64,000 nt of DNA, taken from contig PLZS01000088.1 of assembly GCA_003153555.1 (NCBI GenBank), forward strand, positions 21,180 through 85,179. The letters run 5' to 3'. The notes under the pieces were generated by a model, which worked only from the letters and a program-made list of their open reading frames with translations, searched no databases and was not told the origin of the DNA. Each line of letters starts with the position of its first letter. The stretch's first letter is position 1. The position numbers and the translations under genes are program-made. The DNA comes from Candidatus Melainabacteria bacterium. Its GTDB lineage: Bacteria; Cyanobacteriota; Vampirovibrionia; Obscuribacterales; Obscuribacteraceae. Shown in pieces: positions 1 to 64,000 of this stretch.

Positions 1-80
1 AAGGTCGCCCACATGCTTTTAAGCGCTTAGCACACGGCAAGCGATAGCACACGGCAAACCGATTGATTACTCTAAGAACA

Positions 81-1325
81 CTAGCGAAGATAATTCAATG
101 GATTGTTCGGCTTACCATCAACGCGGACTTCAAAGTGCAAGTGAGGACCAGTCGAGAAGCCCGTAGTTCCCTCGTGTCCGATCACATCGCCCTTGGAGAC
201 GTTTTGTCCAACCTCAACGTCAGCCTTCGACATATGCGCATACAACGTCGCCATGCCTTTGCCGTGGCTAATGATTACCACCTTGCCGTAGCCGCCGTAC
301 CAACCTGTGTAGAGAACATTGCCATTATCTGCAGCACGAATGGCTGAATGATTAGGTCCGGCAAGGTCAACTCCAGTATGAAATTTCCTCACTCCAAATA
401 TCGGATGTCGGCGCCAACCAAACGGTGAAGTTACCTGCGCGTTGATTGGCATAGCAAGACTGCCACTGCCGGTCGCCATATGCTTGTTAGATTTTCGATT
501 CGATGATTCCATCTGCTGAATCACTGTTTCCAACCGATGCGATTCACTGGCGAGTTGATGCTCTGCCTGTTCATAGAAAGCACGTTGTGTCTTGAGGCGC
601 TCAGCGACCTGCTGTTGCTCAAGCTTTTCCTTGGCGAAAGCCATTGCCTTCTGGGCAAATGCAGAGACAAGATCACCTAATTTATTGCGTTGTTCGCCAA
701 GCTGACCCTTCTTATCCACTAGTTGAGCGGTTTTCGCGCGCAAATCTTGCAGAAGTTTGCGGTCCATTTCCGCGATTCTTTCTTGGAAATAAAATCTGTC
801 CAGCAAAGCTTGAAGCGAATCAACGCTGATCAGCTGTTCCATCAATGAGACGCGCTGACCCTCGAAAATTTCGCGTAACCGTCGGGCCGCACTTTCAGAG
901 AGAATTTCCTCGGCTGACTGCGTCTTAGTAATTTTGATTTCGGTCTGCTTGATATTCGTTTCTGTTTTTTGCAGAGTATGTTCATGCACATGCAATACGC
1001 TGGTCGTATTGTTCAATTTTGTTTGTATGTGACTCAATTGGAGCAAAGCAATTTGCTCCTGCTTCCTTAATTGCGCGGCATGGTTATGAAGCTCCTGACG
1101 CTGTTTTTCAATTTGTTGCAGCCTTGTCCTGGAATCTCGACTAACGACAGGGCTGTCCAGCATCGAGTTCGCTGCCAAAACTGGCACAAGGTTGGTCGAC
1201 AAAGCAATAGCCGGCAGCAGCAGCCAGCCTGTAAGCTTTTTCAATTTTGTTCGGCGGTCCGACATAAGACGGAGATAGGCACGCTTGTCAGTAAGGGGTT
1301 CCGGGTCAGAGTGTACCATTGTCAT
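81..1325 (-). CDS. Secreted M23-family (LytM/EnvC-like) peptidoglycan peptidase with coiled-coil N-terminus
   Basis: Hydrophobic N-terminus, long coiled coil, C-terminal FGWRRHPIFGVRKFHTGVDLAGP...YAHMSK...TGFSTGPHLHFEVR typical of peptidase M23. Confidence 0.93.
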   Translation of the reverse strand: MTMVHSDPEPLTDKRAYLRLMSDRRTKLKKLTGWLLLPAIALSTNLVPVLAANSMLDSPVVSRDSRTRLQQIEKQRQELHNHAAQLRKQEQIALLQLSHIQTKLNNTTSVLHVHEHTLQKTETNIKQTEIKITKTQSAEEILSESAARRLREIFEGQRVSLMEQLISVDSLQALLDRFYFQERIAEMDRKLLQDLRAKTAQLVDKKGQLGEQRNKLGDLVSAFAQKAMAFAKEKLEQQQVAERLKTQRAFYEQAEHQLASESHRLETVIQQMESSNRKSNKHMATGSGSLAMPINAQVTSPFGWRRHPIFGVRKFHTGVDLAGPNHSAIRAADNGNVLYTGWYGGYGKVVIISHGKGMATLYAHMSKADVEVGQNVSKGDVIGHEGTTGFSTGPHLHFEVRVDGKPNNPLNYLR

Positions 1326-1475
1326 AAGGTGCTAAACGCTAGTCTGAACAAGCCTTAAGACCGAGCGTCACATTGCATATCGGTAACATTCCGACCATCG
1401 ATACGAACCATATAGATTACTAAATCCCTCTCATCCGCGAAAGCCCACTGGGCTTCCGAACAAGGCTCTCTTTAA

Positions 1476-1499
1476 AAATCAACCGTTGACGGTTGATTT
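1476..1499. repeat. Palindromic element AAATCAACCGTTGACGGTTGATTT (11-bp arms), member of the ACCGTTAACGGT repeat family
   Basis: Read directly; related copies at 48021 and 56560-56717. Confidence 0.75.
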
Positions 1500-1602
1500 A
1501 CTGAACATGGCAAAACGGTATAGCTGTAGCCAAGTTATAATTCAGGTTCATCAGAAGTTTTCACGCGGAATTCGGATTTGGTCTCTCTGTTAGAGATTAA
1601 GT

Positions 1603-1639
1603 CGAGCAGCTTGCTGCAGGAGCCGAGCAGCTTGCTGCA
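1603..1639. repeat. Two direct copies of CGAGCAGCTTGCTGCA, each a small hairpin, 21-bp period
   Basis: 1603-1618 and 1624-1639 identical; GCAGC-TT-GCTGC inverted repeat. Confidence 0.7.
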
Positions 1640-1747
1640 CAGACCCCACTAGTGTGCCCAGACTATCCTAGGATAAGTTCGAGTAACTAGTCGGAATGAC
1701 GGATAATTTATTGTTTTTAAGTTTGTTGGAAGGGCTTTAGCCAGGAA

Positions 1748-3199
1748 GTGAGCATGTTGAAAGAAATAGTTCAGTACCCACTCTCAATCAGAGGCATTAA
1801 ATCCGCGCCCATGGTCGAAGTGAAAAGCCCATACGACGGGCAAATCGTCGCCGCCGTCGGGCAGGCAGACGAAAAGGCAATTCTCACCGCCATTGAGGTG
1901 GCACAAGAAACGTTCAAGAAGGTCATGCAGAAAATGCCTGCTTTCCAAAGATCAGAAATTCTTGCCAAGACCTCCGCTCTGATCCTCAAACACGCGGAAG
2001 AATTGGCGAAAATAATCGCTCTAGAAGGCGGCAAACCTATTAAGGATGCGCGTGTAGAGGTATCCAGAGCGGCAAATACATTCGCCCTGGCCGCTAAAGA
2101 AGCCGTCAGATTGGACGGCGAGCAATTGCCAATGGATCTCTCTCCTGGAAACGATGGAAGAGTTGGCATTATTGTTCGTGAGCCTATCGGTGTGGTGGCG
2201 GCGGTAACACCATTTAACTTTCCGCTCAATTTGGTGGCACACAAATTGGCACCGGCTTTTGCCGCTGGTAACACCGTTGTATTGAAACCTTCATCTGCAA
2301 CACCGGTTGCCAGCTTTAGGCTGGCAGAGCTTTTAAAAGAAGCCGGTCTGCCTGATGGAGCACTACAAATAGTGCCTTGCCGTGGCGCGAACGGAATGAC
2401 TTTAATTAAGGACCCAAGAATTGCCCTTGTCAGCTTTACGGGCAGTCCTGAAGTGGGTTGGAACTTGCGCAAGGAAATTCACCCCGGTACTCGCATTGTT
2501 CTTGAGCTGGGCGGAAACGCCGGACTTGTTGTACACGATGATGCCGACCTCGAGCTAGCGGCGAAAGCAGCTTGTCGCGGGGGTTATGCCCATTCCGGAC
2601 AGACATGTATTTCAGTTCAGCGCGTTTACGTGCAAGCGAAAGTGTACGACCAGTTCGTCAAACTTTTTACTGAAATGGTTAGGGCGTTGAAGGTTGGAAA
2701 TCCGCTTGAAGACAGCACTGACATGGGTCCGCTCATCGACAAAGAATCCTGTGTGAAAACATTGGATTGGGTAAATAGTGCAGTCAAAGATGGTGCCAAA
2801 GTCCTCACTGGCGGTAAGAGTAAAGAGAGCAACAACCTTGTCGATCCAATCGTTTTAACAGAGACCAAAGCCGAGATGCTAGTTGTCTGCAAGGAAGTCT
2901 TTGGGCCGATTGTCTCTGTGATGAAATATGAAACATTGGATGACGCCATCGAGGCCATGAACGATTCGCGCTTCGGTATCCAAGCAGGCGTGTTCACAAA
3001 GGATCTCGAGGTTGCTTTCAAATTAGCGCGGCAAATTGATGTAGGCGGCGTAATCGTTAACGACGCACCTACTTATAGAGCGGACCACATGCCCTATGGT
3101 GGACGCAAAGAATCGGGTATAGGATTAGAAGGAGTTCGCTTCGCACTCCATGAAATGACACAGCCAAAGTTCATTTGCTTGAATCTTCCAAAGCTGTAA
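1748..3199 (+). CDS. Aldehyde dehydrogenase family protein (NAD(P)-dependent)
   Basis: ALDH motifs VTPFNFPLNLVAHKLAPAFAAGNTVVLKPSSATP, LELGGNAG, SGQTCISVQR, EVFGPIVSV; ATG alternative at 1754. Confidence 0.95.
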   Translation: MSMLKEIVQYPLSIRGIKSAPMVEVKSPYDGQIVAAVGQADEKAILTAIEVAQETFKKVMQKMPAFQRSEILAKTSALILKHAEELAKIIALEGGKPIKDARVEVSRAANTFALAAKEAVRLDGEQLPMDLSPGNDGRVGIIVREPIGVVAAVTPFNFPLNLVAHKLAPAFAAGNTVVLKPSSATPVASFRLAELLKEAGLPDGALQIVPCRGANGMTLIKDPRIALVSFTGSPEVGWNLRKEIHPGTRIVLELGGNAGLVVHDDADLELAAKAACRGGYAHSGQTCISVQRVYVQAKVYDQFVKLFTEMVRALKVGNPLEDSTDMGPLIDKESCVKTLDWVNSAVKDGAKVLTGGKSKESNNLVDPIVLTETKAEMLVVCKEVFGPIVSVMKYETLDDAIEAMNDSRFGIQAGVFTKDLEVAFKLARQIDVGGVIVNDAPTYRADHMPYGGRKESGIGLEGVRFALHEMTQPKFICLNLPKL

Positions 3200-3210
3200 T
3201 CGAGGGTATT

Positions 3211-3972
3211 ATGTCTACCAGGAAGCACATCGTTTGGCAAAGCATCAAAGATCTCGAAGGCGGTCTAATTGTCTCTTGTCAGGCAAGCGCCGGTGAGCCT
3301 TTGGCGGCTCCTACTCACATTCTCGCGCTCGCTCTCTCTGCCATCGCTGGTGGTGCCAAAGGCTTGCGCTTGGAAGGCGTAGAAAACATACAAGTGGTCA
3401 AACGAAGTTCACGCCTGCGAATCGGAGTGCCAATCTGCGGTCTGGTCAAGTCCGCAAAAGTGGCGCATGAAGACAGAACGAAAGTACCTTACATTACCAA
3501 TTGCTATTCTGATGCCGCAGCAATTGCCAATGCTGGTGCAGACATTATCGCTCTTGACGCCACAGCGCGACCACGACCCGATGGCTCAACAGCTGCAGAA
3601 ATGATTGATAAAATTCACAAAGAACTCGATAAGCCGGTTTGGGCTGACGTTGCCACATTTGCCGAAGGAATAGCGGCGTTGGAGGCAGGCGCCGACATAG
3701 TTTCAACAACTCTGTTTGGCTACACTGAAGAGACGATGATTCCTCGCGAGCAAGGACCTGGATTTGAGCTTCTCAAAGAATTGGTTAACCACTCGTCTGT
3801 GCCGGTCATTCTGGAAGGACGCGTTTGGCTGCCTGAAGAAGTTAAGCAAGCCTTTGAGCTAGGAGCCTACGCCGTAGTTGTCGGTTCTGCGATCACGAGG
3901 CCACATTTGATCACCGAGCGTTTTGTAAAATCAATTCCGGCTCGCCGCCCTAAGAAATCCACAGTCAGCTAA
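3211..3972 (+). CDS. nanE: Putative N-acetylmannosamine-6-phosphate 2-epimerase
   Basis: NanE-like GLIVSCQASAGEPL, GVENIQVVKR, PICGLVKS, ADIIALDATARPRP, GADIVSTTLFGYT; start placed at internal ATG. Confidence 0.9.
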   Translation: MSTRKHIVWQSIKDLEGGLIVSCQASAGEPLAAPTHILALALSAIAGGAKGLRLEGVENIQVVKRSSRLRIGVPICGLVKSAKVAHEDRTKVPYITNCYSDAAAIANAGADIIALDATARPRPDGSTAAEMIDKIHKELDKPVWADVATFAEGIAALEAGADIVSTTLFGYTEETMIPREQGPGFELLKELVNHSSVPVILEGRVWLPEEVKQAFELGAYAVVVGSAITRPHLITERFVKSIPARRPKKSTVS

Positions 3973-4004
3973 TTGCATCGCATCGGGAAGTTCCATAGCC
4001 ATTG

Positions 4005-5666
4005 ATGAATAATCCTTTCGTCCTGTGGCTTTTCCCTCCGCTGCTCTTGTCGGTTTATTCACTGTGGTCACATGGTCATTCTAAGATGAGCTGGGCGTGG
4101 TGCTTTTGGCTGCAAGGCGTGATCATCATCATCACATCTTTGCTTGGATTTTTTGTTGCGCCAGGTTGGCTATGGGCAACTCTAGCCTGGGGCGAAATCT
4201 TTTTGTTTTGGGCTTTTCCTCGAGTGCTTGTCGCTCGAATAGACTCGTCTATCACTGTGCTCAACGCTGATGCCGCGATGAGCGTAGCAAAACAACTTGA
4301 GTGGTTTTACTGGGGCCAGCCTGCAAAATTCTGGCGTGAAATGGTGCGCGCTGTCGCTTGCTTTATCAAGGCTGATGAAAAGGCGGGCAATGAAATTTTA
4401 GACACGTGGAAAGCGATGGTGCCAAAACCGCTGAAGGAGCAAATTGAGTCCTATCGTCTGACCGGTAATGTGATTCTTTGGAACTGGCAATATATCGTCG
4501 ATCAATACGAAATTCAGAAAAAAACGCCTGGCGCAAAAATTTCTAGCGGTTTGCTGATCTCCGCAAGCAGGGCTTATGGAGAACTAGGTGACTTGGAATC
4601 CGCTGCAAGATGCCTTGAAGAATCGAAACTAGAAGAATCACGATCGAGCGTTCGCGGAGTTGCCTTGTCGTTGATGCCGTATTTCTGTTTATCTGGAGAC
4701 CGCAAACGCGTCGATGAGATCATCTCGCTTATTGCCAATGGCAGTCAGGCTTTACCAGAGTATGCTCGCCAGTATTGGATGGGACGTTGCCTGGTCGCCT
4801 CCGGAGATGCCGCAGAGGCTCGAACTGTTTTCGCTCACGCACTTGAGTCGGCCAAAGCTAGCGCCACTAATTTTTCTGCATGGCAAAAAAGAATCGAAAA
4901 TCAAGTCCAAACGATTGAGTCAACCATGCCCACACCAAACAAATGGACAGCGCAGAATGAGCGGGTTTGGCGCATCTTTCAACGCATAAGTTTCATTCAA
5001 GACATCATTGCTCCGAATCGGCATTCATATGTAGTAGCCGGTCTTTGCATCATTATTACGATCGCCTATTTGATTTCGGATTTCCATACATATTTACCAA
5101 GCGCTGAGAGTGAACGGCTAAGCCTGGACATTTTTCGCTTTGGCGTGCTTGACCCGAAGCTCGTTTTAGCCGGCGAATACTGGCGTCTCCTGACATGCTT
5201 GTTTCTGCACAAAAATTTGGCTCACTGTTTTGTTAATGTGTTAGGACTTTATTGGTTCGGTCGCATTGCTCAAAATATTTTTGGCACGCCGCGTTTTTTG
5301 GCGATCTATTTCTTAAGTGGAATGCTCAGCGGAATTGCTCATACTCTTTTCGCGCCAGATACTTTAGCTGTTGGCGCATCTGGTGCGGTGATGGGCATCT
5401 TTGGAGCGGTGGCAGCGGGAATATTTCGCATGAAAGACTACCTGCCTGACAAAGTCTGGCGTGTCGAACTGTACTGGCTGGCAGCACTGGCAATAGTGAG
5501 CATTATTTCCGATCAAATCATTCCTCAAGTCGCGGTTTTTGCGCACATGGGTGGAATGGTGGCCGGACTCGTATTTGGTCTAATTGTTCGAGTTCCTAAG
5601 CCCGCCTATGCTTTAACAGGCATTCAAGTTGACGAACCATTGGGAAAAGGTCTGCAAGCGAAGTGA
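4005..5666 (+). CDS. Rhomboid-family intramembrane serine protease with N-terminal membrane segment and TPR-like soluble region
   Basis: C-terminal rhomboid core FLHKNLAHCFVNVLGLYWFG, VGASGAVMGIFGAVAAG (GxSG), HMGGMVAGLVFG; internal helical repeat region. Confidence 0.88.
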   Translation: MNNPFVLWLFPPLLLSVYSLWSHGHSKMSWAWCFWLQGVIIIITSLLGFFVAPGWLWATLAWGEIFLFWAFPRVLVARIDSSITVLNADAAMSVAKQLEWFYWGQPAKFWREMVRAVACFIKADEKAGNEILDTWKAMVPKPLKEQIESYRLTGNVILWNWQYIVDQYEIQKKTPGAKISSGLLISASRAYGELGDLESAARCLEESKLEESRSSVRGVALSLMPYFCLSGDRKRVDEIISLIANGSQALPEYARQYWMGRCLVASGDAAEARTVFAHALESAKASATNFSAWQKRIENQVQTIESTMPTPNKWTAQNERVWRIFQRISFIQDIIAPNRHSYVVAGLCIIITIAYLISDFHTYLPSAESERLSLDIFRFGVLDPKLVLAGEYWRLLTCLFLHKNLAHCFVNVLGLYWFGRIAQNIFGTPRFLAIYFLSGMLSGIAHTLFAPDTLAVGASGAVMGIFGAVAAGIFRMKDYLPDKVWRVELYWLAALAIVSIISDQIIPQVAVFAHMGGMVAGLVFGLIVRVPKPAYALTGIQVDEPLGKGLQAK

Positions 5667-5775
5667 AATGGTGCAGATATGTTACGGACCCGTGACCTGA
5701 TGTTGAAACAAGTCAAAACATTGGGCATCATGACCTATATAAATGTACAATCGAAAAGTTAGATTGTGAGCAGTT

Positions 5776-6333
5776 ATGCACGATTGTCCAACATGTCAGG
5801 TGCCTTTGCATGGTCACGAGGAAGTTTGTCCCTCATGCGGCACAAAACAGTACGTAAAACCTGAGTTTCGCAGATCCAATTTGCCTAAACCCCCAGGTGT
5901 AAATCCAATGCCGTTCATAGTTGTGCTAGTCGGACTTGTCCTCGTTATCTTCGTTTGCGCTCAGAATAGTTGGATCGGTCAGGTGTTCCACCGTGGACCT
6001 GTGGTTGAAGATCCAATGGATAAGATGACAATTTTGGATGCTCGCAACGCCATTGAGACACAAATAAATCAAGGGCTGACCGCAGTTGGATCAACTGCTA
6101 AGTTCGCTTACAAAGTGGCCGGTGAGCCGTCCACTAAAGATGTTCAAAAGCCTTGTGAGTTGACAGTTGACACTGAACTCAAAGATCCGAAACAACACAA
6201 GTCAATTGTTGATCCGATCAAGCAGTATATGGAAAAAGCTCAAGTGCTTACTTTGACGATGAATGACTCAAAGTCTCACGCCACATGGACATATAACCTA
6301 GGACCTGCAGCGCAGGAGGCACCCGCACAGTAA
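5776..6333 (+). CDS. Zinc-ribbon, single-TM protein of unknown function
   Basis: N-terminal CPTCQVPLHGHEEVCPSCG followed by one hydrophobic helix. Confidence 0.75.
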   Translation: MHDCPTCQVPLHGHEEVCPSCGTKQYVKPEFRRSNLPKPPGVNPMPFIVVLVGLVLVIFVCAQNSWIGQVFHRGPVVEDPMDKMTILDARNAIETQINQGLTAVGSTAKFAYKVAGEPSTKDVQKPCELTVDTELKDPKQHKSIVDPIKQYMEKAQVLTLTMNDSKSHATWTYNLGPAAQEAPAQ

Positions 6334-6354
6334 CACTGTGCATGGTGCTTAGAA

Positions 6355-8088
6355 TTATTGAGCTGCTTGGCGATACTCTTTATCAAGCAAAGCGTTGCCT
6401 TTGCCAACTCGTGTGCGTGAAAGATTGGGTGCTTCCTTGTAGACGTCGTCGTATAGAAAGGATACGAACCCGACCATTCGGGCGTAAAATTTATCTCCTT
6501 CTGCACCGCCCAGCTTGTCTGCCTGCTGTGTAATAACACCAACCCACTCCGTGCCAGTTCCTCTCCAGCGGGGCTGAAGATAGTAAGTTTTGTTCAAGTA
6601 GATTGGCAAATAGTTTGGAAAGTCGCTTAGCCCGATCGAAATAATCTTTTCGTACATTGGTGTGTCTCGCTTCTGCCCGGCACCCAGAAAGTTTACTTGA
6701 GCAATTGAAAACCATTCAGGAGTAATAGGACCAGCATTTAATGCCTGATGCAACTGCTCACTGGCCAAATACAAACGGCGTTTGAATTCCAACCACTGTG
6801 CCGCATTAACGTCCTTGCCCCAACCAGATCCCCGCGCCTTCCAGGCATAGTTGTTGTAAAAGTCCGCTAGCACCATATGTGGTATCGGTGAACCAGGCGT
6901 AGCCTTCAGCCAATCATCAAGCAATGTTAGTCGGTCTTGCCAGGCCTTGTCTGGCGCCGCCTCTAAGTCCGATAAAGCTGAACGGAGGTTGTCAACCAGC
7001 TCGTAACCTGAGCGATTCTGTATACGGGAAGTGGTTGCTTGATCGAATGCTTTGTTGAGTTCGCTGAATTTTTTTTCTCGGAGTAGTGTCAATGACTGTT
7101 TAACAATTGCTTTATCACCATGGGCGATGGCAAGCGATGAATGTGGTGGTTTCGGTTTATTCTTCAAATCAGTCAGGATAGATTGGATCTCGAGTTTCCA
7201 TAAGTCATCAAGGACTTCTCTGTGGTAATTCTCTTGCCCTTTGAGTTTAGCGAACGCGGCATTTGCTTGATCCAGATAATCCTTGGCCACTTTTGTTTGA
7301 CCAATGTCGGCGTTTAGCCGACCCAGTAATCCCAACAAATGTGCCACCCGAATAGGATCATTCAGTTCGCTTTTGGTCAGCGCCAATGTATCCTTTATTG
7401 ATTGAACGTTAGGCTTGTAGCTGGGCTCCTGCAAGCAAATCTGATGTTCACAATAGCCTTTCATCATTTGACTATATGATTGATAGTCCGTGAGCTTTTT
7501 TTGCGCGCATAACAATGAACACTTTTCGAAAAGGTCTCGCGCTTCACCGTATTCCTTATGTTTCATCAAAGCGTCGCCGTAATCGAACATCAGGCTCGCT
7601 CGGCTCTGCATCGGAGCGTTCTCCTTGGCGGCGCTGTCAAGCGCCTTCTCGATATCAATTTTTGCAGAATACCAGTTAGGGTTTTTGATGGCTTTCCGGA
7701 AAGCAACTACTTCCGGAGGAGCGAAATAGACATTTTGCACATACGGCCAGAGAAAATTAATAAACATCCCTAAAAATGCTGCAAATAGCATCCCCACTGC
7801 CGCTATAACCAAACGCTTCTGTTCGTTCTTGCCCGATTGCTTTGGTGATTGTTTTTCCCATTGATCTTGAGATGGTCTTCGTTTAGCGAAGCGGGGAAGA
7901 AGCGTTACCGTTGCTACCGGTTCTACTGGTTCTACGAAACGGCGGTCCACAGTTAGCGGTTGTTTGTTTTCCGATTCTGGAGTGCTGGGATTCACCTTGT
8001 CGTTGTCGATTTGCTTATCATCAGTGTCGTCCTCAGACACGACAAACTCCTGTGACAATTTCAGATCGACTGGTTTTTCTTGATCCAT
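6355..8088 (-). CDS. Membrane-anchored TPR-like protein, unknown function
   Basis: One TM helix (LVIAAVGMLFAAFLGMFINFLW), then helical repeats; no catalytic motif seen. Confidence 0.7.
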   Translation of the reverse strand: MDQEKPVDLKLSQEFVVSEDDTDDKQIDNDKVNPSTPESENKQPLTVDRRFVEPVEPVATVTLLPRFAKRRPSQDQWEKQSPKQSGKNEQKRLVIAAVGMLFAAFLGMFINFLWPYVQNVYFAPPEVVAFRKAIKNPNWYSAKIDIEKALDSAAKENAPMQSRASLMFDYGDALMKHKEYGEARDLFEKCSLLCAQKKLTDYQSYSQMMKGYCEHQICLQEPSYKPNVQSIKDTLALTKSELNDPIRVAHLLGLLGRLNADIGQTKVAKDYLDQANAAFAKLKGQENYHREVLDDLWKLEIQSILTDLKNKPKPPHSSLAIAHGDKAIVKQSLTLLREKKFSELNKAFDQATTSRIQNRSGYELVDNLRSALSDLEAAPDKAWQDRLTLLDDWLKATPGSPIPHMVLADFYNNYAWKARGSGWGKDVNAAQWLEFKRRLYLASEQLHQALNAGPITPEWFSIAQVNFLGAGQKRDTPMYEKIISIGLSDFPNYLPIYLNKTYYLQPRWRGTGTEWVGVITQQADKLGGAEGDKFYARMVGFVSFLYDDVYKEAPNLSRTRVGKGNALLDKEYRQAAQ

Positions 8089-8190
8089 ATAATTATTCCG
8101 CTACACAATTGATAGTGCGATTAGTAACGCAGTCGGTGGTTAGATGCAAGGCATGATTCGATTATTCCACTGCCAGGTTCTAATCAATCC

Positions 8191-10152
8191 TCACTTAGAC
8201 AGCTTCGCGATCATTCCGGCTATCGATATTGGTGTCGCCGATGGTGCCGACTCGGCAACCGAAAGTCCTAAGGCCCGCGAGCGAATATTAGTTAGGAAGC
8301 CTGTAGACCAAGCTGGAAGCTCAATTGGAGTGCCTACATAATTTGTGTGCATCTGCCAGGCTACTTTGCGTGCGTTTATTAGTCTGGATACTAACAAATC
8401 ACTCAATTCTTTGTTGATTTCAGTTTCATGCCAGGCATTAGTATTGATATTTCCAGCCTTTGCCTGCTCAGCGTAATACTCAACATTTTTTGGAAGTGGG
8501 CTGAGCATGCGGCGTGTCATTGACTCTTCATCCCCCAGTCTCTGCAATAAATTGAGAGTTGCCCCGGGCTCATTTAACTTCTTCAATTCGCCATCTATGC
8601 GGATTTGAGTGCCGATGGGATTTCCGGTTATTGGTTCATCTGCGACAAGCCCTCGCAAGAAACTTAGCCGATAATCATGATGAACAAATTCGTGCACACT
8701 TGTTTCGGCAGTTGCTGAAGAGAGCCCGGTTCTTAAAATACGATCGTTGAGACTAACGATTCGACCAGCGCTCTGGTACGTGCCATCAGCCTCATTGCTC
8801 ATTACCTTTACTGATCCTAGTTTTGGCAGACCGGCTTCCTGAGCAATCTCGTTTAAGGTCTTGTTCAATGCAGGTTCTACATTTGTCTCGATAGCATGCG
8901 TACGAACTAAATCACCATAAGTTTTTTCGGCAGCGCCAATTTCTTCAATCATTGGACCTAAAGCCGGATGAGTTTGCTGCAGGTCCACATTCCTGACGAT
9001 TTTGCTGAGCGGCATTTCGTTCAGTGATGAATCCGCAGCAACATAATTTAGAAGCCGCTCTGAGGCTGTTGACCAGCTCTCGTAAGCATTTGTTCGGGCG
9101 GCTACTCTCGCGGGTGAAGCGTATGCTTTCAACTCAGGAATATCTAACCGACTGATGAAGGCATCAATGTTTGCATCACTTGAAAGTTTGGTGGCAGAAG
9201 CAATTTTGCGAATCTCGCTCAAAACCTGTGGACGTTGCTCAATTGGCCAATCATTGAGAGCCAGATGCTGACGCTCCAGGGTCGGTTTGGTGACTATTTC
9301 AGCCTTATAAGCTTCATAATTTTGGGGGCGCAGATTTGGTCGATTTTCAGCTAACCAGGTAAGCATCGGCGAACGCATAGGTGAGGCGTCGTTGACGTTG
9401 TTTCGGATGAATTCTTCCGAAGTCGGGGCATTTGTTCGGAAGATGTTGTTGTCGGCTGGCGTCAGTCTGACCTGGGCTTTGTTCAGTGTAGCGTCGGCTA
9501 TTCCAAACACCGCTCCAAACGCCGCATACTGGCCTGTCCTGGACAGCAAAGTGTTTAAATCTGCCCCGGGCTTTCCATGCAAGAATGCCTCAAGTTCAGC
9601 ATTAGCCACTCCACCAGCCGCTCCAGAAAACGCATGCAGAGAGATGCTCTCGGCAATTCCTCGCCGTCCCGCACGGCGAACAAAATCGTTTTCGCCTAAA
9701 AATTGCGACGTCCCGCCCATAGCGGCGAAAGTGCCGGCGGCGATGGCTGCGCTTCTTGTTTTAGCCCAGAGGAAATTCGGCTCATTGTCGGCGACCGGAT
9801 GAAGCACATCTACTGCCGTACCACTCAACACGGTCTCCCAAAGCTTGATTGGCGCCGCAGCATTGACCATCCCCGCTCTAGTCAAGCCTGAGCGCAGTCC
9901 CTTCGAAGCGAGTACGAACTGACCAACGGTTGCTACCGTGTCACCAGCGAACGTCCAATTGTTGCTTTCCTTCGGCGCCGAAATAAGCTCCAAAGGGTGC
10001 AGATTTTGGTTCGTCACCTTATTGAATATTTGGGTGACGCCATCAATTGGCGTTTGCACAAACGTGTGCGCGGTGGCCTGAACAAAATCGCTTGGACCGT
10101 CTAGGATCCGGCGTTCGGAGGCAGTATTGGGACTTTTGTCCTGGGGAGGCAT
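8191..10152 (-). CDS. Large uncharacterised protein with a zincin-like HExxH motif
   Basis: 653-aa ORF; ETSVHEFVHHDYRLSFLRG contains HEFVH. Confidence 0.65.
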   Translation of the reverse strand: MPPQDKSPNTASERRILDGPSDFVQATAHTFVQTPIDGVTQIFNKVTNQNLHPLELISAPKESNNWTFAGDTVATVGQFVLASKGLRSGLTRAGMVNAAAPIKLWETVLSGTAVDVLHPVADNEPNFLWAKTRSAAIAAGTFAAMGGTSQFLGENDFVRRAGRRGIAESISLHAFSGAAGGVANAELEAFLHGKPGADLNTLLSRTGQYAAFGAVFGIADATLNKAQVRLTPADNNIFRTNAPTSEEFIRNNVNDASPMRSPMLTWLAENRPNLRPQNYEAYKAEIVTKPTLERQHLALNDWPIEQRPQVLSEIRKIASATKLSSDANIDAFISRLDIPELKAYASPARVAARTNAYESWSTASERLLNYVAADSSLNEMPLSKIVRNVDLQQTHPALGPMIEEIGAAEKTYGDLVRTHAIETNVEPALNKTLNEIAQEAGLPKLGSVKVMSNEADGTYQSAGRIVSLNDRILRTGLSSATAETSVHEFVHHDYRLSFLRGLVADEPITGNPIGTQIRIDGELKKLNEPGATLNLLQRLGDEESMTRRMLSPLPKNVEYYAEQAKAGNINTNAWHETEINKELSDLLVSRLINARKVAWQMHTNYVGTPIELPAWSTGFLTNIRSRALGLSVAESAPSATPISIAGMIAKLSK

Positions 10153-10263
10153 GGGGAACTGACAATCGCTGAAGGAACCGCTAGTATAGGCGCGGCGCCC
10201 GCTGTTGTCAGTGGTGGAATCCCCATAGTGCTATGCTGGCTCGTGGGGTGTAGCGGAGGGGTC

Positions 10264-10815
10264 ATGGGGTTCAAATCAGTTAGTTCGAGTTTTATGCTTG
10301 CCATGGAGCTATTCAGTCTTGTGGCAGTCCACGTCAAAGCGCAGCCGGCCAATCCGGCAAACCGAGAATACGGGCGAACGACCTTGATTAGAAAAACCAA
10401 TGTTGCTAACCCTGCCAATTCAACGCCCTCGAACTCAACTCCCTCAAATACATCGCCTGTACGTGAGTACGGCTCTCAATCGTTGATTAAGGCTAGTGCA
10501 AATTCAAAAGATTCTGATTACCAAACCTACGTTGATGGTTTGGAAAAGAAAATATCAAACGTGCAGGGTCCAAAGAAGTTTCTTGGCCAGGTAATTGTCA
10601 ATTTTACTATCAACAAAAATGGCACCATCAGCAATGCTAGGGTGGCTAGATCTTCCAATATGCCACAGATAGATACAGCCGCTCTGGCTGCGGCACAAAC
10701 TGCAGGTCCGTTCGGAGTGATGCCTAAATCTCGAACTAAACCAATCATTGTAGAGATTACATTTGATGGCACCTCATCTAGTACCACCACGCATGCGCTC
10801 GTAAAAAATCCATAG
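10264..10815 (+). CDS. Secreted or anchored protein with TonB-like C-terminal domain
   Basis: Signal-like N-terminus after GGAGG; C-terminal GQVIVNFTINKNGTISNARVARSSNMPQIDTAALAAAQTAGPFGVMP...IIVEITF. Confidence 0.78.
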   Translation: MGFKSVSSSFMLAMELFSLVAVHVKAQPANPANREYGRTTLIRKTNVANPANSTPSNSTPSNTSPVREYGSQSLIKASANSKDSDYQTYVDGLEKKISNVQGPKKFLGQVIVNFTINKNGTISNARVARSSNMPQIDTAALAAAQTAGPFGVMPKSRTKPIIVEITFDGTSSSTTTHALVKNP

Positions 10816-10908
10816 TATACGGAACAGCCCACATAGCTCATTGTACCAACTAGCCTATAGTTGACAGATATTCTATGCATCGGCAAAGGCTATTGCTTCT
10901 GAGAAGAA

Positions 10909-11769
10909 TTAAAAATGTTGACGTTTCATCTCAAGATCGGCAAATTCATCGGCGTATTTTTGTAATTTTCTTGCTATGTGCTCTGGGATGTTAACAGCAG
11001 CTTTTGTAAATGCCCCTAAGGCATTTGCCTGTGTGTTGCCCGCGGACACCGACTGCGTATGCGTATGTGTGAGCATGTTACAAAGCAAGCAGGCAACCAA
11101 ATAGGAACCGTTAGGACCGGGATGGTGCCCATCAGCATCGTACAGTGCAATCTCAGGCTCTTTCTGCGTTACCTCAAGCATCAAATCGCCAGCCGGTATA
11201 ACCAATGCGTTTAACTTCAGACCAATGTCTCGATAGACCTTGCTTATTACAACTTGATCCTCTGGTCTATTCAAATCGCACCAAGTCATCAATAGAACGG
11301 TGCGAGCGTGATATGAGCGAATCCATTTGTCGAACCACACGCACCACTCGTCCATAACTTGGGAAGACGATTCCTGTAAAGGCATATTGCTTTGATCTTG
11401 TAATACGACTAAATCCCATGGTCCGCCTCTCATTAGCGCGTTCTTGGTGGTGTTGTCTGCGGCATGTTGCCATAGTGCGTAGTCACCTTCGGCAGCAGTG
11501 ACAATATGTAGTTTTTTGCCTGGCTGTCGATCTTTAACAATGCCCTCGAAGATAGCAGGCAGATCATTTGCGTATGTAAAACTGTTGCCAATAAAGAGCA
11601 CACGCAATGGTGTATCGGAAGAATTTGCGGATGCTATTAACCCGCTGCGCCAGTTGCCGTTAAACAGCCATCCAGTAGTCACCAACACCAATAGGATGAA
11701 GAAGTAAAAAGGCTTCGTCCAAAGCGTCGCACTGGCTTTAATTTCAGTAGTGTGGTCGGGCATTTTCAT
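10909..11769 (-). CDS. SGNH/GDSL-like hydrolase with N-terminal membrane anchor
   Basis: LFIGNSFTYANDLP block I, LQDQSN, DGHHPGPNGSYL catalytic His block. Confidence 0.8.
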   Translation of the reverse strand: MKMPDHTTEIKASATLWTKPFYFFILLVLVTTGWLFNGNWRSGLIASANSSDTPLRVLFIGNSFTYANDLPAIFEGIVKDRQPGKKLHIVTAAEGDYALWQHAADNTTKNALMRGGPWDLVVLQDQSNMPLQESSSQVMDEWCVWFDKWIRSYHARTVLLMTWCDLNRPEDQVVISKVYRDIGLKLNALVIPAGDLMLEVTQKEPEIALYDADGHHPGPNGSYLVACLLCNMLTHTHTQSVSAGNTQANALGAFTKAAVNIPEHIARKLQKYADEFADLEMKRQHF

Positions 11770-11983
11770 TCATATCGCTCGCAAGAACATGATAGCACTA
11801 CACGCGCCACCACTTGCAATACCAAACCTAGGTGTTAAAATTGCAATGCGCACTCAAACAAGAGCCCAATATTTCAACGTGATAAAACACAGTCTCAAAG
11901 TGCCAGCGCTTGACTCTAAAATCGGCGAAGATCGAGCACACTTCCCAAGACAACGCCGTTGGTGCCGATGAGCGAGAATCACC

Positions 11984-12682
11984 ATGGACAATGATGACGT
12001 TCGACCGCAGGGCGATCTGTCGTATGACCTGGCTTGGGGCGTCAAGTCGAAAGGTGAACACCGCTGGCCAGCATCAGTAGCTATTTTGGTGGCGATGGCA
12101 CTATATTTAGTTCTGCCTGACCGCTACACCATCGGTCCACCCTGGGTGATGCCGCTTCTCGAGCTGTCCATACTGGTTCCACTTTCTATAACCGTGCCAC
12201 GTCGAGTTGCGCACGAGGGGCGTCCACAACAGATTCTAGCTATAGCTATGATAGCCATTGTCAACGTGGCCAATCTTGCTTCGCTTGTGTTGCTTGTTAC
12301 TATGCTTCTCTACCACGGCAAGCTGGTGACAGGACCAGAACTGATTTACTCTTCCTTAGGCATCTGGATCACAAATGTACTCGTCTTTGCGCTCTGGTAT
12401 TGGGAGATCGACCGAGGCGGACCCGATCGAAGGGCGCGGGAAAATCGCTCGGCACCTGATTTTTTGTTTCCGCAAATGTCAACACCTGGCTGCTCTCGAC
12501 TAGATTGGGCGCCAATATTCATTGACTATCTGTACGTGGCATTTACAAATGCCACCGCGTTCAGCCCCACTGACGTAATGCCGCTCACACCTTTAGCTAA
12601 AATGCTGATGTTGGTGCAGTCTGCCATTTCCTTGTTAACGATCACCCTGGTAGCAGCGCGGGCCGTTAACATTCTGAGCTGA
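11984..12682 (+). CDS. Multi-TM protein (DUF1345-like / ion-channel-like C-terminus)
   Basis: Several TM segments; C-terminal YLYVAFTNATAFSPTDVMPLTPLAKMLMLVQSAISLLTITLVAARAVN resembles a pore-like channel module. Confidence 0.6.
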   Translation: MDNDDVRPQGDLSYDLAWGVKSKGEHRWPASVAILVAMALYLVLPDRYTIGPPWVMPLLELSILVPLSITVPRRVAHEGRPQQILAIAMIAIVNVANLASLVLLVTMLLYHGKLVTGPELIYSSLGIWITNVLVFALWYWEIDRGGPDRRARENRSAPDFLFPQMSTPGCSRLDWAPIFIDYLYVAFTNATAFSPTDVMPLTPLAKMLMLVQSAISLLTITLVAARAVNILS

Positions 12683-12698
12683 GTCTTAAATACGGCTT

Positions 12699-13958
12699 CT
12701 AAATTCTTTCAGCAAAAACTTTGCGAGGCGGATCAATAAGCTGAGTCGAACCGCCGATGAGACTCGCCACTTTCTCTGGAGTGGTGAGTCTCTCCATAAC
12801 GGACTGACTGCAGCGATAGAGCACCGCATTATGAGTGAGAATGGCACTGTTATAGTTGTTAATCGACATGCCGATCTCTTGGTTCAATCTCTCAAATCGG
12901 CTCTCAAAGCAGCGATCAAGGTAAACCTCTTTGAGCAGCTTTTTCTCTTCTGGTCCGCCAGTGCAGGCAACAAAAAGAAATTCGGCTGTCTGTGCAGCTG
13001 GTGAAGCCAAAGTAGGCGAGAAGGCGACGATACTCATGGTCGTATTGATGAACTTAGCGGCCGCTCTGGAGAAATTGTTGATGTGATTAAAGCGATGCAG
13101 TCGTGCTTCGATCGATTTGACAACGCTATCGTCGCTAAGAGAACTGGCCAGCATTGCGCGAGACTTATTTCTGACGGCCAGGACGTCCATGGGACGTTGT
13201 TCAAAATTGATAGCCGTCCCTGTCTGATGCTGAGACCAAGCAATCATTGACTCTACGGTTTGGTCAGCTTCTTCTTTTCCAACAAGCGGAATCATTTCTT
13301 GAAGCCCATTTTCGATCGCTTGCAACTTCATTTGTTCATCACTCAAACCTAAACCAGTAGCCACTTCCATTAGTGCGCAGGTCAATTGTGTGTGTGCTGA
13401 ATCGAGTTTTTTCTGTCGAACAAATTCGATGGCAGCCCGGCTTTTTAGCTTCAGCTTCTCTCCCAGAATGACGTCAGCTCCTTCGCTCGACGACTCGAAG
13501 CCCTGGTAAGAAGTCATAAATTCGAGCATGTCTTTTGATCGGCCAAGAAAGCGCGTCCATTTTTTGTTGTGAAAATGCGCTTTGCTGTTTATTGTGTCTC
13601 TTTCTGTGTCTCGCGAGACTGCAACCTCAATTAGGCGATCAATTAACTGACTGGGATTGGGAATCTTGTCGGGCTCAGTAATACTGACAAAACCTTGGAG
13701 TTCCGGTTGGGCAGGAAGAATAGAATGAGTTTCAAAGAGACTAGTTTTGAGAACCGGCAAAGCAATTTGCGGTGCCTCACGAAATAACGGAGTTCCTAAA
13801 ACTGTTTGGTTTTCAAGAGGCACAAGCGAACCGATCTCCGACGCTGATGAGAAGTCAACATCAGCAATTGCAGGTAGGGTTGGCTGAAAACTGGACGCCA
13901 AGAGAATTGTCAGGTAGGGACTTAAACGTCGCAGCCATGCGATCTCTAGAGATATCAT
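12699..13958 (-). CDS. Hypothetical protein with possible signal peptide
   Basis: Long intact ORF with hydrophobic N-terminus; no recognised domain. Confidence 0.6.
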   Translation of the reverse strand: MISLEIAWLRRLSPYLTILLASSFQPTLPAIADVDFSSASEIGSLVPLENQTVLGTPLFREAPQIALPVLKTSLFETHSILPAQPELQGFVSITEPDKIPNPSQLIDRLIEVAVSRDTERDTINSKAHFHNKKWTRFLGRSKDMLEFMTSYQGFESSSEGADVILGEKLKLKSRAAIEFVRQKKLDSAHTQLTCALMEVATGLGLSDEQMKLQAIENGLQEMIPLVGKEEADQTVESMIAWSQHQTGTAINFEQRPMDVLAVRNKSRAMLASSLSDDSVVKSIEARLHRFNHINNFSRAAAKFINTTMSIVAFSPTLASPAAQTAEFLFVACTGGPEEKKLLKEVYLDRCFESRFERLNQEIGMSINNYNSAILTHNAVLYRCSQSVMERLTTPEKVASLIGGSTQLIDPPRKVFAERI

Positions 13959-14117
13959 CAGCGCCTCCTGGCATAAAGAGCATTAGATCGGAAACTAAAG
14001 CCGCCGAAAGTCCCAGTTTATCAAAGGGAGTCTCCTGAGTATTATATTCGCGAAACACGGTTTGGTACAGGTGACAATCGTATGAATGTGTTGCGCAAGC
14101 ACCACGACCTTCGAAAC

Positions 14118-14149
14118 GAAACGACTGCAGAATGATCTGCAGTCGTTTC
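14118..14149. other. Perfect 13-bp-stem hairpin GAAACGACTGCAG-AATGAT-CTGCAGTCGTTTC, candidate terminator
   Basis: Inverted repeat downstream of the 14254-14874 minus-strand gene. Confidence 0.6.
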
Positions 14150-14253
14150 AAGCACGAAAGTTGGTGCCTAACTAAAAAGCCTGGTCAAGCAACTGAGCGA
14201 CAAATGAGTTTTAATATTTCTGTTCATTTGCGTAGACGCGATCCCTCGCATTC

Positions 14254-14874
14254 TTAGTTGACTCGCAATCCAATTCTAGCTTTGCGAGTGTTTGTATCAG
14301 CGATATCGTGCGCCATCATTGCTTGCACGTCTGCGAACTTTCTCTCAATTTCGCGAATTGTTGATTTGCTATATGTCAGGTTACTCTTACGCCTAACTTC
14401 CAAATTTGCAACGTATCCGAGCTTTTCTCTTAGCAATTTCGCTTGATTATTTGTCAATCGACCCGCTGCATACTCGTCGGTGATTTTCTGATCCAGCTGT
14501 GCCCTTCGAAAAGCATAATCGTCGTTAAAGTAGATCATTTGACCATTGATAACCATAAAACGCTGTGGCAAAACAGCGGGAAAGCTTGAGAAGCCTAAAA
14601 GTCGTCCCGCTCCGTCAACGGTAGCCAGGACTCTACCTGAGTTCTGATCAATTATGTAGTTACCCATTGGAACAGTCATACCGACCGCATATGGTCCTAC
14701 GATTAGACCACTAGAAGGATTGACGATGCTGTACGTAACGCCACCAGGAAGCACCAAATTCGGTGCAGTCGTCTCAACAGTGGTTTGAGTCGTAGTTTCA
14801 GTTACATTTTGTGCTAGTACCGTCGAAGCGCAGATCGTCAGCGAAGCAGCAAGCATTGGTGCCAAAAATTTCAT
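14254..14874 (-). CDS. Secreted protein of unknown function
   Basis: Signal peptide MKFLAPMLAASLTICASTVLAQ; start moved to internal ATG. Confidence 0.7.
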   Translation of the reverse strand: MKFLAPMLAASLTICASTVLAQNVTETTTQTTVETTAPNLVLPGGVTYSIVNPSSGLIVGPYAVGMTVPMGNYIIDQNSGRVLATVDGAGRLLGFSSFPAVLPQRFMVINGQMIYFNDDYAFRRAQLDQKITDEYAAGRLTNNQAKLLREKLGYVANLEVRRKSNLTYSKSTIREIERKFADVQAMMAHDIADTNTRKARIGLRVN

Positions 14875-14994
14875 ATGAATCTCCTTACGCCAACTTTGGC
14901 GATCTGGATTGACGACGTGACCAAGCATATAAGGTTCCTTGTTACTTCTAGCGCGACATCATCTGAGACTGTGGGGTTGAGCGCTTCCCATCGT

Positions 14995-15033
14995 AAAGAA
15001 GGTCCGGCGCGAAAAATGCACCGGACCTTCTTT
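14995..15033 (-). terminator. Terminator-like hairpin AAAGAAGGTCCGG...CCGGACCTTCTTT
   Basis: 13-bp perfect stem just downstream of the 15053-15409 minus-strand gene. Confidence 0.7.
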
Positions 15034-15052
15034 GTTTATCTATCATCAATGC

Positions 15053-15409
15053 TTAGCGATCGCGTTTAATTTGATTGTTCAAATGATTCTCTTCTTTATT
15101 TATCTTCGATTGTTGGCCTTGCGTGATGTATCCACCATTGCGATGGGCCATTCGCTGTTCTTGCGTGCGAATATTTCTATCTGACTGTTTAAGCTGTCCG
15201 TAGTGTCCGTTGAGATTGCCTCTGTTGTTATTGATTCGACGATTCAAATTGTTAGAACGGTCGAGTACCTCGGATCTTCTTGGATGGTTGTTATCAAATC
15301 GTTGCTCGCGATTTTGATGCCATCCATTACCAGCAAAGCTTGGAGCATTTGCTGAGACCAGGACCGCTCCCAACACTGCCAGGCTGGCAAAGATCGATTT
15401 AGTGTTCAT
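15053..15409 (-). CDS. Small secreted Asn/Arg-rich protein
   Basis: Signal peptide MNTKSIFASLAVLGAVLVSANAPSFA; terminator downstream. Confidence 0.7.
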   Translation of the reverse strand: MNTKSIFASLAVLGAVLVSANAPSFAGNGWHQNREQRFDNNHPRRSEVLDRSNNLNRRINNNRGNLNGHYGQLKQSDRNIRTQEQRMAHRNGGYITQGQQSKINKEENHLNNQIKRDR

Positions 15410-15953
15410 ATTATGTCTTCTCCAATAATTGCGTCAATTTTCGGTCGCCACATGCAGCTTACGGCCAAGGATGTGGAGGTTCTGTGATGTTAGCGTCACA
15501 AATAATGTAGCCCGTATCGCCCAACTGGGCTAGTTCTCTGAATTTTCCGTAATTGAACGACTTTACATTGAACTTTTTTGTCGAAATGAACGTAATGGCC
15601 TTTCAGTACCCCTTGTTTGGTCGAAGAGTCCATTGACAGAGATGGTGATTCAAAACTCAATATACCTTTTCAAGCTGCAGTGATGCATATATTGAATTTA
15701 TGAAACACTAACGCTTGAAGTAGTGGTACTAAATACAGTGTTCACAAAATGTCCACGAATCTTTAATGTAGTTGAGTAAGAAGCGCCCACAATCTTGTTT
15801 TACTTAGTAAATAGAGTCCAGCTGCTTGACTAAAATGAAGTTTGAAAATAAAAAAATGTCATTGTTTTACATTGCACTAACCTTGAAACCTACTCTCTTA
15901 ACGCGCATTGATTACTATAGATTCATCGACTAAATTCTTGGAGGGATTGTGGA

Positions 15954-16241
15954 ATGAAAAAATTAATCGCGTTGAGTATTGCTGCTACTTTCGTAAGCGG
16001 TATGTTCGCTTCTTCTTTACCTAGCTTTGCTGCGAATAAGGAAGAAAAAAGCGGCGCTAAGCAAGAAGCTAAAGGCGTGAAAACTGAAGCCAAGGCTGCA
16101 GAAAGTAAAGCCGAAGGTAAAGAGAAGAAAGCAGAAAAATTGGAAAAGAAAGGCGAAAAGTTAGTCTCGAAAGGCGCTGCCAGGGAAGCTAAAGGCGAAG
16201 CCAAAGAGTCTAAGAAAGAAGAGAAGAAAGCCGCAAAGTAA
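15954..16241 (+). CDS. Small secreted Ala/Lys/Glu-rich protein
   Basis: GGAGG upstream, signal peptide MKKLIALSIAATFVSGMFASSLPSFAA, low-complexity charged body, terminator downstream. Confidence 0.75.
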   Translation: MKKLIALSIAATFVSGMFASSLPSFAANKEEKSGAKQEAKGVKTEAKAAESKAEGKEKKAEKLEKKGEKLVSKGAAREAKGEAKESKKEEKKAAK

Positions 16242-16268
16242 CTCTCGCTTCGAAATAACAAAACTACG

Positions 16269-16303
16269 CCGCTCAGGGACTATGTCCGTGAGCGGTTTGT
16301 TTC
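16269..16303 (+). terminator. Rho-independent terminator CCGCTCA-g-GGAC-TAT-GTCC-g-TGAGCGG-TTTGTTTC
   Basis: Stem-loop plus T-rich tail after the 15954-16241 gene. Confidence 0.82.
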
Positions 16304-16509
16304 TATCCCGGACATGGATTTAGAAACGGTCCAGATATGACTGATCCGAATTCTAACCGTCACATTATTCAGATGCGAGAAAGGTCCGATGGAGGAAGGC
16401 ACCAGCGGTGCAAGCTGAGTTTGTAAGTTAGAGAAGTAGAGAGAATCGCCCTGGATCTAGTTTCGTCAACTCGGCTAAATATCCTCCCCGCGTACTGGCC
16501 GGCCGGCGT

Positions 16510-18141
16510 CTAATGACGGAGCTGGTTTTGAGCAGTCACGGGAATCGTATCGGTTGAGTAGGCTGAGATCAGGTGGTGCACCACCATGGGTTTACCACCG
16601 ACATGAAATACATTGACGCGATCTTCCACTAGTTTGTCTGCTTTCATTACGCGCTCGTGTTGGCGCACGTGTTCGCCCCAGGACTCGATCATGAACGTTT
16701 CAAAGTAGCGTTCAGGTCTGGCAAGATCGAAAAATAGATGCCATTGATAAGCACCATCTCGTCGGCGAACTTTGCCGAGCACCGACGCTGCTTCAGTAAA
16801 TTCTTTTGCTTTGGCAGGATCAATGATGTATTCGACAGTGACTAGGACTGGACCATGGTCTGGACTTGGCTCGTGGACTAGGTTTGGGTCCTTCCAATGC
16901 GGCGACATGGACGTGTCGAAATTCTCCACCATACCCAATTTGTATCGAAGCGCCAATATAAGATTCAAACACATGGTACCAGCGGCGATGACCAATGCAA
17001 CAGTTAACCCACCTTTGGTAGAGGCGATTTGTCCCCACAGTAAACTGCCAATAGCGACACTTCCCTGAAACACGAGAATATAGACCGACATGGCTCTGGC
17101 TCGCACCCAGGAGGGAATAGCCATTTGGGCGGCAGTGTTCATACTTGAGTTAACTACGATCCAAGCCGTTCCTGCTTCAAGCATGGCAAGCGATGCAATC
17201 GCAAAGTGCCGCGACAATCCTAGTGTGACCAGTGCGACGGCGAAGAGTAGGTTGCCGGCCGAATTTAAGTGATCCAAGCTCAGGCTTCGACGCAGAATTG
17301 GTAGGACAAAAGCGCCAATAATGCAGCCAATCCCAAAAATACTAAGCAGCAATCCATAACCAATAGAATCCAATTTGATTTGCTCGCGTCCAATTAATGG
17401 CAACAACGCCCACATAGCGGCAGAGCAAGCTGCGAATACAGAGCTGCGAACCATCACCGAAACTAGCGCAGGCGAGTGACGCACATATCTGACGCCGGCG
17501 CGCATCGCACCAAAGATGCGCTCACCTTGATCTATTGGTTTGTGCTTCCATTTGGAGACAACATAAATCACGGCAATAAACGATAATGCGTTCAACAGAA
17601 AAACCGCAGCAGGACCTGCTGCGGCGACGATCAATCCTCCAAGCGCCGAACCCAGTCCCCGAGAGACGTTATAACTTAATCCGCCCAATGCGATAGCCGG
17701 CTCAAGCTTATCTCGTGGCACCAATTCCGGTGTCGATGCATTCCACGCTGGAGCGCTGATAGCATTGCCGATACCAAGCATGAATGTGAATGTGAGAAGC
17801 CACCAAGGTCCAACGATGTGGAAATAGGTTAAGCAACCCAAAGCCAAGGCTGCCACGAGCATCCAGCCTTGTCCCACGATCAACAACATACGGCGATCGA
17901 CAAGATCCGCCAGTGCCCCGGCAGGCAAAGACAACATGAAGAAAGGAAGGTAAGTGGCAGTTTGCATCAGCGCCACCATTACTGGTGATATCGTCAATGA
18001 AGTCATTAACCATGCAGCACCAACATCCTGCATGAAAGTGCCAATGTTCGAAAATGTTGCGGCAAGCCAGAGCGCACGAAACAAAGGCACAGAGAGAGGT
18101 GCCCACATAGACTGGTGATTACGAACGTTCGAATCACTCAC
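16510..18141 (-). CDS. MFS transporter (MFS_3/EntS-like) with C-terminal ABM-like dimeric barrel domain
   Basis: 12-TM pattern; WLMTSLTISPVMVALMQTA, LPAGALADLVDRR; C-terminal VTVEYIIDPAKAKEF...RDGAYQWHLFFDLARPERYFETFMIESW. Confidence 0.88.
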   Translation of the reverse strand: MSDSNVRNHQSMWAPLSVPLFRALWLAATFSNIGTFMQDVGAAWLMTSLTISPVMVALMQTATYLPFFMLSLPAGALADLVDRRMLLIVGQGWMLVAALALGCLTYFHIVGPWWLLTFTFMLGIGNAISAPAWNASTPELVPRDKLEPAIALGGLSYNVSRGLGSALGGLIVAAAGPAAVFLLNALSFIAVIYVVSKWKHKPIDQGERIFGAMRAGVRYVRHSPALVSVMVRSSVFAACSAAMWALLPLIGREQIKLDSIGYGLLLSIFGIGCIIGAFVLPILRRSLSLDHLNSAGNLLFAVALVTLGLSRHFAIASLAMLEAGTAWIVVNSSMNTAAQMAIPSWVRARAMSVYILVFQGSVAIGSLLWGQIASTKGGLTVALVIAAGTMCLNLILALRYKLGMVENFDTSMSPHWKDPNLVHEPSPDHGPVLVTVEYIIDPAKAKEFTEAASVLGKVRRRDGAYQWHLFFDLARPERYFETFMIESWGEHVRQHERVMKADKLVEDRVNVFHVGGKPMVVHHLISAYSTDTIPVTAQNQLRH

Positions 18142-18165
18142 TGTCTAATGTCGTCTCCTCTGTTA

Positions 18166-18204
18166 ATCGTCACGAAAACCTGTGTGGTTTTCGGCTGTGA
18201 CGAT
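18166..18204. terminator. Hairpin ATCGTCAC-GAAAACC-TGTGT-GGTTTTC-GGCT-GTGACGAT downstream of sdhB
   Basis: Two stacked stems between minus-strand sdhB and the MFS gene. Confidence 0.55.
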
Positions 18205-18265
18205 GGTGTCTTTCCTGATCTCCTTTATCCGCGTCTGCGTAAAATATTGCGAGTGTCGGGACTAG

Positions 18266-19000
18266 TTATTTCTTCTTGCCAAAGACAGTCTTAAAGAATT
18301 TGGCGATTGGATCGTAAAACTCGTCTACCACTCTTTCTTTCAAAGGAATGATGGCATTATCTGTAATGTGAATTGATTCAGGACAAACTTCCGTGCAGCA
18401 CTTGGTAATGTTGCAAAGTCCGATGCCTGCGTCCTCTTTCAAAAATCTGGTGCGGTCCAATGTATCAAGTGGATGCATCTCGAGCCCAGCACTTCTAACC
18501 ATAAAGCGAGGTCCCAAGAAGTCTTTGCGATCATGATCACGTATGACGTGACAAACGTCTTGGCATAAAAAGCACTCGATGCATTTACGAAATTCTTGAA
18601 CGCGGTCGATGTCTTCCTGGTAAAAAGTCCAATCAGCATCCGCTGCTGGAGTGAATGCAGGAATTTTTTTGTTCGCCTCGTAATTCCAAGACACATCGGA
18701 GACAAGGTCTTTGATGTGTGGGAATGACTTAATAGGCTGAACGACGATTTCTTCGCCCTCAACAAATTTGTCCATTCTAGATTTGCACATCAAGCTGGGA
18801 CGCCCGTTCACCTCGGCACTACAAGATCCACACTTCGCAGCCTTGCAATTCCATCGGACCGCTAAATCTGGTGAATACATCGCTTGGATGTAATGGATTG
18901 CGTCTAGCACAACCATACCGGACTCAATCGGCACCTTATACGTAACGTATTCGCCGCTATCTTTCTCTCCGCGAAATACCTTCAGCAGTGCTTCACGCAT
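18266..19000 (-). CDS. sdhB: Succinate dehydrogenase/fumarate reductase iron-sulfur subunit
   Basis: CKAAKCGSCSAEVNGRPSLMC, CIECFLCQDVC, CNITKCCTEVCPESI cluster motifs. Confidence 0.96.
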   Translation of the reverse strand: MREALLKVFRGEKDSGEYVTYKVPIESGMVVLDAIHYIQAMYSPDLAVRWNCKAAKCGSCSAEVNGRPSLMCKSRMDKFVEGEEIVVQPIKSFPHIKDLVSDVSWNYEANKKIPAFTPAADADWTFYQEDIDRVQEFRKCIECFLCQDVCHVIRDHDRKDFLGPRFMVRSAGLEMHPLDTLDRTRFLKEDAGIGLCNITKCCTEVCPESIHITDNAIIPLKERVVDEFYDPIAKFFKTVFGKKK

Positions 19001-20816
19001 TGACGGGCTCCTTTTTCACGAATAGTTTCTTTAGATCATCTGGCATCTCGGGTTTAGGAGTCAGATCCAGCTTCATCGCTTCGCCGTCTCTCGAGATCGC
19101 TGAATTTACCTGACCCCATACTTCGTCATCAGTTTCGGTGTAGTCGAGTCGACTGTGTGCGCCACGGCTCTCTCTTCTGGAAAGAGCGCTTCGCGCAATC
19201 GCCTCTGAGCAGATGAACATATTTCTCAAGTCACGGCACAAGTGCCAGCCCGGATTGTATGCCCGAGTGCCTTTGATGCCGGCAAGCTTCACTTGTGCCT
19301 TCAACTCTTCGAGCTTGGCGATTCCCGTTTCTAGGTCCTTCTCTTCTCGATAGATGCCAACGTGCGTGCTCATAATTTGATTAAGTTGTTTGGCAATGTC
19401 GTATGGATTTTTTCCGTCTGGCCGCTTGAATGGTGCTTCCATTTCCTCTTGGGCTTCACGAACTTGCTCGTCCGAAATTGTAGGCTGCGACTCAATCTTC
19501 TTGGCATAGTCAGCTGCTCCTGCGCCAGCGCGTTTGCCAAAAACAATCAAGTCCGAAAGTGAATTTCCACCCAATCGATTGGCACCGTGCATGCCACCAC
19601 TGCACTCGCCGGCAGCGAACAACCCAGGTACGCGAGATTCTGCAGTATCGGCATCGACTCTGACGCCACCCATGATGTAGTGCATTGTCGGTCCAACTTC
19701 CATCGGACCGGCCGTGATATCGACGTCAGCCAGATCTTTGAATTGGTGATACATCGATGGAAGTTTTTTCTTGACACGTTCTGGATCCTGATAGCTAATG
19801 TCCAGATAAACCCCACCGTGCTCGGAGCCACGTCCTTCTTTTACTTCGTTATAAATTGCGCGAGCAACGTTATCACGGGTTGACAACTCGGGTGGACGGC
19901 GCGCTTCTGTTTGTTGTCCAGCAAGAATTGCATCGACCCAAGTTTTAGCTTCTTCGTCCGTTTCAGCAAAATCTTTCCTGCTCGCTTCAGGAAGATATTT
20001 GTACATGAAGCGCTCACCTTTGTTATTGCGCAAAATGCCGCCTTCACCGCGAACACCCTCAGTAACGAGAAGTCCTCGAACACCCGGCGGCCAAACCATT
20101 CCCGTCGGGTGGAATTGAACGAATTCCATGTCGATCAAATCTGCTCCGGCATCATAGGCAAGCGCGTGACCATCGCCTGTGTATTCCCAAGAATTTGAAG
20201 TAACGGAGAATGATTTTCCCACGCCGCCGGTTGCAAGTACAATCGCTTTGGCTTTGAAGAGGACGAATCGGCCGTCTTCTCGGTAGTAACCGAAGGCGCC
20301 TGCAATTTTGTCACCATCTTTTAAAAGGCGACTGATACAGCATTCCATATAGACTTTGATGCCCTGGTGAACACCGCGATCCTGTAGTGTGCGGATCATT
20401 TCCAAGCCGGTTCTGTCGCCAACGTGGCAAAGCCGCTTGTAGGTGTGTCCGCCGAAAGCCCGCTGAAGAATCTTTCCATCTTTCGTTCTATCAAATACAG
20501 CGCCCCAGCGTTCTAACTCGCGAACACGCTCCGGCGCTTCCTCTGCATGCAACTGGACCATGCGCCAGTTGTTCAGCATTTTGCCGCCCTTCATAGTGTC
20601 TTGATAGTGCGTTTCCCAGCCATCTTTGGCATCGACATTAGCTAGAGCAGCGGCAACTCCGCCTTCAGCCATAACTGTATGAGCTTTGCCGAGCAGCGAC
20701 TTGCAAACCAAGCCGACTGAAATTCCTTGGGATGAGGCTTCAATGGCGGCTCTTAGTCCTGCTCCCCCAGCGCCAATGACGAGAACGTCGTGCTCGTGAA
20801 TTTCATAATCTGCCAT
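18993..20816 (-). CDS. sdhA: Succinate dehydrogenase/fumarate reductase flavoprotein subunit
   Basis: VIGAGGAGLRAAIEA, HTVMAEGGVAAAL, QFHPTG, HGANRLGGNSLSDLIVFG; 8-bp overlap with sdhB. Confidence 0.97.
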   Translation of the reverse strand: MADYEIHEHDVLVIGAGGAGLRAAIEASSQGISVGLVCKSLLGKAHTVMAEGGVAAALANVDAKDGWETHYQDTMKGGKMLNNWRMVQLHAEEAPERVRELERWGAVFDRTKDGKILQRAFGGHTYKRLCHVGDRTGLEMIRTLQDRGVHQGIKVYMECCISRLLKDGDKIAGAFGYYREDGRFVLFKAKAIVLATGGVGKSFSVTSNSWEYTGDGHALAYDAGADLIDMEFVQFHPTGMVWPPGVRGLLVTEGVRGEGGILRNNKGERFMYKYLPEASRKDFAETDEEAKTWVDAILAGQQTEARRPPELSTRDNVARAIYNEVKEGRGSEHGGVYLDISYQDPERVKKKLPSMYHQFKDLADVDITAGPMEVGPTMHYIMGGVRVDADTAESRVPGLFAAGECSGGMHGANRLGGNSLSDLIVFGKRAGAGAADYAKKIESQPTISDEQVREAQEEMEAPFKRPDGKNPYDIAKQLNQIMSTHVGIYREEKDLETGIAKLEELKAQVKLAGIKGTRAYNPGWHLCRDLRNMFICSEAIARSALSRRESRGAHSRLDYTETDDEVWGQVNSAISRDGEAMKLDLTPKPEMPDDLKKLFVKKEPVNA

Positions 20817-20818
20817 TT

Positions 20819-21592
20819 CTAGAAGAACCTCATTTCGGTAACGTAGCCCAGTGAGTATGAGCGGATCAGGAGGTCTGTTAGACCGACCGAAAAGAGACTC
20901 ATCCAGGCCCAGAGCATGTGATGCTCATTCAGCTTGGTCACTAAGTGCCAGATTTTAAATTGCTGCTTAGCTGATGGGCAGGATGAGAAGCAATCCAATC
21001 GCCCGCCTACGAGATGCCGGCAGGCATGACAGCCACCCGAGTAACCGGACAATAAAATGACGTTAGCCAGCATGAATAGATTGATGCCGCTGACGACAAA
21101 ACCGGTCGGCTGGAAGAACGCTACATAGACGTCATACCAAAGGAAGATCAGAACGACCGTCGCCAAATAGAAGAAGTATCGATGCGCGTTTTGGAATACA
21201 AATGGAAATTTAGTTTCGCCGGTGTAGCTATGTCCACCCATATGCCCGATAGAGCAACCCGGTGGATCCCAAAAATAAGCTCGGTAGTAGGCTTTTCGGT
21301 AGTAGTAGCATGTCGCTCTGAAACCAGCCGGAATCCACAGAATTAAAATTGCTGGGGACCATTTCCACCAATCAAATGCGAACTTTGGTGAGTAAAACGG
21401 CGATAGATACGAACCAACCTCATAGTGCCCGTTTTCAAAGACTCGGTATGTCGCGTATACGATGAATAGAGTAAAGCCGATCGCAACAAGCGCCGGTTCT
21501 ATCCACCATGTATCTTTCCGCGAGGTTAGTCCTTTGTGAGCTGGCGTACAACCTGCAGCGGTTGGAGTCTCGGTCTTTGTAGTCTCTGTCAT
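20819..21592 (-). CDS. sdhC: Succinate dehydrogenase membrane anchor subunit with Cys/His-rich motif
   Basis: Immediately upstream of sdhA; multi-TM; SGYSGGCHACRHLVGGRLDCFSSCPSA near the third or fourth helix. Confidence 0.85.
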   Translation of the reverse strand: MTETTKTETPTAAGCTPAHKGLTSRKDTWWIEPALVAIGFTLFIVYATYRVFENGHYEVGSYLSPFYSPKFAFDWWKWSPAILILWIPAGFRATCYYYRKAYYRAYFWDPPGCSIGHMGGHSYTGETKFPFVFQNAHRYFFYLATVVLIFLWYDVYVAFFQPTGFVVSGINLFMLANVILLSGYSGGCHACRHLVGGRLDCFSSCPSAKQQFKIWHLVTKLNEHHMLWAWMSLFSVGLTDLLIRSYSLGYVTEMRFF

Positions 21593-22231
21593 TGCTTATG
21601 GACCCTTGGTATTAGGACAACTTGAAAGTTGTGTGGCGTCCCAAAAAATCTTGTCGCAACCTGCAATTGATAACTTGCAATATTGTGAAAGTGACCAAGG
21701 GACTCCACTTTCGGGCATGGGAAATTATAACAACTCTAGAGCCCTGTTTTTAGGCAAATTCCCGCTTCTTATCAGGCGCTTAACTATTGTGTAGGTTGAA
21801 GATTTTCGCTTGCCGCTTAGGAAATTCATCATCTAAACCTCGTGACTGTGTCAATGGCGCAAACAATCCAAAATTCTTTTCCGAATCAGAACGTTGTAAA
21901 CAGGAGCGAACCGCGCGTGGTGGCAGATTAGAAAACGACAATCTCCTCAAGAAATTTGGAAGTCAAGACGAGGAACAGCTGGAAATACCAGACGTCAACT
22001 TATGCAGAAGCCTATGAACTGGCTTTAACAAGAAAGAATTTAAGACTCTCTTGTAAACCTCCTAAAGATCGATTTCACAATAGTGAAACCTACGTCCGAC
22101 GAGGACAAAGCTAGTTGCAGCCCAGCATTTGGTAGCGCGGCGCAACGATCGGTTAATCAGGAGTCCACTTCAACCTAACAATGTGTAAGTTTCGACGACA
22201 CAACAAATCAAATCAGACGGAGACATCCAAA

Positions 22232-22501
22232 ATGAAACGCCAAACAGTGACAAAGATAGCTAAGCCAAAAGTAAGCGTTGACATGGCCGTCATCCAGCGC
22301 CTTGATGAATCGCTGCCTTTGCAGACTGAAGAATGGAATCGCGCGGAGCAATTGCTTATGCAATTGACAGAATTTGCTCCAAACAGCCTGGTCACAGAAG
22401 TCGTTAATGCAATCGCTATATATGCAGATGATCAAGCTCGCCGTGGATATATTCTTGGGCAAGAAGATCTCGCCAAAGAAATGAAGCAACGCGTCGCCTA
22501 G
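22232..22501 (+). CDS. Small hypothetical protein
   Basis: Intact ORF MKRQTVTKIAKPKVSVDM..., ends 32 nt before the GNAT gene. Confidence 0.5.
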   Translation: MKRQTVTKIAKPKVSVDMAVIQRLDESLPLQTEEWNRAEQLLMQLTEFAPNSLVTEVVNAIAIYADDQARRGYILGQEDLAKEMKQRVA

Positions 22502-22532
22502 ACGCAAGTTTTGGGCGCGCTAATATATAGGG

Positions 22533-23060
22533 ATGACACGCCAAGCGAATTCATCCTCTACGACCACTCCTGTTTCGATTCGAGAAGCGACTGAGCAGGA
22601 TCTTCCCGCTATCCGAAACATATACAACTATTTTGTCACTCGCTCAACGGCTACTTTTGCACTTGAGGAAGAGAGTGTCGATGAGCGTCGCGATTGGTTC
22701 GTGAACCACTCGCAAAATGGTCTGCCAGTTCTAATCGCCGAGCTGGATGGGCATACAGTTGGTTGGGCCAGTTTGTCCTTTTACCACCAACGCTGCGCCT
22801 ACAGGCAGTCGGTAGAGCCTTCTTTGTATATACATCACGAATTCGCTGCACGTGGAATCGGTAAAGTGCTCACCGAGGCATTGATCGATGCGGCGCGGAC
22901 GCGCAACTATCACTGTATAGTTTCACTTGTTTGCAGTGAAAATGATGCCAGTTTAGCAGTGTTGCAAAAATATGGCTTCGCCAAAGTTGGCGAGTTGCAA
23001 GAAGTTGGCAGGAAATTTGATCGTTGGCTGAACGTGACGATTATGCAGAAGTTGCTCTAA
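22533..23060 (+). CDS. GNAT acetyltransferase, phosphinothricin/methionine sulfoximine acetyltransferase-like
   Basis: IREATEQDLPAIRNIYNYFV, YIHHEFAARGIGKVLTEALI, GFAKVGELQEVGRKFDRWLNVTIMQ. Confidence 0.93.
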   Translation: MTRQANSSSTTTPVSIREATEQDLPAIRNIYNYFVTRSTATFALEEESVDERRDWFVNHSQNGLPVLIAELDGHTVGWASLSFYHQRCAYRQSVEPSLYIHHEFAARGIGKVLTEALIDAARTRNYHCIVSLVCSENDASLAVLQKYGFAKVGELQEVGRKFDRWLNVTIMQKLL

Positions 23061-23079
23061 TGCAGAAGAGTCGGGAGAC

Positions 23080-23922
23080 ATGGGTTCGATCACAACTTGC
23101 TTAATTATCTTGGTTGCCTTCGCAACACTATATACGGTGCTGTCGCCGCGCTTTAATTACCGACTTTATCGCTGGCTGATTTTTCACCCATATCCTTACG
23201 AACCGGGCACAGAATTGCCACCGCCCATCGACAACTCAGAAGTGGACGAAGTATATATTTTGCTTCGCTCAGGTAAAAAAATTCACGGATGGTATTACAA
23301 GGTAGCCAATGCGGCCAAAGTAATTCTGTTTAGCCACGGCAATGCTGGTAATTTAAGTTCTCGAAACTCAATTCTAGATTTGCTCACCAAGACTGGCGCT
23401 TCGGTGTTTATTTACGATTACGAAGGCTTTGGAAAAAGTGAAGGACTTCCGACCATCGACGGCATATGCGACAACGGATTGGTGGCATATGACTATCTCG
23501 TCGAACAGGAAGGTGTTAAACCAAATGACATCATAGTTTACGGAGAATCACTGGGGACCGGAGTGGCGATGTATTTGTCCGCTAAACGCAAAGTCGGCGG
23601 CGTCATTCTCCAGTCCGGTTTTTCCTCGCTGAGAAAAATTGCTCATGAAATTTTTCCGACCTTGAAAGCTTTTCCATCGTTCTTATTTCCGACGCAACAA
23701 CTGGACACGTTAGCCTTAGCTAAGCAGCCCCATCCTCCACTATTGATCATTCACGGCGTGCATGATCAGGTGGTCCCGTATTCTCACGCCGAACGATTAT
23801 ATAAGGAAGCAATTGAACCAAAGCAGTTATTGACATTGCCTCATTCCGCCCATAACGACATTTGCAATACCGCCCCAGACGAATTCCTGCACACCGTGAT
23901 CGATTTCATGGCACGATGTTGA
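23080..23922 (+). CDS. Alpha/beta hydrolase (BEM46/ABHD13-like)
   Basis: FSHGNAGNLSSR, YDYEGFGKSEG, GESLGTGVA, HGVHDQVVPYSHAERLY, HSAHND. Confidence 0.92.
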   Translation: MGSITTCLIILVAFATLYTVLSPRFNYRLYRWLIFHPYPYEPGTELPPPIDNSEVDEVYILLRSGKKIHGWYYKVANAAKVILFSHGNAGNLSSRNSILDLLTKTGASVFIYDYEGFGKSEGLPTIDGICDNGLVAYDYLVEQEGVKPNDIIVYGESLGTGVAMYLSAKRKVGGVILQSGFSSLRKIAHEIFPTLKAFPSFLFPTQQLDTLALAKQPHPPLLIIHGVHDQVVPYSHAERLYKEAIEPKQLLTLPHSAHNDICNTAPDEFLHTVIDFMARC

Positions 23923-23969
23923 TCTAAGTATTCTAGTCAAATTCACAGCAGCTTACCTCAGAGGACCAG

Positions 23970-24005
23970 CATCCTTGCCGGCAAGGATGCCGGCGCTCCC
24001 AGGCT
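23970..24005. repeat. Interspersed GC-rich palindromic repeat; contains perfect 20-bp palindrome CATCCTTGCCGGCAAGGATG
   Basis: 29 bp GCCGGCAAGGATGCCGGCGCTCCCAGGCT identical at 38583-38611. Confidence 0.85.
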
Positions 24006-24027
24006 AGGGCACGGATTCGGCTCCCAG

Positions 24028-26304
24028 CTATTTGCCTTCGCGATTTTTCTTGATCAAGTTGAGCGCGGAACCGGTCTTGAACCAATCAATTTGTTCTTCG
24101 GTCATCGTGTGTTTAACTTGCGTTTTGACTTTGGTGCCATCTTTATGCTCAATTGTCATATCGACCAGTTTTTCTGGCTTAAGTCCACTTAGTCCTGTAA
24201 AGCTGATACGGTCATCTTCTTGAATCAGATTGTAGTCTTCTGGTTTGACGAATGTGAAGGCAAGTATTCCCTGCTTCTTCAAATTAGTCTCGTGGATTCT
24301 GGCGAAACTTCGCACCACGACAACTTTGCAGCCAAGGAATCTCGGTGACATAGCAGCGTGTTCCCGACTCGATCCTTCGCCGTAGTTTTGATCACCAATA
24401 ACTACCCAGCCCGTTTTGTGCGCCTTGTAATCGCGAGCAACGGCAGGATACGACTTGGTTTCGCCATCAAACAAGTCTTTTCCAGTTCCCGGTTGTTTCG
24501 TAAACGCATTAATCGCACCGATAAACATGTTGTCGCTGATTTTATCGAGATGCCCTCGATATCGCAGCCATGGACCGGCTGGTGAAATATGGTCGGTTGT
24601 GCACTTCCCGTCCGCTTTAAGCAAAACTGGCAGTTCAACGTAATCTTTTCCATCCCATGCCGAGAATGGCTCAAGCAGTTGCAAACGTTCACTGTCCGGT
24701 GAAACTGCGACTGCTACTTTGTCACCATCTTTCGCGGGAGCAATGTATCCAGCGTCAGCCGAAATAAATCCATTGGCAGGCAGTTCTGGCGCCTCTGGTG
24801 GCAATAATTGCAGTTCGGTGCCATCAGGAGCCTTCAACTTATCCGTCATTGGATTGAATGACAGTGAGCCAGAAAGAGCGAAGGCTGTGACGATTTCAGG
24901 GCTACCGATAAACGCTAACGTTTGCGCATTGCCGTCATTTCTTTTCTGAAAGTTTCGATTGAATGAAGTGATGATCGAATTAGCTTCACCAGGCGTAATG
25001 TCTTCACGCTTCCACTGTCCGATACACGGTCCACATGCATTAGCAAGCACGGTACCGCCAATTTTTTCGAGCTTTTCTAACTGTCCATCACGTCCGATAG
25101 TTTTGTGGATCTGTTCAGATCCTGGTGTGATCAAGAATCCAATGTTTGCTTTGATACCACGATCCGATGCTTGTTTGGCGATATGAGCGGCCCGACTCAT
25201 ATCCTCATAGCTAGAGTTTGTGCAACTTCCGATCAAGGCGTATTTAAGATGATCGGGGTAGCCTTTTTCTTTTGCTTCCTTTGCTAGCTCTGAAACTGGT
25301 CTAGCTAAATCTGGTGTGTGCGGTCCCACGACATAAGGCTCGAGCGTATCCAAATCAATTTCTATAATTTGGTCGTAATATGCTTTTGGATCTTTTTCCA
25401 CTTCCGGATCAGCGACCAAATATTCTCTATATTGATCCGCTAACTTGGCCACTTCCTCACGACCAGTGGCTCTCAAATATTTAGCCATGCGTTCGTCATA
25501 AGGGAAAACGGACGTCGTAGCGCCAAGTTCTGCGCCCATATTTGTGATGGTGCCTTTTCCGGTGCAACTGATCGAGGCTGTGCCGGAACCGAAATACTCA
25601 ACGATTGCGCCAGTTCCTCCGGCTACAGTCAGGATGCCTGCGAGTTTCAGGATCACATCTTTAGGCGATGTCCAGCCGTTCAGTTTGCCTGTCAGACGAA
25701 CTCCGATAAGTTTCGGCCAGCGTACGCCCCAGGCCTCTCCAGCCATGACGTCGACTGCATCCGCGCCGCCCACACCTATGGCGATCATTCCCAGACCACC
25801 AGCGTTCGGCGTGTGCGAATCCGTGCCGATCATCATCGTTCCTGGACTTGCATAGTTCTCAAGAACAACTTGGTGAATAATACCAGCGCCTGGTTTCCAA
25901 AAGCCGATACCATGTTTCATGCTTGCGGTGCGCAAGAACTCATAAACTTCCTTGTTATCATCCAGAGCGCGAGCCATGTCTTCATCGGCTCCCACTCTCG
26001 CTTGGATCAGGTGATCGCAGTGCACGGTTGTCGGCACCGCAACTGTCTTCAGCTTCGCCTGCATAAACTGGAGCAAGGCCATTTGGGCTGTTGCATCCTG
26101 CATCGCCACTCGGTCAGGGCGGAGAAAAGCGTAACTATCACCTCTAACAGGTGTTTCGGTACCTTCCGGCCAATGATCTAAGTGTGCGGTGAGGATCTTC
26201 TCTGTAAGAGTCAGTGGGCGCTTGTATCGACGCCTGGCCTCTTTAATTCTTGCAGGAAAGGACTCATACAGCTTTTTGACATCATTAACATCGAGAAGGG
26301 TCAT
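24028..26304 (-). CDS. acn: Aconitate hydratase (mitochondrial-type)
   Basis: [66 protein letters not shown]. Confidence 0.97.
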
Positions 26305-26460
26305 CGTAAGCCTCTTTTATACAGTCGCAGCAACGAAACAGGCTGTCAACACGGAGGTGAAACTGCCTCCAGTGAGCCTTTACAGACATTATTGATCTTA
26401 CTCTCTTTGAAATGCAGATTCTCGAATTCCCCCACTTCTCTTCAAAAAGATTTCATTCAA

Positions 26461-26934
26461 TCATTTTTGTTTTTGTTGAAGTTGACGCGTCAAGTTGCGA
26501 CCGTAGCGGATTACGGCATATTTGTAGTGATAGACCAAAAGTTTGTGGAAGCCTAGTTGCTCCATCTCTTTATAAGCATCGTCAACCGACCAACCTTCAT
26601 TTGTCATGCGATAGAACGCCATCATCATGCCCGTGCGGTCTGCACCATGTTTGCAATGAACAAAGATCGGATGGTAATCAGGACAATTGATGATCGAGAA
26701 AAATTTGTCAATTTGTTTTTTGGTCGGAAAAGTACAATATGGAAGTGGAATCGAAATGTAGTTGAATCCCAGGGCTACAGCCTGATTGCGTTGACGAGCC
26801 AGGATCTCGCTGCTCCATCTCAATGAGATGATCGTTTTCACGCCAAGCCGTTTGAGTTCTTCGAACCCGTCCGAATCCGGCTGCCCACCCCGGTATAACC
26901 ACTCATTAACTTGTCGAAAGTTAGGTATAGTCAA
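26461..26934 (-). CDS. Tyrosine/dual-specificity phosphatase-like protein
   Basis: P-loop HCKHGADRTGMMMAFYR (HCX5R); NFRQVNEWLYRGGQPDSDGFEELKRLGVKTIISLR. Confidence 0.9.
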   Translation of the reverse strand: MTIPNFRQVNEWLYRGGQPDSDGFEELKRLGVKTIISLRWSSEILARQRNQAVALGFNYISIPLPYCTFPTKKQIDKFFSIINCPDYHPIFVHCKHGADRTGMMMAFYRMTNEGWSVDDAYKEMEQLGFHKLLVYHYKYAVIRYGRNLTRQLQQKQK

Positions 26935-26935
26935 T

Positions 26936-28279
26936 TTATTTTATGTTTGATGAAGCTGGAAGGGGTTTCTTCAAAAGGGGCAGCAATATCTGCTTGGCGT
27001 TCTCCAACTGTAGCTCCGCTCCTTCGACTGATCGATTAGGATTAGGAATTAAAACGTCCGGTTCAACTCCAATTCCTTCAAGCCGTACACCACCCAGGTC
27101 TACGTCGTCAACCGCCAAATAGAGCGCCGTTCGATCGTCTATGGTAAACAATCGCCCTCCTAACACATACCCGGCCGTGCGTTCACCAACAAGTTTAGCT
27201 CTACCACTGCGTTTTAAACTCAATGCCAGTAACTCTTTACCGCTTCTTGAGCCACCATTTATTAAAGCCACTAGGGGCTTGTCGTAAAACATTTCCGATC
27301 CGACTTTGTGCCCAGCCCGATCCTTCATTGAGAAAGTAGGATAGCCAACGGGGTTACGATAGAAGTAATCCAAATCATCAAGTGAATTGCCGCCATAGCC
27401 ATCGCGCATGTCTAGAATTAGACCATCTGTCTTGGCTAGTTTGGTGCCAAGCATTTCCTCGAAAACATCATGCGACTCCGCGCCACCTGCCCACAAGTGA
27501 ATGTAACCAATTTTTCCTTCCGGGCTGTCAATTATTCGCACGCTCTTTGCGGTCCCTTCAACATAAGAGCGGTAGGGGTCCTTGTACACAGGCACTACGG
27601 TTAAGTCCACACGCTTACCGGCGCGATCGACAACCACTGCTATTTTCTTACCTGAAGTCTTGAAAAAATTTGCCTGACCCACAAACGGTTCGCCGCTGAC
27701 AGTCCAAATCTTGTCACCGACTTGAACTTTTGCTTGCTCACCAGGACTACCATCTACGATGTATCTTACTTGATTTGCCGGCAAACCGGCGCCACCATAT
27801 ATGATACCGGTATAGTCCATTTTGGTCGGTTTGTGCTTGTGATCAGGTCTCGAAAACAGAGCGTGGAGAAAATAAAATGTTTCGTCATTTATGGTGACGA
27901 ACTGACAATGACTTAGATGTAATTTTTTGACCGCATCATTGATCGAAGTGTCTAGCTCCATCAATGTTTTACTATCGATAATCTTTTTATTGAACTCTGA
28001 TTTCGCCTTAGACCACACGTTTTTGGCGATTTCGGCGCTATAGAGTTCCTTAGAAACTAGCTGATCGACTTTTGCCAAAACCTTCTGACAGTATTCTGGG
28101 TTGGCACGCAAATCAAACGAAGGCTGAGCGCTATCCGCACTGCTTTGAGTTGGTTCTTCGGCGCGAACATTTAATGCAGCACCAAACGCGCCGAACAACA
28201 CCATTGCAATTATTGAAAGTAGGAGATTGGTTCTCAACATCTGCGACGACAAATAAATGCCGTAAGCGACACAACGCAT
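26936..28279 (-). CDS. S41-family peptidase-like protein with PDZ domain
   Basis: PDZ GEQAKVQVGDKIWTVSGEPF; GYIHLW, DGLILDMRDGYGG, NGGSRSGKELLALSLK. Confidence 0.85.
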   Translation of the reverse strand: MRCVAYGIYLSSQMLRTNLLLSIIAMVLFGAFGAALNVRAEEPTQSSADSAQPSFDLRANPEYCQKVLAKVDQLVSKELYSAEIAKNVWSKAKSEFNKKIIDSKTLMELDTSINDAVKKLHLSHCQFVTINDETFYFLHALFSRPDHKHKPTKMDYTGIIYGGAGLPANQVRYIVDGSPGEQAKVQVGDKIWTVSGEPFVGQANFFKTSGKKIAVVVDRAGKRVDLTVVPVYKDPYRSYVEGTAKSVRIIDSPEGKIGYIHLWAGGAESHDVFEEMLGTKLAKTDGLILDMRDGYGGNSLDDLDYFYRNPVGYPTFSMKDRAGHKVGSEMFYDKPLVALINGGSRSGKELLALSLKRSGRAKLVGERTAGYVLGGRLFTIDDRTALYLAVDDVDLGGVRLEGIGVEPDVLIPNPNRSVEGAELQLENAKQILLPLLKKPLPASSNIK

Positions 28280-28338
28280 ACTATACTACTGGGTTTGCGC
28301 TGATTCTGCTTGCTGCCAAGCGTCCCCAAGGTACTCGA

Positions 28339-29577
28339 TTGAAACCTAGCATCTTCATACCGACGTTGTATCTTGCGTCGGGATTGCCGTACACGATAGT
28401 AAATGCAATGTCGATCATATTCTTCAAGAATATGCATGCGGATAATGAATTCATCGCACAATTCACAAGTTTGTTGCAAATTCCCTGGGTCATAAAAGCA
28501 TTTTGGGCACCCACCGTTGACTTATACGGTACGCGCAGGCAGTGGATCGTGGTATCGCAAATAGTGCTCGGCACATTAGCGTTTTGTCTAGCCGGTGTTG
28601 TACAAGTGCCGGACCCGGTCAAAGTTTCGGTGGCCGTGCTCGTTTTGATTGCGATTGCCTCCGCCACTCAAGACATAGCTATCGATGGTTACTATATGGA
28701 CGTGCTTGATAGCGCCCAACAATCATTATATGTAGGGGTGAGAAACACTGCCTACAAGCTTGCTGTGCTGCTTGGTTCCGGTGGTCTGGTCTATTTGGCA
28801 GGAAAGCTTGCGGAAATTGGATATGGAATTGCCGGTGGCTGGTGTGTCTCATTTTCAGTCTGCGCCAGCATTCTTCTCGCACTCTCACTTTTCCACAAAG
28901 TAGCTCTGCCACGCCCAGAGCAAGTAAAGCGCGCCACGTTGACGTTCTCTGAATTTTTGACTGTTTTTCGCACATTCTTTCAACAACCTTCGATTGTGCC
29001 AATAGTTTTGTACATCCTGACATTCAGACTTGGCGATGCATTGATGTTGAAGATGGCTCAACTATTTTTGCTGGATCCACCAGATCGTGGTGGGTTGGGA
29101 ATTTCGACAGCTGACGTCGGACTGATTTATGGCACTGTCGGTACTGTGGCTTTGCTAATTGGTGGCATCTTCGGAGGATGGTTAATCTCACGCAAAGGTT
29201 TGAAGAAATGTTTGATGCCAACAGCCATCGTTCAGAACTCAGCTATTCTCTTATATTGGATTATGGCGATCATCAAACCACCGTTAATTGGCGTCGCCAT
29301 TCTCAATGCCTATGAACAATTTTCGTATGGGCTCGGCGTGGCCGCCTACACCGTTTTCCTCCTTTCAACTGTTAAACCTGAATATAAAGCGGCGCACTAT
29401 GCAACCGCGACAGGATTGATGGCGCTCGGTGTTCTAGTGCCGAGCTACGTATCTGGGTACCTGCAAACCTGGCTCGGTTACCAGAACTTTTTCCTTCTCA
29501 GTTTTCTCGCCTCAGTCCCTGGTATTATCGTTATCTTCTTCCTGCCTCTGAAAAAAGAGGCCGAGAACCCGTCTTAG
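28339..29577 (+). CDS. MFS permease, AmpG-like
   Basis: TLYLASGLPYTIVNAMSIIFFKNM, SATQDIAIDGYYMDVL; TTG start chosen to avoid overlap with the divergent gene. Confidence 0.82.
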   Translation: MKPSIFIPTLYLASGLPYTIVNAMSIIFFKNMHADNEFIAQFTSLLQIPWVIKAFWAPTVDLYGTRRQWIVVSQIVLGTLAFCLAGVVQVPDPVKVSVAVLVLIAIASATQDIAIDGYYMDVLDSAQQSLYVGVRNTAYKLAVLLGSGGLVYLAGKLAEIGYGIAGGWCVSFSVCASILLALSLFHKVALPRPEQVKRATLTFSEFLTVFRTFFQQPSIVPIVLYILTFRLGDALMLKMAQLFLLDPPDRGGLGISTADVGLIYGTVGTVALLIGGIFGGWLISRKGLKKCLMPTAIVQNSAILLYWIMAIIKPPLIGVAILNAYEQFSYGLGVAAYTVFLLSTVKPEYKAAHYATATGLMALGVLVPSYVSGYLQTWLGYQNFFLLSFLASVPGIIVIFFLPLKKEAENPS

Positions 29578-29601
29578 TTTGTAAGGATGAGGGCTGCTGT
29601 T

Positions 29602-30573
29602 ATGGAATATCGTAAGTTAGGCAAATGGGGCGTGCGCGTTAGTGAAGTTGGGCTTGGAAGTTGGCTCACTTATGGCGGTTCAGTCGAAGAAAAAGCAGCC
29701 GCGAAGCAGATCCACTATGCCTTTGAACAGGGGATCAATTTTTTTGACACAGCTAATGTCTATGCGCAAGGCGCTGGGGAAGTTGCTGTGGGAAAGGCCA
29801 TCAAATCGTTGAATAGAGACGCAATTGTGCTGGCTACTAAAGTGTACTTTCCGATGGGTCAAGGGCCCAATGATAAGGGACTGTCGCGCAAGCATATTTT
29901 TGAACAGTGCCATGCGAGCCTAAAGCGGTTGCAGCAAGACTATGTTGATCTCTACCAATGTCATAGATATGACGCAGAAGTGCCGATGTATGAAATTGTT
30001 CGATCAATGGATGATTTGATTCGGCAAGGAAAGATTTTATATTGGGGTGTCAGTGAATGGCAGGCAGACCATATTGAGGACGCTGTGCAAACAGCTCTTT
30101 CAATGAATGCCATGCCTCCTGTCTCCAATCAGCCGCAATACAACATGCTTGCACGCGAAATTGAAAAAGAAGTCATACCAATTTCAAAAAGATTAGGTTT
30201 AGGACAGGTAGTGTTCTCTCCGCTTGCCCAGGGAGTCTTGACGGGTAAATATAAACCCGATCATCCGTTTCCACCAGATAGCCGTGCTGCTGACAATCGC
30301 AACAACGTATTCATGGTAGGGCGCAGCTTGATGGCGCGTGAAACTTTAGAACTGGTACAAAAACTTTTGCCGATTGCAGCCGAACTGAATATTTCAATGG
30401 CCCAACTTGCATTAGCTTGGTGCCTGCGTTTGCCTGAAATCAGCAGCGTCATTATTGGTGCGACGAAGTCTTCACAAATTGAAGACAACATTAAAGCGAC
30501 GACGATTTCACTGCCACAAGATGCAATTAAGCGGATCGACGACATTCTTTCAGTTGGCTCAGTTCGATCGTAA
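29602..30573 (+). CDS. Aldo/keto reductase (K+ channel beta-subunit-like)
   Basis: MEYRKLGKWGVRVSEVGLGSWLTYGG, FFDTANVYAQGAGEVAVGKAIK, YYWGVSEW-like, SSVIIGATKSSQIEDN. Confidence 0.94.
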   Translation: MEYRKLGKWGVRVSEVGLGSWLTYGGSVEEKAAAKQIHYAFEQGINFFDTANVYAQGAGEVAVGKAIKSLNRDAIVLATKVYFPMGQGPNDKGLSRKHIFEQCHASLKRLQQDYVDLYQCHRYDAEVPMYEIVRSMDDLIRQGKILYWGVSEWQADHIEDAVQTALSMNAMPPVSNQPQYNMLAREIEKEVIPISKRLGLGQVVFSPLAQGVLTGKYKPDHPFPPDSRAADNRNNVFMVGRSLMARETLELVQKLLPIAAELNISMAQLALAWCLRLPEISSVIIGATKSSQIEDNIKATTISLPQDAIKRIDDILSVGSVRS

Positions 30574-30637
30574 GCACATTGCCATATTTCATTAGCTGAG
30601 CTAGTCGATCTGAATCGGATAGATCGCCCTTGATCCG

Positions 30638-30688
30638 TCCTAATCAGGATTCGATATCTCGCAGCTCTTGGTCAGATCCTAATCAGGA
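30638..30688. repeat. Two copies of TCCTAATCAGGA, 39 bp apart
   Basis: Exact 12-mers at 30638-30649 and 30677-30688. Confidence 0.55.
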
Positions 30689-30715
30689 CTGCGCCGTGGA
30701 ATTGCTTCAGCGCTC

Positions 30716-31198
30716 CTAATTACAATTGAGCTTTTCGCAGATCTCTTCAACGATGCATTCTGGTGTTGCGCCTGCATCGATTGTGATGGCATCATCAGGC
30801 TCTTCCAGAGCGACGAATTGACTTTGCAGCATTTTTGATTTCATGAAATGGCCCTTACGTGAACGCAAGCGTTCGGAAAACATTTCAAAAGTCCCTTTTA
30901 AATAAACGACGCACATGTCGTCTTTAATTTGCAACTTATGGCGGTAACTTTTCTTTAAAGCTGAACATGCCAACACTGTGTGGTCACCCGCAAGCATCCA
31001 TCCGCTGATTGCTTCGCGCAACGTTTCCAACCAAGGTTCTCTGTCCAGATCTGTTAGGGCTACGCCGTCACTCATCTTTTGTAGATTGGCGGCAGGATGG
31101 AATTCATCTGCGTCCGCAAATTTCCAATTCAACTTTTCAGCCAGTAACTTGCCAACCGTTGTCTTTCCTGAACCGGCTACGCCCATAACGATTATCAT
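30716..31198 (-). CDS. gntK: Gluconokinase
   Basis: MIIVMGVAGSGKTTVGKLLAEKLNWKFADADEFHP, LACSALKKSYRHKL; the upstream ORF extension is repeat-derived. Confidence 0.93.
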   Translation of the reverse strand: MIIVMGVAGSGKTTVGKLLAEKLNWKFADADEFHPAANLQKMSDGVALTDLDREPWLETLREAISGWMLAGDHTVLACSALKKSYRHKLQIKDDMCVVYLKGTFEMFSERLRSRKGHFMKSKMLQSQFVALEEPDDAITIDAGATPECIVEEICEKLNCN

Positions 31199-31286
31199 TG
31201 ATGAAAAAGGTTTGTTAATTTCAGTTGCACCGTATTTGGTATCATCAGACTTGTTGCCCTTGGAATCGAAGCTGCCCGTAAGAAGC

Positions 31287-31412
31287 GTCACTATGAGTGT
31301 ACCGCTTCGGATCAACGCGGGCAGGATGCCCGCGCTCCATTTTCGTAGCATCACTATAGGTGTAGCGCTTCGGAATCAAGGCGGGCCGGATGTCGCGCTC
31401 CATTCCGGTCGT
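31287..31412. repeat. Tandem ~63-bp duplication of a GCGGGCAGGATGCCCGCGCTCCATT-type interspersed repeat
   Basis: CACTATgAGTGTAcCGCTTCGGatcaacGCGGGCaGGATG and CACTATAGGTGTAGCGCTTCGGaatcaagGCGGGCcGGATG, 63 bp apart. Confidence 0.75.
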
Positions 31413-31454
31413 TGAGGGTATAAACTAGTCAAAGGTTCCAAAAGGCAAAGGTGT

Positions 31455-32879
31455 ATGGCAAATAAGCTATCAGTTGGTTTGGCGATCTCGATACTCCTCT
31501 CCGGTTCTTTCAGTAGTCTGGCTCTTGCTGATGATGCGACGTCGGCCCTCGAAAAACAGATCATGAACGGAGACGCAGCTCCATCGGGCAACCCGGATAA
31601 CTTTCCCTGGATGAACAAAGACGGGTCCGTAAAACCTTCAACGAACCCAGGCTCCGCCAATAGCACCCCTGCAGTGACTCCTTCAGTCAGTTCGCCGCCG
31701 CCGCCGCCTGTGCGTTCCGAGCCCATTCCACCAGCTCCCGTGGAAGTTAATAAGAGCCCGGCAGTTCATCCGGAAGCGGTTCGAGAAGAGAAATTGAAAG
31801 TCGAACATGCCGAAATTGAACGCGCACCACGCGAAAAAACAGTGGAAGCACGTCCGGCTGAAGAAAGGCCGGGCGAAGCAAAAAAAACTACGATGCTCTA
31901 TGGCCGCATCGAGCAGCTCACTGCCGGTGCAGGGGCCAGTTTTCCGTCGTTGAAGGCGCAAACACCCATGATGGATCCACGAGGCGTTCTAGCAGGTAAA
32001 GCAGCCGCCAATGGGGGCAGCCCGTTTCTTGGCGCGGTCCTCAAATCCTTTCCTGTCAATTATCAAGGTAACTGGGGTGGACGGCTTGTGCTTCAGACAG
32101 TTCAAGTCGATCCTAACTACTACCGCATCGATCCAGAAGAGGCGAGAAGAACCGTTCAAGCAATGAAGCCTGGCAATATTGGACAAGTAAACTTTATGTT
32201 CGACAGATCGCGAGGCGCAATCAGCCTGGAACCGGCTAAGTGCCTGTTCATGGTTCCTGCAGGCGACACACAAGTGCCCGATGAGATGAAGAAAATGCTC
32301 GGCGCAGGCGGCGGCGGCAATGCCGCTTTCGGTGGAATGATGAGCCAAATGGTGTCAAGTATGCCTGTGCCGATCGTTCTTGAATTTGGTGATGTGCAAA
32401 CGAGTTCCGGAGTAACCAGCGTGTCCGGCAACCAACTGCGTCAAAGGGTGCTGAAAAACGAAACTCGTCAACTAGCGCCGAACGTACTTGAACAACAAAT
32501 CGTGACGGAGGAGACGACTTGGGACAAGCACACCAATCAACCCCGCACCGGCTATGGTGAAAGTGTGGTTAAGTTTACGAGACAGTCGCCCACCGTACTT
32601 TATGTGCAAGCTGCAACTGTCAGTTACGGCGCGGACAAGAAATATTTGGCGAAGATGGTTTTGTACGGCAGCATCGGCAAGGGTGTAGTGATGAATACAG
32701 ACCCAATGCAGGCTATGCAGAGCAGCATGCCAGGTATGAGCGGAATGGGCGGCATGGGCGGGCTGCAAAACATGTTCGGTGGCGGTGGTGCAGGTGGGGC
32801 GCAGATGCCGGGTCAAATTCCGGGTATGCCGGCGGGTGGTTTGGACGGTATGTTGAAGAATCTATTTGGTGGACAGTAA
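31455..32879 (+). CDS. Secreted Pro-rich / Gly-Met-rich-tailed protein, unknown function
   Basis: Signal peptide, PPPPPVRSEPIPPAP linker, GMSGMGGMGGLQNMFGGGGAGGAQMPGQIPGMPAGG tail. Confidence 0.7.
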   Translation: MANKLSVGLAISILLSGSFSSLALADDATSALEKQIMNGDAAPSGNPDNFPWMNKDGSVKPSTNPGSANSTPAVTPSVSSPPPPPVRSEPIPPAPVEVNKSPAVHPEAVREEKLKVEHAEIERAPREKTVEARPAEERPGEAKKTTMLYGRIEQLTAGAGASFPSLKAQTPMMDPRGVLAGKAAANGGSPFLGAVLKSFPVNYQGNWGGRLVLQTVQVDPNYYRIDPEEARRTVQAMKPGNIGQVNFMFDRSRGAISLEPAKCLFMVPAGDTQVPDEMKKMLGAGGGGNAAFGGMMSQMVSSMPVPIVLEFGDVQTSSGVTSVSGNQLRQRVLKNETRQLAPNVLEQQIVTEETTWDKHTNQPRTGYGESVVKFTRQSPTVLYVQAATVSYGADKKYLAKMVLYGSIGKGVVMNTDPMQAMQSSMPGMSGMGGMGGLQNMFGGGGAGGAQMPGQIPGMPAGGLDGMLKNLFGGQ

Positions 32880-32907
32880 CTGACTCTGACAAGATATAAT
32901 TCTTGTC

Positions 32908-33429
32908 ATGGAATTAACTGATTTCGCTGAAATTGTCGACAACATGATCGTGCAGCACGATTATCCGGGCTTTGAAGTCCGTGGGCTCAAGCTCGGTCTA
33001 CCTGAATCAGTCCTGAAACTGCACGCTAAGGTTTTTGTGCAGGCGCTTGGGCATGAGAGCGTCTACGTCAAGCTGGCTGCTTTGCGTTGGTTTCAAGAAC
33101 GACCAGGCGTCGCTAAGTCGTACATCAAACCCATCATCGGCTTGCTAGACCATGCGGATGAGTGGGTGAGAATGGAAGCAGCAAAAACAGTTGAACGAGT
33201 TTCCTCCCCACCTGAAGATGCTGCTGTAAAAATTGCCCTGCTCTTGCGCGATCCCAACGTAGAAGTTCGAAAAACAGCAGCCAAAGCTTTAGGAAAAATG
33301 TGCAGCCGCACTACCAGTAAAAATGAAGCGATCGTGAAATCGTTGCACGATGCGGCTTCCGACGAAGATGCGGGCGTGCGCTGGAAGGCTCAAAAAGCGC
33401 TTAGACAAATCGGCGAGTATGCAAGCTAA
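32908..33429 (+). CDS. HEAT-repeat (PBS lyase-type) protein
   Basis: Repeated DHADEWVRMEAAKTVERV, DPNVEVRKTAAKALGKM, DEDAGVRWKAQKALRQIG. Confidence 0.88.
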   Translation: MELTDFAEIVDNMIVQHDYPGFEVRGLKLGLPESVLKLHAKVFVQALGHESVYVKLAALRWFQERPGVAKSYIKPIIGLLDHADEWVRMEAAKTVERVSSPPEDAAVKIALLLRDPNVEVRKTAAKALGKMCSRTTSKNEAIVKSLHDAASDEDAGVRWKAQKALRQIGEYAS

Positions 33430-33863
33430 GTATTTGTTTTTACTGCTTGCAATCCATCAACAATCTTTTGCATACGTTCAACAAACTTGTGATCGTTCTG
33501 AAGACGGCTGTAGTAGTCGTATTCATAATATTGCTCCAAAAAATTCAAGTTGTATCTAATAATTTTGAGCAAGTCTGCCACCACTGTCTGCACGTCGACA
33601 GTGAGACTGCGTAATTCGTCAAGCGTCGTTTCCGGAATTGCATCGTAATGTGAAGCCAGCAGCAGGTGAGCTTCTTGAGTGACACGTCCACACAGGGCCG
33701 ACAATTGATGCAGGTGCATACGAATCATCTTTTCTTCTAATGTGACTCGCTTTTCACTCAAACCGCTCAGTGCCAAGCCAATCTCTATTTGCACTTTTGC
33801 CAAGTTGCTTAATTCGGGCATCCATGCCGAAAGTGCATTGTGGTATTTTTCATCTTCGTGCAT
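33426..33863 (-). CDS. Hypothetical helical protein
   Basis: Intact ORF, 4-bp overlap with the convergent HEAT gene. Confidence 0.55.
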   Translation of the reverse strand: MHEDEKYHNALSAWMPELSNLAKVQIEIGLALSGLSEKRVTLEEKMIRMHLHQLSALCGRVTQEAHLLLASHYDAIPETTLDELRSLTVDVQTVVADLLKIIRYNLNFLEQYYEYDYYSRLQNDHKFVERMQKIVDGLQAVKTNT

Positions 33864-34137
33864 TGGTAGCTCTTTTGCGGGAAACTGATCATATCAGCTG
33901 TCACGTTGGTCGGAATGACGCTGGTTCTCCTCCCAGGAGTCGTCTGAAGCGGTTGTGCGAGGATAGCCTGTCCAAGAAGCGTATCAGGATGCCTGCACTT
34001 CATTTCCGATTAATGAAGCCTTGAGTGGCTTGCTAGATACGAACCAAACGGTCCACTATTGGACCGAGACGTCCGCTAGGTTCGATCGGAGATACGCCCG
34101 TCATACAATTCACGCGCTGGGCAAGAGGGCGGAATTT

Positions 34138-34172
34138 AAAAGCCGCTGTAAGACTTGCTTACAACGGCTTTT
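34138..34172 (-). terminator. Terminator-like hairpin AAAAGCCGCTGTAAG-ACTTG-CTTACAACGGCTTTT
   Basis: 15-bp stem with one wobble position, directly downstream of the CopG gene; T-runs on both strands. Confidence 0.8.
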
Positions 34173-34202
34173 GTTCTCTAGTTGGAGGAGTCGGTAAAAC
34201 TT

Positions 34203-34406
34203 CTACGAAAGAGTGTTGGCGAAGGTATCAGCTGTTTCTAGTGTGCTGACGGCCAAATGTGCACCTTGAGTGCGTCTAAAGTTGTCGAGGTAACGACGGA
34301 GAGCTTCTCTAATTAAGTCGGAGCGGGTGCGGTGTTCGCATTGAGCGATGAAATCAACTTGTTCTAGCATTGCTGGTGGCAGAGCGATCAGTACCTTCTT
34401 GGGCAT
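34203..34406 (-). CDS. Solitary ribbon-helix-helix (CopG/MetJ-like) protein
   Basis: KKVLIALPPAMLEQVDFIAQCEHRTRSDLIREALRRYL typical RHH. Confidence 0.88.
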   Translation of the reverse strand: MPKKVLIALPPAMLEQVDFIAQCEHRTRSDLIREALRRYLDNFRRTQGAHLAVSTLETADTFANTLS

Positions 34407-34894
34407 AAGCTTAGTTCCTCACATAGACAGCAGGGGATATCGGGAGCTACTCAGTTCAACTCTAAGTAGATCCAACAATTACGGTTCTTAACAGAACTTG
34501 TAACTTCAGAGGCGGAGGCGCGATTAATCAACCACCTTCTTTATGCTATTCACTTTACACACTGGAACGAATATCGTAAAGGTCCAAGAGAGGCATAAAT
34601 GCTCATTTTAGCTAAACGCGAGATAAAAGGATTTTCTGAATCTCTACAACGCAACAAAGACAACATTCTGTGTGTAAACTCCCGAAAACATGCGTGTTTC
34701 AGACATACAGTTAGATACTCTCAGACATATATCGTCACTTGCAAATCTCTGCGGTTGTGCTAGCAGAGTTTTGAAAAGTGCTTGCAACCCTGATTCTCTC
34801 ATCGAGTAAGTTATAATTGGCCCTCGTCCCAATTTTTAGTTCCTTTGAAACTAAGGAACGATGCGGCTTTGCAAGAGGCTGCGAGGAGAAGAGC

Positions 34895-35464
34895 ATGGTC
34901 AACAAAATACCTTCCTATGTAATCAGTGCAGGTGGCAAATTCGCGATTTTGTCTAGCAGATGTCATCCCGCCAGCAGTCAGGTCATGGCAGCAGCATCAA
35001 AGGATGCTTTGGAATCATGCGGTGTTGAGACCGACGACATCTATTTAATAGATTGTCCATCTGATTCTTTATTGACTGGTATGAGCAGAGAGATCGCAAA
35101 GAGCGGATCGTTCGCTGCAGTCATAAGTCTGGCTGTTTTAGGCAATGACAGCGAGTATGCCGAATCAATCCGAATCGGAATGACTACAAGCGATTTCAGC
35201 GTTCCAGTGATACCAGCCGTGATGCCAGAGAGATGCGGCGAATCCGCTATTGCTCTAGCAGCTCAAAAAGCGGCACGTTCTGCAATCGAATTAGTCAATT
35301 TTTCAAGCATGCTCTCAGAATTTAGCGTTGCTCAAAATTTTGCAGATCTCGAAGACGAGGTTGAAGAAGTGCCAACAGCGGCAAAGCCAAGAGCTACGCG
35401 TGCACGAAGAACGACTGCTGCAGCCACTACAAACGGTCGTCGAACGAAGAGGAAAACACGGTAA
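34895..35464 (+). CDS. Divergent lumazine-synthase (RibH)-like fold protein with basic C-terminal tail
   Basis: GAGGAG upstream; FAILSSRCHPASSQVMAAASKDALESCGVETDDIYLIDCPS...EIAKSGSFAAVISLAVLGNDSE...VPVIPAVM...ESAIALAAQKAARSAIELVNFSSML lines up with RibH by eye; tail PRATRARRTTAAATTNGRRTKRKTR. Confidence 0.6.
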   Translation: MVNKIPSYVISAGGKFAILSSRCHPASSQVMAAASKDALESCGVETDDIYLIDCPSDSLLTGMSREIAKSGSFAAVISLAVLGNDSEYAESIRIGMTTSDFSVPVIPAVMPERCGESAIALAAQKAARSAIELVNFSSMLSEFSVAQNFADLEDEVEEVPTAAKPRATRARRTTAAATTNGRRTKRKTR

Positions 35465-36231
35465 TGATCATAGCGACGTGGAATGTCAACTCCATTTCGG
35501 TCCGTTTGCCACAATTAATTGATTGGCTACAGACGCATAAACCAAATGTGGTGTGCTTGCAAGAGACAAAAACAGTAGATGATAAATTCCCTTTCGAAAA
35601 ATTGTCTGAGGTTGGCTACAACTGCGAGTTCTTCGGGGAACGGTCGTACAACGGCGTAGCCATCCTTTCTGATCGTCCGATCATGAACGTTCGCAAAGGA
35701 TTCATCGATGGTGATGAGCAGAGCCAAAAAAGACTGATTGAGGCCGAAATAGATTCAGTGCACATCATTAATGTGTACATCCCAAACGGGTCTGCTGTAG
35801 GTTCTAGCAAATACGAGTTCAAACTCGATTGGCTGCAAAGACTTCATCATCACATTGCACACAATCACGATATGAACAAGCAACTTGTGCTATGCGGAGA
35901 TTTCAATATTGCCACAGAGGACATTGATTGCTACAACGCAGAGTTGGTTAAAGGCACCATCATGGTCAGTGATGCTGAACGGTCGTCGCTGGATCAGGTC
36001 AAGGCACTTGGTTTTGTAGATACATTCAGAATGCACAATAAGGAAGCCGGGCAATTTTCATGGTGGGATTACAGAATGGGCTGTTTTCGACGCAACATGG
36101 GTTTTCGTATCGACCACATTTGGGCCAGCGAATCACTCGCTTCTCAATGCGAGAGCGTATTCATTGACAAAGCGCCTCGCAAAATGGAACGACCTTCTGA
36201 TCATGCTCCTGTCGTTGCTAAATTCAACTGA
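35464..36231 (+). CDS. xth: Exodeoxyribonuclease III
   Basis: MIIATWNVNSISVRLPQLIDWL, VCLQETK, GDFNIATEDIDCYN, FRIDHIWAS, PSDHAPVVAKF; start overlaps upstream stop (TAATG). Confidence 0.96.
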   Translation: MIIATWNVNSISVRLPQLIDWLQTHKPNVVCLQETKTVDDKFPFEKLSEVGYNCEFFGERSYNGVAILSDRPIMNVRKGFIDGDEQSQKRLIEAEIDSVHIINVYIPNGSAVGSSKYEFKLDWLQRLHHHIAHNHDMNKQLVLCGDFNIATEDIDCYNAELVKGTIMVSDAERSSLDQVKALGFVDTFRMHNKEAGQFSWWDYRMGCFRRNMGFRIDHIWASESLASQCESVFIDKAPRKMERPSDHAPVVAKFN

Positions 36232-36279
36232 CGCCCTTGTGACGCTACGTGCCGGTACTTATCGCAGAACGAATAAAAA

Positions 36280-36307
36280 AGCGAGAGATGTGGAATCATC
36301 CCTCGCT
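36280..36307. terminator. Bidirectional terminator-like hairpin AGCGAG-aGATG-TGGAAT-CATCc-CTCGCT with flanking A/T runs
   Basis: Between convergent xth and acyl-CoA dehydrogenase. Confidence 0.78.
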
Positions 36308-36371
36308 CGATTTTAAGGAGCCTTAGAGCGCTTGCTATTGTGTCTGGGCTGGTTGGTCACTCTACGGCGAA

Positions 36372-38309
36372 TTACGCGCCGACCTTTGACTTTTCTTTCG
36401 TTTCAGCCTTCTTTGTATAAGGGAAGATGATTTCATCCTTATAGATAGATTCCAATGAAGGAATTCCACCGGCAACGATCATATCTGCGAGTTTTCCGCA
36501 AGCGCGAAAATATTGATCAGATGGACGTTCGCCGGTTAACTTGCGTGTCAGATCTTGGCACAGGATATCGGTTGAAGCGATAGTCACTTCATCGCCTTGT
36601 TGGTGCGCCCACAAAGATGTCACCAAAATAATTATCGTGTCTTGGACACGTTGGGACATTTCAGCGATGCGGCACTGACGGTCAGCGAGTTTGAGTTGAT
36701 GCTTTACCATGGCTTCGCTCAATTCGATCGGACTGGCGTTCAACATTTCCATAGCAAAATCTACATGCGCTTGCAAGAGCGGATTCATATTCGGCACTTG
36801 ATGATTGTCCGCGCCAGTGAACATCTTACCGAGCCGCCAAGTCGCATACGGAATTATCTCGTTGCGAAGTGCCCAGGCGTGTGCTGGATTAGCGGGATTG
36901 AAATTGCGAATGTTTTCTCGCTGCAAAGCCTTACCAACAGGTTCAAAGTATTTCTGTCCATGATGTTTTGCGAGCGATTTGAAAAACGCCATGCCAAGCA
37001 TTTCCCCTTCGCCCTCATAAATACATGGTGCCAGAAAATCGTGCACGTTATCCCCGAACAAATGACCATAGACAAATGAACGACCACCGTGCGTTTTCAT
37101 GAAGAGTTCAATGGCCACTTCTTTTTCTGCTTCGCTGCCAAAAATCTTGGCAATCACGCATTCCAGTTCGCCTCGATAGCCCTGATCAAGCAACCACGAA
37201 CCCCACTGATAGAGGGCATTTGCTCCGCAAATTAAGGCAGCGCACCTGGCAATTCTTCTTTTAATGAGTTCTCTAGTTTCAATCGCGTTACCATACGTTT
37301 CTCTAAAATTCGCCCACGGCAACATATTCGCAAGCATTACTTTCATCACACCTGCGGCATTCGCACACAATGCCAAGCGACCTAAGTTCAAGCCATGATA
37401 GGCGACGGTCAATCCATCACCAATTGGTGGCACCAGAAGATTTTCTTTGGGAACAAGAAAGTCTTTGAACTTCAAACCGTTGTTGTAAGCATGTTTGAGA
37501 GCGTAAATGCCATAGTGGACAATTTGGAAATTTTCATTTTCCGCTTTTGGAAGGTCTGCAATCAACGCTGCTGGTTTTCCATCTATCAAACAAACGATGC
37601 CGACCGTCCTTCCTGGAATCGCGTTGGTGATGAATACCTTTTCGCCGTTAATGACATAATTGTCGCCTTTCAAAACTGCTGTGGTTCTCAAAGCGGTCAA
37701 GTCGGAACCGGCCCACGGTTCTGTTAGTGCAAATGCAGAGAGTGTTTCGCCAGAGGCGAGCAGAGGCAAAAAGCGTTTCTTTTGCTCTTCTGTGCCAAAA
37801 GATGCAACGGGATCGACTGCTCCAATGCAGCCGTGCACTGAAGCCAGCCCAGCACTTGTCGGGTCTATCGTTGCCACTTCGGAAAGGAAAGTCATAAACT
37901 GCCGAATTGTTGCACCCTGTCCACCATATTTTTTCGGAATCAGCATGCCCCAATAGCCTGCCTCAGCCAGTTCTTGAAGGATTTGATCGGAGACTTTTCC
38001 CTTCGCATCCCAAACCGTGTTGGCCTTTTGATGCTTCTGCAAAACCTCAAGGCATTTTTTCATCGAAGGGATCGAAACGTCGGCAGCTGCTGACTTGGGC
38101 GTCGTAAAAAGGTTAATCGGTACGCTATCATCCCAAATAGCCCTGTGGATGGGACTGTTGACAGTTTTGTACTCCTCAGCGAACATCGATTCGACCTGAT
38201 CATCAGCGCGGTCCACCGCGCCTGTTTTGGTCGCTTCTTCTTCGGTCTTACCGCCCAACCGCAGCGCGGTTTCGGCGAAGCTGACGTCTTTGTTTGGGTC
38301 CGTTGTCAT
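36372..38309 (-). CDS. Acyl-CoA dehydrogenase family protein
   Basis: GYWGMLIPKKYGGQGATIRQFMTFLSEVA, ALTEPWAGSDLTALRTTA, GEKVFITNA. Confidence 0.94.
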   Translation of the reverse strand: MTTDPNKDVSFAETALRLGGKTEEEATKTGAVDRADDQVESMFAEEYKTVNSPIHRAIWDDSVPINLFTTPKSAAADVSIPSMKKCLEVLQKHQKANTVWDAKGKVSDQILQELAEAGYWGMLIPKKYGGQGATIRQFMTFLSEVATIDPTSAGLASVHGCIGAVDPVASFGTEEQKKRFLPLLASGETLSAFALTEPWAGSDLTALRTTAVLKGDNYVINGEKVFITNAIPGRTVGIVCLIDGKPAALIADLPKAENENFQIVHYGIYALKHAYNNGLKFKDFLVPKENLLVPPIGDGLTVAYHGLNLGRLALCANAAGVMKVMLANMLPWANFRETYGNAIETRELIKRRIARCAALICGANALYQWGSWLLDQGYRGELECVIAKIFGSEAEKEVAIELFMKTHGGRSFVYGHLFGDNVHDFLAPCIYEGEGEMLGMAFFKSLAKHHGQKYFEPVGKALQRENIRNFNPANPAHAWALRNEIIPYATWRLGKMFTGADNHQVPNMNPLLQAHVDFAMEMLNASPIELSEAMVKHQLKLADRQCRIAEMSQRVQDTIIILVTSLWAHQQGDEVTIASTDILCQDLTRKLTGERPSDQYFRACGKLADMIVAGGIPSLESIYKDEIIFPYTKKAETKEKSKVGA

Positions 38310-38582
38310 ATTGATTGCCTTTATATGAGCCGATCATATTGATCATAGCCCATCCTGACGGGGGTCGCCGCTCAGCTCGGAGAACCAAGCCAGCAAAGAT
38401 CATAGCGGCATTTAAGAGAAACTTTTGCCGCGCTGCGCAACTTGCACTCTTTTAAAGGCAACCTCGGTGCGAAAATGTGGGAATCGAAATGAAGCTCGGA
38501 TCACAAGACCCGTCTTGATACGTGTAGTGGGCGGCATTGACAATCGCCCTTCAGCAATCCCATTACCAGGCTCAGACTTGGT

Positions 38583-38611
38583 GCCGGCAAGGATGCCGGC
38601 GCTCCCAGGCT
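38583..38611. repeat. Interspersed GC-rich repeat, second copy of the 23977-24005 element
   Basis: 29/29 identity by eye. Confidence 0.85.
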
Positions 38612-39783
38612 TAAATGCCTAGCTGTATCGGTGGATCGGCGTTATTGTCAATTGCCACCGTAAATGGTGCACCGTCCAGCAACTTGATTAGCTTTTCTCC
38701 AGCCATATCACGACGCCATCCCTGCAGCAATGGTAAGGGAGAAGTTGTTAGTGCATCTTCTCGGTGGGCTCGAACCAGCGCCTGTAAATCATCGCGAGTG
38801 CAAACAAGCTCGGTGGCTATGTCAGCGTTGTAGGCTATTACCTTGAGGATCGCAAACATATAATCCGCTAACAATACTTCTCGCTTTGGAGGGATGCGAG
38901 AACTTGGCCAAGAAGGCAGTTCTGCTTCTGGTATTAGCATTCCTTTTTCAACGGCCTTCAACATCAAATTGCCGAAGGTTCTAATTTGATCAGGACGAAT
39001 ACCGCGAATTCTTTGAATATCCGAGATGTTCTGCGGAGGGCGACGGCTAATTTCTACTAGCGAATTGTCAGCCAAAATCGATTTCGCCGGCTTGTTCGTG
39101 CGCACCGCTTCTTTGTTTCTCCAATCAGACAATGATTGAAGAACAGCTAATCCACGACGATTGAGACCGCTCGCACCCTTAATGCGTAAATAATCGTTAC
39201 TGCGATCGCGCTGATATTTCTCAGCTAGAACGTAGCGTTTGCATTCCTCTTCGGCCCAGGACAATCTTCCCTGCTCTTTCAATATGACGCAAAGTTTGTC
39301 ATACATCGGCAACAGATGACAAACATCCTCTAGTGCATACTCAATTTGCGAATGCGTCAACGGTCTGCCGAGCCAATCCGTAAAGCTTTCGGTTTTAGCA
39401 ATGGTGACACCGAGCAGTTGACTAAGCAATTTTCCATAACCAATTGGATAGCCGAAGCCACCAAAACCAGCGCCGATTTGAGTGTCAAAAATGTTTTGGG
39501 GCACCAATCCGGACAATCCATAGACCAGATCCAAATCCTGATTGGCGGCGTGAAGAACGACGAGAACGTGAGGATTACAAATGCGTTCCCAGAGCATCGT
39601 CAAATCAGGCAAAGCCAGGGGATCGACAATGTGCGCGGCATGATCGGTTGCAACTTGCACAAGACAAAGAACCGGTTCGAACGTGCGCTCGGGGATAAAT
39701 TCCAAATCCATCGCGCATCGACCGCTGCTATCGATTTCTTCGCATAGCTTTCTCAATTCAGATTGGTCAGTAATGATGGACAT
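38611..39783 (-). CDS. rnd: Ribonuclease D (DEDD exonuclease + HRDC)
   Basis: CAMDLEFIPERTFEPVLCLVQVA, HAANQDLDLVYGL, FDTQIGAGFGG, YALEDVCHLLPMYDKL. Confidence 0.92.
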   Translation of the reverse strand: MSIITDQSELRKLCEEIDSSGRCAMDLEFIPERTFEPVLCLVQVATDHAAHIVDPLALPDLTMLWERICNPHVLVVLHAANQDLDLVYGLSGLVPQNIFDTQIGAGFGGFGYPIGYGKLLSQLLGVTIAKTESFTDWLGRPLTHSQIEYALEDVCHLLPMYDKLCVILKEQGRLSWAEEECKRYVLAEKYQRDRSNDYLRIKGASGLNRRGLAVLQSLSDWRNKEAVRTNKPAKSILADNSLVEISRRPPQNISDIQRIRGIRPDQIRTFGNLMLKAVEKGMLIPEAELPSWPSSRIPPKREVLLADYMFAILKVIAYNADIATELVCTRDDLQALVRAHREDALTTSPLPLLQGWRRDMAGEKLIKLLDGAPFTVAIDNNADPPIQLGI

Positions 39784-39786
39784 GTT

Positions 39787-40638
39787 TTAGAGGGCGCCTT
39801 GGGCCGGTAGTCTTAAATATTTCCGTGACCATTTGAGTGATCCTGGTCTGCCCATAACAACTGATGTGGCATGTTTTATCGTATCGGCAGGGAAAGCAAG
39901 ATGGTCACAATCCAACGAACCGACGTCCAAATTGTTACCAAGAGCGATCGCGGCTGGACCGGCTGTATCCCAGGTTTTCAACTTGCCTGATAGATGAACG
40001 AAAATGTCAGCGCTATCTTCCAAAACCTTGGCTACTTTCAAACCAATACTGCCGCCTTTAACGAGCACCACTTTCGGATGTTCTTTAACCCATGGATGAG
40101 ATGTTCGATCGCGATAGCCCATAATCACTCGCGCTGGTGCTTCCTGATCAAGCTGGGGTAGCGGCTTGAACCTAACAGCGTCTGAGTTTAATTGTTTTTT
40201 CCAGGCACCATATCCAGGGCCACCATAATAAATCGTCATGTTGGCAGGGGCAAATACCCAGCCAAAGATCGGCTTCAGATCAACAACCAATCCGATCATT
40301 ACGGACCACTGTCCATCATTCTTTATGTAATTGTCGGTGCCATCGATCGGGTCGACGAGCCAGACACGTGAAGCGCCTTTGCTGGAGGAATGCACGTCAT
40401 CTTCTTCCGATACGATCGTGTCATCTGGAAAGCGATTGGTCAGAACTCGCACGATTAATCGAGAAAGTTCGAAATCAGCGGCAGTAACGCGATCTTGAGG
40501 ACCCGTTTTTTCCTGGATTTCTACTCCTTCTCTCATGCTGGCTGCGAGAATTCCGGCTTCCTGTGCAAGTTCGCAAACGAACACAATGTCGTCTTGCGAT
40601 AATCCATCAACCTCTGTCACTGCTGGTACCAATTTCAC
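39787..40638 (-). CDS. cysQ: Inositol monophosphatase-family / 3'(2'),5'-bisphosphate nucleotidase-like
   Basis: VSEEDD, VWLVDPIDGTDNYI, GGSIGLKVAKVLEDSADIFVHLSGKLKTWDTAGP. Confidence 0.85.
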   Translation of the reverse strand: MKLVPAVTEVDGLSQDDIVFVCELAQEAGILAASMREGVEIQEKTGPQDRVTAADFELSRLIVRVLTNRFPDDTIVSEEDDVHSSSKGASRVWLVDPIDGTDNYIKNDGQWSVMIGLVVDLKPIFGWVFAPANMTIYYGGPGYGAWKKQLNSDAVRFKPLPQLDQEAPARVIMGYRDRTSHPWVKEHPKVVLVKGGSIGLKVAKVLEDSADIFVHLSGKLKTWDTAGPAAIALGNNLDVGSLDCDHLAFPADTIKHATSVVMGRPGSLKWSRKYLRLPAQGAL

Positions 40639-40650
40639 TATGTATTATGT

Positions 40651-41151
40651 CTAACGTGCCTGAGATGCTCTTTGATTTGGATCAGCATCTTCCGAATACA
40701 TTCGTGCATGAAATTCGTCTGCCAGTTTATTATCCAAAAGGTCGGCAACGTATGCCGCGTTCCATACTAACTCTTCCAGCTCTGTTTGCATGAGTCCCAC
40801 AGTTGGTCGTTGAGAGACCACCAAAACGATGTCTCCGTGAGTCGCGAGAGCACAGCTGGTCAGGTTGGTGTTTATGTCTAGCAACCGATGAAAGAAAGCC
40901 TCTTTATTGTGTTCGGGCACGAACACCAGCGGACTCGTTATTCTCAAGACCGCCCCATTGGGAGCGTCCTGAACAAAAATATAAATCTTGGCGCTTCCCT
41001 CGGTCAACCACCAACCGTACCCGTCAGAACCGGTTAACTGATGATCATGGGCATCCAGACCGCGGTGCTGGTAATAAGTTTCAACCATGGCGACTGCTTC
41101 ATCCGCTAGCCCTCTACTGACTTTTTGCGTACCGAACAGACCCATGAGCAA
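40651..41151 (-). CDS. YbjN / type III chaperone-like domain protein
   Basis: AKIYIFVQDAPNGAVLRITSPLVFVP, LLDINTNLTSCALATHGDIVLVVSQRPT. Confidence 0.65.
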   Translation of the reverse strand: MLMGLFGTQKVSRGLADEAVAMVETYYQHRGLDAHDHQLTGSDGYGWWLTEGSAKIYIFVQDAPNGAVLRITSPLVFVPEHNKEAFFHRLLDINTNLTSCALATHGDIVLVVSQRPTVGLMQTELEELVWNAAYVADLLDNKLADEFHARMYSEDADPNQRASQAR

Positions 41152-41465
41152 ATCCTTTTATATGTTAGTCCAGCCAACCATCCAAAGTATACCGGGAACG
41201 TCCGTTTTAACTGCTAGGGCTGTCTAATTTTGGAGATTCTTCCTGATCTTCGTCGGCGGGTACAGCTTGCTGAGCGGCTGTGTACATCTGGACAGGCTGC
41301 GACGTATCGAAAAATTAAGGGTCATTAAGCTTCGCTGTCCGCTTTACGACCTGCCAGGGCTGGCACTACCGGCATTATCGCCTGTGTAATTTTTTTGCAA
41401 CGGAAGATAGTCACCCTCGGTGATAGACAGTTGATGACCATGATAAGATACTCAATCGCAGCTAT

Positions 41466-41537
41466 TCCCGAGTAGCGCAGCGGTAGCGCAGTTGACTGTT
41501 AATCAATTGGTCGCTGGTTCGAATCCAGCCTCGGGAG
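41466..41537 (+). tRNA. tRNA-Asn (anticodon GTT)
   Basis: Acceptor TCCCGAG/CTCGGGA, anticodon arm GTTGA-CTGTTAA-TCAAT, T-arm GCTGG-TTCGAAT-CCAGC. Confidence 0.96.
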
Positions 41538-41548
41538 TTTATTCATCG

Positions 41549-41580
41549 ATGCGGCCTCTTAAGGGGCCGCATTGTTTTTT
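41549..41580 (+). terminator. Rho-independent terminator ATGCGGCC...GGCCGCAT-TGTTTTTT after tRNA-Asn
   Basis: Strong GC stem plus T-tract. Confidence 0.9.
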
Positions 41581-41691
41581 GAGATTGTTATTGATTCCTT
41601 TGATAAAACAGTAGTCTCCCGCATATGGAACAACTATTTCTAGCACCAAATAAGGTGCCTAAATTTGAAGAGTGATCTATAAGAGTGAACT

Positions 41692-43479
41692 TCATCGACC
41701 AGCATTCATTCCCGACTTGCTGCTAGTTCGCGAAACATCCTTCGCTACCGTAAACCAGAACTCACTGCCTCCGGCGGCCCGGTTGCGTACGCCGATTTCG
41801 CCATGATGTCCTTCAATAATCAATTTACAGATTGCCAGTCCTAGTCCTGTCCCACCTTCGTTTGTCTGTTTGCTACCAGGGGCGTTCTCAAAGGGAGCGA
41901 AAACAGTTTGTTGAAACTCTTTGGGCACTCCTGGTCCGTCATCCAACACTGCTACTTCAATGTTCTGATCGTGTTCAGTGCAGCGCACTAACACGACTCC
42001 TGAAGGTGGGGAATATCGGATCGCGTTAGCAAGCAAATTGATCAGCATTTGCATCAGTTTTTCCTGATCACCGATGACGAATTGTGATGTGCGCACAGTT
42101 TCAAGAACAATACCTTTGGGCTCCGCAAGCGCCTTCACTTCTCTGAATGCCTCTGAGACAACGTCATCTATAGCGACAGACCCAAGTTCGAACTGCATCT
42201 TGCCGGCATCTAACTTTTCAAAATCCAAAAGGTCATTGATCATTGCGATTAATCGATCAACCGTTTTTTCCGCACCCTGCAGATCGCGTATTACACCTTC
42301 GGAGACCGAACCAAGAGCGCCGCTTTGCACTAAAGCGATAGAGCTGGCAACGGACATGAGCGGAGTGCGCAGGTCGTGACTGATCATGCCGATAAAGTCT
42401 TGTTTCAACCTTTCAACGTTTTTGTGCTCTGTAACATCTCCGACCACGCAGAATAGACTGCCGTCTGACTCTGACCAAAATGTAGACCACGACGTGTCAA
42501 TGATCCGCTCCTCGAGAGTCTTAAGCCTCAACTCAAATTGATTCCCAGTCTCACTCGCGAACGACTTGTTGATCTGCTCGTCAGCAATTGCACAGTCTTC
42601 CGAAATCACTAAATCGATCACCGATTTACCGATCAGTTCACTGGGCTCACAACCAAGTAATCGAAGTGAAAATCGGTTGGCGCGTTCAAAATATCCATTT
42701 CGATCAATAGAGCAAACGAGATCGGCTGCATTATCAATTAAAGCTCGAGCCCGCAGGAGAGCGTCTTCAATCGCCCGATCCATAGCGTGGAAGACTTGAT
42801 CTACTCTTGCCACTTCGTCAGTGCCTAGCAACATCTCGGACAGCGGTTCTCGACGCGAAAAACGTCCAGCATTGTCTGTCATGTGAGCGATTAATTTCCG
42901 CAGTCTCAAAGCGCAGAACGCCGCTACGAGCGCACTAATTATGATACCAAAGAGAGCAAAACAAAGAAGAATCATCTTCATCTCATTTCTTTGCTGAGTT
43001 TTAACTTCCGTTGCAACTTGCAGCTTCTCACTTTCAGTCTGTACAATCATCGACAAAACAGTGATCAATCGCCGTGATATTTCGGCGGTAGCAGACTTTT
43101 GAAAGTAGCGTTTACCCAGCTGAGCCACATTTTTGGCCTCTTGAATGAGAAGCCTGTCAGCTTTTGCATGAACCGGATCGTTGGCAATAAAGTTATGCAG
43201 CTCAGTCACCTCCCGCTCAAAACTGGATCTCGTTTCTTGCACCGATGGAGCGCCAACGACAACGTCTTCATGCTCCAACTGCGAAAGGGCGTAAGCTCCA
43301 AGTCCATCAAAAATGCGCCTGACGATTAAATTGCAGTCGTTAACCACGCCCTCCGAGCGGATACTGCGTTCAAATTCAGCCTGAGCTTGGATGATGAGAA
43401 TCATCAGCATTGCAACCAATAAAAGTTGAAAGGCCAGGGGACAAAAAATAACAAGTAGCCCTTGTGTTGTTAGTTTCAT
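41692..43479 (-). CDS. Sensor histidine kinase (TM-HAMP-PAS-HisKA-HATPase)
   Basis: DFIGMISHDLRTPLMSVASS, N box NLLANAIRYSPP, DDGPGVPKE, GGTGLGLAICKLI; PAS LVCSIDRNGYFERANRFSLRLLG. Confidence 0.93.
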   Translation of the reverse strand: MKLTTQGLLVIFCPLAFQLLLVAMLMILIIQAQAEFERSIRSEGVVNDCNLIVRRIFDGLGAYALSQLEHEDVVVGAPSVQETRSSFEREVTELHNFIANDPVHAKADRLLIQEAKNVAQLGKRYFQKSATAEISRRLITVLSMIVQTESEKLQVATEVKTQQRNEMKMILLCFALFGIIISALVAAFCALRLRKLIAHMTDNAGRFSRREPLSEMLLGTDEVARVDQVFHAMDRAIEDALLRARALIDNAADLVCSIDRNGYFERANRFSLRLLGCEPSELIGKSVIDLVISEDCAIADEQINKSFASETGNQFELRLKTLEERIIDTSWSTFWSESDGSLFCVVGDVTEHKNVERLKQDFIGMISHDLRTPLMSVASSIALVQSGALGSVSEGVIRDLQGAEKTVDRLIAMINDLLDFEKLDAGKMQFELGSVAIDDVVSEAFREVKALAEPKGIVLETVRTSQFVIGDQEKLMQMLINLLANAIRYSPPSGVVLVRCTEHDQNIEVAVLDDGPGVPKEFQQTVFAPFENAPGSKQTNEGGTGLGLAICKLIIEGHHGEIGVRNRAAGGSEFWFTVAKDVSRTSSKSGMNAGR

Positions 43480-45305
43480 GTTTCCAGCTCCGGAAACTCG
43501 GGAGTATCTTTAAACGCAGGTATGCGAACGAAAAAGCGACTTCCCAGACCAAGCTCACTTTCCACCCCGATCGTGCCGTTATGTCCTTCAGTAAGTACCT
43601 TGGCGATTGCCAGACCAAGACCAGTGCTTTTAACTGGCACATTTGCCTCAACCAACTTCGATTGGTGAAACTTTTCGAAAATCAAGTCTCGATCGTGAGC
43701 AGGAATTCCTGCGCCCTGATCAGCAACACTCAATTCAACGAAATCATCACCATCTTTGATAGCCACTGTGACTACGCCTTCGCGCGGAGAAAATTTGATC
43801 GCGTTCGACAGAAAGTTAATCAGAATCTGCACTAGCCTACGTTCATCTCCTAGAAGTAATGCATCTTGCCAGGGCGCTTGAATTTTGACACCGAATTTTT
43901 GCGCTAACGAGCTGACGGAGTCGATCGCCACATTGCACACGTCTAGAGCGCTCACACTGCTAAATTCGAGCACCATTTTGCCTGCGTCTAATTTTTCTAA
44001 ATCGAGTAAATCACGAACCAGTTCCATGAGTCGCTCCAAACTCTGACTGGCTTTGGACAATTCCTTAAGTGCCGGCTCGCTTAGTTCACCACGCGCACCT
44101 TCTGTAATAAGAGCGAATGTACTTGAAACAGAAGTCAGAGGTGTTCGCAGGTCATGACCTGCGACTGAGATGAGCTGTTGTTTCTGGCGGGCCAAGGCCC
44201 GTCGTTCCGTGACATCATGGGCAACACAATAGAACATTTTGTCAGGCTGTGTCCAAGTCACTTTCCACAAAATGTCCTTAACAGTGGTGTCACCACAAAC
44301 TAATTGAGATTCGAACTCCGTTTCTTTTCCGGTGGCTGAGACCTCTAATAAGAGAGTCGTCAATCGTTCACGTTCGTGTGGTGGCACCAAAGTCAGCATC
44401 GAGCGGCCCAACAACTCGTCTGCTCTATGTTGCCATGCTTTGAGCACTGACTCGCCGATGTCGACAATGCGCAACCTTCTATCAAGAGAACAGAGAACGT
44501 CGACAGATTGCTCGAGGATAGAGAATTCTTTTTTTCGGGCATCCTGAACCAAGTCAGAGGCCTTATGCAATGCAGCATCTAACTGCCCGATTTCGTCTTT
44601 ATCGGTCAGGGGGGCTTGTAGCGGTTTGCCAAAAGCGACTCGATGAGCGTTTTCTTCGATTATCTCGAGTCGCTTGGCGATATTTCGAAAGAATAGAATT
44701 GCCACCCCGATGGAAATAATCAAATTCAGCACAAGTCCCGCTACAGTGGTGAGGGAAACGTACCATCGCCACGTATTCAACTCACTAGGAGCCTTAAGGT
44801 GCATTTGCACTTCACCTGCGGCGATCCGATCTGAGATTGGCTTTGCTTCGACCATCATTGCGATGACATCGGGTTGCAACCCTTTGCCAAGTTCCACTCG
44901 CTCACTAGGAGGGCGGCGAAATATGAACTTAATGCGTTCGAGCATTTTGGCCGCATGGTCGAACATTTCAGGGAGCTCAGTGAAGGCCTCTCTGATCTCT
45001 GGCCTTACAGCGAAACTAGAGTTTACTGATTTTTGATAGACCCGCATTTTTTCGAGAACAAAATCAAATTCTCTTGAAAAGTCCTTGTCTGATTTAAGTT
45101 CAATCGTAGAAAGAGTGAGTAAGGCTTGCACTAATGCCTCTTCCGCACCGTGATAGCGCAAAAGCGCACTCTTCGACGAATCAAATTGGTCGGACAGTTG
45201 TTCGGTTTTTAAAAGTAGAGCAGCCAAAGTAACAACGAATACTATTTCGAAGAGAATAGGCAGAGTTACGATTAGCAGGATTTTCTGCCAAATTTTCAAA
45301 TTCAT
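43476..45305 (-). CDS. Sensor histidine kinase (TM-HAMP-PAS-HisKA-HATPase), paralog of the downstream kinase
   Basis: LISVAGHDLRTPLTSVSSTFAL, NFLSNAIKFSPREG, DQGAGIPAHD, STGLGLAIAKVL; 4-bp ATGA overlap. Confidence 0.93.
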   Translation of the reverse strand: MNLKIWQKILLIVTLPILFEIVFVVTLAALLLKTEQLSDQFDSSKSALLRYHGAEEALVQALLTLSTIELKSDKDFSREFDFVLEKMRVYQKSVNSSFAVRPEIREAFTELPEMFDHAAKMLERIKFIFRRPPSERVELGKGLQPDVIAMMVEAKPISDRIAAGEVQMHLKAPSELNTWRWYVSLTTVAGLVLNLIISIGVAILFFRNIAKRLEIIEENAHRVAFGKPLQAPLTDKDEIGQLDAALHKASDLVQDARKKEFSILEQSVDVLCSLDRRLRIVDIGESVLKAWQHRADELLGRSMLTLVPPHERERLTTLLLEVSATGKETEFESQLVCGDTTVKDILWKVTWTQPDKMFYCVAHDVTERRALARQKQQLISVAGHDLRTPLTSVSSTFALITEGARGELSEPALKELSKASQSLERLMELVRDLLDLEKLDAGKMVLEFSSVSALDVCNVAIDSVSSLAQKFGVKIQAPWQDALLLGDERRLVQILINFLSNAIKFSPREGVVTVAIKDGDDFVELSVADQGAGIPAHDRDLIFEKFHQSKLVEANVPVKSTGLGLAIAKVLTEGHNGTIGVESELGLGSRFFVRIPAFKDTPEFPELET

Positions 45306-45432
45306 GTCTTAGATCATACTGAAGGCTAGCCGTTACACGATATCATCTCAACTTTAATATCAAAGCATGTCCAAAGACTGGCAAACTGTTAGCAGAGAGA
45401 GATTATCAAGTGTCCATGCAAAAGGTCAATTC

Positions 45433-46470
45433 ATGAATCCGTTGATGTTCAGAGCGCCCACATTGTGCTTATTTGTTTGGATGCTAGTGTCACCATATGC
45501 GATGACGGACGGTAAGAATAAGACGGAAGTGATGAAGTCTAATCTTTCCTCTATGTTAGATTCATTGAGGGGCGGTTCTGCTGAACCTAAGCTGAATAAC
45601 GAACAGCTGCAATTGCAACAATTTTCATTGACGTCAAACAGTATTGAGCGCACTTACTACGTGCACGTTCCGCCCACATATACAGGAAAGACTGCGATGC
45701 CGCTAGTGCTGGCTTTCCATGGCGCCGGGGGTAAAGCCCGACTGATGCCCCGCCTCACCAATTTAAGCAAATTTGCCGACAAGCACTCTTTTATCGTTGT
45801 TTACCCCGAAGGCTTAAACGCTCGCTGGAATGACGGTAGAGGGGGAAAAACTGCCGCTGAGGTCGAAGACGTAAATTTCGTCAGCACCATGCTCGATAAG
45901 CTTGAGAAGCGATTCAAGATAGACACCAAGCGCGTCTATGCGGCAGGAGTATCCAACGGTGGTTTCTTTTCGCAATTTCTCTGCATCAACTTGCCTGATA
46001 AGTTCGCAGCCGTAGCCTCAGTCGCAGCGACGATGGAAGAGCATATTTACAAGAATCTCAAATCACCAAAACCTGTACCAATTCTTTTCATCATGGGTGA
46101 CGACGACACAATCGTGCCTTACGAGGGTGGCTCCATCGGAGTAGCCGGCGCGATAGAGGACAAGTCTACTCGCAGAGCAATCTCTGCTCAAAACGCTGTC
46201 AACTATTGGGTGAAGGCTGATCAGTGCAGTGACAAACCGGTGATTAGCACCCTTCCCGATGCTCGACCAAGCGATGGCACACATGTAACTCGCAAGATTT
46301 ACTCCAATGGAAAAAATGGCAGCGAGGTTGTTTTCTTTATCATCAAGAACGGCGGGCACACCTGGCCGTCAGGTTGGCAGTATCTTCCAGATGCGATCGT
46401 TGGTTTAACCAGCAAAGCTATCGATGCCGATCAAGAAATTTGGTCTTTTTTCCAGCGCCACCATCTGTAG
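45433..46470 (+). CDS. Secreted PHB-depolymerase/LpqC-like esterase
   Basis: LAFHGAGGKARL, AAGVSNGGFFSQFLC, GDDDTIVPYEGG, KNGGHTWPSG. Confidence 0.88.
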   Translation: MNPLMFRAPTLCLFVWMLVSPYAMTDGKNKTEVMKSNLSSMLDSLRGGSAEPKLNNEQLQLQQFSLTSNSIERTYYVHVPPTYTGKTAMPLVLAFHGAGGKARLMPRLTNLSKFADKHSFIVVYPEGLNARWNDGRGGKTAAEVEDVNFVSTMLDKLEKRFKIDTKRVYAAGVSNGGFFSQFLCINLPDKFAAVASVAATMEEHIYKNLKSPKPVPILFIMGDDDTIVPYEGGSIGVAGAIEDKSTRRAISAQNAVNYWVKADQCSDKPVISTLPDARPSDGTHVTRKIYSNGKNGSEVVFFIIKNGGHTWPSGWQYLPDAIVGLTSKAIDADQEIWSFFQRHHL

Positions 46471-46574
46471 TGCGGAGCAGAGTTAATAAATAATTGATGT
46501 CAGAAGCGCGGCTCCTGATCCATGTATCCTAATGTACGTCCAATGATCAGCGAGCGATTGACAGGTAAAAGTAC

Positions 46575-47918
46575 ATGCTAAAGCGACTGACTATAGGCTT
46601 GTTTCTATCCACATCGTTTTTAATGGCACATCCTTGTCTCGCTCAGCAGACACCCTGGGCATTGCATGGCACTGTTGTGGCTAATGGCGGACCGCAAGAC
46701 AAGTGGATCAGTTTCCAACATGGAAAAATCACTGCCATCTCAACGGAAAAGCCTGGCGCGGCAAAGACGTTTCTCGAACTCGATGGGTACATCTATCCTG
46801 GATTGATTGACACTCACAATCATGTCCATTACAACACTATTCCTCAGTGGAAAGGAAGTGACTATGCCAATCGCTATCACTGGCAAAATGATCCGGAATA
46901 CCTCGAAAAGGTTGATTATCCCTTTGCGCGCCAGGTCGATAACAGATTGGTTTCGGATTCAATTTTGTATGGAGAAGTTAGAAGCGTGATTGGAGGTGCC
47001 ACCATGATTCAATCCAACTATCATGAAGCCGCTCCAAAACAACTGATTCGAAATTTAGACTTCGATGAATATCATACGGAAGCCTACACTGGTCCAATCG
47101 GCAAGATATCTGATGAAGACGCAAAAAAACTCGGCGACCATTTAGGCAAGGAAACGGCTCGACTCTTTTTTCACATTGCAGAAGGAAAAAAGGATGACAC
47201 AACCACGCAATCTGAATTCGAAATATTAGGCAAAAAGGGATTTTTCAAAGATGGAGTTGTTGTTATCCACGGCATTGCTCTGGGACCTGCGGATTTTAAG
47301 GTGATGAAAGAGAAACACATGTTCTTAGTGTGGTCTCCGAGAAGCAACATGCGTCTTTACGGTGAGACCAGTGATGTGCCAGCTGCTGTGGACGCAGGAG
47401 TCACTGTCGCTCTTTCCCCGGATTGGACAGTGACTGGGTCGAGCAATATGCTGGATGAACTGAGATTTGCGTATGGCTATTTGACTAAACGCTATCCAGG
47501 CAAGTTCACGCCGCAAAACATGTTTGACATGGTGACGAAAAATGCAGCCTTGGTCGCGGGAGTTGACAAGGAACTGGGAGCTATAGAAGTTGGAATGGAT
47601 GCTGATTTTTTGACGACAAAAAAACTTACTTTTGTCGACAAAAAGACGAAGCTGGATCAAACCTACGAGCCCTACGATAACCTTTTGAAAGTAGCCCCAT
47701 CTGACGTTCGATTAGTCTTCGTCAAAGGGCGACCGATCTATGGAGAACCAGCTCTAATGTCAAAATATGCGGTTCACTCAACGCCAATAAAAATTGGTGC
47801 CGTGGAAAAGCAGATTGCCATTGATTGCGAGGATGGATCAAATTCAATCGACTATGGTCAACTCGAAAGTCGACTCAAATCTGTTTTGCCTCAACTTGCA
47901 CCTGTTTATGAGCCATAA
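46575..47918 (+). CDS. Secreted metal-dependent amidohydrolase
   Basis: Signal peptide; IYPGLIDTHNHVHYN (HxH), VVIHGIAL, SPDWTVTGSSNMLDELR. Confidence 0.87.
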   Translation: MLKRLTIGLFLSTSFLMAHPCLAQQTPWALHGTVVANGGPQDKWISFQHGKITAISTEKPGAAKTFLELDGYIYPGLIDTHNHVHYNTIPQWKGSDYANRYHWQNDPEYLEKVDYPFARQVDNRLVSDSILYGEVRSVIGGATMIQSNYHEAAPKQLIRNLDFDEYHTEAYTGPIGKISDEDAKKLGDHLGKETARLFFHIAEGKKDDTTTQSEFEILGKKGFFKDGVVVIHGIALGPADFKVMKEKHMFLVWSPRSNMRLYGETSDVPAAVDAGVTVALSPDWTVTGSSNMLDELRFAYGYLTKRYPGKFTPQNMFDMVTKNAALVAGVDKELGAIEVGMDADFLTTKKLTFVDKKTKLDQTYEPYDNLLKVAPSDVRLVFVKGRPIYGEPALMSKYAVHSTPIKIGAVEKQIAIDCEDGSNSIDYGQLESRLKSVLPQLAPVYEP

Positions 47919-48020
47919 CCAGAAACCATCGACCAGGCTATCCAACCGATTTGCCTCTGTCCGAGTAATTCTCAGGAGCCACGCTGCTAGGCTCCTGTGG
48001 CTCGTTCTCTAGCGGATAAA

Positions 48021-48040
48021 AATCAACCGTTAACGGTTTG
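48021..48040. repeat. AATCAACCGTTAACGGTTTG palindromic repeat-family copy
   Basis: Core AACCGTTAACGGTT perfectly self-complementary. Confidence 0.72.
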
Positions 48041-48089
48041 TTTTCTGAAACCACTCATTTGTCTGTATGGGCGCAGGATTCCATCGAAT

Positions 48090-48593
48090 CTAAGCAGGCA
48101 GAATTTCGATGGCGGTTTCGAGGTTGAATACTTCACAATCCTCTTTGGACCCGTCCTCACAGACCAGGCAAGCGAAATCTATCGGTTCGCCAACTGCGGT
48201 CATTGGATAGTGCCAAATCCCTGGTTTGTAACTGATGCCCTGTCCATTGGTTGCCTCAAACACCTTCAAGGTTTCCAAGTCCGGTTTGTCTTCACCCAGA
48301 CTAACAATTACGAGAAATTTTGCGTTGCTCGTCATGGGCATGAATACCTGCGTGGAAAATTGGTGTTTTTCCAAAAGCTTTAGTTGCAGAGGAAATTGAG
48401 CGAGTGGATTGCACCTAAAAACGCATAAATTAAGCTTGGCACTTTCAGTCCGTAAATTGGCAACGTCAGCCAAATAGTCGTAACGTTTCGCAGTTTGCAT
48501 GTTTGCATACTTGAAAGGAAGGTTTTCATCGGCAGCGATTAGCGAACCGAATGGACTGTATGCTTCTCGATTTATGGGCACAGCCTTGATCAT
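48090..48593 (-). CDS. allA: Ureidoglycolate lyase
   Basis: REAYSPFGSLIAADE, LLEKHQFSTQVFMPM, YKPGIWHYPMTAVGEPIDFACLV. Confidence 0.9.
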   Translation of the reverse strand: MIKAVPINREAYSPFGSLIAADENLPFKYANMQTAKRYDYLADVANLRTESAKLNLCVFRCNPLAQFPLQLKLLEKHQFSTQVFMPMTSNAKFLVIVSLGEDKPDLETLKVFEATNGQGISYKPGIWHYPMTAVGEPIDFACLVCEDGSKEDCEVFNLETAIEILPA

Positions 48594-48796
48594 TGAAGAG
48601 TATTCACCATGTCAAGCTATGCTTGTTTTAGAAGTTTTGCTTTAGACTAATACGCCCAGCTCGCGCGCTCTTCGGAGATGCCGGCGGTAATATTCGCAAT
48701 CCGAATTGCGTGTAATATAACCTGGCACTGGGATAATTGTACAGTTGGTTTTCGTTGCTGAAGCGAAACAGGCATGGTGCCCTGTGAATTGAGGAG

Positions 48797-50383
48797 ATGA
48801 TCATGACGCAAGTAGCGCAACAAGTTGAAGTTTTAGGCAAACTGAATTCCGAGTTCGAACAGATTCTTACTCCGGAGGCTCTTGCCTTTATTGCCGACCT
48901 TCATACTCAGTTCAATCCAACCAGAGAGAAGTTGCTCAGCAATCGGGCGCTCCGGCAAAAGGAAATTGACTCTGGAAAGTACCCAGATTTCTTGGCGGAA
49001 ACCGCTTCTGTACGCGATGGAAAATGGCAGGTTGCCAGCTGTCCTGAGGACCTTCTGGACCGTCGAGTCGAGATCACCGGTCCATGCGAAAAGAAAATGA
49101 TGATCAACGCCTTCAATTCCGGCGCAAATGCGTTTATGGCAGATCTGGAAGATTCACTCTCTCCTACCTGGGAGAACGTGGTCGAAGGCCAAAAGAATTT
49201 AAAAGAAGCGGTACGCAGAACCTTGTCATTCAACAGCCCGGAGGGTAAGTCGTATCGCTTAAACGAGAAGATTGCGACACTGCTTGTCCGTCCACGCGGC
49301 TGGCACCTAGTCGAGCAGCATGTCACCGTTGGTGGTGCACCTTTATCGGCGAGTTTGTTTGATTTCGGACTTTATTTCTTTCACAACGCGCAAGAACTAG
49401 CTAAGCGTGGAAGTGGTCCATACTTTTATCTGCCGAAGATGGAAAGTCACCTGGAAGCCAGGTTGTGGAATGACGTTTTCAATTATTCGCAAGACAAGCT
49501 CAAAATTGAGCGAGGCACGATTCGAGCCACTGTACTGATCGAGACAATTCTAGCCGCTTTTGAGATGGATGAGATTTTGTTCGAGTTGAAAGAGCATGCG
49601 TCGGGCTTGAATGCAGGCCGGTGGGATTACATCTTTAGCACGATTAAGAAGTTCTCTCGCCACAAAGAATTCTTGCTGCCCGATCGTGCTCAGATAACCA
49701 TGCGTGTTCCATTCATGCGCGCTTATTGCCGGCTTCTCGTCAAGACATGCCACCGTAGAGGTGCGCATGCGATGGGAGGCATGGCTGCTTTCATACCGAG
49801 CAGAAAAGATGCTGCCATTAACGAAGTAGCATTGACTAAAGTTCGAGAAGACAAGGATCTCGAAGTTGCAACAGGATTCGACGGCACCTGGGTTGCGCAT
49901 CCAGATTTGGTACCAGTGGCAAAAGACGTATTTGACACAGCCTTCGGAAGCAAACCGAACCAAAAATTCAAACAACTTGAAGATGTCGTGGTCGCCAAAG
50001 AAATCTTGGACGTCAAAATAGATGGCGGGCAGATCACCGAGAAGGGACTGACCAACAATATTGACGTCGGTTTGCAATACATCGAGTCATGGTTGCGAGG
50101 CACGGGTGCAGCGGCAATTCATAATCTGATGGAAGATGCAGCGACAGCGGAAATCTCGCGAGCTCAAATTTGGCAATGGTTCCAAAATGCAGCCAAGCTG
50201 GATGACGGCAGAGTGGTCACAATGGATCTATATCGTCAGATAAAGGATGCGCAACTGAAAAGCTTGAGCACGACTCCTGGCAATAGGTATAAAGAGGCGG
50301 CTGAAATTTTAGACAGTCTCGTAGAGAGCGATTCCTTCGCCGAATTTCTCACTATTGGTGCATACAAATATCTGGATAAGTAG
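48797..50383 (+). CDS. aceB: Malate synthase A
   Basis: [81 protein letters not shown]. Confidence 0.96.
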
Positions 50384-50595
50384 TCTCTTAAATATAGCCT
50401 TTTCAGACGATTTAAGCCTCGTAAGAGGAAATGAGCGCGGGATTTTAACCCTCCTCGAGCGAAATAAGTAGGAGGAGTAATATTCTCTCCATCCTTTTGC
50501 GCAACTGATCGCTGACGTTCAGCGTCTCGGGGTGTGCCTATAAGCGGCTAGAATAGCCCTGCTCCATTTCTAGCTGTCGCGGTACGGTGAGTAGT

Positions 50596-50937
50596 CTAGC
50601 TTCCGCGATAAGTTGAATAGCCGAACGGACTGAGAAGTAGCGGCACGTGAAAGTGCTGAGTCGGATCTTTGACTTCAAAAGCCACAGTCACGTGCGGATA
50701 GAATCCAGGCTCATCCTGATTCGCATAGTAGCTGTGTGTGTCGAATGTGAGTCTATATGTGCCTGCGATCAGATGGTAGGCGTCAGATAAAAGATCTGTT
50801 AATCGACCGTCAAAATTAGTTTGGCCGGAGGCGATTTCATCCCAAATGCCCTCGGTTTGGAATTCCAAAGTTACTTTTATTCCACTGCCCGGCCGCCCTT
50901 TGGCAGTATCCAATACGTGTGTAGTAATGCTGCTCAT
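50596..50937 (-). CDS. uraH: 5-hydroxyisourate hydrolase (transthyretin-like)
   Basis: THVLDTAKGRPGSGIKVTLE, C-terminal YSTYRGS. Confidence 0.95.
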   Translation of the reverse strand: MSSITTHVLDTAKGRPGSGIKVTLEFQTEGIWDEIASGQTNFDGRLTDLLSDAYHLIAGTYRLTFDTHSYYANQDEPGFYPHVTVAFEVKDPTQHFHVPLLLSPFGYSTYRGS

Positions 50938-51435
50938 TTATAGTTTTTCCAATCTCAGGTGGGTAATTTTCTTTTGTTCTTCAGCTGCAATAGGCAACTC
51001 TGTTTCGGTGCTGTGTTCCAATCTTGCATTGAGTATCGATAACATCTCATTGGCTGTTTTACCAGTGGCGCAAACGATAAAAATGTAGCCAAATTTTCGC
51101 AAATATTCCTCGTTGCCAGAGGCGAGATTTTGCCCAACTTCGTCTGAAATCCCTTCTACACCTGACTGTTCATTTTGAGCCCAGTTCTTTGTGGCATTGT
51201 ATTTTTCTTTCAGACTCTTCAGATCGCCAATCTTCGGATGAGCGGCGAAAGCCTCCAACCAATCCAACCGCGTCATCTCGCTAAAGAAATGATCGGCGCG
51301 CTTTGACAGCTCCTCATCGTTGCTAAAGGGTCGAGCGCGCGCCATATCTCGTGACCACCGACCACAACCACAACACTTCAGGAAGACTTCCGTAGCGTCG
51401 TTAACACTAAGTTCGTTGATAAGCTTTAAGTTCAT
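50938..51435 (-). CDS. uraD: OHCU decarboxylase
   Basis: WLEAFAAHPKIGDLKSLK, EQSGVEG, FGYIFIVCATGKTANEMLSILNARL. Confidence 0.95.
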   Translation of the reverse strand: MNLKLINELSVNDATEVFLKCCGCGRWSRDMARARPFSNDEELSKRADHFFSEMTRLDWLEAFAAHPKIGDLKSLKEKYNATKNWAQNEQSGVEGISDEVGQNLASGNEEYLRKFGYIFIVCATGKTANEMLSILNARLEHSTETELPIAAEEQKKITHLRLEKL

Positions 51436-52483
51436 CGGTCTCTTTACGACTAGGATCTACCGGCGTTGAAGGCACCACTGTGCACCAGGCGCGGAATCTA
51501 CTGATGCCACCATCGGGTACGATGTTCAGACGGAGATGCGTCCAAGGACCTTCGGCCAAAATTTCCTTTTCAAAGAAATGTCTGTTATCAGCTTGAAGCT
51601 TTGTCTGCGGCACTACCTTAGTCCACTCAAAGCCGGACGCATTGAGATTATTCATTTCTGCGCCAGGAGCATAACAAGCATCGATCCAACAAGAATCCGG
51701 GAAATTACCCTTGTAGTGTTTGGTATCGACCTCAATTTTTTGCAAAAGTCCAGGCTTAGCTAATTGGATAACTGACCAATCGTGTCCTTGATCTCTGCGT
51801 CGTCGAGTTTCCCAGCCATCGCCCATATTGGCTCCCTGTCCGGGCATGATCATGTTGTTTTTGTTGCCAAAGAACATATCATTGCAAGCGATGACACTGC
51901 CGCCATTTTCAACGGCTGCAAGATCGACCTGTTCGTCTCGAGGACATGCAAGCCAATCTTTCTCAACGGTACCGTAAACCTTCAAGCGGGCAACGCCGCC
52001 ATCAGGATATATATTGAGCCGAATATGCGTCCAGCGATTGGGGTTCAAGACTGCGAAAATGTTTTGTGCTCCCTGCTTGAGAGGCGATTTAGGGAGGATC
52101 TGATGCCAGTCAGCTTCGGACAATTTGTCGACTGGAACGTCCTTATCTACGTACAGGGCATCGATGGAAGCATAGGGTGGATGATTACCCAAAAAGTTGT
52201 TTGTGTCGATGTCGACTCCTTCGATCACTCCCGCTGTGCCCAGCTTTAAAATGCACCAATCGTAACCTGGCACCCTCTTGCGACGAGTCTCCCAGCCATC
52301 CATCCATTTGCCACGATCCGTGTACTTGTCGTCGATGTACACACCTCGGCCCGGCTTGATCAGATTTTCTTTTTCAGCAAAAAATTCATCATTAGCAATT
52401 AAAACTTTGCCGCCCAATTTTTCTGAAGCAAGGTCGACAAACCCACTAAAAACAGCCGCTCCGAGATCGAAATTCCTTTCCAT
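51407..52483 (-). CDS. alc: Allantoicase
   Basis: Duplicated domain GWETRRKRVPGYDWCILKLG / GWETRRRRDQGHDWSVIQLA, WTHIRLNIYPDGGVARLKVYG. Confidence 0.96.
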   Translation of the reverse strand: MERNFDLGAAVFSGFVDLASEKLGGKVLIANDEFFAEKENLIKPGRGVYIDDKYTDRGKWMDGWETRRKRVPGYDWCILKLGTAGVIEGVDIDTNNFLGNHPPYASIDALYVDKDVPVDKLSEADWHQILPKSPLKQGAQNIFAVLNPNRWTHIRLNIYPDGGVARLKVYGTVEKDWLACPRDEQVDLAAVENGGSVIACNDMFFGNKNNMIMPGQGANMGDGWETRRRRDQGHDWSVIQLAKPGLLQKIEVDTKHYKGNFPDSCWIDACYAPGAEMNNLNASGFEWTKVVPQTKLQADNRHFFEKEILAEGPWTHLRLNIVPDGGISRFRAWCTVVPSTPVDPSRKETDELKAYQRT

Positions 52484-53851
52484 TTATTTTTTACTCTCCA
52501 CGCGTTCTTTCAATAAAAACTTTCCGATTGGTGCTGATGAAAATTTGCCGTTATCGAATACCAAATGTCCTCTGACAAACGTTTTTTCGACCAGACCGAA
52601 AAGCTGCATGCCATCATAAGGCGTTACTTTATGACGGTGATGGATAATTGAAGCATCAATTTTTGTCGAAGCTTCAGGATTCCAGACAACAATGTCAGCA
52701 TCAGTCCCAGGCTTCAGCGAGCCTTTCGATCCAGACAGTCCAAGAAATTCAGCTGGAGCCTGACAAATCCATTTGGTCAATTGCTCAATGGAGACACCGC
52801 GCTTTTTTGCCTGTGTCCAGACCGTTGGTAGCACAAACTGCAGTCCAGATATTCCGCCCCAGGCTTTTTGCAAATTGCCTTCCGATAAAAATTTGAGGCT
52901 TGGAGCGCAAGGAGAGTGGTCCGATACTACAAAATCAATCGTTCCATCCAACAATGCTTGCCAAAGTTTCTCTCTGTTTTCGCGCTCGCGAATCGGTGGC
53001 GCACACTTAAATCGTGGGTCGCCATCAGCGATTTCTTCAGAGGCAAAAGTAAGATAGTGTGGGCAAGTTTCTACAGATAAATTGGTCTTGGACGCTTTAG
53101 CTTTTTGGATCGCACTGATGGCGTCGGATGATGACAGGTGAACAATATGAACCGGGCAGTTATGCTTTTGACCAAGTCGAATAATCAAGTCGATGGCGTC
53201 ATTCTCCCAGCGTCTAGGTCGGGACTTGAGAAAGGCATTGTAAGAAGACGAGTGTTCACTCCAATCTTCTGGATGCGAATCCGCGCATTCAAGTTCAGCG
53301 TGAACCAAAAGTGGAATTTTATGCTTAGCCAAAACTGGCATAGCAAGATTCAAATCAGCTTCAGTGACGTTTGGAAAATCGTCGATGCCTGAGTGAATCA
53401 AGAAACATTTGAAACCTCTCACACCAGCTTCAATCAAGGACTCTAATGAGGCAGTATTTTCGGGAACCACACCACCGTAAAATGCGCAGTCAACCGAGAG
53501 TTTACCAGAGGCAGCGGCGAGCTTCTCTTCAAGCGCATCCAGTCTGGTCGTCACAGGATTTGAGTTAAGGGGCATGTCGGCGATTGTCGTGATGCCGCCT
53601 GCAGCAGCCGCCTTGGTGGCTGTTTCAAAACCTTCCCATTCGGTTCGGCCAGGCTCATTGACGTGTACATGGCTGTCGACCAAACCGGGCATCACAACCG
53701 AGTTCCCTACCTCATGAACTGTAATGCCAGCTGGTATTTTGTCTGCTGAAACCATGTCAAATATCAAGCCATCTTTGACAAGAAGGCAACCTGCTCTGAT
53801 ACCATCTGTAGTGACGACGCGGTTGCTTGAAATGCCAAATATAGAAGTCAT
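52484..53851 (-). CDS. allB: Allantoinase
   Basis: VMPGLVDSHVHVNEPGRTEWEGFETATKAAAAGGITTIADMPLN, VETCPHYL, DFVVSDHSPC. Confidence 0.96.
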   Translation of the reverse strand: MTSIFGISSNRVVTTDGIRAGCLLVKDGLIFDMVSADKIPAGITVHEVGNSVVMPGLVDSHVHVNEPGRTEWEGFETATKAAAAGGITTIADMPLNSNPVTTRLDALEEKLAAASGKLSVDCAFYGGVVPENTASLESLIEAGVRGFKCFLIHSGIDDFPNVTEADLNLAMPVLAKHKIPLLVHAELECADSHPEDWSEHSSSYNAFLKSRPRRWENDAIDLIIRLGQKHNCPVHIVHLSSSDAISAIQKAKASKTNLSVETCPHYLTFASEEIADGDPRFKCAPPIRERENREKLWQALLDGTIDFVVSDHSPCAPSLKFLSEGNLQKAWGGISGLQFVLPTVWTQAKKRGVSIEQLTKWICQAPAEFLGLSGSKGSLKPGTDADIVVWNPEASTKIDASIIHHRHKVTPYDGMQLFGLVEKTFVRGHLVFDNGKFSSAPIGKFLLKERVESKK

Positions 53852-54099
53852 TCTTGACCTGCGGTTGCTCGTATAGAAGCTTTTAGTCAGCTCCGTAAGA
53901 AGCTGCCGTGTGATTTAAGCGTCATTATTGTCTCATATCGGCAGTCAGGCGCTACCAGACAGGACAAATTATCGTAATTTCATAATACTTTGCACGTTCC
54001 TGAGACTCTCAATTTCGGGATCATTTGGCTCGGTAAACAGATTCTTCCCTGCCGATGGTCGTATAATCTTGAATTCAATAGCAGTATGGAGATGCCGAC

Positions 54100-54990
54100 A
54101 TGAGCGGGTCAGATCAACGCACCAATATAGCGCAGGATGAACGTACCGCAGGTGTCTTAGTCCAAAACGCGTATGGGAAATCTAAGGTCAGATTGACTAA
54201 AGTAACGCGCTCGGAAGATCGACATATATTCAAAGAAATTTGTGTCGATATTCAGCTACAAGGGGATTTTGAGCGCACTTATACAGTCGGTGACAACAGC
54301 CAAGTGGTCGCCACAGACTCAATGAAAAATCTGGTTTACGTGCTTGCTAGTAACCATCCGCTTGAGGATATCGAATCATTCGGCAAGAGTTTGGCAGAGC
54401 ACATTTTGACAACATACAAGCATGTACGCAGCGTCGACGTTAGGCTCGTCGAAGAATTATGGCATCGCATTTTGGTCGATGGAAAGCCTCATGCGCATGC
54501 ATTCTTTGGCGCCGGGACTGAAAAACGCGTAGCTGAAATTAAAGCAACGCAGCAGTCGATCGAGATCAAGTCGGGAATTGAGGCTCTGAAGTTAGTCAAA
54601 ACAACTGACTCTGAATTCTGGGGGTTTATCAGAGACAAGCACACGACGTTACCTGACGTCAAAGATCGCATTTTCGGGACAAGTGTCTCTGTACACTGGT
54701 TGTATCTAAGTGGAAATCCGGATTTCCAAAAAGCTTATGACACCGTACGAAACGTGGTTCTTGAGTGTTTTGCCACACATCGAAGCCTTGCCGTTCAACA
54801 TACCATGAATGAAATTGGCCAAGTGGCGTTGGCTCGGGTACCTGATATTCGAGAAATCTCTATCGTTATGCCGAACGAGCATCGCATTCCATTCAATCTG
54901 GAACCATTTGCTCTAGAGAATAAAAACGAAATATTCATCACTACTGATCAACCCTATGGACTAATCTCAGCAACGCTGAAGCGCGTCTAA
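54100..54990 (+). CDS. uox: Uricase (cofactor-independent urate oxidase)
   Basis: NAYGKSKVRLTKV, YTVGDNSQVVATDSMKNLVYVLA, PNEHRIPFNL. Confidence 0.95.
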   Translation: MSGSDQRTNIAQDERTAGVLVQNAYGKSKVRLTKVTRSEDRHIFKEICVDIQLQGDFERTYTVGDNSQVVATDSMKNLVYVLASNHPLEDIESFGKSLAEHILTTYKHVRSVDVRLVEELWHRILVDGKPHAHAFFGAGTEKRVAEIKATQQSIEIKSGIEALKLVKTTDSEFWGFIRDKHTTLPDVKDRIFGTSVSVHWLYLSGNPDFQKAYDTVRNVVLECFATHRSLAVQHTMNEIGQVALARVPDIREISIVMPNEHRIPFNLEPFALENKNEIFITTDQPYGLISATLKRV

Positions 54991-55107
54991 GCATGGCTTC
55001 GATCACTTAGCGCGCTAGTCAGTGCAGCATCGTATTCATAAATTGCTTTCTCGTTCCGATGCAATTGCTGACAAATGTCATGTCGCTCAGCTTTGAGCGC
55101 ACTTGTT

Positions 55108-56445
55108 CTACACAAGCTTTTTAGGTAAGTCTAATCGTTGAACAGCACCTACGCTGACGACTGAGACCAGGGTGAAAAATATCAACAAGGCAAATGCACC
55201 AGCGAAGTTGCCTGTTCTTGCGGCTATCATGCCTGTTAGAGCAGGCGCCATTATCGAAGCAATGGCAGAGCAACAGTTCATAATCCCCTGGCTCGTGGCA
55301 GCGCGGTCCTTAGCGAGATCGCAGTTAATGGCGTAGAAAGCAGCGTTGGGCATCATACCGAAACCCACACCCAGCGAAATGAAAATCATTGATACCGACA
55401 ATGAAGGACTGAACAAGAGCGGTACGTATGACAAGCCCGATATCAGCTGACAGATACAGATCAAATATGAACGTGAAATTTGCTTGCTTCCGGTTTTGAT
55501 CCACAACCAGTCCGACAAGTAGCCTGCCACCGGCAGTAGTATCGCTGCAGTTAGCCAGGGAGCGATCAAAAGATAGCCAGCTTCTTTGAGTTGGACGCCG
55601 TGAGCGTGTTCCAAATATCCTGGAAGCCAGGTAAGAGCGAAGAAGAGTGAATAGCCAAAGGCGAAATAGGCAATGTTGTTTGAAATCAAGGCCGGATTGG
55701 ACAACATTGAGCGCCACGTGGTGGCACCATCGGACCGCTCTTTATTCCGCCGGTCTTGATCGCTAATGGCCCGATCGCTAATCTGTCCTTCGCGAATGTG
55801 CTTAAGCTCGGCTTCGCTAACAAATTTGCTCGAATCCGGATAGTCTCTGAAGAAAAGAAACCAAACGCCTGCCCAAACGACTCCGAACGAAGCCATCACG
55901 ACGAACATTGCTTTCCAACCTACCGAGATGATCAAAGTTGAGATGAGGGGCGCCCCTATGGCCGACGCCATTGGTACTGCACAGAGTCCAAATCCTGTCG
56001 CTCGCACTCTCTCAGACTGCGGCAGCCAGTCAGCCACCACTCTTGTCAGCGCAGGGAAGTGTGGACCCTCTGAGAGCCCAAGAATAATGCGCAGCGCGAG
56101 CAAGGAGGGAAAACCAACTACACACCCCATCAACGCCGTACACGCAGACCACATGACCGCTGCAGCAGGCCAAACCCTGCGAGCGCCCCAACGATCCACA
56201 ATCACGCCGCCGCCCAGGGTCATGACGGCATAGCCAATTCCGAATGCCGCCAGGATATAGCCAAACTGGCTATCGTCAAGACCGAACTCACGCTTAATTG
56301 GACCGATGGCATAAGAGATTGCTGCACGGTCCATGTAATTGACAAGCGTGATCAAAAACGCCAACGCCAAAACAACATAACGATAGTGGCTAACATGAGC
56401 CGAGGTTTCCGCGACGGTTTTTTCTGAGTTATTGACTTGAAACAC
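55108..56445 (-). CDS. MFS transporter, anion:cation symporter (ACS)-like
   Basis: NYMDRAAISYAIGPIKREFGLDDSQFGYILAAFGIGYAVM, LGLSEGPHFPALTRVVADW. Confidence 0.9.
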   Translation of the reverse strand: MFQVNNSEKTVAETSAHVSHYRYVVLALAFLITLVNYMDRAAISYAIGPIKREFGLDDSQFGYILAAFGIGYAVMTLGGGVIVDRWGARRVWPAAAVMWSACTALMGCVVGFPSLLALRIILGLSEGPHFPALTRVVADWLPQSERVRATGFGLCAVPMASAIGAPLISTLIISVGWKAMFVVMASFGVVWAGVWFLFFRDYPDSSKFVSEAELKHIREGQISDRAISDQDRRNKERSDGATTWRSMLSNPALISNNIAYFAFGYSLFFALTWLPGYLEHAHGVQLKEAGYLLIAPWLTAAILLPVAGYLSDWLWIKTGSKQISRSYLICICQLISGLSYVPLLFSPSLSVSMIFISLGVGFGMMPNAAFYAINCDLAKDRAATSQGIMNCCSAIASIMAPALTGMIAARTGNFAGAFALLIFFTLVSVVSVGAVQRLDLPKKLV

Positions 56446-56559
56446 TTAGTGCATTCCTTTTACCGAACCGCTTGGCATCGATCATTGTTGACAGCTTGCG
56501 CTTGGATAATAACGCTAATGGAGCGGCTTGAGCCGCTTTGGATATTACCAGGTGAATCT

Positions 56560-56721
56560 TCAACCGTTAACGGTTCATTTTTTTCTCGCTAAAACTTCAG
56601 CCGCTGACGGTTCACTCTTTTCCCAGTTGGACTGTTTACGGTTCAGCATTTCGCGACTGAAAACTCTGTCCTTAGCTATTCACTTTTCGTGGATCGAAAA
56701 ACCAACCGTTAACGGTTCATT
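56560..56721. repeat. Degenerate tandem array of palindromic CAACCGTTAACGGTTCATTT units, ~37-bp period
   Basis: CGGTTC (or variant) at 56571, 56608, 56639, 56676 (CTATTC), 56713; spacings 37, 31, 37, 37. Confidence 0.75.
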
Positions 56722-56904
56722 TATCAGGACCAACACTGTCGTTCTCTGTAGACGGCGCGGGTGCGCCATTGGAACGCCCTTAAGAAAACAAGAGGTGCAA
56801 GAAATTCGCAAGAAACCTGCAATTGGGATGCAAGAACATCGCCCTATTATTCAGTCATCGAACCGGCGTTTACCCAGATTTTTCAGTCCTAGGAGTATTT
56901 AGCA

Positions 56905-57610
56905 ATGTCACCACCAAATTCACAAGATACGTTCAGAGAAGCTGGTCATCAAAGCATGGAAGCACTGAGAAATGTAGAACACGGATTTGCTGACTTCGGA
57001 CATGCGATATCTGATGCATGGGGTGCCGGAGTCAAGCTAAATAAAGCTGCAATTCAGGCGACTTGCGAATCCGGGCAAGCAGTGGAACATGCTTCAGGTC
57101 GAGTCGTAAACGCTGCTGGTACGGAATTGGCTAGAGAGAATAGAGAGTTGGTCCACGGCGCCCAAGACTTAGGCAGAAAGGCAATTCGTGGGGTTCATGC
57201 TGCCGGTGAGGAATTGGCTAGAGAGAATAAAGAGTTGGTCCACGGCGCCCAAGAAATTGGTCATTAAAGTAGCTCACGGGGCTCACGTTGTTGGCAAGGA
57301 ATTACAAAGAGAAGAAAGAGTAGTCGTCCATGGCGCCCAAGTACTTGGTGAGGCTGTTGCTCACGGCGTTCACGCTGGTACAAAACGAATCGGCGACCAC
57401 ATCCATGATCGACCGTTAACAGCGATTCTTGAGGGACCATTTGTAATCGTGGATGGTTTGGCTCGTGGAGGTATTGAGAAATCACACGATCAACCAGCAG
57501 CCCACAATTCCCTCACTGAAAAGCCACACGAGAAGCAAGCGCCGGTGCATAACCTACAGAAAAATAATCAGAACACTCATGTATTGCCTAGTTTAGAAAT
57601 CAAGTTTTAA
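56905..57610 (+). CDS. HGA-repeat protein, interrupted by a one-nucleotide frame change near 57265
   Basis: ORF 56905-57267 ends ...LVHGAQEIGH*; ORF frame 2 continues KVAHGAHVVGKELQREERVVVHGAQVLG..., same repeat register. Confidence 0.75.
57123..57254 (+). repeat. 87-bp-period internal repeat (45-bp near-identical segments) in the HGA-repeat gene
   Basis: 57123-57167 vs 57210-57254, one mismatch. Confidence 0.85.
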
Positions 57611-57993
57611 AACATTCCTTTCAGGCAAGCAAAGCACCCAGGTTAAGTCGTGTCCAGTGACAGTCCTTAATTAACCTGGTGTTTCGCCTTTCTGCATCCT
57701 TTATTCAGAAGGCTTTACAACCAGAATAATAGGACTGTTATGAATAATTTTTAACTGTTCGAGAAAGATCGCCTAAACGAGCGGATTGGAGTGCCTATTC
57801 CTGACACTACGCGTGGTGCATTGACTGAGTAAACCAACTACTTGAATACTTAAATAAAGCTCAGACGAGCAGTAATTAGGTACTTCGACTGGCTGATTGC
57901 TCGCAAAAGACATATTATTGAAAATTCGATCATAGCCTTCGTAATTACCAAATGCGCGACTCTAATTAGTACCAAGTACGAACTGGATAACCG

Positions 57994-58677
57994 ATGCGCA
58001 AAGGAACCATCAAACTGATGAATAGAGCGAAAAATTTGAGAAACACTGGTCGAGCGGCTGTGTGGAGCGTTTTCCTGTCTGCAGCCTGGTCGGTTCAATC
58101 TTTCAACTGTCAGCCCGTTCAAGCTCAAGAAGATTCAGGGGTTGGCTATTATTCAAATGGCTATAAACCAATTCAGAATGAACAGTTTTTGGGAATGGCT
58201 CACAATTCGCCTGAAACATCTCTGTTTCGTGCCGAGCTTGCTATAAACAGGGAGCAGTGGGGTCTCGCGGTTAAGTTTTTACGGAAATCGATGCGAGGTG
58301 ACGACGAAGACATTGATACGCACAAATATCTAGCCATCTGTCTCGAAAAACAAATGGAAGAGCAACCCGAAAGAGATCCTGCAATGTACAAAGAATGCAT
58401 TAAAGAATGGCTTATAGTGCTGCGCAATATGAAGGGTCCCGAAAAAGGTCTTAGTTGGAAAAATGGACTAAGTCCTACCAATAATAAGAAGTGGGAAGAC
58501 GAGCAAGGTGCAATGATGGCTCGTCAACACTTGACTCAACTTACCGGTTCGGAGCCGAAGCGTTGGGAAACCAACGACAAATTTGTGGCGAGAATAACCA
58601 AACCAGCCGAAGAGAATGTGCACGCGAAAGTGTTGAGCAAAAAACCTGCTGCGTTGCAATCCGGTGTCGATCAGTAA
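57994..58677 (+). CDS. Secreted TPR-like protein, unknown function
   Basis: Signal-like N-terminus; AELAINREQWGLAVKFLRKSMRGDDEDIDTHKYLAICLEKQ. Confidence 0.65.
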   Translation: MRKGTIKLMNRAKNLRNTGRAAVWSVFLSAAWSVQSFNCQPVQAQEDSGVGYYSNGYKPIQNEQFLGMAHNSPETSLFRAELAINREQWGLAVKFLRKSMRGDDEDIDTHKYLAICLEKQMEEQPERDPAMYKECIKEWLIVLRNMKGPEKGLSWKNGLSPTNNKKWEDEQGAMMARQHLTQLTGSEPKRWETNDKFVARITKPAEENVHAKVLSKKPAALQSGVDQ

Positions 58678-59108
58678 AATGCAGCATTATTTCATCGCCA
58701 CTGGGCAGGTATGAAATGTACCCTGTCGGAAACGATGATCTATGTTTGATGATTCTCTAAAATCAAAAGACGAATTATCCAGTCAGGATTTAGTCGCGGA
58801 TCCAAGTTTGCCTGAATTATCTATTACGGCATAGACAGAACGTGCAGATAACAAAGCTGCTCAGGCTCTGCAAGAAGACATTTCCATGCCGAGCGCACCG
58901 TATGCGGGGCGAGCTACTGCGATACCGTGAACAGTTTACAGGATGCAATCCACTCTGGTTTCGCACCACAGCTTTTCAACATGCATTGATCGAATTTAGA
59001 TCAATTCTTGTTAAATTAGCCAATGGTTCACAAAATATACACCGCTGCATATTATCGTGAATAGAGGTGGTCAAGTATTGATCGCGGGTATTGTAAGGAG
59101 ATCAAACG

Positions 59109-59432
59109 ATGAAAAAAATTAGCGCATTGTTGTTAGCTTTGGTGGCAGCATCATCATTCGGTTTTAGCCAAAACGCATTTGCCAAATCTACCAAATCAGC
59201 TAATTCAGACACTATTCAGGTAGCAGGCTATACAAAAAAAGATGGCACAGTGGTAAAACCGTACACCCGCAAGAGATCTTCAAAAAGTGCTGAAACCGGC
59301 GCATCTACGTCAGTGAAACAGACCAGTAAAGTTGAAACTCCTGCCGCCACTGAAAAGACCGAATCAACGAAAGTGGAAACAACTTCCACTAAGGACAGCA
59401 CAAAAGCTTCTAAAGGTAAGCATTCGAAGTAG
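59109..59432 (+). CDS. Small secreted Ser/Thr/Lys-rich protein
   Basis: AAGGAG upstream; signal peptide MKKISALLLALVAASSFGFSQNAFA; low-complexity tail. Confidence 0.75.
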   Translation: MKKISALLLALVAASSFGFSQNAFAKSTKSANSDTIQVAGYTKKDGTVVKPYTRKRSSKSAETGASTSVKQTSKVETPAATEKTESTKVETTSTKDSTKASKGKHSK

Positions 59433-59468
59433 ATAGAAAGCTGCTCACCGGGAGCGATGCTCTAACCG

Positions 59469-59516
59469 AACTTGCAAGAACGCCTTGATCTCACAATCAA
59501 GGCGTTCTTGCAAGTT
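59469..59516. terminator. Perfect 21-bp-stem hairpin AACTTGCAAGAACGCCTTGAT-CTCACA-ATCAAGGCGTTCTTGCAAGTT
   Basis: Perfect inverted repeat 37 nt after the stop of the 59109-59432 gene; no T-tract. Confidence 0.65.
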
Positions 59517-59624
59517 GTCAGGCACACTTTCGACACAAATCTGCGCAATGATGAATGGGATGAAACCTTACCAAAAGATCAAACTCTTCTGATCAAATTT
59601 ACTAATACCAAGGAGCTCATTTCC

Positions 59625-59792
59625 ATGAAAATCGAAATGAATTCAAACACGGCTATTACGGCCCAACCCGAAAAACAGATGAACCTGTTCTTCATGTTCA
59701 TTGTATTAATGAGCATTCGCACTCTCTTCGAAGGAATGGCAAAGCTTTTGCTTGCTTCGTTGATCAGCTTATGGCCATCTTTGGACAACTAA
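59625..59792 (+). CDS. Small (55 aa) single-TM protein
   Basis: AAGGAG 10 nt upstream of ATG; MKIEMNSNTAITAQPEKQMNLFFMFIVLMSIRTLFEGMAKLLLASLISLWPSLDN. Confidence 0.55.
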   Translation: MKIEMNSNTAITAQPEKQMNLFFMFIVLMSIRTLFEGMAKLLLASLISLWPSLDN

Positions 59793-60129
59793 CCTATTCG
59801 GTTTTTGCGCGTCCTTACTCATACCAATCCATCACATTCTTCAGTACTGTGATGCCACTTTCGCGCGGGCAGAAATACCCGTCGCACATCATGACATTCT
59901 TCATTTCCGTAAATCGGCATGCTTGCGAACAAACACCTGTCCAGCAGCAGCCACAAAGTTGAAGTAATTGCAGTACCCTATATCCAAACAATTGTGCTTG
60001 AATGTTGATTGAGCGTAATTTGTTCCGGAAATATCCGGGCGTGTGGAACATTGAACGTTGGAGCTGTAATGTAGTTGACACCGGGAGTTCCGGGAGCCTA
60101 CCATTTGTCAGATACTGAAGGAGAACCGG

Positions 60130-62025
60130 ATGCGGGCTAAGCACCTTTGCCATTTTTTTGCAGTTCTTGGTGCGCTGACATTAACAATTTGTCCAACAAA
60201 TGCCCTGAACGAAGACGTTGTCTTGCAGTCGATGCAAACGGAACTAAATCGATCATTTTCGAAACTGAACAAAGCAGGTGAGTCTAGACTTTATTTTCTC
60301 GCTTATCGCTTGTATGACACGCACGCGATCGAAATTTCGGCTGAGTATGGCGGTTTGATTAGTGACAAACCTGAGAGTCACAAGCGAACCTTGGATATCG
60401 AACTAAGAGTCGGATCTCCTCAAATTGATAATACCCATAAAACTAGGGGCGGTGGACCTCGCATGGGAAGCGGCGATTACAGCTCGCGATCCGGCGTACC
60501 ACTGGATGACGATGAAGCTGCTCTTCGCACCACTTTGTGGGAACGAACAGATGCCGCCTTCAAATCTGCGCAAGCGGATTACCAAAAGGTTTTGACGAAT
60601 CGAGACGTTCGAATTGCAGAAGAAGACAATTCGGACGATTTTTCTAAAGAAAAGCCCGCCGTTTACTATGGCAAACCGCTAGAAATGAATGTTGATCGCA
60701 CCGCATGGGAGTCGCGTCTTCGTCGACTGTCCGCTATTTATCGAACTTATCCGAACATAAAAAGTTCGATGGTGCGTTTTTCCGCAACGAAGACAAAACG
60801 CTATCTAGTAACCAGTGAAGGCACAATAATTGAAGACGAGCACGTCCAATTTCGCGTCTATACAATTGCTGAAGCAACAGCTGACGATGGAATGCGCGTT
60901 TGGTTGTACGACGGAGTAGAAGCGCCTACAAAAGTTGACCTTCCTGACGATCAAAAATTGGATCAAATGGTGCACAAAGTGGCCTCCTCAGTGGAGGCAC
61001 TGAGAGTTGCTAAAGCCGCGGAACCATTTGCCGGCCCAGCCATACTACAAGCAAAGTCTGCTGGCGTTTACTTCCATGAAATTTTTGGTCATCGCATCGA
61101 AGGTCATCGACAAAAAGATGAGGGTGAGGGCCGAACATTTACGAAACTAATTGGCAAGGAAATTATGCCGACCTTCATTACTGTTGTTGACGATCCGCTT
61201 AAGGAACGGCTTGGCACCAAAGCTTTGAACGGATTCTATCGTTATGATGATGAGGGTGTGCCGGCGCAAAGGGCTGTGCTCGTTGACAAGGGCATTCTTA
61301 AAGGTTTCTTGATGGAACGTTCACCCATCCGTGGCTTTGCTAATTCGAACGGACATGGAAGAAGTTCACCCGGCTCGAAACCAGTAGCCAGACAGGCCAA
61401 CTTAATCGTAGATTCTTCGAAACGCGTACCTTATGAAACTTTGCGCGCACAATTAGTTGCTGAAATAAAACGTCAAGGCAAGCCATATGGTTTGGTGTTC
61501 GATGAGATTGCCGGAGGCTTTACAATGACTCAGGCACTGATGCCGCAAGTGTTTAAGTTGAAACCCTTGCGCGTTTGGAGAGTCTTTCCTGATGGTCGAC
61601 CCGATGAATTATTGCGGGGCGTTGATCTTGTCGGCACTCCACTAACATCGCTTGAGCGGATCATTGGCGCCGCCGACGACGATGATGTCTTCAACGGTAC
61701 GTGTGGTGCTGAATCAGGCTGGGTGCCAGTTTCGGCAATCTCACCAAGCCTGCTCTTGCAAACAATTGAAGTCGAGCGGAATTACAAAGAGCAAGACAAG
61801 CCGCCTGTATTGCCACCACCGGACCAAGACAAACAGGCTAAGTCGAACTCCACTGCTAAGTCGAGCAGCGTGCAAACGACGCCTCTCTTAGATCGGGGTC
61901 GAAGCTCGCCAGATGGAGCGGACAGCGTATCACCAGATAAAGCGGACACTACCTCCTCAGATAGAGCGGATAGCGCATCCTCCAATCATTCGGAGAAGAC
62001 TAATGCAGCGAAGAAGCCGCAATGA
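60130..62025 (+). CDS. TldD/PmbA-family metallopeptidase with putative signal peptide
   Basis: GVYFHEIFGHRIEGHRQ (HExxxH), VVDDPLKERLGTKALNGFYRYDDEGVPAQRAVLVDKGILKGFLMERSPI. Confidence 0.9.
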   Translation: MRAKHLCHFFAVLGALTLTICPTNALNEDVVLQSMQTELNRSFSKLNKAGESRLYFLAYRLYDTHAIEISAEYGGLISDKPESHKRTLDIELRVGSPQIDNTHKTRGGGPRMGSGDYSSRSGVPLDDDEAALRTTLWERTDAAFKSAQADYQKVLTNRDVRIAEEDNSDDFSKEKPAVYYGKPLEMNVDRTAWESRLRRLSAIYRTYPNIKSSMVRFSATKTKRYLVTSEGTIIEDEHVQFRVYTIAEATADDGMRVWLYDGVEAPTKVDLPDDQKLDQMVHKVASSVEALRVAKAAEPFAGPAILQAKSAGVYFHEIFGHRIEGHRQKDEGEGRTFTKLIGKEIMPTFITVVDDPLKERLGTKALNGFYRYDDEGVPAQRAVLVDKGILKGFLMERSPIRGFANSNGHGRSSPGSKPVARQANLIVDSSKRVPYETLRAQLVAEIKRQGKPYGLVFDEIAGGFTMTQALMPQVFKLKPLRVWRVFPDGRPDELLRGVDLVGTPLTSLERIIGAADDDDVFNGTCGAESGWVPVSAISPSLLLQTIEVERNYKEQDKPPVLPPPDQDKQAKSNSTAKSSSVQTTPLLDRGRSSPDGADSVSPDKADTTSSDRADSASSNHSEKTNAAKKPQ

Positions 62026-63707
62026 AAACAATTTTTAGCACTCTGATTGCATTGTCGTCAGTTCTTGCACCTGTGAATTCGCAGTACGAAAACGTTTTCG
62101 CGGCTATGAAAGACGAGATGAATAGGTCAATTACTCGACTTAAGTTAGAGAGTCACGAAGCACCCTATTTCATCGGCTACACGGTGCATGACACCGATAC
62201 CATAAATGTGTCTGCGACATTTGGAGCCCTTACAGACAACAGCCGTGATCACGTCCGTAATCTGGCTGTAGATGTGCGCATTGGTGATTACAAACTGGAC
62301 AGCACCTCAGGTTCGTCTGACTTTGGAGACTTGTTCAGCCACACCGGCAGTTCTTCTATCAGTGTCGATAATGATTACGATACGCTGCGACGTGAGTTAT
62401 GGCTGCGAACAGATGCAGCCTACAAGCAGGCAATCGAAGGGTTGGAATCAAAAAAGACTTACTTGAAACAGAACACAGTCGAAGACCGTCCTGACTCGTT
62501 TTCTCGTGAAGCACCTGTGGTTGAACTCGAACCAGTTGCAACTTTGGATATTGACGTCGACAAATGGGCTTCGAACTTGCGAGAGCTAACAGCCGTATTT
62601 CGTAATCATCCGCTCATCCGCAGCTCACAAGCATCCCTCGGCGCCCTTGCAGACAATCATTGGTTTCTAAATTCAGAAGGATTTCGTAATCGCGTCGGCG
62701 AAAAAAGCTATGCGCTGACCATAAATGCCCAAGCACAATCTGAAGACGGCATGCATTTTGCTGATCAGGAGCTGATTCCAGCGTACTCAGAAAAAGAATT
62801 ACCCAAACTAGATGAATTAAAAAAGCGGGCCAACGAGTTGGCTAATCGGTTGGAATTGCTGGCAGCCGCTCCGAAAGTTGACGACTATCGAGGTCCCGTA
62901 TTGTTTGAAGGACAAGCCAGTGCACAGCTCTTTCATCAAGTGCTCGAGCCAAAACTAAGCAGATCTGCTAGCGATATGAAACGAATGCTTAGCACTGACA
63001 TGAGCGAAAAACTCGGGCAGAGAATATTGCCTAAGTTCATCGATGTTGTGGATGATCCAAACATCAAGACGTATGAAGGCAAGCCACTCTTTGGCTGCTA
63101 TGAGATCGACGACGAAGGATTGAAAGGGCAAAAAGTAACCCTTGTAGAAAAAGGTATTCTAAAATCACTGTGCATGAGCCGTGTACCGACCCGCGCTATT
63201 TTGCATAGCAACGGACATGCTAAACACGGTGGCAGTGCCACAAGCAACCTCTTCATCAATTCCGAGCACAAACTTTCTCCTGAAGCTCTCAAAGCTAGAC
63301 TGATCCTATTGGGCAAAGAGGATGGACTTAAAGAGGTCTACATCGCACGTCGCATCACCGGAAGCGCCAGTGACTTGGATATGTCAAATTTGCAATCATT
63401 TTTCAAAGCATTTATGTCCGGAAGTGGCGGCGTATCTTTGTATCCGCCCATCATGCTGTACAGAGTTTCTGTCGCTGATGGGCACGAAGAGCTTACCCGT
63501 GGTGGCAATTTCGCCAATATTTCTATGCGGATCTTGCGTGACATCGATGCAACCGGTAATGATGTCAAATCCTATTCAGTCCAAAACGCCCGCGAGATAA
63601 CAAGCATCGTCTCTCCTTCTGTCTTAGTGACGGAAGTGGAAATACAGAAGCCTGATAAAACGAACACTAAGCGTCCGATTTTGAAAAATCCGAACTTCGA
63701 TAAATAG
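62022..63707 (+). CDS. TldD/PmbA-family paralog lacking the HExxxH motif
   Basis: Parallel architecture (VVDDPNIKTYEGKPLFGCYEIDDEGLKGQKVTLVEKGILKSLCMSRVPT); motif region reads ASAQLFHQVLEPKLS; ATGA overlap with upstream gene. Confidence 0.87.
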   Translation: MKTIFSTLIALSSVLAPVNSQYENVFAAMKDEMNRSITRLKLESHEAPYFIGYTVHDTDTINVSATFGALTDNSRDHVRNLAVDVRIGDYKLDSTSGSSDFGDLFSHTGSSSISVDNDYDTLRRELWLRTDAAYKQAIEGLESKKTYLKQNTVEDRPDSFSREAPVVELEPVATLDIDVDKWASNLRELTAVFRNHPLIRSSQASLGALADNHWFLNSEGFRNRVGEKSYALTINAQAQSEDGMHFADQELIPAYSEKELPKLDELKKRANELANRLELLAAAPKVDDYRGPVLFEGQASAQLFHQVLEPKLSRSASDMKRMLSTDMSEKLGQRILPKFIDVVDDPNIKTYEGKPLFGCYEIDDEGLKGQKVTLVEKGILKSLCMSRVPTRAILHSNGHAKHGGSATSNLFINSEHKLSPEALKARLILLGKEDGLKEVYIARRITGSASDLDMSNLQSFFKAFMSGSGGVSLYPPIMLYRVSVADGHEELTRGGNFANISMRILRDIDATGNDVKSYSVQNAREITSIVSPSVLVTEVEIQKPDKTNTKRPILKNPNFDK

Positions 63708-63794
63708 GACCGTCGGTAAGTGTGTCCGCTAGATCGTGCTATCGTATTTGGTACCAGATCAATTTTTCGATTTGACAATATTCTGGCCGCCGTA

Positions 63795-64000
63795 TCAAAG
63801 AATGGCATGGTCAGGGTGGTCTGAACCAGATTCGGTACCTGTGACCTGTTCATCCCAATCTTGCCATTCCACTTTCGATGCCTTCAGATATCCATCGACG
63901 GCTTGTCCGATTGTAGGATAGAAATTTTCAACACCGAATTGTGCGAACAAACCGTAGCGCTTCAGTTCATCCTTGGTGGGTCCTTTCATCTCGGCAAAGC
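63795..64000 (-). CDS. C-terminal fragment of SulP-family transporter (STAS end), truncated by window edge
   Basis: FAEMKGPTKDELKRYGLFAQFGVENFYPTIGQAVDGYL resembles SulP C-termini. Confidence 0.6.
   Translation of the reverse strand, partial: FAEMKGPTKDELKRYGLFAQFGVENFYPTIGQAVDGYLKASKVEWQDWDEQVTGTESGSDHPDHAIL

What the first reader, a model, noticed from the sequence alone, without database searches (positions are those of the whole stretch)
56905..57610. HGA-repeat protein continues across a one-base frame change at CAT-T-AAA
ORF 1 ends at TAA (57265-57267) directly after ...HGAQEIGH. Ignoring a single T (57264/57265) gives GAA ATT GGT CAT AAA GTA GCT CAC GGG GCT = EIGHKVAHGAHVVGKEL, which continues the 29-aa repeat in register for another ~115 aa. 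The options are a recent frameshift mutation or phase-variation state, an assembly error, or a +1 recoding site at a stop codon.
Basis: seen in the sequence. Interest (0 to 1): 0.6.

Follow-up and report, generated by a model that had tools for sequence, protein, structure and literature searches.

The report
Repeat-protein gene broken by one base
A dispensable bacterial gene for a long, helical repeat protein carries a one-base frame break midway; the genome's only detected sister copy is intact, and nothing at the break looks like deliberate frame-switching, so this is most likely an ordinary broken gene or possibly an assembly error.

Summary
ORF 56905-57267 stops at TAA, and the next ~114 codons, in the +1 frame to 57610, belong to the same protein. 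Four results show it: a 69-nt DNA repeat spaced 87 then 88 nt, an in-register 29-aa repeat, coding-like codon use on both sides, and an intact 302-aa paralogue in the same genome that matches both halves (E 2e-16 and 5e-16). The paralogue ends in a near-threshold LysM domain; the window copy keeps only the last part of it. No other homologue was found in 53 genomes of the order, GTDB contigs, IMG/VR or plasmids. The gene sits in a variable slot between conserved neighbours: one same-genus genome carries a different ORF there, the other no gene. The break lacks a slippery codon, Shine-Dalgarno-like element, stimulatory structure or long homopolymer, whereas this organism's prfB shows a CTTTGA shift site. 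Conserved genes in the window show no frameshift over 46 kb (test sensitivity 67%), so a noisy assembly is unlikely, but a single local error is not excluded. Verdict: a recent one-base indel in an accessory gene (most likely), then assembly error. Recoding and phase variation are poorly supported. Ordinary.

The parts
56796..56867 (+). conserved promoter/leader block upstream of the gene, 88% identical to the same slot in same-genus genome G001 (where it precedes a different ORF); contains a promoter-like TTGGGA-16-TATTAT at 56823-56850
   Evidence: blastn; promoter scan (a consensus match only)
56890..56907 (+). leader CTAGGAG...ATG with Shine-Dalgarno-like AGGAG; the same leader precedes the intact paralogue
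   Evidence: sequence; blastn to paralogue
56905..57267 (+). 5' part of the gene (ORF1, 120 aa) ending at the premature TAA
   Evidence: paralogue match 39%, E 2.4e-16; codon log-odds
57099..57342 (+). three copies of the 69-nt core of the 87-nt (29-aa) repeat, spacing 87 then 88 nt
   Evidence: lag-29 analysis
57264..57265 (+). site of the one-base excess (TT in CATTAAAG)
   Evidence: breakpoint scan; repeat spacing
57266..57610 (+). 3' part of the gene in the +1 frame (rest of repeat, IGDHxxDRPLTA..DGLARGG region, remnant end of a LysM-like domain, stop)
   Evidence: paralogue match 44%, E 4.6e-16; 50% over 70 aa; LysM-end remnant E 9.7e-4; codon log-odds

Best explanation
This is one accessory gene of a small lineage-restricted family. 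It encodes a long amphipathic-helix repeat protein (29-aa units) that, in the intact paralogue, ends in a probable peptidoglycan-binding LysM domain. In this copy a one-base gain just after the second near-identical repeat puts TAA in frame, so ordinary translation gives only the N-terminal 120 residues and the downstream part is lost. The copy also keeps only the end of the LysM region, which fits relaxed constraint. Shown: the one-base excess, the homology of both halves, the intact paralogue, the accessory location and the truncated LysM region. Inferred: that the base is real in the cell, that the event is recent (no further lesion downstream), and that the gene is non-functional.
For: The paralogue is uninterrupted over the homologous position and matches both halves. 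DNA repeat spacing is 87 then 88. Coding-like codon use is equal on both sides, so the 3' part was translated until recently. The slot is non-conserved: the flanking MFS gene (83%) and downstream gene (69-76%) are conserved in G001 and G002, but the slot holds an unrelated ORF in G001 and no gene in G002. No homologue was found in any other genome searched, so the gene is dispensable. The window copy has only the last ~16 residues of the LysM region. There is no recoding or phase-variation signature. No frameshift was found in 46 kb of conserved coding sequence of this window (97 of 144 planted deletions recovered), so indel noise is low. A survey of 1,106 genomes treats non-clustered, non-orphan frame transitions as indel mutation or sequencing error (PMC3711429).
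Against: Read support could not be inspected; the genome is a 208-contig assembly at 86.6% completeness and 7% contamination. Tandem near-identical 69-nt repeats beside the break are a place where assemblers can slip. The downstream frame is otherwise undamaged, as an assembly error or a still-translated product would also look. The missing LysM half could be ancestral to this copy rather than decay.
Confidence: 0.66

Rival explanations
1. Assembly or sequencing error: the gene is intact in the organism and the consensus gained one T beside the tandem repeat.
For: Draft genome in 208 contigs; near-identical tandem repeats next to the site; the downstream frame has no other lesion and full coding character. 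PMC3711429 expects similarity-validated singleton frame transitions to be mostly sequencing errors.
Against: No frameshift in 46 kb of conserved coding sequence of the window, with 67% recovery of planted indels: the 95% upper bound is about 1 per 10 kb, i.e. at most ~0.07 expected in this gene. The site is not a long homopolymer (TT and AAA only).
Confidence: 0.24
2. +1 programmed recoding at the TAA: ribosomes pause at CAT-TAA and slip forward to make the full protein.
For: The downstream frame is coding-like and undamaged. The genome's prfB has a +1 shift site at CTTTGA, so +1 shifting probably exists in this organism.
Against: CAT to ATT re-pairing needs two mismatches in the P site. There is no purine-rich Shine-Dalgarno-like element within 25 nt upstream. 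The 3' RNA folds worse than shuffles (z +1.34). The stop is UAA followed by A, not the UGAC context of prfB (PMC12421855). The paralogue needs no shift and there is no second example.
Confidence: 0.03
3. Phase variation: a reversible frame switch turns the 3' part on and off.
For: Accessory gene with a repeat architecture; surface or cell-wall association possible through LysM in the paralogue.
Against: There is no homopolymer of 6 or more and no short tandem repeat at the break. Recombination between 87-nt units changes length in frame and cannot by itself switch frame.
Confidence: 0.02
4. Two functional products: ORF1 is a finished 120-aa helical protein and the downstream ORF is translated separately by reinitiation.
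For: The +1 frame has GTG/ATG/TTG codons overlapping the end of ORF1 (57188, 57197, 57206, 57257) and ATT AAA overlapping the stop.
Against: The overlapping part of the +1 frame is not coding-like (-1.1 bits against +10.5 for frame 0). No Shine-Dalgarno precedes these starts by eye. There is no ATG/GTG/TTG in that frame between the stop and 57449. The paralogue is one protein.
Confidence: 0.05

Closest known systems
Own-genome paralogue G000:C132:66456-67361 (302 aa, unnamed family)
   Same: same leader, N-terminus (xPPxSQxxF...GFAD...WGAG), 29-aa-type helical repeats, IGDHxxDRPLTAxLEG...DGLARGG region and LPxLEI end
   Different: uninterrupted, has one more repeat block and a C-terminal LysM-like domain
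prfB (release factor 2) programmed +1 frameshift
   Same: frame change of +1 at an in-frame stop codon
   Different: prfB uses CTTTGA with a purine-rich upstream element in most bacteria and is conserved; here CATTAAA, no element, no conservation
Ordinary singleton frameshifted genes/pseudogenes (as in the GeneTack survey, PMC3711429)
   Same: single indel in an otherwise intact, non-conserved gene with an intact relative and no recoding signature
   Different: nothing notable except that the break adjoins a tandem repeat

Membership tests
Frameshifted pseudogene / null allele | interrupted relative to an intact homologue | tested here: met
   intact paralogue spans the break in one frame
Frameshifted pseudogene / null allele | further signs of relaxed constraint or dispensability | tested here: met
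   slot without a homologue in both same-genus genomes; LysM region cut short; absent from 52 other genomes of the order
Frameshifted pseudogene / null allele | the indel is real in the cell's DNA | not testable with these tools
   no reads or second assembly of the species available
Programmed +1 frameshift | slippery P-site codon that re-pairs in the +1 frame | tested here: not met
   CAT to ATT; sequence, compared with CTTTGA of the genome's own prfB
Programmed +1 frameshift | stimulatory element (Shine-Dalgarno-like or RNA structure) | tested here: not met
   none within 25 nt; fold z +1.34 and +0.48
Programmed +1 frameshift | frame break conserved in orthologues | tested here: inconclusive
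   the only relative found is a paralogue, and it is in frame; no orthologue exists to compare
Phase-variable contingency gene | homopolymer or short tandem repeat at the switch | tested here: not met
LysM-domain protein | complete LysM domain | tested here: not met
   paralogue: Pfam PF01476 E 6.7e-4, 20.0 bits, just under the cut-off of 20.9; window copy: no Pfam match, only the last ~16 residues kept

The most novel reading that the evidence does not exclude
A new kind of stop-codon +1 recoding (CAT-TAA-A) that lets this helical repeat protein be made both short and full length, without any of the known stimulatory elements.
Probability: 0.02. Interest if true: 0.7.

Novelty: new member of a known kind. 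Interest (0 to 1): 0.14.

Why it matters
Mainly for annotation: the two ORFs should be recorded as one interrupted gene, not as two genes. If the base is real, the locus shows an accessory gene being lost from a variable slot while its intact paralogue persists elsewhere in the genome. A recoding reading would matter for translation biology, but the evidence does not favour it.

Tried and rejected
Homologue searches with the two-member profile in GTDB contigs (two scans), IMG/VR and 53 genomes of the order, and with the read-through protein in plasmids, found nothing beyond the paralogue, so no orthologue of the break could be compared. A weak hit in G005 (E 2.5e-5, 30%, in an 853-aa frame) was not seen with the profile and was set aside as a likely helical-composition match. 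Pfam and NCBIfam and PDB gave nothing for the read-through protein. AlphaFold2 on the single sequence gives one helix, residues 6-166, with pTM 0.29; this is too weak for a fold search, so none was run. An RNA-family scan around the locus found nothing.

Full report
Observation. The window holds an ORF at 56905-57267 ending at TAA (57265-57267), and an overlapping +1 frame open to the stop ending at 57610. Four independent results show that the two belong together. The DNA repeat finder lists three copies of a 69-nt unit at 57099, 57186 and 57274, spaced 87 and then 88 nt. Similarity at a lag of 29 residues continues across the junction (score 104, 0 of 20,000 shuffles; other frames -10 and 9). 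Codon log-odds are +29.1 bits over 120 codons upstream and +29.0 bits over 114 codons downstream, while every other frame of those two stretches is negative. A paralogue elsewhere in the same genome matches both pieces (E 2.4e-16 and 4.6e-16). Scanning the position of the break, the alignment with the paralogue reaches its plateau from 57235 and the lag-29 register peaks at 57265.

What the gene is. The paralogue, G000:C132:66456-67361, is a single open frame of 302 aa. It shares the leader CTAGGAGTA..ATG, the N-terminus, the repeat region, an IGDHxxDRPLTAxLEG...DGLARGG region and the very end LPxLEI. It carries a C-terminal LysM-like domain (PF01476, E 6.7e-4, 20.0 bits, just below the 20.9 cut-off). 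The window copy has one repeat block fewer and keeps only about 16 residues of the LysM end. The repeat is strictly 29 aa (lag peaks 29 and 58), hydrophobicity has a period of 3.65 residues and AlphaFold2 draws residues 6-166 as one helix, though with a poor overall score (pTM 0.29). A long amphipathic helix is therefore the likely form; a cell-wall role is inferred only from the LysM of the paralogue. No signal peptide is evident by eye; this was not tested.

Where it sits. The flanking MFS gene (55108-56445, minus strand) and the 227-aa gene at 57994 are conserved in the two same-genus genomes at 83% and 69-76%. The gene between them is not: G002 has about 340 bp and no gene, and G001 has a different 285-aa ORF behind a promoter-side block that is 88% identical to window 56796-56867. 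No other homologue was found in 53 genomes of the order, in the scanned GTDB contigs, IMG/VR or plasmids. The gene is thus accessory.

Mechanism. For a real indel: the gene is dispensable, a second reduction (LysM) is present, and the site is a TT pair just after a near-identical repeat. For assembly error: draft assembly and a local repeat. I tested the error rate by looking for frameshifts in window genes against their same-genus relatives. There are none in 46 kb, and 97 of 144 planted one-base deletions were recovered by the same test. The upper bound is about one per 10 kb, so at most 0.07 expected in this gene. This lowers but does not remove assembly error, because reads were not available.

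Recoding. The genome's own prfB (G000:C161, L050) is interrupted at CTTTGA and continues in the +1 frame, so a +1 site of the known type can be recognised here. The site in question has none of its features. His-tRNA on CAT would face ATT with two mismatches (from base-pairing rules). There is no purine-rich element within 25 nt, the downstream RNA is less structured than shuffles, and the stop context is UAAA rather than UGAC (PMC12421855). Caution: this genome's prfB site itself lacks the AGGGGG-like element and the C after TGA, so those two features are weak criteria in this organism; the slippery codon is the stronger one. Phase variation has no tract. Separate translation of the second ORF has no suitable start: the overlapping stretch is not coding-like in that frame, and there is no ATG, GTG or TTG between the stop and 57449.

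Comparison. A survey of frame transitions in 1,106 genomes assigns non-conserved, non-orphan singletons to indel mutation or sequencing error (PMC3711429). This case fits that class. The taxon is not named by the tools; family structure and genome sizes suggest a non-photosynthetic cyanobacterial lineage (inference only).

Noticed in passing
window 56561-56722: Array of palindromes AACCGTTAACGGTT (two exact, two degenerate copies) between the MFS gene and the broken gene. The exact 16-mer AACCGTTAACGGTTCA occurs only twice in the 7.8-Mb genome, both here, and not in the two same-genus genomes; it looks like an operator array. Degenerate copies also lie at 1479-1496 and 48023-48040.
   Followed up: partly
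window 56446-57993; L030 5834-7290; L031 5841-6290: Variable gene slot: a conserved promoter-side block is followed by different genes in G000 and G001; G002 has no gene there.
   Followed up: partly
L050 (G000:C161:1090-2130, minus strand): prfB needs a +1 shift at CTTTGAG but lacks the AGGGGG-like element and has G, not C, after TGA, unlike the consensus in PMC12421855.
   Followed up: partly
window 50599-56445: Likely purine-degradation cluster: uricase (PF01014), an amidohydrolase resembling allantoinase and an allantoicase-like gene (both by eye) and an MFS transporter, conserved in same-genus genomes.
   Followed up: no
window 60130-63707: Adjacent TldD/PmbA-type pair, the first with a low-complexity tail (tandem repeat 61910-61982); the pair is conserved in relatives.
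   Followed up: no
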